In this document: one piece after another, positions 1 through 38,176 of the stretch
Position numbering within the stretch: the stretch's first letter is position 1
Layout of the letters: each line of letters opens with the position of its first letter
Source: Gammaproteobacteria bacterium
Lineage (GTDB): Bacteria > Pseudomonadota > Gammaproteobacteria > Eutrophobiales > Eutrophobiaceae
Direction: 5' to 3'
DNA: 38,176 bases
Assembly (NCBI GenBank): GCA_021773235.1
Contig: JAJFKL010000033.1
Location: forward strand, 1-38,176
Notes under the pieces: model-generated
Seen by the model: only the letters and a program-made list of their open reading frames with translations
Told to the model about the DNA's origin: nothing
The model's database searches: none
Translations under genes and position numbers: made by a program

Positions 1-743
1 AATTCTTTAGCGAATTTTGTTTTCCCCACACCTGGTGGGCCAGACATTAAAACAGGAATGAAGCGAATGGTTTTATTTTCATCCAGGTTAATCAATGCAA
101 GTTGACGCAAATAAAAATCAATCACCTCTGTAAAATTTGGGAATGACTCTTTGAGTCTTTTAACGTCATTGATAACATTATCCTCTAACGAATTTAATGA
201 TCTCGTGTCACCTGAATCGAGCAGCTGTTTTAAATAATGTTTTCGCTTAGTGTTTGATTCTTTTTGTATGGCCTCTTCAATGAATTCTAAATTAAAAAGC
301 TGAATGGTCTCTTGCTCACATTGAGTCACTTTTTCTTCGTCAGAAAATAACTCAATTATTTCAACACTCGATATTTTGGATAAATACTCTTTTGCTGTTT
401 TCCTTTCATTGTCTATTATGTCTTTATCTGCCCCACGTTCGATGAGACATATAATGACAGGATCCATTTCTTCAATGACTGCATGAATCAATGGTGTTCG
501 ATCATCACTATCTCTAACATTTAAATTTGAAATATGTTTTGCTAGTTCCAACGCGACTGGTTCATTGCCGCATTTAATTGCGCTGATGATGGCAGGTTCT
601 TTATGAAAGGTGTTAAAGGCATCAGCTGATGCATAGCCATTAATTAATCCTTTTACAGTATCGACAGACGTGTCAAAAGAAAGACAAGCTGTCAGCAGGA
701 ACCAGTCCACTTCTGAATTTTTTCCCAGTAGATGCGTACTCAT
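1..743 (-). CDS. Ankyrin-repeat AAA ATPase, N-terminal part (cut by window edge)
   Basis: An open frame runs leftward from an ATG at 743 and leaves the window with no stop, so only about 247 residues are visible. Residues roughly 55-125 look like ankyrin repeats, with a DxxxxTPLIHAV motif followed by LIERGADKD. Residues 235-242 form a Walker A motif, GPPGVGKT, preceded by FIPVLMS, as in Lon-like and other AAA ATPases. The start is 14 bp beyond the stop of the HNH gene, with AAGGG upstream, so both are probably one transcript. The ankyrin part may bind a protein partner and the ATPase may remodel it. The true function depends on the missing C-terminus, which could carry a protease or nuclease domain. 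Confidence 0.7.
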   Translation of the reverse strand, partial: MSTHLLGKNSEVDWFLLTACLSFDTSVDTVKGLINGYASADAFNTFHKEPAIISAIKCGNEPVALELAKHISNLNVRDSDDRTPLIHAVIEEMDPVIICLIERGADKDIIDNERKTAKEYLSKISSVEIIELFSDEEKVTQCEQETIQLFNLEFIEEAIQKESNTKRKHYLKQLLDSGDTRSLNSLEDNVINDVKRLKESFPNFTEVIDFYLRQLALINLDENKTIRFIPVLMSGPPGVGKTKFAKE

Positions 744-756
744 TATTAAACCCTTT

Positions 757-1350
757 TTAATTTAACCAGTTGGTTTCATTAGGCAGGCAAGCAAGGACAT
801 TCGCAGGTAATAATTCAATGAATTCTTCTAGGTTTTTTTTCGGGATAGAGTTTGCGAGCAATGAGACTGACATGGCCATCATTTCTCTGTCTGTATAATT
901 ATTTTTACCAATGTTATAACCTGAGATTGTTATTCGACAGTTGTTAGGCGTATAACCTCGAGAATTATCAATGCGATCAACTGAAGGTGTAAAAAATGAT
1001 CGACCACCACGTTGACCTTTCTTATAAGCTTTCCATTCAAAAGGTAGGCCAGTAAGAGAGCAATATCCTATATCGATTTGTTCTTTTAACCAGTTTTCAG
1101 TTAGCTCTACCTCAATTCCTGTTTTCTTAGCTTTTGAATTCAATTGGTAGAGTATCTTGCTTGCTCTGTTTTCATGGCGAGACTCCATAGCTCGTAAACA
1201 CTCGGCTTCTCTATACCCCGGCTGGCAACTTCTTTTTTGATGATGCTTTTGATCAAAACATTTGGAGCATAAACGCTCGCGTTTCGACCAAAGACCAACA
1301 TGGTCGCACTGGCTACATATTCCCTTAAATTTTGTTCTGCACATATTCAT
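757..1350 (-). CDS. HNH-type endonuclease with N-terminal zinc-finger cysteines
   Basis: 197 residues from the chosen ATG. The N-terminus has a four-cysteine cluster (C12xxC15 and C28xxC31). The C-terminal half has CSLTGLPF near residue 97, then SVDRIDNSRGYTPNN ending near residue 137. This layout, a cysteine pair then DRxD...GYxxxN, is typical of HNH/EndoVII-like nucleases. A TTG at 1359 would add three residues, but GGAG sits directly before the ATG at 1350. The ATG at 1344 has better spacing (9 nt) to that GGAG and is equally possible. It is the first gene of a leftward operon with the ankyrin/AAA ATPase and is transcribed from a strong promoter at 1398-1425. The pairing of nuclease and ATPase suggests defence, but that is inference. 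Confidence 0.7.
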   Translation of the reverse strand: MNMCRTKFKGICSQCDHVGLWSKRERLCSKCFDQKHHQKRSCQPGYREAECLRAMESRHENRASKILYQLNSKAKKTGIEVELTENWLKEQIDIGYCSLTGLPFEWKAYKKGQRGGRSFFTPSVDRIDNSRGYTPNNCRITISGYNIGKNNYTDREMMAMSVSLLANSIPKKNLEEFIELLPANVLACLPNETNWLN

Positions 1351-1397
1351 AATCTCCAAATGAGTACAATAAACGCTATATAACGTATAAAAGCGAC

Positions 1398-1425
1398 ATT
1401 ATAAATGTTTTAATGGGATTGTCAA
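1398..1425 (-). promoter_or_regulatory. Near-consensus sigma-70 promoter for the HNH/ATPase pair
   Basis: On the minus strand TTGACA (1425-1420) is followed after 16 bp by TATAAT (1403-1398). Both hexamers match the consensus exactly. Transcription would start near 1391 and read into the HNH gene. The -35 box lies inside the perfect dyad at 1413-1431, so a protein bound there should block it. Confidence 0.7.
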
Positions 1426-1431
1426 TCCCAT
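1413..1431. promoter_or_regulatory. Perfect inverted repeat, probable operator of the adjacent XRE regulator
   Basis: ATGGGATT-GTC-AATCCCAT is a perfect 8-bp dyad with a 3-bp centre. It lies between the divergent HNH and XRE genes and covers the -35 box of the leftward promoter. Small XRE/Cro-type regulators usually bind such short dyads next to their own gene, so this is the likely site of the 1456-1701 product. Binding would repress the leftward pair and perhaps the regulator itself. Confidence 0.6.
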
Positions 1432-1455
1432 TTTGATATATTCACACGACAAATA

Positions 1456-1701
1456 ATGATTATTAACTTTAAATTTGAGACTAAATTGATTAGGTACTAT
1501 TTAAAAGAATTGATAGCAGACAGAGAATTTCATGAAGGGCGACGAATCACGTTAGATGAAGTCTCTAAAGCAACAGGAATTCACAGGAGCACGTTATCCA
1601 AGATAGCTAATATAAAAAGCTACAATACGACAACCGATGTCGTGGATAAGCTATGTGACTTCTTCCAAGTAGACGTCGAAAAAGTTATAAAACATGTTTG
1701 A
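1456..1701 (+). CDS. Small XRE/Cro-type helix-turn-helix regulator
   Basis: 81 residues, almost entirely one helix-turn-helix domain. Residues about 30-60, with ITLDEVSKATGIHRSTLSKI, form the two helices and turn. The end, VVDKLCDFFQVDVEKVI, is the usual last helix of the short Cro/CI family. There is no room for a separate effector domain. It is divergent from the HNH gene and 42 bp upstream of hsdR, so it could control either or both. The perfect dyad at 1413-1431 is the natural operator candidate. Known: such small regulators often delay expression of nuclease genes on newly acquired elements. Its role here is inferred from position. Confidence 0.8.
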   Translation: MIINFKFETKLIRYYLKELIADREFHEGRRITLDEVSKATGIHRSTLSKIANIKSYNTTTDVVDKLCDFFQVDVEKVIKHV

Positions 1702-1743
1702 GAGCTGACAGCAATGTATTAACTACAAGGAATAGTAATACTC

Positions 1744-4542
1744 ATGGGGCCACCAACAGATAAACTCGAAGATGCAACACGCGAAGAGATCGATGCAAAA
1801 CTCGTGGCTGCTGGTTGGGTTATACAAGATAAGAAGAAAATTAATCTGTTTGAAAAACTCGGTGTCGCTGTTAGGGAAATGGATACTGATACTGGCCCAG
1901 CCGATTACATGTTGTTTATTGAAGGCAAAGCGTGCGGCATCGTTGAAGCAAAGCGCGAAGGAACAGAACTCGGCGGCGTGGCAGAACAATCCGCACGTTA
2001 TGCATCTTCCACCGTTAAGTTTATCGAACGCTGGGTACCGGATGATCAACCGCTACCTTTCCTTTATGAATCTACCAATCACGAAATCCGCTTCCGCGAT
2101 GAGCGCGATCCACATCCACGTTCTCGTTTCGTGTTTCACTTTCACAAACCAGAAACCTTCAAAGCCTGGTTAGAAGAGAGCGATACGCTAAGGTCTCGCT
2201 TACAAAACGACTTACCCGAGCTGAATACCGATCCATTGCGCCGTTGCCAAATCTCCGCTATCCACGGCATCGAGAAATCACTCAAAGCAGGCAAGCCCCG
2301 CGCCTTATTACAAATGGCTACCGGCTCCGGTAAAACCTATACCGCCGTTACTCAGGTTTATCGACTGGCCAAATTTGCCAAGGCTAAACGTGTGTTGTTC
2401 CTGGTCGACCGTGGCAACCTCGGCACCAATGCCAAGGATGAATTTGAACAATTCGTCATCCCCCACGATGGCCGCAAATTCACCCAACACTACAACGTCA
2501 ACATCCTCGGTCGCGCTGGCATCCCCGATGCCACCAAAGTCACCATTTCCACCATCCAGCGTATGTATAGCCAACTCACAGGGCAAGAGCTGGATGATGA
2601 AGCCGATGAACATTCCGGGTTTGAAATAGAAGGCAGCACCATCAGTAAAGAACCCAGGCCTGTTGCCTATAACCCCGGCATTCCCATTGAAGAGTTCGAT
2701 GTCATCATCATCGACGAATGCCACCGCTCTATCTATAACCTCTGGCGACAGGTGCTCGAATACTTCGATGCCTTCCTCATTGGTCTCACTGCAACACCCA
2801 CCAAAAAGACCATTGGTTTTTTCAACCAGAACCTGGTGTCTGAATACACCCACGAAGACGCCGTGGTCGACAAGGTTAATGTCGGCTACGACATCTACCG
2901 CATCAAAACCGAACTCACCGAACAAGGCAACACCATCGAAGCCGGCGCAGCCGTACAAATACGCGATCGGCTGACCAAGAAAAAGCGCCTTGAAATTCTC
3001 GACGACGAAGAAAAATGGCTCGCCAACCGACTCGACCGCAGCGTGTTAGCCCCCAACCAGATTCGCACCGTCATTCAGGCCTATAAAGACAACTGCCTAA
3101 AAGAATGCTTCCCGGAAAGAAAGTTTGAAGCAGGCAAAATGACCTGGGTGCCAAAAACATTAATCTTCGCCAAAGACGACGATCACTGTGATCGCATCGT
3201 CGATGCCGTGCGCGAAGTCTTCGATGAAGGCAACGCCTTCTGCAAAAAAATCACCTACAAAATCGGCAAACGCGAAGCAGAAGAAGCCATCAAAGCCTTC
3301 CGCACCGATCCACAATATCGCATCACTGTCACCGTCGATATGATCGCCACCGGCACCGACATCAAACCGTTAGAATGCGTCATGTTCATGCGCGACGTTA
3401 AAAGCCAGTCCTACTACGAACAAATGAAAGGTCGCGGCACCCGTGTTATCAGCATTGATGAACTACACAAAGTGACGCCAGACGCCCCCAGTAAAAGCCG
3501 TTTTGTATTAGTCGATTGTGTCGGTGTTACTGAAACAGATAAAACCGAAACTAAATCATTAGAAACCAAACCCAGTGTCTCCACTGTAAAATTAATGGAA
3601 CAAATAGCACGTGGAGATCGCAACTCAGAAACACTCAGAGCATTAGGTAATCGTTTAATACGATTGGATTTAAAACTGAATGATCAACAACGCAAACACG
3701 TTAACAGCGTCATTAACGAAACACTGGGCACCAGTAAACCTCTGACACTGCTCGCCGGTGAACTCATACATTCCACTCATGAAGAGCCACTCATCGAAGC
3801 CGCAAAAATACACGCCAAAACCGAAGAGCCAACAGAAAAAGATATTCAAGCTGCGTTTAAACCAAAGGCCGATATTTTAATTAAACCCTTCCACAATCCA
3901 GACCTGCGCGAACTCATCGAAGAACTGCGCAAAAATACCGACCAACTCATCGACGACAGTGCCGATGAATTGCTCAGCGCCGGATATGATGAAGAGAAAG
4001 CCGAAGTCCTCATCAAAAACTGGAAACAATTTATACAAGACCATAAAAACGAACTCGACGCCATCCAGCTCATCTACCAGCAGCCCTACCAAAAGCGCCA
4101 CCTGAGTTACGAGCAAATCGAAAAGCTAGCAGAAGAAATCCAGCAACCGCCGTATAATCTCGCACCCATCGAAGTGTGGAAGGCCTACGAGCAGTTAGAA
4201 AAAAATAAAGTCAAAGGCGTGCCGCCCAGAGAGCTGTTAACCAATATCGTCAGCCTTATTCGTTTTTCCACCGGTCTAAGCGACGTGCTCGAACCCTTTA
4301 CAGAGTTAGTTAACAACCGCTTTGATAATTGGCTAAAGCAACAAGGCAAAGAATTTAAATCAGACCAACTTGCCTGGCTAAACAAAATAAAAGACCAAAT
4401 CGCTCAAAACGCCGAAATGACAGTAGAAGACTTTAACTACATTCCTTTTAACCAGGAGGGTGGGTTGTTGAGGGCGCGGGAGTTGTTTGGGAAAGAATTA
4501 GAACCGCTAATCAGTGAACTCAACGGATATTTGATTGCATGA
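1744..4542 (+). CDS. hsdR: Type I restriction enzyme R subunit (motor and nuclease)
   Basis: 932 residues. HsdR cuts DNA after ATP-driven translocation in complex with HsdM and HsdS. The N-terminal PD-(D/E)XK nuclease is visible as D54 in GPADYM and E71-A-K73 in GIVEAKREG. The helicase motor follows: Walker A ATGSGKT at 192-198, DECH at 324-327, GLTATPT near 350 and a motif VI region QMKGRGTR near 560. The C-terminal third is helical, as in the EcoEI-type R family. The start ATG has AAGGA upstream. The gene overlaps hsdS by 4 bp (ATGA), so translation is coupled. Its body is clearly more GC-rich than the following rloC-like gene, suggesting separate origins within the operon. No disruption is seen. 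Confidence 0.95.
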   Translation: MGPPTDKLEDATREEIDAKLVAAGWVIQDKKKINLFEKLGVAVREMDTDTGPADYMLFIEGKACGIVEAKREGTELGGVAEQSARYASSTVKFIERWVPDDQPLPFLYESTNHEIRFRDERDPHPRSRFVFHFHKPETFKAWLEESDTLRSRLQNDLPELNTDPLRRCQISAIHGIEKSLKAGKPRALLQMATGSGKTYTAVTQVYRLAKFAKAKRVLFLVDRGNLGTNAKDEFEQFVIPHDGRKFTQHYNVNILGRAGIPDATKVTISTIQRMYSQLTGQELDDEADEHSGFEIEGSTISKEPRPVAYNPGIPIEEFDVIIIDECHRSIYNLWRQVLEYFDAFLIGLTATPTKKTIGFFNQNLVSEYTHEDAVVDKVNVGYDIYRIKTELTEQGNTIEAGAAVQIRDRLTKKKRLEILDDEEKWLANRLDRSVLAPNQIRTVIQAYKDNCLKECFPERKFEAGKMTWVPKTLIFAKDDDHCDRIVDAVREVFDEGNAFCKKITYKIGKREAEEAIKAFRTDPQYRITVTVDMIATGTDIKPLECVMFMRDVKSQSYYEQMKGRGTRVISIDELHKVTPDAPSKSRFVLVDCVGVTETDKTETKSLETKPSVSTVKLMEQIARGDRNSETLRALGNRLIRLDLKLNDQQRKHVNSVINETLGTSKPLTLLAGELIHSTHEEPLIEAAKIHAKTEEPTEKDIQAAFKPKADILIKPFHNPDLRELIEELRKNTDQLIDDSADELLSAGYDEEKAEVLIKNWKQFIQDHKNELDAIQLIYQQPYQKRHLSYEQIEKLAEEIQQPPYNLAPIEVWKAYEQLEKNKVKGVPPRELLTNIVSLIRFSTGLSDVLEPFTELVNNRFDNWLKQQGKEFKSDQLAWLNKIKDQIAQNAEMTVEDFNYIPFNQEGGLLRARELFGKELEPLISELNGYLIA

Positions 4543-5993
4543 GTGAAATAGTAACAAAACATGACCTGCCAAGCAGCTGGAAATGGTGCACTCTCGATGA
4601 TGTAGCTGATGTGGGAGCAGGTAACCCTGCCCCGCAAGGTGAAAATAAATTTGAAAACGGAAATATGCCATTCGTTCGTGTTAGAGATATGGGAAAACTC
4701 CAAGGACAAGTTAGACTCCACGAAGTTGGCGATTATGTAAATACAAAGGGTGCAGAGGGACTTAAACTAATTAAGAAAGGAAGTGTGCTTTTTACCAAGA
4801 GTGGCGCATCAACTCTTTTGAATCAAAGGGCAGTTCTTGGACAGGATAGCTATGTTGTAAGTCATATAGCAATAGCAAAACCTAAAGAAGGTATTTTAAG
4901 TGAGTGGGTCTACTATTGGATGAGGCTCATTGATTTTGGCAAATTGGCTCATGGTGCAAATATGCCATCTTTGCCCTTGTCTAAGGCAAAGGTTATACCT
5001 ATACCACTTGCACCACCCGAACAACAAAAACGCATCGTCGCAAAAATAGAAGAACTCTTCTCTCATATCGACGCCGGCATCGAAGCCCTAAAAAAAGCCA
5101 AACAACTCCTAAAGCAATACCGTCAATCCGTCCTCAAAGCCGCCGTCACCGGCGAGCTAACCAAAGAATGGCGCGTGGCAAATAAAGACAAGCTCGAGCC
5201 CGCTTCCAGACTACTCGAACGTATACTTAAAGAACGTCGCCAAAAATGGGAAGAATTCGAGTCGGAAAAACACAAGGTTACAAACAAGTCTCCAAAAAAT
5301 GAAGACTGGAAGAAAAGATACAAAGAACCTATCGATTTTGATTTTGATGATGAGATGGAACTGCCGAGCGAATGGGTACAAACAAGTCTTGATTCAGTAA
5401 CCAACCTCCTGACGGATTACCACGCTAATGGAAGTTATAAGGTTCTTAAAGAATATGTGGTCCTAAAAGATGAACCAGACCATGCGGTATATATTCGGTC
5501 AAAGAATTTTGAAAAAGAAGATTATACAAATGATTTAAAATATGTCTCTGAAGAAGCGTATAAAAAACTTTGGAAATCAAAGCTATTTGGCGGTGAAATA
5601 GTAGTAGGAAAAATAGGGAATGCTGGCAGAGTTTATATTATGCCAGAAGCTAAAATGCCTACTACGTTAGGAATGAACCTTTTTATGCTGAAGTTAAATA
5701 AATATGTAAATAATGAATATATTTATTACATGCTGAAAAGCAGTCTTGGTGCTTTACAGATTTCGAGACGGGTTAAAGGGGTAGGAAACCCAACAATCGA
5801 TAAGTTTAGTTTGAAAAATATATTCATGCCTCTTCCGAGCGAAGAAGAACAGGATGTAATAGTTGAGCTCATTGAAGATAAATTTGAAAAAATAAATAGA
5901 CTTGAAAAAGATATTGATTTTCAATTGGTAAAAGCGAAAAAAAATAAACAGTCGATATTGGCTTCAGCATTTTCAGGGAAGATTTCTCAATGA
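4539..5993 (+). CDS. hsdS: Type I restriction-modification specificity subunit
   Basis: 484 residues, the normal size for a two-domain HsdS that chooses the bipartite recognition site. Target-recognition domain 1 spans roughly 10-150. It is followed by the conserved spacer with PPEQQKRIVAKIEELF and a long helix to about 220. Domain 2 spans roughly 270-430, followed by a second helical repeat ending SILASAFSGKIS. The two helical repeats are the usual pseudo-symmetric halves. Codon use is more GC-rich in the conserved spacer than in the recognition domains, consistent with domain exchange. It overlaps hsdR by 4 bp and the RloC-like gene by 4 bp. The recognised DNA sequence cannot be read from the protein. 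Confidence 0.94.
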   Translation: MSEIVTKHDLPSSWKWCTLDDVADVGAGNPAPQGENKFENGNMPFVRVRDMGKLQGQVRLHEVGDYVNTKGAEGLKLIKKGSVLFTKSGASTLLNQRAVLGQDSYVVSHIAIAKPKEGILSEWVYYWMRLIDFGKLAHGANMPSLPLSKAKVIPIPLAPPEQQKRIVAKIEELFSHIDAGIEALKKAKQLLKQYRQSVLKAAVTGELTKEWRVANKDKLEPASRLLERILKERRQKWEEFESEKHKVTNKSPKNEDWKKRYKEPIDFDFDDEMELPSEWVQTSLDSVTNLLTDYHANGSYKVLKEYVVLKDEPDHAVYIRSKNFEKEDYTNDLKYVSEEAYKKLWKSKLFGGEIVVGKIGNAGRVYIMPEAKMPTTLGMNLFMLKLNKYVNNEYIYYMLKSSLGALQISRRVKGVGNPTIDKFSLKNIFMPLPSEEEQDVIVELIEDKFEKINRLEKDIDFQLVKAKKNKQSILASAFSGKISQ

Positions 5994-8266
5994 GAATTAC
6001 TAAACTTGCACGAGTTAAGAAGCTTAGGTTGTTTGATGATTTTAAATGGCCTACAGAACTCAATGACTATCAGTTTGGACAATTCAATCTTATATATGGC
6101 TGGAATGGGGTCGGTAAAACAACAATTAGTACATTATTTAGACAGCTAGAATCCGAGTCGGTAAGAGGGCACGAACCTTTAGAAAAGGATGCTGAGTATA
6201 GATTTGATTGTGATAACGGAACTACATTAACGCGTGTGGATGCAGATGAAGGAAACGCAAATGTTAAAGTAAGAGTGTTTAATCGAAAATTTATCGAAAC
6301 TGTTATCAGCAAATCTCAGAGTAGCATTGAACCGATATTTCAGATTGGACCAGAAAACGTCCGAAAAGCAGAAGAGTTAGAAAAGAAGGAGAAAGAAGCC
6401 GCCAAATTAGAAAGTACAATACATGAAAATCGGAGAGAATCACGAGAGTTAGAAGGGAAGGTGAGCGAACTGGGGCATCGTATAGCGAGGAATATAAAGG
6501 ACACCTTGCGTATCCACACGCCTTATCGTGCAACTAATTTTATAAGTGAATTGGATGCAGTTAAAGCTGATTTGGAAAAGCACAAATTAAGTGATTCAGA
6601 ATATGGGGTAGAGTTAAGTAAACTCGATCAGCAGTCAAAACCACTGCTTGACAGCAAGATGATGGTCGATTTAATTGACCTAGAGGATTATTCAAAAAGA
6701 ATCAGCGAAATTTTAAGTAAAAGGCCAATAGCCACTACTATTAAAAGGTTAGAAGACAATAGCCGTTTAAATATCTGGGTAAGGGACGGGCTTGCAATTC
6801 ATTCTGGCGAAAAAGGTATGGCATGTGAGTTTTGTGGAAACACAATAAATGAAAAAAGAATAACAGAGCTTGAGAGTCATTTTAGCGAAGAAGTCGAGGA
6901 GGTGTTAAAACAAGCGGATGCTCTTAAAAAGGAAGGAGAAGCCGCGCTGACTGTTTCTGTTAGTAAGCTTAACAAGGCAGAGTTGTATGATGAGTTCGTC
7001 GACGAATATAGCAAAAGCATGGAGCTTATTGAAGAAGGTGTTGAAAGATGTCAAGGATCAGTAAAAGCCTTGGTCGAAAAGTTAAAACAAAAAATTGCTA
7101 TACCAACTCAGCCTATCGATCTAGAGATCGAATTGCCGACTATTGAAATAACCAAAGAGATTGAACGAGTAAACGGATTAATCGCTAAACAGGATGAAAA
7201 AACGCGAGAATTCGACAAACATAAAGATAGATGCATAAATGCATTAAAGAAGCACTTGGTTGCGACTAGCGCAGGTGAGTATTTGGAAGCGAAAAACAAA
7301 GAGAAGAATAAGAACGAAGAGATAGTAACAAATAGCGCCGAAAAAAATGAAGCGGACAAAGATATTACTAGGCTTAAAGCAGAGTTAGAAGATCACCAGA
7401 GAATTCTTCCGGGTTTAAATATTATATTAAGAGACTTCCTCGGGCGAGAAGAAATAAAATTCCAAGCAAAGGAAGGCGGTTATCAGATAGTTAGAGATGA
7501 GCATATAGCAGAACATCTCAGTGAGGGTGAAAAAACAGCGATCGCTTTTTCATATTTCCTAATGAGTTTAGAGGATGATTCTTTCAATATTGATAACGAC
7601 ATTATTGTTATTGATGATCCAATATCTAGTTTGGATACAAATGCTGTTTACTATGCATTTAGTGTGATAAAGCAGAGACTATCTTCTTCAAATCAACTTT
7701 TCGTACTTACACACAATTTTCCATTTTTTAGGCAAGTTAAGAGGTGGTGGTCGAATAATGGTAAGCCAAAAGAAAACACACGTTTATATCAGTTGAGAAG
7801 ACATTCAAATACGACAAATCTTGAAGAGCTAGATAAATTGCTGGCCAAATATGATTCTGAATACCACTACCTATTTAAGCAACTGCTTGAGAGTTCGAAT
7901 TGTACCTCAACTGAAGCATCTGAGTATTTTCATATCCCTAATGTCGCTAGAAGAGTCTTAGAAGCGTTCATGGCCTATAGGAAACCGCAACAGTCAGGAA
8001 ATTTCGAGAAAAGTTTAAGACTTTTATCTCATGATTCCGATTCATTCAAGCCTGTAGATTCTTCTACTACGGGCGTTCATAACTCTATATCAGAAATGGA
8101 GAGATTCACGCAAGTGCACTCTCATAATGAAAGAATTGACGATCAAGGCGATGATTATATAGCGATACTCGCGAAAACGCCTGAAATACTGAAGAACATC
8201 TTAAAATTAATTGAAGAAACTGCACCAAACCATTATTTAGAAATGTTTAAACTTTGTAATAGTTAA
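5990..8266 (+). CDS. RloC-like SMC-type ATPase with zinc hook, candidate anticodon nuclease
   Basis: 758 residues in the AAA_13 (RloC/PrrC) family. Walker A GWNGVGKTT is at 37-45. A coiled coil is interrupted by a zinc-hook CEFC at 279-282. The ABC signature LSEGEK is at 510-515 and Walker B IVIDDP at 539-544, then THNFPFF. After the ATPase, ARRVLEAF places R654/R655 and E658, and HSH places H710 and H712. This fits the Arg-x3-Glu...His catalytic pattern of PrrC and RloC tRNA anticodon nucleases, but related ATPases without that activity have similar residues. Known: RloC and PrrC sit in hsd operons and act when restriction is compromised. Here it lies between hsdS and hsdM with a 4-bp overlap, as expected for such a guard. 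Confidence 0.75.
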   Translation: MRITKLARVKKLRLFDDFKWPTELNDYQFGQFNLIYGWNGVGKTTISTLFRQLESESVRGHEPLEKDAEYRFDCDNGTTLTRVDADEGNANVKVRVFNRKFIETVISKSQSSIEPIFQIGPENVRKAEELEKKEKEAAKLESTIHENRRESRELEGKVSELGHRIARNIKDTLRIHTPYRATNFISELDAVKADLEKHKLSDSEYGVELSKLDQQSKPLLDSKMMVDLIDLEDYSKRISEILSKRPIATTIKRLEDNSRLNIWVRDGLAIHSGEKGMACEFCGNTINEKRITELESHFSEEVEEVLKQADALKKEGEAALTVSVSKLNKAELYDEFVDEYSKSMELIEEGVERCQGSVKALVEKLKQKIAIPTQPIDLEIELPTIEITKEIERVNGLIAKQDEKTREFDKHKDRCINALKKHLVATSAGEYLEAKNKEKNKNEEIVTNSAEKNEADKDITRLKAELEDHQRILPGLNIILRDFLGREEIKFQAKEGGYQIVRDEHIAEHLSEGEKTAIAFSYFLMSLEDDSFNIDNDIIVIDDPISSLDTNAVYYAFSVIKQRLSSSNQLFVLTHNFPFFRQVKRWWSNNGKPKENTRLYQLRRHSNTTNLEELDKLLAKYDSEYHYLFKQLLESSNCTSTEASEYFHIPNVARRVLEAFMAYRKPQQSGNFEKSLRLLSHDSDSFKPVDSSTTGVHNSISEMERFTQVHSHNERIDDQGDDYIAILAKTPEILKNILKLIEETAPNHYLEMFKLCNS

Positions 8267-8283
8267 ATGAGAATAGAAAAAAT

Positions 8284-9753
8284 ATGTCAGCATCAGAAAT
8301 AGTAAACAAAGTTTGGAACTACGCCCACGTCTTGCGTGACGACGGCGTCGGGTATGGTGACTATGTTGAACAGATCACCTATTTAATCTTTCTTAAAATG
8401 GCCGATGAACGTAAAAAAGGTAACCAGGGAACTAAGGTTCCTACGGGATATGCTTGGGCTGACTTGGTAAAGTTAGATGGAGATGATTTGGAACGCCAAT
8501 ATCGTCATACCTTGGAAGCGTTAGCCAAGGAAGGTGGCATGTTAGGCACAATCTTCCGCAAGGCACAAAACAAAATACAAGACCCCGCCAAGCTGGAACG
8601 CTTGATCAAAATGATCGATAAAGAGCAATGGTCTACATTACCTGCGGATGTAAAAGGCGAAATCTACGAAGGCTTGTTAGAACGAAATGCGCAAGATGTA
8701 AAAGGCGGTGCCGGTCAATACTTTACACCGCGTCCGTTAATTCAGGCGATGGTAGAAGTGATGCAACCGAAAGCCACCGACACTGTGGCAGACCCTGCTT
8801 GTGGTACTGGTGGCTTTTTATTAGCTGCACACGATTACATGGCCGATCAAGAAGGTGGGCTTTCTAAAAAAGAAAGACGTCACCTTAAAGAACACGCCTT
8901 ACGCGGTAACGATATAGTCGATAGCGTAGTGCGCTTATGTGCCATGAATTTATACCTGCACGGTATCGGTGGTGATGAATGCCCCGTTACGTCTAATGAT
9001 GCCCTGGCCAAAGAAGTGGGGGATGACCGTGTCGATATGGTGCTTGCCAATCCGCCCTTTGGTAAAAAGAGCTCCATTACCGTCATCAACGAAAAGACTG
9101 GTAAAAAAGAACAAGAAAAACTCACCATCGAGCGCGAAGACTTTTGGGCCACCACCTCCAACAAACAGCTCAACTTTGTGCAACACATCGCCAACATGCT
9201 AAAGATTGATGGTAAAGCAGCGGTGGTCGTGCCTGATAACGTCCTCTTCGAAGGCGGCGCTGGCGAGACTGTACGCAAGACATTAATGGAGCGCACCGAT
9301 CTCCACACCATATTGAGACTGCCCACCGGCATTTTCTACGCTCAAGGCGTAAAAGCAAACGTGATTTTCTTTGATGCAAAACCAGCCTCTAAAACCGCTT
9401 GGACTAAAAAAGTCTGGATATACGATTTCCGCACTAATGTGCACATGACCCTGAAAACCAAACGACTGGTAAAGAATGATTTTGATGAGTTCATAGAATG
9501 CTACAAAGTTGATAACCGCAGCAAACGCCGTGAGTCCAAGAAAAACGAACGTTGGAAAACGTTCTCTTACGACGAACTCATTGCACGTGATAAGACCAAT
9601 CTCGATATTTTCTGGCTTAAAGATAAATCATTAGAAGATACCGAAAATCTGCCTGCACCTGAAATACTCGCAGCTGAGATTGTTGAGCAGTTGGAAGCAG
9701 CTTTGGTTGAGTTTAGAAGTGTGGAATTAGCTTTAATGAGCTCTGAGGATTGA
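8284..9753 (+). CDS. hsdM: Type I restriction-modification DNA methyltransferase subunit
   Basis: 489 residues. HsdM transfers a methyl group from S-adenosylmethionine to adenine N6 at the site chosen by HsdS. The N-terminal helical domain contains GDYVEQITYLIFLKMADE, typical of HsdM_N. AdoMet motif I, DPACGTGGF, is at 170-178 and catalytic motif IV, NPPFGK, at 256-261. The region before motif I, GQYFTPRPLI, is also standard. It is the last hsd gene, 17 bp after the RloC-like gene. The order R-S-rloC-M is less common than R-M-S. The next gene starts 3 bp after its stop, so the operon may continue. Confidence 0.95.
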   Translation: MSASEIVNKVWNYAHVLRDDGVGYGDYVEQITYLIFLKMADERKKGNQGTKVPTGYAWADLVKLDGDDLERQYRHTLEALAKEGGMLGTIFRKAQNKIQDPAKLERLIKMIDKEQWSTLPADVKGEIYEGLLERNAQDVKGGAGQYFTPRPLIQAMVEVMQPKATDTVADPACGTGGFLLAAHDYMADQEGGLSKKERRHLKEHALRGNDIVDSVVRLCAMNLYLHGIGGDECPVTSNDALAKEVGDDRVDMVLANPPFGKKSSITVINEKTGKKEQEKLTIEREDFWATTSNKQLNFVQHIANMLKIDGKAAVVVPDNVLFEGGAGETVRKTLMERTDLHTILRLPTGIFYAQGVKANVIFFDAKPASKTAWTKKVWIYDFRTNVHMTLKTKRLVKNDFDEFIECYKVDNRSKRRESKKNERWKTFSYDELIARDKTNLDIFWLKDKSLEDTENLPAPEILAAEIVEQLEAALVEFRSVELALMSSED

Positions 9754-9756
9754 TCA

Positions 9757-10836
9757 ATGCCAATAGAACTTGGAATTTGGAAATTAGGAAATAAACTGGA
9801 AAAGGTTTCTTTCTCTGCAATTGAATCAGAACAGAAACTTGAAGATACATTGGTACAAGACATATCAATTCTGTCTACGGGGTTAATGCTAATTGGTCGA
9901 CAGATACCAACTGCGCAAGGCAAGTTCATCGATTTGTTGGCGATTGATATTGAGGGGAATTTAAGTGTCATTGAGCTTAAAAAGGATCGCACACCTCGTG
10001 AGGCAGTAGCTCAGTTATTGGATTATGCCTCTTGGGTACATACACTCTCTTATGAAGATATTATAAATATCTATTCTGATAAAAATGGTGGGGATGAATT
10101 TGAAAAAGGATTTGCTAATACCTTTGATGGAAACCCACCTGATGAAATAAACAAAGAGCTCAAACTTATTCTTGTAGCTGCCGAGCTTGATAGTAGTTCC
10201 GAACGTATTATTAATTATTTATCGGACAACTTTGGAGTGCCTATTAATGCAATGTTTTTCCGTTATTTCAAACAAGGGGATAGTGAGTATCTAACCCGTA
10301 CTTGGTTAATCGATCCGCAGGAAGTGGAATCCAATATCTCAAAATCGACTGCCAAAAAAGGTCGTGAACTCTGGAGTGGCCAGGATTTTTATGTTGCTTA
10401 TGGTGTGAGTGAAAATCGTAGCTGGGAAGATGCAATTAAATATGGCTATATTTCAGCTGGAGGAGGTCGTTGGTATACACGAACATTAGAATCGCTAACA
10501 CAGGGTAAAAGAATATTTGTTTGTGTTCCTGGCACAGGTTACGTAGGAGTAGGTGTCGTGAAAGAAACAGTAATGCCTGCTAGTGAATTTAAAGTTGATG
10601 TCGATGGAGTATTGATCCCAATATTAAAGGCACCTATCCATGCAAATTATCATTCAGAATACGTAGATGATTTAGAAAATAGCGAATATTTTGTTAGTGT
10701 TGATTGGGTAAAAACAGTGCCTATTGAGCAAGCTTTTTGGGAAAAAGGAATGTACGCAAATCAAAATACAGTTACTAAATTGCGTAATAAGTTCACTTTA
10801 GAAAGACTCATTCAATTTTTTAAATTGGAAGATTAA
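9757..10836 (+). CDS. NucS-like PD-(D/E)XK nuclease fused to an EVE/PUA-like domain
   Basis: 359 residues. The N-terminal domain has D59 in FIDLLAID, E73-L-K75 in VIELKKDRTP and Q86 in AVAQLLDY, matching the DUF91/NucS-like PD-(D/E)XK layout. The C-terminal part, from about 210, has GYISAGGGRWYTR, then GKRIFVCVPGTGYVGVGVV and SVDWVKTV. This resembles EVE/PUA-like folds that read modified bases, though I base that on pattern alone. The start lies 3 bp after the hsdM stop, with GAGG upstream. A nuclease joined to a modified-base reader would fit modification-dependent restriction, complementary to the type I system. I see all active-site residues and no truncation. Confidence 0.65.
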   Translation: MPIELGIWKLGNKLEKVSFSAIESEQKLEDTLVQDISILSTGLMLIGRQIPTAQGKFIDLLAIDIEGNLSVIELKKDRTPREAVAQLLDYASWVHTLSYEDIINIYSDKNGGDEFEKGFANTFDGNPPDEINKELKLILVAAELDSSSERIINYLSDNFGVPINAMFFRYFKQGDSEYLTRTWLIDPQEVESNISKSTAKKGRELWSGQDFYVAYGVSENRSWEDAIKYGYISAGGGRWYTRTLESLTQGKRIFVCVPGTGYVGVGVVKETVMPASEFKVDVDGVLIPILKAPIHANYHSEYVDDLENSEYFVSVDWVKTVPIEQAFWEKGMYANQNTVTKLRNKFTLERLIQFFKLED

Positions 10837-10879
10837 GTACTATATTTTTATCGAGAGCCATGTCTAAGAATTATCTGAT

Positions 10880-11587
10880 GTGAATATTAATAGAATAAAC
10901 GAACTAAAAGCATTTTATTCAATTCTTTCAAAGCTAGAAAGCAAAGTAAATGGATGTCGAATGCTTTCTGAATGTTCAGGACGAATGGATTGGCCAACGC
11001 GTGGTATATATTTCTTTATGGAGCATGGAGAAATAAGGAATGAAACTGGAAGTGACTTACGTGTTGTACGAGTAGGCACACATGCCTTGAAACAAGGCTC
11101 AAAAACAAAACTCTGGAATCGATTATCACAACACAAAGGGAATGTTAGTAATGGTGGGGGCAATCATCGAGGCTCAATTTTTCGTCTTCTAATGGGAACT
11201 GCCTTGATTGAAAAAAATAAGCTCAACTATTCAACATGGGGACAGGGTAATACAGCAAAAAGAGAAATCAGGGAAAAGGAATTAGTATTAGAGGTACAGG
11301 TAAGCGAATCAATAAGAGCTATGCCTTTTCTCTGGCTTGCGATAGAAGATGAGTCAGGGCCCGATAGTTTGAGAGGTTATATCGAACGCAACTCAATAGC
11401 CTTGTTGAGTAATTATAATCAATCACCAATCGATGCACCTTCAGAAAGTTGGTTGGGTCATCAGTGTAACCGGGAAAGAGTACGCCTCTCCGGATTATGG
11501 AATCAAAATCACGTGGATGAAAATTATGATCCGGGATTTCTGAAAATATTGGGTCGTTTGGTATCAGAGATGGATACTCAACTATGA
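10880..11587 (+). CDS. GIY-YIG-like protein of unknown role
   Basis: 235 residues from a GTG start with only a weak ribosome site; an internal start cannot be excluded. Residues 41-66 contain RGIYFFME and then RVVRVG, and KLWNRLSQH follows at 78-85. This resembles the GIY...YIG and arginine-helix motifs of GIY-YIG nucleases, with the YIG replaced by RVG. The rest is not recognised. It ends in a 4-bp ATGA overlap with the next gene, so the two are translationally coupled and probably act together. It may cut or bind DNA, but loss of a canonical YIG leaves activity uncertain. Confidence 0.5.
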   Translation: MNINRINELKAFYSILSKLESKVNGCRMLSECSGRMDWPTRGIYFFMEHGEIRNETGSDLRVVRVGTHALKQGSKTKLWNRLSQHKGNVSNGGGNHRGSIFRLLMGTALIEKNKLNYSTWGQGNTAKREIREKELVLEVQVSESIRAMPFLWLAIEDESGPDSLRGYIERNSIALLSNYNQSPIDAPSESWLGHQCNRERVRLSGLWNQNHVDENYDPGFLKILGRLVSEMDTQL

Positions 11588-12237
11588 AAATAGTTATCCA
11601 ATGCGCTGCAAAGAAAGCCGTGTCTGCAGGTTGTATGGAAAACAAAGAAGGTAACCCCATTCTTTTTGTAGCAGATCCAGAGTTATCTCCCATCTCTAAT
11701 GATATTTTATATGCAAGACCAGACGATATTGCTGAGAATGATATGAGCTGGAGAGAAATGCTTCTTAGCTATAATCAAGCACCAAATAATAACCCACTCA
11801 ACCTATATCCGGCATATCGCCTTTATATGAATAGGTACTATGGAATGTTGGTTGATAAATATGGCGTCAATAATATTTATATTCTATCTGCTGGGTGGGG
11901 ATTGATAAGAGCAGACTTTTTAACTCCAAAATATGACATCACATTCTCACCAAGCGCGGATAAATTTAAAAAGAGAAAAGCAAAAGACATTTATCAGGAT
12001 TTTAATTTTTTACCGGATGATAGTAATGAGGATTTAGTTTTATTTTGTGGCAAAGATTATTTGAAACTATTTCAAATACTAACCAGGAATTATGTTGGGC
12101 GAAAAATTATATATTACAACAGTAAAAATAAACCCGAAGTCGCAGGGTGTGATTTAATAAAATTTGATACTACCACCAGAACAAACTGGCATTATGAATG
12201 TGTTAAGGCATTTATAGAGGGTGACATCGGAGATTGA
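11584..12237 (+). CDS. DUF6884/YaaA-like protein, function unknown
   Basis: 217 residues. The N-terminus has a short strand ending in CAAKK (7-11), and residues 100-107 read ILSAGWGL. Proteins related to DUF6884 and YaaA share this arrangement of a Cys/Lys-rich start and an LSAxxG motif. Some relatives are linked to nucleotide or base chemistry, but I cannot assign a reaction. A third conserved-looking stretch, VLFCGKDY, lies near 157. No signal peptide or membrane segment is visible. It overlaps the GIY-YIG-like gene by 4 bp and is followed by 58 bp of AT-rich spacer, so these two genes form a natural unit. Confidence 0.5.
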   Translation: MKIVIQCAAKKAVSAGCMENKEGNPILFVADPELSPISNDILYARPDDIAENDMSWREMLLSYNQAPNNNPLNLYPAYRLYMNRYYGMLVDKYGVNNIYILSAGWGLIRADFLTPKYDITFSPSADKFKKRKAKDIYQDFNFLPDDSNEDLVLFCGKDYLKLFQILTRNYVGRKIIYYNSKNKPEVAGCDLIKFDTTTRTNWHYECVKAFIEGDIGD

Positions 12238-12295
12238 AAAATTTATATCAGTATTCTATAAGTTATATAACTTTATTTAGGAATTAATTAATAAT

Positions 12296-13087
12296 ATGGA
12301 AATGTCTTATCTAATCGAGCTCTATAAAAATGAAGAATTAAATCGTATCTCCGGCTTTCTTCATTTTATGAAACAGATGGATATTAATGACGTTTATGAG
12401 GGCTATAGGCAATTAAGAGATTACGACGCACCTCAGCGGCAAAATCCTTATTTCGTCGATTCACACAATGGCATTGCAAGTAGTGGTTCAGCCTCTACGA
12501 GAAGAGAAGAACATCTGGCATTAGCATTATTTAATGCAACGCGCGCAAAAAAAGAATTCATACTGCCTGATGGCCGCCGCATTGACTTCATTGATTATCA
12601 AACACCACTGAAAGCAAAACAAGGCGATAAAGGAATAGGCAAGGTTGATCTTTTTGCTGTTATTGACAATAAAAATCCTGCTGTTGTTGAGTTAAAAATA
12701 GATGGTGCAAAGGGAGCCTATGCAGATTCACCATTACACGCTTTACTTGAAGGGCTCGCCTATTGTTCGATTATTGAAGCTAATAGTGCAACAATTTCTA
12801 AAGAAGTTGCCACTAAATATGCGCTTCAATTATCTGCAACCGCACCTGCCTTAGTTGTACTTGCCCCAGAGGATTATTGGATAAACTATTTAAAAAACCA
12901 AAAGGCCGGAGACTGGTTGCCTGAATTAATCAATATGAGTAATAAATTAACAAAAGAACTCGGTATCGAAATCTTGTTACTAGCCATGGCCGATGCTGGG
13001 TTTAAGAAGGGCCTTGATGGTGTGGCTGCTAAATTAACGGGTGAGTGTCAATTAGTTTCAGTTGAGTCACTGGCATCATCGCATTAA
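12296..13087 (+). CDS. PD-(D/E)XK-like protein paired with an MBL nuclease
   Basis: 263 residues. Residues 116-134 read GKVDLFAVI...AVVELKI, giving D118 and E132-L-K134. This is the core of a PD-(D/E)XK nuclease fold, with an upstream glutamate candidate at E71/E72. I do not recognise the family. The start ATG follows GGAATTAATTAAT; an ATG six bases further in is possible. The stop is 3 bp before the next gene, a beta-CASP metallo-beta-lactamase, so the pair is almost certainly co-translated. Two putative nucleases side by side inside a defence island suggest a shared anti-phage or RNA/DNA-degrading role, but this is inference. Confidence 0.5.
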   Translation: MEMSYLIELYKNEELNRISGFLHFMKQMDINDVYEGYRQLRDYDAPQRQNPYFVDSHNGIASSGSASTRREEHLALALFNATRAKKEFILPDGRRIDFIDYQTPLKAKQGDKGIGKVDLFAVIDNKNPAVVELKIDGAKGAYADSPLHALLEGLAYCSIIEANSATISKEVATKYALQLSATAPALVVLAPEDYWINYLKNQKAGDWLPELINMSNKLTKELGIEILLLAMADAGFKKGLDGVAAKLTGECQLVSVESLASSH

Positions 13088-13090
13088 TTA

Positions 13091-14335
13091 ATGCAAGTTC
13101 GAATTCATCGTGGCACCAAGGAAATAGGGGGCAATTGTATTGAGCTAAGTAGTTCAGGCAAATCTATTCTCTTAGATCTGGGCATGCCATTAACGATTGC
13201 CAATCAAGATGATGCCAGATTGCCTGACATACCTGGCTTAAAAGATGGTGATAATCCAGATTTATTAGGCATCATTATTTCACATCCACATCAGGATCAT
13301 TATGGTCTAATTCCTAAAGTACATCCTGCAGTGCCGATCTATATAGGCAAAGCCGCACATGCCATTCTCGAAGCTTCTGCATATTTTTCACCATTTGGAC
13401 TAACCCTGGAGAGTGTTACTCATTACCACCACCTGAGAAAATTTAATATTGGTCCATTTAAAATTACATCGTACCTCAATGACCATTCTGCTTATGATGC
13501 CTATTCCTTATTAATCGAAGCCGATGGAAAATCATTGTTTTATACAGGAGATTTTCGAACACATGGAAGGAAGCAGGGTGTTTTTAAACAATTATTAGAA
13601 GGCGGCCCTAAGAATGTCGATGTCTTATTAATGGAAGGCACGAACATTGGTCGTGATTTAAATGCGGACAAACCCGTGACAGAAGATGAATTGGAAAAAG
13701 ACATTGAATCGGTATCCAAGAATACCAAAGGAATAGTTCTATCCTGGTTTTCTGGCCAAAATATTGATCGCTTTGTGACATTTTATAAAGCTGCTAAACG
13801 TACAGGCAGAATAATGATTGTCGATCTCTATATTGCACATATCCTTGATGCAATCGATAATCCATCCATCCCATCACCAAAAAAATCAGACCTTCGTGTT
13901 TTCTTGCCATCACGGATGCGTAGTAAAATAATCAGAGAGAAAAGTTTCGATCTGGTTTCTCCTTACTATGACAAGCGTATCTATCCTGAAGAGATCAAAG
14001 ATAATGCTTCGGATTATCTTATGACATTCAGACCTGTGATGTGTACTGATCTGGAGAAAGCAGATTGCCTCTCTGATGCCAGCCTTATTTATTCAATGTG
14101 GACGGGTTATCTCAGTCAGGGTAAAGATGATATTCGTGATTGGTGTAAGGCGCATTCAATTAACTTTGAGATATGTCACACCTCAGGCCATTCAGACTTA
14201 TTAGGCATGCAACAATTAGCTGAGGCACTTTCACCAAAGCTACTAGTTCCCATACATAGTTTTAAACCGGAACTCTACGACCAATATTTTTCAAATGTTG
14301 GGCAAAAGGAGGATGGGCAGTGGTGGGAAGTCTGA
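13091..14335 (+). CDS. Metallo-beta-lactamase / beta-CASP (RNase J-like) nuclease
   Basis: 414 residues. The start VRIHRGTKEIGGNCIEL is typical of RNase J-like MBL proteins. Zinc-binding residues are visible: H65-P-H67-Q-D69-H70, H132 in LNDHSA and D154 in YTGDFRTH. The C-terminal part has H363-TSG-H367 and H389 in PIHSF, in the position of beta-CASP motif C and the last zinc ligand. Such enzymes are RNA or DNA nucleases. At 414 residues it lacks the extra C-terminal domain of housekeeping RNase J (about 550 residues), which fits an accessory role. It starts 3 bp after the PD-(D/E)XK-like gene. No terminator is obvious after it. Confidence 0.75.
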   Translation: MQVRIHRGTKEIGGNCIELSSSGKSILLDLGMPLTIANQDDARLPDIPGLKDGDNPDLLGIIISHPHQDHYGLIPKVHPAVPIYIGKAAHAILEASAYFSPFGLTLESVTHYHHLRKFNIGPFKITSYLNDHSAYDAYSLLIEADGKSLFYTGDFRTHGRKQGVFKQLLEGGPKNVDVLLMEGTNIGRDLNADKPVTEDELEKDIESVSKNTKGIVLSWFSGQNIDRFVTFYKAAKRTGRIMIVDLYIAHILDAIDNPSIPSPKKSDLRVFLPSRMRSKIIREKSFDLVSPYYDKRIYPEEIKDNASDYLMTFRPVMCTDLEKADCLSDASLIYSMWTGYLSQGKDDIRDWCKAHSINFEICHTSGHSDLLGMQQLAEALSPKLLVPIHSFKPELYDQYFSNVGQKEDGQWWEV

Positions 14336-14657
14336 TAATAAAAGGTGTATGAATTACAATAACGCGTATCAGAAATTTGCAGGCAACAAGGATATTAACA
14401 ATATAACAAAAGGAATAGTTACTCGAATCATGGCAGAAATAATCCCCTTCATAATAAGGTGACGCTTAGTTGTATGACAACCGGTGAGAAAAGAGTGGCA
14501 CGTTGTCTAAAGGCATTATGAGAAGATGACTACCAAAAGTTATCCTGACAATGACATTTCTTATCAAGCGGCGAAAGATTAATAATTAGGCTGAGTATTT
14601 TGTCTTATGCAATCATTTATACACTAGGAATTTATTAAACAATGGTTGGTAAAAAAT
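14336..14657. other. Non-coding spacer between the MBL gene and the WYL repressor gene
   Basis: 322 bp lie between two convergent genes. I see no tRNA, strong terminator or long dyad. A 37-codon frame at 14349-14462 on the + strand has AAAGG just before its ATG, but nothing else supports it. The stretch could be decayed coding sequence or a recombination joint between the five-gene cluster and the Wadjet module. Confidence 0.4.
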
Positions 14658-15491
14658 TCACCAAAGCAACCCCTTCAACTCTTTAGCATTCGCCAACACT
14701 AATCGCTGTTGGTGAGCGTCTTCGCTAGGTTTAGGATCCACTTGATAGGTCTGTAAGGTATACATCACCAATGCAGCACGTGTAATCACAAGTAACTGCC
14801 CTCTGTTCATTTCGAATTCTGATTCAATGAGATCACGTTCTGCTTTATTCAGTTTAGGATTGGCGGCAAGTTTAATCGTGACTTCTTTATTCCAGTCAAC
14901 ATCACTCTCTTGTTGCTGGTCTTCGGGTGCTGACGAATCAAATGCGATGACGTTACTGATGCGAGACAAGTTAAAGTCGCGGAAGTCTTCTCTTAAACAG
15001 CACCAGGCTCTGAGATGCCAACGAAATCCGGAGTAGACCAGTGTATGCGGGAAAAGCTTGCGTTCATTACCCTCTGGATGCTGCATTGAGCGGTAAAATA
15101 TACTGACACCGGTCTTCTTCTGGATAGCCTGAATCAAAGGCCGGGTTAATTCCGGATTAATGTGGAATTGCGGCTTTGGAACATACTCAGCAATACCAGA
15201 CTCGTACTGCATCAGTTCATCCATGGAGCCTTCAGTCAGGTAATTCTTAAAGATACTGGTCGCTACATAGAACCGTTCTTTCGGTCGATACACAATATTG
15301 CCGGGTGCGAGCTTAATGTAGCGGTGAATATCACTTTGCGCGGATATACGGGAAACACCGAATAGTTTTACCAAATCAGTCGTATTGAGTCGGCCTTTCC
15401 AATAAAAAAGCGTTTCCATTGCCTTTAAGCGAGCTACTTGATACCAGTTTTTAGTTATATTGGATGGACTGTTAGTCATTTTTGACTCCAA
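14658..15491 (-). CDS. WYL-domain transcriptional repressor (BrxR/CapW-like)
   Basis: 277 residues. The N-terminal winged helix spans about 18-65 (LKAMETLFYWKGRLNTTDL then FGVSRISAQSDI). The WYL domain lies in the middle, with SGFRWHLRAW and FRDFNLSRI, the pattern of BrxR/CapW-type repressors. Known: these proteins sit next to defence operons (BREX, CBASS and others), bind dyads upstream and may release DNA on sensing a nucleic acid or nucleotide signal. It is divergent from jetA across 110 bp that contain two dyads, so it very likely controls the Wadjet genes and itself. The start ATG at 15491 precedes a second ATG four codons on. The family is clear; the ligand is not visible. Confidence 0.85.
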   Translation of the reverse strand: MESKMTNSPSNITKNWYQVARLKAMETLFYWKGRLNTTDLVKLFGVSRISAQSDIHRYIKLAPGNIVYRPKERFYVATSIFKNYLTEGSMDELMQYESGIAEYVPKPQFHINPELTRPLIQAIQKKTGVSIFYRSMQHPEGNERKLFPHTLVYSGFRWHLRAWCCLREDFRDFNLSRISNVIAFDSSAPEDQQQESDVDWNKEVTIKLAANPKLNKAERDLIESEFEMNRGQLLVITRAALVMYTLQTYQVDPKPSEDAHQQRLVLANAKELKGLLW

Positions 15492-15521
15492 TTTAAGTCG
15501 TTTTTATAAGAATTCTGCCTA

Positions 15522-15584
15522 TTGCACATGTTAAATAAGTTTGCATATAAATATAATATGCATATATAATAATTAAACATGCAA
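15522..15584. promoter_or_regulatory. Nested dyads between the WYL repressor and jetA, probable operators
   Basis: An inner perfect dyad, TGCATAT-N7-ATATGCA, lies at 15542-15562. Around it are imperfect arms TTGCACATGTT (15522-15532) and AACATGCAA (15576-15584), which are near-complements of each other. The AT-rich stretch also contains TATAAT-like -10 boxes toward jetA. Known: BrxR/CapW-type proteins bind dyads in this position. The jetA start at 15602 has no recognisable Shine-Dalgarno, so its message may be leaderless or poorly translated. Confidence 0.5.
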
Positions 15585-15601
15585 ATATATTATACACATA
15601 A

Positions 15602-17035
15602 ATGCACTTAAATCATCTATTTGATAAGTTACCGTCAGATATTTTCAGACCGTTAACTTCCAGTTATCGCTTAATTTACTGGCGAATACTTGAGTCGTTG
15701 CAAGAGACCTTGTTTGAGATGGATGATGCGCCTGATGACTTGGGCTATTTAAAAGCCGAGGTCTTGGAGATTATTGAGAAATCTATTGCGTCTAATGTCA
15801 CGTTACTTCCGACAGAAAATATTGAAGAAAGTAATGACGCGCCTGAACGTAAACCGCATCACTTTTATAATGACTTATATAAATCGGGTTGGTTACATGA
15901 ACAAAAGCGTGGGTTTCGAGTTTATGTGTCGATGCCACAAGCGGTTAATGCATTATTAACCGCTTTAATGGATATTGCTGATGCCAGGCCGCTTATGGCT
16001 CAAGGTGAGTTATTAGGATTTCGAGATCGAATTAGTTCAATAGTAGAAGACCCGTATAAGAATGCTAATAACATGCGTGCACTAGCAAAAAGCGCACGTC
16101 TTTTTTCACGTCACCTAAATAGTATTAAAGGCTCAATCAAATTACTGTATGACCGGATTACGCCAGACGCGGCTTATTCAGAAACAGTCGATCTGTATTT
16201 TGATAACTTTATAGGTGAGATTTATTCGCGTGATTATATGGCGATTAAAACCAGCGATCATCCATTAAAGATTAAAGAGCATATTCTTAATCGAGTATCA
16301 CTACTGCGTTTTAATAAGGAAAAATATAACCAGTTGCTCAATGGTTATACTGATTTTGATCCGGATAATGGCGAACAATCATTAGAAAAAGATCTCTCGT
16401 TATTAGAGCGTGTTTTTGATCGCGTGGAGAAGCAATTAGATGCTATCGACACCATGGGCTCACGATACAACAAGCGGGTTGATGCGGTAATTGCATACGC
16501 GAAAAGAATACCTAAATCGAACGCAAAGTTAATTCAGAAAATTATTTTAACGCTTAATAAAGCATCTAAAACTAATCCATCAGTGACTGTTGCTATTCCA
16601 ATATGTGCAACCGATCTCATTGGTCAAGAACGTTTCAGAAAACCCACTAAACCAAGAGAGTCGGCTAAACCAAAACCGGTCTCATTAAAAAAGCCACCTA
16701 CTCCTGAAATTTTAATTTTGCAAGCGAAGCAGGCACGTGAAATAGAAGTTATGAAAATGATCTTGTTTACTGATCAGTCGGCATTAAATTTTCTTGATGA
16801 GGCGCTAGGACCTAATGTGAGTTTAGAACTAAGTTCAATTCCGATTAGAGGAATTGCAGATTTATTTCAGGTCATTCATTTACAACGCTTAGCAAATGCG
16901 AGTGTATTAAGAGGAAACGATTTTAATAAGCAATACCCAAAGCTGATGTCTCGTTACCAGTTATCACCAATGAAGAATGTTTTTGATAATGAGTACATTG
17001 AAATGAAGGATGTTGCTATCAATCGTTTACGATAA
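15602..17035 (+). CDS. jetA: Wadjet subunit JetA (MukF/kleisin-like)
   Basis: 477 residues. JetA is the kleisin-like subunit that bridges the JetC SMC dimer in the Wadjet anti-plasmid complex. The N-terminus HLFDKLPSDIFRPLTS is characteristic of the JetA family that differs from the DUF3375 type, pointing to a type II or III Wadjet; I cannot settle which. A helical middle region (about 200-320) and a proline/lysine-rich linker (about 345-370) follow. It is the first gene of jetABCD. The ATG used fits the family start although no ribosome site precedes it. The neighbour on the other strand is a WYL repressor, which is the likely regulator. Confidence 0.88.
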   Translation: MHLNHLFDKLPSDIFRPLTSSYRLIYWRILESLQETLFEMDDAPDDLGYLKAEVLEIIEKSIASNVTLLPTENIEESNDAPERKPHHFYNDLYKSGWLHEQKRGFRVYVSMPQAVNALLTALMDIADARPLMAQGELLGFRDRISSIVEDPYKNANNMRALAKSARLFSRHLNSIKGSIKLLYDRITPDAAYSETVDLYFDNFIGEIYSRDYMAIKTSDHPLKIKEHILNRVSLLRFNKEKYNQLLNGYTDFDPDNGEQSLEKDLSLLERVFDRVEKQLDAIDTMGSRYNKRVDAVIAYAKRIPKSNAKLIQKIILTLNKASKTNPSVTVAIPICATDLIGQERFRKPTKPRESAKPKPVSLKKPPTPEILILQAKQAREIEVMKMILFTDQSALNFLDEALGPNVSLELSSIPIRGIADLFQVIHLQRLANASVLRGNDFNKQYPKLMSRYQLSPMKNVFDNEYIEMKDVAINRLR

Positions 17036-17057
17036 TAGCAGGAATAAGGAAATCATT

Positions 17058-17702
17058 ATGATTCACGATTTAAAAAAAATAATTGATGGTGACGATAGGC
17101 TCCATGAGGATGATTTTAAGAAAGCTGCACAAGAATTATTAAGTAAGCAGTTTTTAATGCGAACAAAAGTCACCTCTAAACGTTCTTATGATCTTGTTGT
17201 TCGTTATCAGAAATATTTTACTAATTTAATGGATACGACAAATCATGAGCTAATCGTTAATGAGACAGATGGTTATGTTGGCGTTATCCCAAGTAATTTC
17301 ATTACAAGAATGAGACTTGAAGAGACACTAATCATTCTGGTTATGAGTTTATTGTACGGTGAAAAATTCCTTGCCCAAGAACAGGAAGACGATAACTCTG
17401 TAATCTTGACAATAGAAGAATACGAAGACCGTTATCAACAAGTTACTAAACGAGAACTGCCTAATAAAAGTGAATTCAAGGAGCTGTGTAAACGTTTTTG
17501 TGAATTATCATTAATTGAATTAAATAATAATATTGAAGATTCTGCTGCTGTCTTTATTCGTATTTACCCAACAATTACCGATATGCTTGGCGGAAATGCA
17601 CTGGAGCAGTTAGCGGGATACGTTATGGCTGACAATGAATGTGAGCTTGAAGAATTAGATGATGAAGAAATCAACGACATGGATGAAGAGGAATTAGCAT
17701 GA
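17058..17702 (+). CDS. jetB: Wadjet subunit JetB (MukE-like, DUF4194-like)
   Basis: 214 residues from the ATG at 17058, which has AAGGAA at good spacing. An upstream in-frame start at 17010 would overlap jetA and lacks such a site. JetB is the winged-helix MukE-like subunit that binds JetA. It is acidic, with a C-terminal tail rich in Asp and Glu (about 190-214). The sequence FKKAAQELLSKQFL near the start and LEETLIILVMSLLYGE near 95 suit this family. It overlaps jetC by 4 bp (ATGA). Confidence 0.85.
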   Translation: MIHDLKKIIDGDDRLHEDDFKKAAQELLSKQFLMRTKVTSKRSYDLVVRYQKYFTNLMDTTNHELIVNETDGYVGVIPSNFITRMRLEETLIILVMSLLYGEKFLAQEQEDDNSVILTIEEYEDRYQQVTKRELPNKSEFKELCKRFCELSLIELNNNIEDSAAVFIRIYPTITDMLGGNALEQLAGYVMADNECELEELDDEEINDMDEEELA

Positions 17703-20700
17703 AACAGTTAAGCCGCATTATTTTAGTAAATTGGTATTTGTTTGAAGCAAATGAATGGGAAATTCGTGGCTGTACAGCCCTATTAGGAAAAAACGGTGCA
17801 GGCAAATCAAGTTTTCTTGATGCAGTTCAATATTTAATGCTGCCGAATAAACGAGACTGGAATCCGAATGCTAAAGCTTCTGATGGCAAAAAAAAGCGCA
17901 ATATAAAAAGTTATATTCTAGGCAGAATTCAATCAGATGATGTGAAATTAACGGAAGCCAGTTATCGTCCGAGAGAAGAAGCCCTGTGTCGAATGGCGTT
18001 AGTATTTCGTGACGATGATACCGGCCAGGAAACGACAATTGGAGCAGCCTTATCAGCAAGAGCAAGTGATGAATCAGAAAAAGTAGAAGCCTACTTTGTT
18101 CTTGATAATCATGGTTTACGATTGGGCGATTTTTTAAAAATGGATGGCGGTCAAAATTTTCCAAAACCGTATTCAGAACTGAAAGCACACTTTCAACATA
18201 TTACACGAGGCAAAGATTGTTATTTATTCAGCCAGAGCAGTCGATATTTAGAACAAATGCTTCGATCACTTTGTCATCCGGATAATATTCCTGATCCAAA
18301 TAAATACAGACGCACATTCAAGAAGTCTATTACGTTGTCAAACATTGGCGGCTCTGTATCTGACTTCGTTAAAACAAGCGTATTGCACTCCGAACCGATT
18401 AATGTTGAGTCAATGCGAGATAGCTATGAATCGTTCAAGAACAAGAAAGCCGAAGTAGAAAAAACGAAAACCCAGATTGAACGTTTGAAACGAATTGCAT
18501 CAATCTATAATTCTGCACACTCATCAATTGAATTATCGATGGCATATAAATGGTGCTTAGGTGAACTCAAGTTTGATCAGTTATCCGGCCAAATTGATAA
18601 TGCAGAAGATGCTATTGAGTCCTATGTTAATGATTTACAAAAGACAAAAGACTTATTTGTCGATGTAGAAAGCCAACTTGAAAAAGAAAAGAAAAATTTA
18701 ACTGATTTACAGATTGTTATTAATAATGATGAAAATATCACAGAACATAATTTATTAAAGGAGCGCAAAAATAGCGCTGATGACAAAATATCTAAACACG
18801 CTGAAACTTTGGTTGCGATTAATAAATATCTTGGTAAGTCAGATCTAATTGCAAGGACTAAATCTATTATTTCTGAGCCAGCACAAGCCATATTAAATGA
18901 CCTGGCTTCTCACTATACAGATGACTTATCAAACTGGCCGGTTAAACCAGAATTAATAGATGAGGCTATTCAATCTGCAAATACAGAACTTGTTAAAGAA
19001 CTGGCAACACTTAAAAATGAATACCGAAAATTGGTTATTCAAGCTGAAAAAGAAAAGAATCTATCTGAAGAACTACATCAACAGCTTGAAGCTATCAACA
19101 AAGGACTGGCGCCATTGTCCCGTGATGCACAAGGCTTGCTTGATGCATTATGTGAAAATGGATTCGATGCCGTTCCTATTTGCCAGTTAATTGAAGTCAC
19201 TGATAAAAAGTGGCAGCGATCTATTGAAGCCTATTTGAAACGGCAAACAGAAGCATTGTTGGTTCCTGTTGAACAGGCAATTGCAGCAGTTAATTGCTAT
19301 AAAAACCTCAAGCACGAATACTATGGTGTACAAGTGATTAACACCTTGAAGGTAAAAGACTGGAATGATGAAATCAAACCGAATACCGCCGCCAGCTTAA
19401 TAAAAGGCAGCGATCCGCTTGCTGTTAAATATATTCAACGATTACTAAAAGATGTTGAGTTAGTCGAGTCCACAAAAGATTTAATGAATAGAAAGCGTGC
19501 TATTACCCCAGACGGAATGGAGCAAGGTGGTGGGTCAGCACAACGAAATCGTTTAAGTCATTTGCCTAAGCTCGGTGCACCAACAGAGCAGGAAATAAAA
19601 CAGATCGCAGCAGAATGTCAGAATCTGTATAAACAATGGATTGCATCAAAAGATCGAGCATCCACTTGCGAGAGTGTTGTCAGTAAATTAGCGCTATTAA
19701 TTGATATGGCGGACACTCTTCCATCGGTTACTGATACTGCGAAGTCAATTAAATTGGAACAAGAAAATAGCAGTAACCTTGCAAGACAAATTAACGCTAT
19801 TGATGCGAGTAAAACAGAGGAATTAAGAAACGAGGAATCAATATTAAATAAACGATGTAAATCCTTAGAGGAAGAATCAAGACAACACATAGCAAAAGAG
19901 GCTACTCTTGAAGCCAATATCAAAACTAAAGAAGACGTCAAAAAAACGTTGACTGAAAAGCTACCTTTCATTAATGAAGAAAGAGAAGCGATTGCCAAAG
20001 AACGTTATTTTAACAATGAAAAGTCCGCGTCAACGTTTGATAAGTTAACGGAATCTTTTGATTTGTCATCCGATAGCGTTTACGAAAAAGCACTTCAAGA
20101 AACTGAGAAACGTCAGCAAAGCAATTACAAAGCTTATATTCATCATGAAAGCCAAGCTGATGGAGAGCTTGAAAAATTTAACCAGGAATACGGGATTGAA
20201 GGTGTCGATATTAATTTAATGGAAGCCCCTGATCTTGGTAAAAAGAAACTCAGTACCGTCGAAACGCTGTATAAGCTCGAATCAATCGGACTTCATAAAC
20301 GTGAAGAGGCCGCCGCTGATGCCTTGCAGCAGGCTCGACGTGCATTTAGAGAAGAGGTCACCACAAAACTCAACGTTCAGATTAAAGAAATGGAGCGACG
20401 GTTTAGGGAATTAAACAATGAGCTTCGTAAACGACCTTTTACATCAGGTGTCATTTATAAGTTTAAATATGATCGCAAAACAGAGTTTAGAGATTTCTTG
20501 AATTATGTTGAGAGAATTACCAATGAGTCTGTGGCTAATCGTGATGGCTTATTTGATACTGAGGGAGAAGAAGCCTTAAAGGTGATTGAAGAAATCATTG
20601 AAGGCAATCTTGCTGACGAATTACTCGATTATCGAAATTATTATTTATATGACATCCTGATTTTGAATCCTGATGGGTCTGAAGAATCTTTTACATCCAA

Positions 20701-21097
20701 GAAAGGTGACGGTTCGGGCGGCGAACAAAGCACGCCGTTTTATGTCGCAATGGGCGCTTCACTTGCCAGTGTTTATCGCATACAGACAAAAGATGATGCA
20801 TTAATCGGTGGTATGTCAATTTATCTGGCTGACGAAGCCTTTGATAAATTAAGTCGGGATAACGCACTCGCCACAGCCGATTATTTAAAATCCATTGGTT
20901 TACAGTTATTTTTGGCGGCGCCTGATATTAGAGTGCTCGATTTTGCTCATTTTTGCGAAACAACGCTTTTCTTCACTCGCTATGGTGGCGATATTGAAGT
21001 CGAAACTGTCTTCACGAAAGAAAAATTCAGACAACTGCTTGCTAGTGAGTATGAAATTAATGAAGAAGAGGTTCTTCAGCGTAGCGCTGCAAGCTAA
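17699..21097 (+). CDS. jetC: Wadjet SMC-like ATPase JetC
   Basis: 1132 residues. JetC is the SMC/MukB-like motor that extrudes loops on small circular DNA so that JetD can cleave it. Walker A GKNGAGKSS is at 30-38, the ABC signature region GSGGEQ at 1005-1010 and Walker B IYLADEAFD with D1045-E1046. Long coiled-coil arms span roughly 230-470 and 660-960. The globular region between them, about 480-600, is the hinge. All ATPase motifs are intact. It overlaps jetB by 4 bp and jetD by 1 bp, so the four genes form one tight operon. Confidence 0.93.
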   Translation: MKQLSRIILVNWYLFEANEWEIRGCTALLGKNGAGKSSFLDAVQYLMLPNKRDWNPNAKASDGKKKRNIKSYILGRIQSDDVKLTEASYRPREEALCRMALVFRDDDTGQETTIGAALSARASDESEKVEAYFVLDNHGLRLGDFLKMDGGQNFPKPYSELKAHFQHITRGKDCYLFSQSSRYLEQMLRSLCHPDNIPDPNKYRRTFKKSITLSNIGGSVSDFVKTSVLHSEPINVESMRDSYESFKNKKAEVEKTKTQIERLKRIASIYNSAHSSIELSMAYKWCLGELKFDQLSGQIDNAEDAIESYVNDLQKTKDLFVDVESQLEKEKKNLTDLQIVINNDENITEHNLLKERKNSADDKISKHAETLVAINKYLGKSDLIARTKSIISEPAQAILNDLASHYTDDLSNWPVKPELIDEAIQSANTELVKELATLKNEYRKLVIQAEKEKNLSEELHQQLEAINKGLAPLSRDAQGLLDALCENGFDAVPICQLIEVTDKKWQRSIEAYLKRQTEALLVPVEQAIAAVNCYKNLKHEYYGVQVINTLKVKDWNDEIKPNTAASLIKGSDPLAVKYIQRLLKDVELVESTKDLMNRKRAITPDGMEQGGGSAQRNRLSHLPKLGAPTEQEIKQIAAECQNLYKQWIASKDRASTCESVVSKLALLIDMADTLPSVTDTAKSIKLEQENSSNLARQINAIDASKTEELRNEESILNKRCKSLEEESRQHIAKEATLEANIKTKEDVKKTLTEKLPFINEEREAIAKERYFNNEKSASTFDKLTESFDLSSDSVYEKALQETEKRQQSNYKAYIHHESQADGELEKFNQEYGIEGVDINLMEAPDLGKKKLSTVETLYKLESIGLHKREEAAADALQQARRAFREEVTTKLNVQIKEMERRFRELNNELRKRPFTSGVIYKFKYDRKTEFRDFLNYVERITNESVANRDGLFDTEGEEALKVIEEIIEGNLADELLDYRNYYLYDILILNPDGSEESFTSKKGDGSGGEQSTPFYVAMGASLASVYRIQTKDDALIGGMSIYLADEAFDKLSRDNALATADYLKSIGLQLFLAAPDIRVLDFAHFCETTLFFTRYGGDIEVETVFTKEKFRQLLASEYEINEEEVLQRSAAS

Positions 21098-22281
21098 TGA
21101 ATAACCGTGCTAAACATTTATTGGTGTTAATGCTGAATAAATCGGTAACGCAACCCAATCGTAAAAGAGAAATTTTATTTAACCGAGATAAGTTTTCTTT
21201 AATAAAATCCGATCCGTATCCTTTTCGATCGGCTGAAGAGAACACAGACTTCCATGAAAGTTTGGCATTAGCAGAATCAAAAGGCTGCGTTCAGCTTGAA
21301 TGGGAAAAGTTTCATGAAGGCACAGATCTTCAACGCATTCGACTGAAAGATGAAAGAAAGCTCGCTGATTTTTTGCATGTACCCTATGTGCCCGATTTAA
21401 TTAACCAGGCTATAGAGAAGATTCAGTTTCCATCAGAGGAGCATTGGCTACACAAAGAAGTTCATGAAGTTATCAATGCCTGGTGCGCATGCAAGAAGAA
21501 ACACAACGTTTCTTACGAGCAAGTTGATCGCTTAAATAAGGCACTTAAAGCGGTCATGCTACTTGAAGATTCGCCTGAGCTGATGAACTACCGTCAGTTT
21601 GGTGCGCGTTATTTCGGTGATTCCAAAATAATCGATAAAGACATGAAGTCTGTTGTCAGTAAATTACTGAAAGCGCACTATGGTTATGCTGATTTAGATA
21701 ACGATGATGTATTAGCAGAATTTAACCTGGTCAAAATGCGGCATCCTTTTGCGATCAGTGGGCCGGTACTGTTTAGTGATGACCAAGACTCTATAAAGGC
21801 TACTATTAGGCCTTATATCGCGGTTCCGGACGTCTTGTTTGATAATGCCGAGTTAATTCAGCAACCGGATTATTTATTAACTATCGAGAACTGGTCTAGT
21901 TATTTTGAGTATACGGAGAAATTCCAGGATAACGCCATCATCTTGTATACGGGTGGCTATCCGAGTCGTCGACTTCAGGAGTTTTATCGTTATCTGGCTG
22001 AGCAAGTGATCTGCCCGCTTTATCATTGGGGCGATTCAGATCCAGATGGCTTTCAGATATTAAAGGTATTCCAAGGGCAGGCGGGAGAGAGAACCGTTCA
22101 TCCTCACAGTATGTATTCAACATCGAATAAGGGATTCACAGACGACCATTTAAAGCATCTTAAAAGAATGATCCCGGTTAATGAACCTACCGATGCTATT
22201 TTGAATACTTACCTGAATTCGAAAGTGGGTTTAGAAGAGCAGGAGAGTCAAGTGGCGATGAGGCCTGAAATAACTGATTAA
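21097..22281 (+). CDS. jetD: Wadjet nuclease JetD (TOPRIM, DUF2220)
   Basis: 394 residues. JetD is the endonuclease of Wadjet, related to topoisomerase VI A subunits. The N-terminal part (about 1-180) is the DNA-binding DUF3322-like region. The TOPRIM part shows E264 in TIENWSS, then YTGGYPSRRLQ, and the acidic triad in GDSDPDG (D313, D315, D317). Relatives often have GDLDPDG, so the serine is a small variation outside the metal-binding acids. It starts at TAATG overlapping the jetC stop. The catalytic residues are intact, so the system is probably active. Confidence 0.9.
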   Translation: MNNRAKHLLVLMLNKSVTQPNRKREILFNRDKFSLIKSDPYPFRSAEENTDFHESLALAESKGCVQLEWEKFHEGTDLQRIRLKDERKLADFLHVPYVPDLINQAIEKIQFPSEEHWLHKEVHEVINAWCACKKKHNVSYEQVDRLNKALKAVMLLEDSPELMNYRQFGARYFGDSKIIDKDMKSVVSKLLKAHYGYADLDNDDVLAEFNLVKMRHPFAISGPVLFSDDQDSIKATIRPYIAVPDVLFDNAELIQQPDYLLTIENWSSYFEYTEKFQDNAIILYTGGYPSRRLQEFYRYLAEQVICPLYHWGDSDPDGFQILKVFQGQAGERTVHPHSMYSTSNKGFTDDHLKHLKRMIPVNEPTDAILNTYLNSKVGLEEQESQVAMRPEITD

Positions 22282-22333
22282 TACACCTAAGAATCCTTCC
22301 AAAAGGAAAATACAAAACTAAATAATTCAACAC

Positions 22334-23278
22334 TTAAAAATTTTGCTGGCGATTAACGGCTGTATTTTTAATTCCTGAATGCTTCAATTTGATTTTTTGT
22401 ATTTCTTCTGTAGCAGCGCTATATTTTTGTCCTTTACCAGAGTTACCAACGCGTCGCTTACCATAATGACGTGTTGATGTATCGTCGATTGCATGCCCCA
22501 TCAATGCAGCAATTTCGCAAAGACTATGCTTCATCGCTTTTAAATCTGCGCAGAATTGATGTCTTGAAGAATAGAGTGTGATTCTTTTTTTTCGATATGG
22601 CCATAGTTTTTGAGTTAGCCTAGATAACATTTTTGTACATTGCTGATAGTATTTATCATATTCACCTAAGGCGTGAATTTTTTCCATTTCTTTCGCTAAA
22701 TAAGCGATCAAGGATTGATCTCCGAGATCGCAATCAATATGAATAGTACGGTATTCTCCATGGGTTCGGTCTTGCGTACTTTTAGCGTTTTTAACGGTAA
22801 TCGAAAAGCTATCTATACTGTGTAAATTATTGACTGTGACATCGCCCCATTCGCAAGGCCGAAGGCCTGTGACAATGCCGCAATATAACCAGATATTGGT
22901 GATTTGTGCATATTTTGATCTTGAGTTATTGAGCCCTGCTTTTAGAACATCGTAATCGTTTATCGGAAGGCTTTTCTGTTTTCTGCTGTTAGATTTAACT
23001 TTACAATCGAATAATGTATCGCGTGTACTTTCCAGTTTCTCTAGAAGTTCATCAATTTTCTTACAGTCACTATTTTTCAGGTAATAAATGACAGCTGAAC
23101 GATATTGTCGACGTGTACTTGCACTAACAAACGGCAAAATAATATTGTTTAAGCAGTCGACGAATTCTCCACTTGTTATGCTGCCTTTATTAGACATTTT
23201 ACGTGCTTGTTTAATTAGACTTTTTGCTCGCTTGGTATAAGCTATTTTCGTTGACTCACTTATTTCTTGTGTTTGCAT
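22334..23278 (-). CDS. Tyrosine recombinase / site-specific integrase
   Basis: 314 residues. The catalytic domain shows R140 in TGLRPCEW, R239-H240 in YSSRHQF, H262 in LMGHAIDDTSTRHYG and the nucleophile Y272. The usual box II histidine three residues before the second arginine is a tyrosine here, as in some phage-type integrases. The N-terminal 100 residues form a core-binding SAM-like domain with STRRQYRSAVIYYL. It converges with jetD across 52 bp. It is too short for a P4-type island integrase (about 400 residues). It may drive the element ending at the tRNA remnant, or a smaller nested element. The region upstream of its start is rich in dyads. Confidence 0.88.
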   Translation of the reverse strand: MQTQEISESTKIAYTKRAKSLIKQARKMSNKGSITSGEFVDCLNNIILPFVSASTRRQYRSAVIYYLKNSDCKKIDELLEKLESTRDTLFDCKVKSNSRKQKSLPINDYDVLKAGLNNSRSKYAQITNIWLYCGIVTGLRPCEWGDVTVNNLHSIDSFSITVKNAKSTQDRTHGEYRTIHIDCDLGDQSLIAYLAKEMEKIHALGEYDKYYQQCTKMLSRLTQKLWPYRKKRITLYSSRHQFCADLKAMKHSLCEIAALMGHAIDDTSTRHYGKRRVGNSGKGQKYSAATEEIQKIKLKHSGIKNTAVNRQQNF

Positions 23279-23346
23279 AATGTTGGTTTCCTTTTGCTGA
23301 ATAGTTAGGGGTACAGTTCAATTAATTTAGTTAGTAATCATATAAA

Positions 23347-23772
23347 TTATTTAATCGTGCACGTCCCGTTACATACCCATTTAACTAATGGGTATGTAAC
23401 GGAACAGGAATTAGGCGGGTTTCCCCAGAAAAAGTGCACGTGATTATTATTCGGATTACTGTTTATTAGGGTTTTACATACGTCAAAAAATAGAATGTCG
23501 AAGGGGGTATTAATATTATTAGACAGAGTCCGTTTGGTTAATTGACCATCATGGCGAAGTAAAACTGAAGGCATAAATGATATGCAAACTGTGTAGACGA
23601 CTAATAAATGTATGCCGTTATTGAATCTCTCTGTCGCGCCAAAAAATAGATGAGGTAATTTATTTAAATTTGTAGATGCATTCGTTTTTGGCGATGCAAT
23701 GAGGCGACGAACTGATCGATGGATGATAGTTCTGTAATCGTACTTGTTTCTATTAATTGTCTTTATAGACAT
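23347..23772 (-). CDS. Small protein of unknown function upstream of the integrase
   Basis: 141 residues, not recognised. The start is well supported: AGGAG lies 8 bases before the ATG at 23772. The N-terminus is basic (NRNKYDYRTIIHRSVRRL). A hydrophobic stretch (about 53-68, GIHLLVVYTVCISFMP) could be a buried strand or a weak membrane segment. Two cysteines lie near the C-terminus. The last codons run through a perfect 15-bp dyad at 23366-23402. The ribosome site lies in the loop of a 9-bp hairpin whose stem includes the start codon, so translation may be controlled. It sits 69 bp upstream of the integrase on the same strand. The coding status is likely, not certain. Confidence 0.5.
   Translation of the reverse strand: MSIKTINRNKYDYRTIIHRSVRRLIASPKTNASTNLNKLPHLFFGATERFNNGIHLLVVYTVCISFMPSVLLRHDGQLTKRTLSNNINTPFDILFFDVCKTLINSNPNNNHVHFFWGNPPNSCSVTYPLVKWVCNGTCTIK
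23366..23402. repeat. Perfect 15-bp inverted repeat with 7-base loop
   Basis: CCGTTACATACCCAT (23366-23380), loop TTAACTA, and ATGGGTATGTAACGG (23388-23402) are exact complements. There is no T-run on either strand, so it is not a normal intrinsic terminator. It overlaps the last codons of the small gene and lies about 90 bp upstream of the integrase start. Candidates are an operator, a recombinase site or a transcript-stabilising hairpin. Confidence 0.6.
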
Positions 23773-23794
23773 AAACGATTCTCCTGTTTATGTC
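23768..23794 (-). promoter_or_regulatory. Hairpin holding the ribosome site and start codon of the small gene
   Basis: On the minus strand GACATAAAC and GTTTATGTC form a perfect 9-bp stem around a 9-base loop that contains AGGAG. The ATG of the 23347-23772 gene lies in the right arm. In the RNA this would hide the start codon; in DNA the same dyad could be an operator. The sequence cannot tell which. Confidence 0.5.
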
Positions 23795-24308
23795 CTGTCA
23801 CAAACTATCTTAGAGACTAATTATGATATTAAAAGTGATTTCTGAGTTTGTACTACAAATGTGTTAACTAACGCACATTTTTAGCGTATTAAATTAATTT
23901 TTATTATGTCTGCAACAGACGGGATAAGAGGGGGGAATAATTCATTACTGTCTAAGTGGTATACTAGTATATCAGGTATACCAGTTGAAAATTGTGGATA
24001 ACTTAGCGAAAAGTTACTTTCAATAATTATGAATGATTGAAACTATCCAAAAAAATATTTTACATTTTTATTTTCAATAAGTTTTATTATTTAGACTAGA
24101 AATTGGCGATGTTATCGCTACTGATAAAGTTAAACACTAAAGAAAATCATCAATACAAAGTAGATAAAACATTAATTATAGTACTCAATACTGGGTAGGT
24201 TTTAAGTAATTATTTGACTTTTTTTGTTTAATAATAGAATTTGTATTAGCTTTTCACTTTGTTTCCTAACATCTATGCAGAGCTAATTGCATAAGCGGGG
24301 CTATTAAA
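23773..24308. other. Non-coding, dyad-rich AT region between the integrase side and the exported-protein genes
   Basis: 536 bp without a supported gene. It contains a 7-bp dyad AAATGTG/CACATTT (23857-23880), an 8-bp dyad TGGTATAC/GTATACCA (23957-23983) and, just after it, a perfect DnaA-box match on the minus strand (TTATCCACA, 24001-23993). A very AT-rich tract follows at 24040-24110. TTGACT at 24214-24219 with TAGAAT at 24235-24240 is a weak promoter candidate for the next gene, with a short 15-bp spacer. The cluster could be an integrase control region or an element origin; a single DnaA box is weak evidence. Confidence 0.4.
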
Positions 24309-24890
24309 ATGTCTTTAAGCTGTATAAAAAATACTGTTTTTTCTTTACTTATACTAATTCTATCTTCATCTAATGCTCAAAGTTATGAAGCAGGCTGCAT
24401 AGAATACGAGTCAGTAGGGTTTAAGATACATAATGACGGCACTCTTCAGGCGACTGGTAATGGGGATGATTATGTCCGGACTAATGTTGTTACGGATGTT
24501 TCATCATATTTTCATAAGCAAGATTTTAAAACTCGATTAATTGATGAAGCAATAACGAAAAAACTTTTAAAGTTTTCTCCAAATAACCAATTTAAGCAGT
24601 ATTGCATTGCATTTCAAGAATCAGGCAGGACTATCAAGGCAGTTGAAGCATTAGTTACGGAAATCAAAGTTAATCGTCAAAAATACGATCAAGAAATAAA
24701 GAAACTTTCAAAAAACATAGCTTTATTACAAGCGCAGCAAGCAGATGTGTTATTGACCAACTTAAATTCATTGTCAAAGCGAGTAGTTGATCAAGGGGGC
24801 TCTCCTGCATACGATGCGCTTAGAAAGGAACTAGATGAATTAAAGAAACTTATAGAGGGTCTTAGAAATACAGTGAATGTTGAAGACTAA
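24309..24890 (+). CDS. Exported small coiled-coil protein, function unknown
   Basis: 193 residues. The N-terminus is a clear Sec signal peptide: a basic start, then VFSLLILILSSSNA, with cleavage likely near residue 25. The mature part begins with an acidic region containing one cysteine. The C-terminal third (about 110-190) is a predicted coiled coil, with heptad-like KLSKNIALLQAQQADVLL and ELDELKKLIEGLRNTV. The family is not recognised. It is followed after 113 bp by the large exported M23-domain protein on the same strand, whose own central part is also coiled coil, so the two may form a complex outside the cytoplasm. Confidence 0.65.
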   Translation: MSLSCIKNTVFSLLILILSSSNAQSYEAGCIEYESVGFKIHNDGTLQATGNGDDYVRTNVVTDVSSYFHKQDFKTRLIDEAITKKLLKFSPNNQFKQYCIAFQESGRTIKAVEALVTEIKVNRQKYDQEIKKLSKNIALLQAQQADVLLTNLNSLSKRVVDQGGSPAYDALRKELDELKKLIEGLRNTVNVED

Positions 24891-25003
24891 CCTAGTGTAG
24901 TAAATTTAGACTATCTATATATAAAGTAATGACGCTTTATACTTTATGGACTGAATGGTTATAAATAATTTATGTTCAATAATAATGTGGCAGACCTTTA
25001 AAA

Positions 25004-28000
25004 ATGGCATTACATTATAATTTCAGGATTATTCTTTTTCTTGTATTGGTTAGTTGCGCATTACTATCGAATATAGCGCATGCAGATATTTCATATTACA
25101 AAGCAGACTTAGGAAGTTGCAGTGGCATAGTAACGGATCCTTCAACACGAGCACCTGTTGATCCGAGTTACTCGGGCATTAGAAAACGTGCTGGAGAGTT
25201 CAAGACAAGGAGGAGTTATGGTAGCTGGAATAAGAAACACACTGGTGTAGATGTTATTCTTAGTGATGTAGGGCGAAATAGAACTGTTGTTCCAGTACAC
25301 GCAATTGCAGATGGCAAGGTTGTATTGAATGCACTCAAAGGCGGTTTTGACTCATCTTTTGGATATACAAGGATTCTTGACCATGGCAATGGTTGCTTTA
25401 GTTTCTATTCTCATCTAACAGATAAAAACTATTTTCTGGATAAGGGACTGACAGAAGACGAATTATATGAATTGAGTAAGAATTTAAAAACCTCCTTTAA
25501 AAGAGGTGAGATTATAGGTCATATGATTGAACCGTCACCCTTTGGCGTGAAAATACCAACTGGCAATATTCGAAGAATTAGCGGAACAGCAAAATTTCAT
25601 CTGCATTTTGGATTAATTTCGAGCACTAAAGAAGGGTGTTGTAATATTAGGCACTCTTATTTCCATGATAAAAAGATAGAAAATCAATTTGGGCATTGGG
25701 TCGATCCTACACAAATATTTACAAGACAACCTGATCCATATCTTACAGAAGATATTAATAATAATTGTCCTCCTTCAAATAGTGTTTGCAAAATAAAAGA
25801 TGAAGATATTAATAGGTACCTTGGGAATCGAACTGGGGTGGAACCTGAAGTTGTATTAGAGTCTGCTTCTTATTTAGATTCGGCAAGTTTCGATAATAAT
25901 TATGCGAAAGATGTTGTCTATCGATCATCTCCAATGATGTCGATCGTGCACACAGGTTTCTATGCAGATCTTGTAAAACAGATGGAGAGTGAAGGGTGTG
26001 CAGATTGTCAGCAAAAAATACGAAATAATCTAGCAAAAAATATTGCTGAAAAATTTGGAAGTAGCATTGACGTTGGTGCAGAAGTTTCTTCTGAAGTAAC
26101 TAGTGCTGTTCAAATTGTGTTGAACGATTTCAATTTAGGTTTGAATGACGAATCACAACAAAAGATGGTGGCTTCTTATGTTCAGATGCTAGTGAATAAC
26201 GGTGAAAATAAAGAAAAGGCTGTTATTTCTGCAACATTAGAATTTGGTCTAAAATATACACTTGCTAATACTGAACTTGGCGATGTAATGGAAAAAGCCG
26301 CTGAGGTACAAAGTAAAATTAACAAGTATATCTCCAAAGTGGATGATGTGCAGAATCTAGGTGATGATGTTGAGAAACTTTCTGCCAGTATATCTAAGAT
26401 AAGTGATGGTCAGCTTGGTGTGGTTGAAGGAACAAATGCTGTTATAGGATCAATTAACGCAATTGCAAATGGCATGGAAGGTTTAGGTGTAAAGATAGGA
26501 AAAGATGGTAAAAAAGTATTAAAGAAAATGAATGAGATAGGATCATTTATTAATATCGGAGCTAGTTTATTTGCAGGCGGATTTGTAAACCCCTTAGCTA
26601 TTGCATCATCAGGGTCACAGTTAATTGGTTTATTCTCAGGCGGCGGTATAGGTGTCCCTGGTGGAGGGCCTGATCCCTATATATTAGGTCAATTAGATAT
26701 AATTAATGGGAAGCTTGATGTTATTGATCAGAAACTTGATCAAGTATTAGAAAATCAACAGCTAATTATAGATAAGTTAGCGGTACTTGAAACTAAATTA
26801 GCTGAGCTTGAAAAAACAATGTTGTTAGAATTTACGCGACTACATGATCGCTTAAATCAATTTAATCGTAGTATCAATGATGTGAAATTAAATGTACTCG
26901 CTACGTGTAATGACATCGATAAAAATATTCATAAATATTTGCATGACGAACGTCGTGAGGACTTGAAAATAATACAGACACCTGCATATCATGATTTAGT
27001 CAGCGATTATTTTAATGATATGAGTAAGATTTATAGTGAATCACAATGCGATGCTGGCGCACCTAACAGAGACCAAGAGGCATGTAATTACTTTCTTGTT
27101 AACGCTCAAGCCATATCGTGTGTCAGCGGCATGGATCATGTGTTTGAAACAAGTTGTAATATAAGTACGGCCTTTCGAGAGGAGAGAACGTTAAATCAAA
27201 TTGCAGAGACACCTAATCAACTTGACCACAAAATAAAAGTATTTGGTAAGTTTATTAATATCCCAGAAAAGCAGCTTTACGAGGATGGTGGTGGTGGTGT
27301 TGCACTATTGAATAAGATAATTGCATCTAAAATGTACGCGTATGGTATACCTTCTGTAAGTTATAATAGTTTGAATTTAAAACTTACTGATATTGAGAAA
27401 GAGGATACAAGTTTATCTCCAAGGTGTGCTCCTGCAGCTTCAGGTTATCAGGACAATCTATTTCGTGAAGCTCTAATTTCACCACTTAAGGAGGACGAAG
27501 TTCTCTATTATGCTAATAAAAGTATGAAAATACTTCCTTTTATTGCCAAGATGAAAGAAGGAGATAATTCTTTATTCACAAGTACTCAATTAGCAAACCG
27601 TATGGACTCTATTCTTTATCACTTAGAACTATTATTAATTCAAAAGACAATATCTTCTGGAGACATGATATTACTTAATTTGGTGAATTCACTGAAAAAA
27701 GGTATAGATTTAGCTAACAAATCAGATCTTGAAACATTTAGAAATATTGTTTTATCTAATACTAAAGAAGAAGACTATTTAAAAACAAATATTGGGCTTT
27801 ACCTTGTTTATAATTCAGAAAATCATCCTTATGGTGCATATATGTCCCTTTACAATGCATGTTTACAAAACGAATATTTTTGTGACTCACTATATGAAAG
27901 GCTCAATCTGGATTGTGGAAAAGACAATAAGTTAAAATGTGGAACATTCGACTCAAAGATAACATCATTACCTGATAAAAAATTACGCCTCGGTGTGAAA

Positions 28001-28177
28001 GTTTCATTTGAGGATGGAAAGATTGCTCATATTCCATTGCCAAAACCGTATAGTCACCTGCTTGAAAAAAAGCACTTTGTATACCCACAAGAATACCTTG
28101 ATATATTTAACCTTTATATGTCATTTGTTAAATATCGATTTCTAATGTTAACTCCTAAAGAGAAAAAGAATATTTAA
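25004..28177 (+). CDS. Large exported protein with M23 peptidase domain and unknown C-terminus
   Basis: 1057 residues. A signal peptide (about 1-27, IILFLVLVSCALLSNIAHA) is followed by an M23/LytM-type domain at roughly 65-245. H79-TGV-D83, H137 in YSHL and H199-L-H201 match the zinc and catalytic residues, so the metalloenzyme looks complete. Known M23 enzymes cut peptidoglycan cross-links. The remaining 800 residues are unusual. They include an alpha-helical region (about 310-500), a Gly/Ala-rich hydrophobic stretch (about 510-555), a coiled coil (about 560-650), and a final 400 residues with many cysteines, suggesting disulfides. The family of that part is not recognised. The overall plan is compatible with a cell-wall-targeting toxin or an attachment protein, which is inference only. 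Confidence 0.75.
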   Translation: MALHYNFRIILFLVLVSCALLSNIAHADISYYKADLGSCSGIVTDPSTRAPVDPSYSGIRKRAGEFKTRRSYGSWNKKHTGVDVILSDVGRNRTVVPVHAIADGKVVLNALKGGFDSSFGYTRILDHGNGCFSFYSHLTDKNYFLDKGLTEDELYELSKNLKTSFKRGEIIGHMIEPSPFGVKIPTGNIRRISGTAKFHLHFGLISSTKEGCCNIRHSYFHDKKIENQFGHWVDPTQIFTRQPDPYLTEDINNNCPPSNSVCKIKDEDINRYLGNRTGVEPEVVLESASYLDSASFDNNYAKDVVYRSSPMMSIVHTGFYADLVKQMESEGCADCQQKIRNNLAKNIAEKFGSSIDVGAEVSSEVTSAVQIVLNDFNLGLNDESQQKMVASYVQMLVNNGENKEKAVISATLEFGLKYTLANTELGDVMEKAAEVQSKINKYISKVDDVQNLGDDVEKLSASISKISDGQLGVVEGTNAVIGSINAIANGMEGLGVKIGKDGKKVLKKMNEIGSFINIGASLFAGGFVNPLAIASSGSQLIGLFSGGGIGVPGGGPDPYILGQLDIINGKLDVIDQKLDQVLENQQLIIDKLAVLETKLAELEKTMLLEFTRLHDRLNQFNRSINDVKLNVLATCNDIDKNIHKYLHDERREDLKIIQTPAYHDLVSDYFNDMSKIYSESQCDAGAPNRDQEACNYFLVNAQAISCVSGMDHVFETSCNISTAFREERTLNQIAETPNQLDHKIKVFGKFINIPEKQLYEDGGGGVALLNKIIASKMYAYGIPSVSYNSLNLKLTDIEKEDTSLSPRCAPAASGYQDNLFREALISPLKEDEVLYYANKSMKILPFIAKMKEGDNSLFTSTQLANRMDSILYHLELLLIQKTISSGDMILLNLVNSLKKGIDLANKSDLETFRNIVLSNTKEEDYLKTNIGLYLVYNSENHPYGAYMSLYNACLQNEYFCDSLYERLNLDCGKDNKLKCGTFDSKITSLPDKKLRLGVKVSFEDGKIAHIPLPKPYSHLLEKKHFVYPQEYLDIFNLYMSFVKYRFLMLTPKEKKNI

Positions 28178-28262
28178 TCAGGTTTATTTTAACTAATCAT
28201 TTAAAAGAAGAAATCGATTCAAACAATCTCTGTAATTGTCTTTGGTGAATACAAGTAAATAC

Positions 28263-28335
28263 TGTCCCACAGCAGGTTATCAGACATAATAAAATCAACC
28301 AGTTAATTCAATTCCAGATTGAAATTTGTGGGACA
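28263..28335. repeat. Separated 9-bp inverted repeat beside the tRNA remnant
   Basis: TGTCCCACA at 28263-28271 and TGTGGGACA at 28327-28335 are exact inverse copies 55 bp apart. They lie about 50-125 bp inside the island edge marked by the tRNA fragment. This is where recombinase arm sites or excisionase sites are often found. It could also be the trace of a small inserted element. Confidence 0.4.
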
Positions 28336-28386
28336 AAAATAAATGTTAACTTATTGAATATATTGTGAAATACTTTAAAAGTCAGT

Positions 28387-28435
28387 ACTATTCGTAAATA
28401 GTAGGTCGGAGGTTCGAATCCTCTTTCCGGCACCA
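28387..28435 (+). tRNA. 3' half of tRNA-Thr(CGT), probable attachment-site remnant
   Basis: The stretch contains an anticodon arm (stem ACTAT/ATAGT around TCGTAA, with anticodon CGT), the variable loop AGGTC and the T-arm GGAGG-TTCGAAT-CCTCT. Acceptor strand TTCCGGC, A and an encoded CCA follow. This closely resembles bacterial tRNA-Thr(CGT). The anticodon loop is one base short of the usual seven, and no D-arm or matching GCCGGAA-like 5' strand lies upstream, so it is not a functional gene. Known: integrases use the 3' part of tRNA genes and leave such copies at the far end of the element. It marks the right edge of the island. Confidence 0.75.
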
Positions 28436-28527
28436 AAATATTCAAGATTAACTATTATAGATATAATGTTTTTAAGAAGGATATATTCAATCGATTGTTA
28501 ACTTTAGAATGATTGGTCACATTTAAC

Positions 28528-28833
28528 ATGCCATCGAAAAAGAAAAAAACAAAAGTAATCAGCAAGAAGGTTTCCAAGAAACCTGTGCCCAAAAAGAAAT
28601 CCGCGTCTAAGAAGAAAGCTAGCAAGAAAGCGATACCCAAAAAGAAAGCTACCAAGAAGACAATACTCAAAAAGAAATCTACTAAGAAAACTTCAAAGAA
28701 AAAGAAGCTTGCCAATAAAAAGGTAAATAAAATGAAAACTTCAAAGAAAAAGGTCGCTGCGAAGAAAACTTCAATAGGCAGGCCTGGAGTGATGATAATT
28801 GGCGGCGCTATTCGGATTAAACTTCGTCGATAA
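28528..28833 (+). CDS. Lysine-rich histone-H1-like DNA-binding protein
   Basis: 101 residues from the ATG at 28528; an upstream TTG would add five residues. About half of the residues are lysine, in repeats such as SKKKASKKAIPKKK and TKKTILKKK, with Ala, Ser, Thr and Pro between. The DNA shows matching internal near-repeats. Such tails resemble histone H1 and bacterial H1-like proteins (Hc1/AlgP-type), which bind nucleic acid without sequence specificity. The last 20 residues, RPGVMIIGGAIRIKLRR, differ and may be a separate short motif. It is the first gene right of the tRNA remnant. The ribosome site is weak. Confidence 0.6.
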   Translation: MPSKKKKTKVISKKVSKKPVPKKKSASKKKASKKAIPKKKATKKTILKKKSTKKTSKKKKLANKKVNKMKTSKKKVAAKKTSIGRPGVMIIGGAIRIKLRR

Positions 28834-28881
28834 CGTAATCAAATAATTTTATGCTAATAATCTATATATAAGGAACCAATT

Positions 28882-29100
28882 ATGAATGATGATTATGAAG
28901 AAATTCTGGCGTATTTTAATGGTTTTGATAGTAAAAAAAATGGTGTGTTAGATTTTTCTGAGTTTTGTGAATTGATTAAAGGTCTTGGTTTTAATATTGA
29001 CCATGAAGGATTGAAGGACGGCTTTAATAAGATTGATATTGATAATAATAATTTGATCGACTTTGAAGAATTCATAAGTTGGTGGGGCGAACATAAATAG
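28882..29100 (+). CDS. Small EF-hand calcium-binding protein
   Basis: 72 residues with AGGAA before the ATG. Two EF-hand loops are visible: DSKKNGVLDFSE (about 16-27) and DIDNNNLIDFEE (about 52-63). Each has Asp/Asn at the metal positions, Gly or Asn at position 6, and a final Glu. Flanking helices are present, so the protein is a calmodulin-like pair of EF-hands with no other domain and no signal peptide. It probably senses or buffers calcium in the cytoplasm. Its target is unknown. It converges with the glutathione transferase genes. Confidence 0.8.
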   Translation: MNDDYEEILAYFNGFDSKKNGVLDFSEFCELIKGLGFNIDHEGLKDGFNKIDIDNNNLIDFEEFISWWGEHK

Positions 29101-29127
29101 TCTTAAACTAATTCGAAGGTGTGAACC

Positions 29128-29787
29128 TTACTTTACCGCTATAGTTTTCCCCAGTTTTAGTAAGTCCGAATCCGATATGTCTTCGGGAACATTCATACCT
29201 CTTGCAAAAGTATCGCGCGCATCAAGCTTTTCCAACCACCGTTTTATATGTCCATAGTCATCTATATTAATGCCTGCCCAATCTGCCAATTTTATCCAGG
29301 GATAATGAGCGATATCAGCAATACTTAGATCGCCTGCCAGAAATTCATGATCTGCCAGTTGCTTGTTTAATAGACTATATAATCGGTTAGTCTCATTTTG
29401 ATAACGACTAGTGGCTTCTGGAATAGCATTATCCATGTATCTGTAAAATACATTAGCCTGACCCTGCATAGGGCCAACGCCGCCTACTTGCAAAAACAAC
29501 CATTGCATGACTTTAAAGCGGTTGGCAGTATCTGCGGGGAGAAGGCAACCTGTCTTCTCCGCAAGATAGATAAGAATTGCCCCTGATTCAAAGATCGCAA
29601 TATTATTTTCATCATGATCAATAATGGCCGGTATTTTCCCGTTTGGATTAATATCTAAGTACCAATCTTCTTTTTGTACATTTTTTGTTAGGTTGATATC
29701 TTTAACTTCGTAATCAAGAGCTAACTCTTCTAATGCGACTGATATCTTTCTTCCATTCGGTGTTGCAGAGGTATATAGCGTTATCAT
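29128..29787 (-). CDS. Glutathione S-transferase family protein (nu-class-like)
   Basis: 219 residues. The N-terminal thioredoxin-fold domain starts MITLYTSATPNGRKIS and contains DINPNGKIPAI (the cis-Pro) and ESGAILIYLAEK (the Glu-Ser that binds glutathione). A C-terminal helical domain with FLAGDLSIADIAHYPW follows. TPNGRK and NPNGKIPAI resemble the YfcG/YghU (nu) group, which has disulfide-bond reductase or peroxidase activity. It is 21 bp downstream of a second transferase gene on the same strand, so both are likely one operon. The divergent TetR gene is the likely regulator. The substrate is unknown. Confidence 0.85.
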   Translation of the reverse strand: MITLYTSATPNGRKISVALEELALDYEVKDINLTKNVQKEDWYLDINPNGKIPAIIDHDENNIAIFESGAILIYLAEKTGCLLPADTANRFKVMQWLFLQVGGVGPMQGQANVFYRYMDNAIPEATSRYQNETNRLYSLLNKQLADHEFLAGDLSIADIAHYPWIKLADWAGINIDDYGHIKRWLEKLDARDTFARGMNVPEDISDSDLLKLGKTIAVK

Positions 29788-29808
29788 TAGTAGTAAGAGA
29801 CCCCGCGG

Positions 29809-30438
29809 TTAAACTTGTGTGCCAGGGCGTGAAGCGATTTTTTCATACCATTTCAATGTATTTGTGTTTTCACTGGGTATTTCAAATTCAGCGAACTTTG
29901 CAAAATCAATTACTACTAATCCAGTTATATCGGCCATGCTGTAGAAATCACCAGCAATGTATTCTGATTTAGAAAGTTGTTGTTCAAGGCGTCCAAAGAA
30001 AATTTTGATGCCGTTGCGGCCGCGTTCAATGAGTTCTGGAATTATCTTGTCGCCTTCGCGACCACCGACACCTCGTGTGGCAAAATCTTCAAAGCCATTA
30101 CGAAATGCATAGATAACAGACTGCATGCCGCTATGTTCCATATGCCGGTCACAAGAAATGACTTGTGCACGTTCTAAAGGCGTATTTCCAAAAAGTGGTG
30201 GCTCAGGGTGCATATCATTTATATAACTGCAAATTGCCGGGGCCTCACTTATCACCGTTCCATCATCTAACTCCAGTGCTGGACATAAGCCCCATATGGT
30301 TTTTGATAGATAGCCTTCTTTCAGGTTCTCTCCGCCAAAAAGATCGACTTCTACAGTCGGAATATCGAGGCCTTTTTCTTTGATAAAGATTCGGGTGCGA
30401 CGAGGGTTTGGTGCCATTGAACAATCGTAAAATTTCAC
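29809..30438 (-). CDS. Glutathione S-transferase family protein
   Basis: 209 residues from a GTG start with AGGAG six bases before it. The thioredoxin-like domain opens MKFYDCSMAPNPRRTRIF and carries SEAPAICSYIND, where Glu and Ala replace the usual Glu-Ser glutathione contact. The helical domain has YIAGDFYSMADITG. The N-terminal PNPRR pattern places it with MAPEG-unrelated, soluble bacterial GSTs of uncertain substrate. It is the first gene of the two-gene leftward operon and is divergent from the TetR gene, with 93 bp between the two start codons. A role in electrophile or quinone detoxification is inferred. Confidence 0.82.
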   Translation of the reverse strand: MKFYDCSMAPNPRRTRIFIKEKGLDIPTVEVDLFGGENLKEGYLSKTIWGLCPALELDDGTVISEAPAICSYINDMHPEPPLFGNTPLERAQVISCDRHMEHSGMQSVIYAFRNGFEDFATRGVGGREGDKIIPELIERGRNGIKIFFGRLEQQLSKSEYIAGDFYSMADITGLVVIDFAKFAEFEIPSENTNTLKWYEKIASRPGTQV

Positions 30439-30531
30439 TTTATTCTCCTATTGCCTGTGTATGTATAAAGTCTGTTATTCACTCATAAATTCTTGAAAAT
30501 AAGGACCGTTGAGTCCACAATAGTCTACATA

Positions 30532-31116
30532 ATGAACCTGGGAAGACCAAGAGAATTTAATACTGAGCAAGCATTAGAAGCTGCCATGCAACAGTTTTGG
30601 CGTACAGGCTATGAGGCGACATCGCTTCAGGACTTGCTTGATGTGATGAATTTGTCAAAAAGTAGTTTGTATCACACGTATGGTAGCAAGCATGACTTGT
30701 TTTTGCGCAGCATAGATTTCTATCAGAAAAAATCAGTCAGCGAACTTCAACAGTGTTTAAATGACAGCCATACTAGTAAGGCGTTTATGAAAACATTACT
30801 AGAAGATGTTATTGCCGAAGCGACATCAAAAAAGAAAAAAGGTTGTCTGCTCGTCAATACTGTTAACGAGTTATCGCACAGAGACAAGGCGGTGTCTAAA
30901 GCAGCTTTAAATGGAATCGATAATGTAGCAGGTGTTATTAAGCAAGCGATAAAGCGCGGAAAAAAAGAGGGCGCAATTAAATCAACAGTGAGCACTGATA
31001 CTCTAGTTAACTATATTGTTTCTAACGTTAGTGGCTTAAGGACAATGGTAAAGAGTGGTGTTGCTAAGGCTGATTTAATCCCGCTAACAAACATGATTAT
31101 AAAAACCGTCTATTAA
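30532..31116 (+). CDS. TetR-family transcriptional repressor
   Basis: 194 residues from the ATG at 30532. A TTG start 39 bp upstream is possible but would add residues before the usual LGRPREF start. The N-terminal helix-turn-helix is typical: EQALEAAMQQFWRTGYEATS, then LLDVMNLSKSSLYHTYGSK (about 14-55). The C-terminal helical domain has no recognisable ligand motif, although the GCLLVNTVNEL stretch is common in TetR proteins related to NemR and AcuR. It is divergent from the two glutathione transferase genes and probably represses them. I see no convincing palindrome in the 93-bp gap. It ends in a strong terminator. Confidence 0.85.
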   Translation: MNLGRPREFNTEQALEAAMQQFWRTGYEATSLQDLLDVMNLSKSSLYHTYGSKHDLFLRSIDFYQKKSVSELQQCLNDSHTSKAFMKTLLEDVIAEATSKKKKGCLLVNTVNELSHRDKAVSKAALNGIDNVAGVIKQAIKRGKKEGAIKSTVSTDTLVNYIVSNVSGLRTMVKSGVAKADLIPLTNMIIKTVY

Positions 31117-31118
31117 TT

Positions 31119-31152
31119 AAAACTAGTGCAGCTAAAAAGCTGCACTAGTTTT
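31119..31152. terminator. Bidirectional intrinsic terminator between tetR and icd
   Basis: AAAACTAGTGCAGCT and its exact complement form a 15-bp stem with a 4-base loop. A T-run follows on the + strand and an A-run precedes it, so it serves the convergent TetR and isocitrate dehydrogenase genes. Confidence 0.9.
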
Positions 31153-31158
31153 TTTCTT

Positions 31159-33399
31159 CTACGACAGAGCGGCTTCCAAAATATTATTAAACGTTGTACT
31201 GGGTCGCATTACATTACTTACTTTTTCGATGACGGGCTTAAAGTATCCGCCGATATCAACAGGTTTACCCTGTGCAGCATTAAGCTCTTCAACTATCGCT
31301 TGCTCATTTTCTGCCAGCGATTTTGCCAATGGTGTAAATTGAGCTTGTAGTTCTGTATCTTCTGTTTGTTCAGTAAGTGCCTGTGCCCAGTAGAGAGACA
31401 AGTAAAAGTGGCTGCCACGGTTATCCAATTCACCGGTTCTTCGTGACGGTCCTTTGTTATTATCCAACAGTTTTCCGGTTGCCTCGTCTAATGTTTTTGC
31501 TAGTATTTTGGCTTTGTTGTTGTCGGTTTTTATGTAGATATCTTCTAACGATACGGCTAAGGCTAGAAACTCACCCAGAGAATCCCAACGCAAATGGTTT
31601 TCTTCTATTAGTTGTTTAACGTGTTTAGGCGCAGAACCACCTGCACCGGTTTCAAACAGTCCGCCGCCTGCCATCAAAGGTACGATAGATAGCATCTTTG
31701 CGCTGGTACCCAATTCCATAATCGGAAATAGGTCAGTGAGGTAATCACGTAAGATATTACCGGTGACAGATATGGTGTCTTTACCACGAATAATTCTTTC
31801 AAGGGTATAACGCATGGCACGGGTCTGAGACATGATCTTAATATCAAGCCCGGTCAAATCATGATCTTGAAGATAGAGTTCGACCTTCTTAATTAATTCC
31901 ATTTCGTGTGGGCGATACTCATCTAGCCAGAATACGGCAGGCATGCCTGATTGGCGCGCGCGGTTTACCGCAAGTTTTACCCAGTCGCGGATAGGTGCAT
32001 CTTTGGTTTGACACATACGCCAAATATCACCTTCTTCGACATTCTGCTCGATGAGAACTTTACCTTCATCGTCTACAATCCGTGCGACACCATCTGTTAG
32101 AATTTCGAAGGTCTTGTCATGTGAGCCATATTCTTCTGCTTTCTGTGCCATTAACCCAACATTCGGCACACTACCCATAGTCGTAGGATCAAAGGCACCA
32201 TGCGTTTTACAGAAGTTAATCATTTCTTGATAAATGCGTGCGAATGTACTTTCAGGAATAACGGCCTTGGTATCTTTTAATTTGCCATCAGGGCCCCACA
32301 TTTGACCACCAGCACGTATCATCGCCGGCATAGAGGCGTCAACGATCACATCATTGGGGGCATGCAGATTGGAGATCCCCTTTGCCGAGTCTACCATCGC
32401 CAATTCAGGACGGTGCTGATAACAGGCATGAATGTCGTGTTCAATCTCTTCGCGAAATGAGCTAGGAAGTGTTTGAATCTTGTCGTAAACGCTACTGATA
32501 CCGTTATTAGGGTGCACTCCTAACTTGTCAAATAGATCACCGTACTTGGCAAATAACTCTTTATAGAAGACTTTAACTGCATGACCAAACACGATGGGGT
32601 GTGAAATTTTCATCATGGTAGCCTTGACGTGTAATGAAAACATGACACCAGTTTCTCGTGCGTCTTCCATTTGTTCTTCGTAGAAATCGCAAAGTGCTTT
32701 TTTACTCATATACATGCCATCGATGATTTCGTCTTTCAACAAAGAGGTTTTCTCTTTAAGGACGATGGTTTCGCCTGAGTTTGTTACCAACTCCATTCTA
32801 ACGTCACAGTCCTTTTCCATCGTCATGCATATTTCGCTGTCGTAAAAATCGTGACCGTGCATGTGTGAAACGTGCGTGCGTGAAGCAGGGCTCCATTTTG
32901 CCATTGAATGTGGGTTTTTACGGGCACTTCGTTTTACTGCATCTGGAGCACGCCGATCTGAATTCCCTTCGCGGAGCACCGGATTAACAGCACTACCTAA
33001 TGCCTTTGAGTAGCGTTCTTTAATGATCTTCTCTTCGTCAGATTTTGTTTCTTCAGGATAGTCAGGGATGTTATAACCATGCGCTTGTAATTCAACAATA
33101 GTGGCTATTAACTGAGGGATTGATGCACTGATGTTGGGAAGCTTAATAATGTTTGTGTCAGGCACTTGGGTTAAACGACCAAGCTCTGCCAAGTTATCTT
33201 CGACTTTTTGTTCGTCAGTGAGGTGATCAGGAAATGCGGCAAGTACTCTTGCTGCTACTGAGATGTCACTCTCTTCAACGTCTATACCTGCAGAGGAGGT
33301 AAATGTTCTGATGATAGGGAGCAAAGAGTATGTCGCTAACAAAGGTGCTTCGTCGGTCAGTGTATATATAATTTTTGAATTTCCTGTACTAATCTTCAT
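31159..33399 (-). CDS. icd: NADP-dependent isocitrate dehydrogenase, monomeric type
   Basis: 746 residues, matching the roughly 740-residue monomeric class (IDH-II). It oxidises isocitrate to 2-oxoglutarate and CO2 with NADP in the citric acid cycle. The conserved stretch [20 protein letters not shown] and, further on, [11 protein letters not shown] are diagnostic. The C-terminal [13 protein letters not shown] is also typical. A strong GAGGAG precedes the ATG. The gene stands alone, with a terminator shared with tetR on its 3' side. It is a housekeeping gene and supports the view that this side is core chromosome. Confidence 0.96.
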
Positions 33400-33685
33400 T
33401 TCTCCTCATTCATTCTTATGTGATTTCTTCTTAATCCGTTCTGTGGCAGCAACCATTATGCCAGAATCTTAATGACGACTTTTTTATCTTTATCTATTTG
33501 AATTTTTTAGTGTTTATATGAGTAGGGACTTTGTCTGTATTTAGCTAAAGCGCTCGAAAATGAATCGGATGTTTAATAACAGTATGATTTATGGATGAAT
33601 TTGATTTGTTTAGGCCGATAAAAAAATAGAGTTTTGGTTTACTGAAATATCTTTTATATTAACAATAAACATAAGAGGATATCCG

Positions 33686-34144
33686 ATGAAACTTGAACCA
33701 TTTATGACTTATTACGCAAACCTTTCAGCTGTATTAGATGTGGGAAATGGACCATTTGGCAAACGGATGATTTTCGAAGTACAGGGTGGTGAATTCAAAA
33801 GCGACAAGCTAAATGGAAAAATTCGTGATGCCAGTTGTGCTGACTGGATGACGATTAGCGATGATGGCTATGGTCATTTGGATGTTCGCGCAACATTCGA
33901 AACAGACGATAATGCGATCATCTATGCGCAGTACTCCGGGGTTATTGAACTCACAGAAGGGATTATGGGGGCAGTTGCTGGAGAGTGTGAAACCAATTTT
34001 GGCGAGCAAAATTTCTTTACTAATCCACGTATGCAAACCGGTGATGAGCGATATAGTTGGGTAAATAATATTTTCTGTGTTGCACGGGGCCGTTTGTTGC
34101 CAGGCAAGGTGGAATACGAAGTATTTCAGTTGGTAAATGAGTAA
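33686..34144 (+). CDS. DUF3237-family protein
   Basis: 152 residues. The sequence begins MKLEPFMTYYANLSAVLDVG and contains GPFGKRMIFEVQGGEFKSD, then DWMTISDDGYGHLDVRATFET, the repeated beta-strand pattern of the DUF3237 (lipocalin-like barrel) family. No enzymatic function is established for the family; it is often seen near genes for aromatic or ketone breakdown. AGAGGA precedes the ATG. The next gene, an oxidoreductase, is 189 bp downstream with its own operator pair, so the two are probably separate transcripts. Confidence 0.8.
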   Translation: MKLEPFMTYYANLSAVLDVGNGPFGKRMIFEVQGGEFKSDKLNGKIRDASCADWMTISDDGYGHLDVRATFETDDNAIIYAQYSGVIELTEGIMGAVAGECETNFGEQNFFTNPRMQTGDERYSWVNNIFCVARGRLLPGKVEYEVFQLVNE

Positions 34145-34226
34145 TCGGAATAGAATATCAGCTATAAGAACTATACAAACAATTGTTTATACACGCTTGA
34201 TTTCATGTAACGCTTAACTAATGGTA

Positions 34227-34301
34227 ATTGTCGACAATATAGGGTTGAGTTACACGTATATGAGGTTTAAACTGTTGCATATTGCTACAATTGTCAACAA
34301 T
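34227..34301 (+). promoter_or_regulatory. Operator pair and promoter for the MDR oxidoreductase
   Basis: The perfect palindrome ATTGTCGACAAT is at 34227-34238 and the related ATTGTCAACAAT at 34290-34301, 63 bp apart start to start. Between them lies TTGAGT (34245-34250), a 17-bp spacer and TAAACT (34268-34273), a plausible promoter. TTGTC(N)ACAA-type sites are typical of GntR/FadR-group regulators. The layout, one site just upstream of -35 and one after the start point, fits looping repression. The same pair recurs before the carboxylase operon. Confidence 0.7.
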
Positions 34302-34333
34302 AATAATACTGCAAAATCAAGGGTAATCATTGT

Positions 34334-35347
34334 ATGTCTGAAGTGAACCACGTCTGGCGATTACGTAAACGTCCTATTGGCGATATACGTGATGGTGATT
34401 TAAGTTTTGAAGAAGAACCTATTCCTGAACCTGCAGACGGAGAATGTCTATTCCGTCTTAACTATCTATCTCTAGATGCCACTAATCGGATGTGGATGAG
34501 TGATGTAGAACAATACATGCCTCCAGTTGCGATTGATGACCCAATGCGTGGTGTCGTTTGTGGAACTGTTATTAAAAGTAAAAACAATGCCTTTAAAGAA
34601 GGCGATATTGTCAGCGGGCTTGGTGCTTGGGCAGACTATCAAATTGGTAGTGCTGAGACTGTGAGCGTTTTGGGCGATACTGGCCCTGTACCAGTTATTG
34701 ATGCTTTTGGTACTTTCGCTATCGCTGCACCGACGGCTTATTTCGGCTTGCTAGAGATTACAGAACCCAAAGCAGGAGAGACCGTTGTTATTTCAACGGC
34801 CGCTGGCTCGGTAGGATCGATCGTCGGACAAATTGCCAAAATCAAGGGCTGCCATGTCGTAGGGATTACCGGTACAGATGAAAAATGTAAATGGATAACG
34901 GAAGAGTTAGGCTTTGATGAGGCCATCAACTACAAAACAGAAAATTTGTCAGAGGCACTAAAACGAACCTGTCCTAATGGCATAGATGTCTATTTTGAAA
35001 ATGTAGGCGGTGAGATCTTTGATACTTGTCTCGCCCATATGAACATGTACGGCCGCATCTCAGTGTGTGGGCTAATAGCACATTACAATTCCAGCGAAGA
35101 AGTCCAGGGACCAAAGAATTATCCAATGATTCTGATGAATCGGCTTAAGGTTCAAGGTTTTATCATACTGGATTATATGGATCGCTATCCGGAGGCAATA
35201 ACAGCAATAACGCAATGGATGAGTGAAGGCAAAATCAAGGTACAGCAAGATGTTGTCGAGGGACTAGAAAATGCAGTTGATACGGTTAAAAAACTCTATA
35301 CCGGGGCTAATACCGGTAAGTTAATGGTTCGTGTAAAAGACGTGTAA
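34334..35347 (+). CDS. MDR-family NADP-dependent oxidoreductase (CurA/PTGR-like)
   Basis: 337 residues, the normal length. It belongs to the zinc-free medium-chain reductases: N-terminal LNYLSLDATNRMWM (about 43-55), a Rossmann glycine motif AAGSVGS at 156-162, and YFENVGGEIFDTCL near 225. Relatives reduce alpha,beta-unsaturated ketones using NADPH. AAGGG lies ten bases before the ATG. The promoter region matches that of the next operon, so this enzyme probably serves the same pathway, perhaps reducing or recycling a ketone handled by the carboxylase. Its actual substrate is not visible. Confidence 0.85.
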   Translation: MSEVNHVWRLRKRPIGDIRDGDLSFEEEPIPEPADGECLFRLNYLSLDATNRMWMSDVEQYMPPVAIDDPMRGVVCGTVIKSKNNAFKEGDIVSGLGAWADYQIGSAETVSVLGDTGPVPVIDAFGTFAIAAPTAYFGLLEITEPKAGETVVISTAAGSVGSIVGQIAKIKGCHVVGITGTDEKCKWITEELGFDEAINYKTENLSEALKRTCPNGIDVYFENVGGEIFDTCLAHMNMYGRISVCGLIAHYNSSEEVQGPKNYPMILMNRLKVQGFIILDYMDRYPEAITAITQWMSEGKIKVQQDVVEGLENAVDTVKKLYTGANTGKLMVRVKDV

Positions 35348-35674
35348 AACGCAATTTATATTTGAAAGAAACAATACGTAGTGTGAATTTAGAACGGATT
35401 TATCACATACGTTCGATAATAGAACCCTTTCAAAAAGACGGATAATTTCGAAGAAATCGAAAGTGTCAATTAAAACAAATAGATAGAGTTATAATGATGA
35501 CAATCAAAATCTTGGCACAGTGAATGCATTTTATGTAAGCCGAGATAAATATTGTCGACAATAATTGATAAAGAGACCAAAAAAAGCGGCAATAAACTCA
35601 AGAATAAAGAATAATTGTCAACAATCTTAAAGAATTAATATAATTTCAATAATGCAAAACCAAGGAAAATTATT
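35348..35674. other. Regulatory spacer before the carboxylase operon
   Basis: 327 bp without a gene. The right half holds the operator pair described separately. The left half has a short TTTCGA/TCGAAA dyad near 35447-35463 and no strong terminator. No small RNA or riboswitch structure is recognised. Confidence 0.5.
35551..35625 (+). promoter_or_regulatory. Operator pair for the carboxylase operon
   Basis: The palindrome ATTGTCGACAAT at 35551-35562 (14-bp palindrome with its flanks) and ATTGTCAACAAT at 35614-35625 are again 63 bp apart. TAAACT lies between them at 35593-35598, within one base of its place in the other promoter. No good -35 box matches it. A shared element TGCAAAAYCAAGG, which includes the ribosome site, follows in both cases (34310-34322 and 35653-35665). 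One regulator very likely controls both transcripts. Confidence 0.7.
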
Positions 35675-37612
35675 ATGGGAATGCTAGTTAATATCGACAA
35701 CGGCGGAACGTTGACAGATATATGTGTACTGAAAGATAAGAACGTTTATAAGACCAAAACGCTAACAACGCCGTATGACTTAAGTAAGTGTTTTTTTGAT
35801 GGTCTAAAATCAATCTCAAGCGTGATTTACGGCGAAGAAGATGTCGCAAAACTTCTGATGGAAGTTGAGCATATTCGTTATTCAACCACTCAGGGTACGA
35901 ACGCGATTGTAGAGCGTAAGGGCCCAAAACTGGGGTTGATTGTAAATAAAGGTAATGCCGATTTAGCTAAGCGTATGCGCGAGCAAGATGAAGACTTGTT
36001 CGACTTTTTGATTGGAGATCGTATTGTTGAGGTTGATCTTGCTGATTTAGGTGATGAGGCAAAGGCAGCAGATACTGCTACGGTGATTACTAGACTCACC
36101 GGAATGGGTGCCAATAGGCTCGTTGTTTGCTTTGATGCTGATAATGCGGCTATCTCTGAGGCTCAATTCAAAAGGATAGCATTCGATATTTATCCGCGTC
36201 ACTTATTAGGTGCTGTACCGATACTTTTCGCCAGCGAGATAGTTGATGATGTATCAGCAGATCGACGCGGTTGGACGGCATTGACGAATTCATTCTTGCA
36301 TCCTGCGATGGAAAGCTTCCTGTACAACGCAGAAAATAGACTACGCGAATATCGTACCAAGAACCCGCTGCTTATTTTCCGTAACGATGGTAACGCCTCA
36401 CGAGTTGCTAAGACAATCGCGCTAAAGACCTATAGTTCTGGTCCGCGCGGTGGCATGGAAGGCGTCAAAACATTCAGCAAACAATACAATCTCTCAGATG
36501 TAATGACCATGGATGTTGGTGGTACGACAACGGATATTGGCCATCTGGTTGATCTGAAATTAAACGAAGAACGACGCGGCAAAGTTGAGGGTGTACCTAT
36601 CTCTTTTGGATTGTGTGAAATACACAGTGAAGGTGTTGGCGGCAGTTCAATATTGTCTGTCGCGGATGGTGCAATTCAAGTTGGTCCTGAGAGTGTCGGT
36701 GCCGTTCCTGGGCCTGCCTGCTTTGGTCGCGGTGGTAAGAGCTCAACATCAACTGATGTAAATCTACTCTTGGGTTTGCTCGATCCATCAACCTATTTCG
36801 GTGGTGGCTTAAAGCTTGATAGTGATCGTGCGCGTGCAGCTATCGATGAAAATGTAGCATCACCTTTAGGTGTTTCTGTTGATGAGGCACTGCATAAGCT
36901 TAGTGATGCTTATGAGCAAAAGATTGCTGATGGAATGAAAGACTTTGGTGATGTTGCGAAAGATACCGTGCTACTCGCTTTCGGTGGCGCTGGCCCGATG
37001 AACGCATGTGGTATCGCTGAATTAGCCGGTATCAATACAGTTTATGTGCCAAAGACGGCAGCTGTTTTTAGTGCCTTTGGTATCGGTTCTTGCGATATTG
37101 GCCAGAGCTATGCTGTTGTGTTGTCTGCGAACAAACAAGAATTGCTCTTAGAGGCTTATGCCGGACTTATTGAACGTGCTGAACGCGATATGTTTGCAGA
37201 AGGTTATGCCAAAGGTGACTTTGATATCAGTGCACAATTGGTCAGTGAATCAGGTTCTAAAGAGTCTACTCATCAATTAAACGGAAAAATTTCACTACCT
37301 AAAGAATTAGAAAAGGCAGACTCAGTCACGCTCGAAGTGATCGCTAGTAAACGTTTGAAGACTGAGGATGATAAAAAAGTCAAAACCAAAAAAGGTAAGA
37401 TGGCAACTTCTTCAGGTGACCGTACTATCGTTGGCAATGATCTTAAGAGTCAAGACGTACCGGTCTATAACATTAATGACATGGTTTCTGGAGAACATGC
37501 TTCAGGTCCAGCAGTGATTGAAGAGGATTACTTCACCTGTCTTGTACGTGAAGGTTGGGAATTTGTTGTTACAGAGGCAGGTGATATCTGTCTGACTAAG
37601 GGGGCTAAATAA
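35675..37612 (+). CDS. Hydantoinase/oxoprolinase-family ATPase subunit (ApcA-like)
   Basis: 645 residues. The N-terminal Hydant_A_N domain opens MLVNIDNGGTLTDICV, the first phosphate-binding loop. A second ASKHA-type loop, MTMDVGGTTTDIGHL, is at about 275-289, and FGGAGPMNACGIAELA follows near 435. Together with a gamma-like zinc protein and a second hydantoinase-type gene directly behind, this matches apcA-apcB-apcC of acetophenone carboxylase, an ATP-dependent ketone carboxylase. Acetone carboxylase and hydantoinases are related alternatives. The N-terminal loop has DNGG instead of the common DVGG or DIGG. AAGGA precedes the ATG and the gene overlaps the next by 1 bp (TAATG). Confidence 0.75.
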   Translation: MGMLVNIDNGGTLTDICVLKDKNVYKTKTLTTPYDLSKCFFDGLKSISSVIYGEEDVAKLLMEVEHIRYSTTQGTNAIVERKGPKLGLIVNKGNADLAKRMREQDEDLFDFLIGDRIVEVDLADLGDEAKAADTATVITRLTGMGANRLVVCFDADNAAISEAQFKRIAFDIYPRHLLGAVPILFASEIVDDVSADRRGWTALTNSFLHPAMESFLYNAENRLREYRTKNPLLIFRNDGNASRVAKTIALKTYSSGPRGGMEGVKTFSKQYNLSDVMTMDVGGTTTDIGHLVDLKLNEERRGKVEGVPISFGLCEIHSEGVGGSSILSVADGAIQVGPESVGAVPGPACFGRGGKSSTSTDVNLLLGLLDPSTYFGGGLKLDSDRARAAIDENVASPLGVSVDEALHKLSDAYEQKIADGMKDFGDVAKDTVLLAFGGAGPMNACGIAELAGINTVYVPKTAAVFSAFGIGSCDIGQSYAVVLSANKQELLLEAYAGLIERAERDMFAEGYAKGDFDISAQLVSESGSKESTHQLNGKISLPKELEKADSVTLEVIASKRLKTEDDKKVKTKKGKMATSSGDRTIVGNDLKSQDVPVYNINDMVSGEHASGPAVIEEDYFTCLVREGWEFVVTEAGDICLTKGAK

Positions 37613-38019
37613 TGAAAGTTTTAATGACCGAGTATCTTCGTATCGATTTGGATACAGAAAACTGGGAATGCCGTGTTTGTAACCATATCATTGGTTCAGC
37701 ACGCGGTAATTATAAAGAAGGTTTGCTGGTTTATAACCGCGACCCAGCAGATATTCATCCACACATTATCGATCCAGAGAAATATAAATTTACCTTCTGC
37801 CCTGATAAAGATTGGGTCAATATTCTTGAATTTTATTGCCCAAGTTGTGGCACGCAGGTCGAAGTTGAAAACACGATGCCGAATCATGAACCGCTCTATG
37901 ATATGGAAGTTGATGTTGATGCACTTAAAGAACAGTGGAGTCATCGTGAAGAAATTACAGAAGCGACGAAAGGGCCTGATGTTTTAGGTGAGGTCGAGCG
38001 AACTAGACATCGCCACTAG
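37612..38019 (+). CDS. Acetone/acetophenone carboxylase gamma-like zinc protein (ApcB-like)
   Basis: 135 residues. C20-RV-C23 and C76-PS-C79 form a four-cysteine zinc site, and MTEYLRIDLDTENWECRVC is typical of the small gamma subunit of acetone carboxylase and of ApcB. The C-terminus is acidic and helical. It overlaps the ApcA-like gene by 1 bp, so the two are made together, and the next hydantoinase gene starts 59 bp later. Known role: a small structural or metal-binding subunit of the carboxylase. The substrate of this enzyme remains unknown. Confidence 0.78.
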   Translation: MKVLMTEYLRIDLDTENWECRVCNHIIGSARGNYKEGLLVYNRDPADIHPHIIDPEKYKFTFCPDKDWVNILEFYCPSCGTQVEVENTMPNHEPLYDMEVDVDALKEQWSHREEITEATKGPDVLGEVERTRHRH

Positions 38020-38078
38020 TTTAAAAAATTACTATAAACAATAAATCAAACTACTACATAGTTATAGGAAAGTAGATT

Positions 38079-38176
38079 ATGAAACGAATATCAGTAGATA
38101 TCGGCGGCACTTTTACCGATTGCTTTTTGGTTTGGGATAATAAGTACATCGAGACCAAAGCATTAACGACGCACCA
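38079..38176 (+). CDS. Second hydantoinase/oxoprolinase-family subunit, start only (ApcC-like)
   Basis: The window ends 98 bp into this gene. The visible residues, MKRISVDIGGTFTDCFLVW, carry the phosphate-binding DIGGTFTD loop of the Hydant_A_N domain, and KALTTH follows as in relatives. AGGAA lies ten bases before the ATG. In the apc layout this would be ApcC, followed by ApcD and perhaps ApcE. Those genes are outside the window. Confidence 0.75.
   Translation, partial: MKRISVDIGGTFTDCFLVWDNKYIETKALTTH

Follow-up and report, generated by a model that had tools for sequence, protein, structure and literature searches.

Two pairs of palindromes in the window analysed here, the whole of contig C27 (38,176 nucleotides) of a gammaproteobacterial genome, are probably doublet operators of a GntR-FCD repressor of the PrpR/PmiR type, whose dimers on the two sites of a pair would touch and so bend or loop the DNA between them. 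The motif, its pairing, the helical phase, the family of the regulator and its co-occurrence with the pairs, all read from sequence, point to this assignment. The sites and the neighbouring genes are the following.

34227..34238, no strand assigned: O1 operator of the oxidoreductase promoter, ATTGTCGACAAT; the same site is found in the related genomes G009, G006, G003 and G007
34290..34301, no strand assigned: O2 operator of the oxidoreductase promoter, ATTGTCAACAAT, 63 bp from O1
35551..35562, no strand assigned: O1 operator of the carboxylase operon, ATTGTCGACAAT
35614..35625, no strand assigned: O2 operator of the carboxylase operon, ATTGTCAACAAT, 63 bp from O1
33686..34144, plus strand: DUF3237 gene
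34334..35347, plus strand: ADH_N_2/zinc-binding dehydrogenase oxidoreductase, curcumin-reductase-like, scoring below the curcumin-reductase NCBIfam cut-off
35675..37612, plus strand: hydantoinase A/acetophenone carboxylase alpha-like subunit, below the ApcA cut-off
37612..38019, plus strand: acetone carboxylase gamma/ApcB-like subunit; the contig stops shortly beyond it, and the remainder of the operon is seen in relatives

The earlier note on this DNA placed the ATTGTCGACAAT/ATTGTCAACAAT pairs at 34227/34290 and 35551/35614, each 63 bp from start to start, and these positions are exact. The spacing of the carboxylase pair in relatives is 61 bp (G009), 62 bp (G006) and 62 bp (G003), and the genus promoter alignment shows no operator pair at the carboxylase promoter of G007. 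When up to two mismatches are allowed, the window holds 29 single matches against a shuffled mean of 20.7, with 10 of 100 shuffles as high; single matches of this quality are thus near chance, and the signal lies in the exact sites and their pairing.

The ApcA, ApcB, ApcC and ApcD models all match the carboxylase-like subunits below their cut-offs, which leaves the operon outside the acetophenone/acetone carboxylases as these named enzyme models define them; Pfam Acetone_carb_G scores over its cut-off. The operon of G006 continues with ApcC-like and ApcD-like subunits, an unnamed protein of 285 residues, an AMP-binding ligase, a thiolase-like protein and a dehydrogenase. A GntR gene had been expected near the end of the apc-like operon, and this relative's operon, which holds enzymes and the one unnamed protein, speaks against that location; the regulator gene instead lies on another contig, C31, where it heads prpB-prpC and is itself preceded by such a pair. 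A TetR-type regulator encoded at 30493-31116 of the window was also considered as owner of the sites and set aside, as it belongs to another family.

Across the 2.87 Mb assembly, which is 80.9% complete, ATTGTCNACAAT gives 18 strand-matches, against 2 for a reversed control pattern. These correspond to 11 exact places, ten of which form five pairs spaced 62, 62, 62, 63 and 63 bp; the eleventh, at C36:58521, is unpaired and lies within a Cys/Met PLP-enzyme gene. The wider form ATTGTYRACAAT has 12 places among the matches listed, two of them unpaired (C36:58521 and C8:17568), and the pair pattern TTGTYRACAA-N38-68-TTGTYRACAA, which admits spacings of 48-78 bp, returns the same five pairs and none with the reversed control. 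A motif common genome-wide without spacing preference, the outcome named in advance as speaking against a shared regulator, is therefore not what is found, 10 of the 11 exact places being paired at 62-63 bp. The five pairs and the genes that follow them are:

C18:68977/69039, 62 bp: before an acetoacetate decarboxylase-family gene
C18:80076/80138, 62 bp: before aceE and its E2 gene
C27:34227/34290, 63 bp: before the ADH_N_2 oxidoreductase of the window
C27:35551/35614, 63 bp: before the acetophenone/acetone carboxylase-like operon of the window
C31:31242/31304, 62 bp: before the gene of a 229-residue GntR-FCD regulator, then prpB, then a citrate synthase-family gene at the prpC position
C31:30539-31225, minus strand: the GntR/FCD regulator gene itself, at the head of prpB-prpC, with the same operator pair just upstream

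The predicted regulon is accordingly wider than had been noted, and takes in the acetoacetate decarboxylase-like gene, aceE with its E2 gene, and prpR-prpBC.

The 229-residue regulator combines an N-terminal GntR winged helix (PF00392, E 1.8e-16) with a C-terminal FCD domain (PF07729, E 5.1e-27), both over cut-off. Its closest solved chain is 7xp0_A, aligned over query residues 13-223 of 229 with 226 bits and E 4.6e-66; we take this entry, whose record title is Probable transcriptional regulator, to be PmiR of P. aeruginosa, and presumably PmiR is a second name for PrpR (PA0797) of that species. The chain 6z74, which we take to be Atu1419, is also related by sequence (E 9.9e-13). Thirteen NCBIfam models match the regulator and none reaches its cut-off; the best is phnR_burk, with 118.5 of 271.5 bits, and no PrpR or PmiR model is among them. 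With the pair upstream of its gene, the two domain matches and the similarity to 7xp0 bear out the GntR-type regulator that the earlier note had postulated. PrpR (PA0797, GntR family) is described as a repressor of the prp genes in P. aeruginosa, with the 12-nt palindrome ATTGTCGACAAT as its predicted motif and with binding in EMSA to the region upstream of prpR (PMC9765439), and a GntR-family PrpR has been predicted in Shewanella (PMC3223726). Motif and regulator type are thus already known, and since the window motif is the published palindrome, the regulator can be named. Two further features of sequence agree with PrpR/PmiR membership: the ATTGTCGACAAT operator stands before the regulator gene and before its predicted targets, and the regulator gene is linked to the methylcitrate cycle through prpB, a methylisocitrate lyase over its NCBIfam cut-off, and the citrate synthase-family gene downstream. 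Since the same doublet precedes its own gene, the regulator is probably autoregulated.

Exact pairs are present in 8 of 12 genus genomes, and the same eight have the regulator, although only residues 73-229 of it are present in G010. The remaining four have no pair; three give no regulator match and G002 has two HTH fragments only. The pair lies just upstream of the gene in seven of the eight genus regulators (with one mismatch in G009), the eighth being the partial G010 gene. This co-occurrence, together with the common pairs, upholds the proposal of one regulator for both window promoters. In a search open to 48-78 bp, all 30 genus pairs fell at 61-64 bp (62 bp in 19, 63 in nine, 61 in one and 64 in one). 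Unpaired exact ATTGTYRACAAT copies account for 5 of 17 places in G006, among the matches listed. Near relatives in the wider collection are the uncultured Gammaproteobacteria L109 and L089, with regulators 97% and 89% identical. As a separate observation, the G002 stretches L242 and L243 carry only part of the regulator winged-helix region (76-80% identity) and both run into the same unrelated sequence on two contigs, in a genome without the operator pair; perhaps a repeated element carries this regulator fragment.

The promoters associated with the two window pairs differ from each other, as the following elements indicate.

34245..34250, plus strand: probable -35 of the oxidoreductase, TTGAGT, 17 bp before TAAACT; aligned in 5/5 genomes (TTGAAT in G009, TTGAAA in G007)
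34268..34273, plus strand: probable -10 of the oxidoreductase, TAAACT; aligned in 5/5 genomes (TAAGCT in G006, CAAACT in G007)
35512..35528, plus strand: sigma-54-like box TTGGCACAGTGAATGCA, upstream of the carboxylase O1; aligned in 5/5 genus promoters, including that of G007, where the pair is missing

TAAACT begins at 34268 and at 35593, positions 42 and 43 when the first base of each upstream site is numbered 1, so the earlier observation of such a box at nearly the same place between the sites is correct as to position, and at the oxidoreductase the box is a conserved -10; at the carboxylase promoter it is unconserved, and TAAACT was rejected as a box common to both promoters. The oxidoreductase spacer between the sites has 0.82-0.90 identity in the four genus genomes measured. 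The carboxylase spacer has 0.51-0.66 identity against 0.52 (sd 0.05) when shuffled, and the distance across it stays at 61-63 bp in the four genomes with the pair. The box at 35512 was identified against what we take to be the sigma-54 consensus. RpoN, which a sigma-54-type promoter would require, was not found in the own assembly (80.9% complete, as given above), but it is present in 10 of 12 genus genomes, including all eight that are at least 90% complete, and its absence is therefore likely to be an assembly gap.

The spacing was then considered across the class. A scan of a collection of species genomes with ATTGTCGACAAT-N36-66-ATTGTYRACAAT gave at least 118 stretches, and 80 loci were read, many of them closely related (Acinetobacter, Marinomonas, Vibrio). 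They contain 82 spacings of 48-78 bp, 77 of which fall at 51-54 (17), 60-63 (47) or 71-74 bp (13); the five outside these bands are 55, 65, 66, 68 and 69 bp, and as the spacings of 66 (L059) and 69 (L048) precede true regulator homologues, exceptions to the phasing do exist. A relative of the regulator is present in 67 of the 80 loci, and in 60 it starts 15-168 bp downstream of the pair and has at least 43% identity. Four stretches were judged to be chance matches or something other than true pairs: Amycolatopsis L102 and Actinoplanes L115, where GC content is 70-71% and the regulator relatives are below 30% identity; Novosphingobium L108, with a regulator relative of 28% identity; and the Treponema MAG L096, where TTGTCGACA-containing units about 21 bp apart at 5700-6100 mimic the pair pattern and the locus has no regulator relative.

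Because the first scan fixed the range of spacings and was rich in near relatives, a second set of promoters was assembled without a spacing rule, from 36 regulator homologues (E <= 1e-40) in 321 class genomes, taking 400 bp upstream or as far as the contig end. Allowing up to two mismatches per site and three in all, 24 of these 36 promoters have a pair, and 23 of the 24 are spaced 51, 52, 53, 62, 63, 71, 73, 74 or 75 bp, with one off phase at 96 bp; 200 rounds of shuffling the upstream sets gave no pair. The 12 promoters without a pair at this threshold comprise five with one exact site, four with no site, one cut by the contig end and two in which the motif is shifted to AATGTCGACATT and AATGTTGACATT, spaced 62 bp. 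These last two, L234 and L235, belong to more distant relatives of the regulator (38-39% identity), in which the motif differs and the distance is equal.

A weight matrix was also applied to the 34 of the 36 promoters whose best site exceeded the score limit. The second-best site within 30-120 bp lay in the bands 51-54, 61-64 and 71-75 bp in 30 of the 34, and in 19 of 22 families when the first-listed member stood for each family (P about 9e-14, with band edges that were set after the spacings of the 80-locus scan had been seen). A phase test at 10.5 bp gave R 0.885, a value reached in none of 100,000 simulations, for the 19 of the 22 families within 45-80 bp, leaving out three at 39, 42 and 87 bp. 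Exact pairs with ATTGTCGACAAT as one site occur at 48-78 bp in 8 of the 321 class genomes, one of them at 65 bp (G066:C42), and at 17-47 and at 79-109 bp in none of the 321 in either range. Pair spacings across the class thus correspond to 5, 6 or 7 helical turns, six in the window, and these exceptions aside the operators lie on the same face at integer numbers of turns, as we would ask of a short loop. The same-face arrangement read earlier from the 63-bp distance is borne out by these tests; they also support the cooperative or looping binding put forward with it, where the bridging itself is something that we infer.

Such spacing might also arise if the two sites were independent roadblocks around a promoter, their distance set by the length of a sigma-70 promoter plus clearances and involving no contact between dimers. 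We examined promoter placement by reducing 110 loci to 76 that have distinct sequences, a regulator at least 35% identical and no more than two mismatches over the whole pair, and removing three at 66, 69 and 84 bp to leave 73 regulator promoters. The best sigma-70-like -35/-10 match, scored by consensus frequencies, fell strictly between the sites in 42 of the 73, a majority, against a mean of 4.2 (largest 8) in 30 controls in which the sites were kept and the remaining promoter sequence was shuffled; with overlap of O1 or of up to 6 bp of O2 allowed, the figures were 61 of 73 against 24.4 (largest 37). These counts are what roadblocks would predict. However, steric blocking needs no integer-turn spacing, which 19 of 22 families nevertheless have; the carboxylase operon has its conserved sigma-54-like box upstream of O1 and O2 alike and retains the spacing across a diverged spacer; and 9 of the 42 promoters of the 62-bp class have the -35 within O1, at offset 4, with equal spacing. 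We regard independent roadblocks as unlikely. It is unlikelier still that the phase serves contacts of the repressor with an RNA polymerase trapped between two dimers, and not contact between the dimers. The frequent position of the promoter between the sites, at repeated offsets, would fit such trapping: the -35 starts 16-17 bp after the O1 start in 20 of 42 promoters of the 62-bp class and at 27 in 5 of 11 of the 73-bp class. Among the inside cases of these two classes, -10 and O2 are separated by 17-18 bp in 20 of 37 and in 4 of 10, respectively; as this gap is equal in both, the extra turn appears to lie toward O1. Against trapping, several promoter placements go with equal pair spacing, the -35 lying in O1 or between the sites, or a sigma-54-like box lying upstream. 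The -10 often overlaps O2 in the 52-bp class (8 of 14 at -3), and inspection by eye of the genus prpR promoter suggests a -35 within O1.

Shared ancestry of one copied promoter could likewise keep a spacing that has no function. The conservation of the oxidoreductase spacer within the genus is in keeping with copying, as are two comparisons between spacers of the own genome, acetoacetate decarboxylase with aceE (0.68) and aceE with prpR (0.64), which exceed the shuffled mean of 0.50 (sd 0.07). The other eight of the ten such comparisons give only 0.49-0.58, the carboxylase spacer is near random between species, and spacing differs between families by about one turn. Common descent alone is very improbable, given that targets and families with unrelated spacers have largely kept the phase. 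The integer-turn spacing persists through changes in the type and position of the promoter and in the sequence of the spacer, and the regulator itself therefore appears to sense the distance, as contact between its dimers would imply.

Under the preferred reading of touching dimers, each 12-bp palindrome would be bound by one dimer, and two palindromes facing the same side of the DNA at a distance of 5, 6 or 7 turns (6 in the window) would bring their dimers into contact; the simplest such complex would be a dimer of dimers, with the intervening DNA bent or looped. A rise in propionyl-CoA would lead to 2-methyl(iso)citrate and so to release of the repressor, inducing the oxidoreductase, the ketone-carboxylase-like operon, the acetoacetate decarboxylase-like gene, aceE with the E2 gene, and prpBC. 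Carboxylation of a ketone (e.g. butanone), CoA ligation and thiolysis would yield propionyl-CoA, which would fit a signal derived from propionyl-CoA. We infer the protein contact or loop, the repression and the ligand, the last by analogy with the setting of the homologue. At 52-75 bp a loop is short and stiff, and the bridging could therefore take the form of a bent complex or go through RNA polymerase. For the class as a whole we see an even chance that the GntR-type PrpR proteins of Gammaproteobacteria are bridging repressors over 5, 6 or 7 turns with an evolved discrete ruler, that selection keeps the bridge and not the position of the promoter, that the same clamp may act on sigma-70 and sigma-54-type promoters, and that this genus has extended the circuit to an operon for ketone carboxylation, the products of which would give propionyl-CoA.

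Parallels for the bridging step exist within the GntR family. Atu1419 of Agrobacterium fabrum is a tetrameric FCD regulator of the VanR group, and by EM one tetramer loops two sites 190 bp apart (PMC7797058). Like Atu1419, the regulator encoded on C31 is an FCD protein with two palindromes; the sites reported for Atu1419 are 190 bp apart, or 109 bp in the case of a degenerate pair, and the part of that account consulted gives no rule of 5, 6 or 7 turns (PMC7797058). BusR of Streptococcus agalactiae, a molecular ruler of the GntR family, recognises two same-face sites at a fixed distance, as tested with a +5 bp insertion (PMC8517857). It resembles the present system in this fixed arrangement of paired sites, but differs in its RCK_C effector domain, rigid coiled coil, 22-bp separation and single length. 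Looping by Atu1419 and the fixed-distance ruler of BusR make the bridging step plausible. AraR of Bacillus subtilis has another effector domain and responds to a sugar signal. Its GntR-type DNA-binding domain goes with cooperative binding to several adjacent sites (PMC4494728).

PrpR of P. aeruginosa shares with the C31 regulator the operator ATTGTCGACAAT, the role of a GntR-family regulator of prp genes and the autoregulatory position, and PrpR of Shewanella the role of a GntR-family regulator of prp genes, in an account that, in the part consulted, states no motif (PMC3223726). The P. aeruginosa description, in the part consulted, has one palindrome upstream of prpR (PMC9765439), whereas here there are two at integer turns, and the predicted regulon of the C31 regulator is wider, including a ketone-carboxylase-like operon. 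Neither the phased doublet nor this regulon was found in the literature searched, and a prior mention elsewhere is possible. With these pairs, a regulator known for a single palindrome would become a bridging system open to test, for which many families provide a natural series of one-turn spacing steps and a natural experiment on short loops of 52-75 bp. They also link an uncharacterised ketone-carboxylase-like operon to a regulator and to propionyl-CoA status as its likely signal.

Some further observations concern single loci. A third pair, spaced 64 bp, precedes the orthologue of the DUF3237 gene in G006 and G009, and a decayed pair is present in G003. Compared with G003, the window lacks about 75 bp at 33640-33690, a stretch that took in O1 and the promoter of the DUF3237 gene; an apparent trace of O2 remains upstream of the gene, and the pair has been lost. 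Phased pairs elsewhere precede acetyl-CoA synthetase-like genes (L056, L091 and L092), an acetoacetate decarboxylase-family gene (L114) and an aceE-like gene (L088). Three loci from Vibrio and Vibrionales (L063, L069 and L106) have three sites before the regulator, separated by 19 and 43 bp, 62 bp in all, with the extra site inside the pair.
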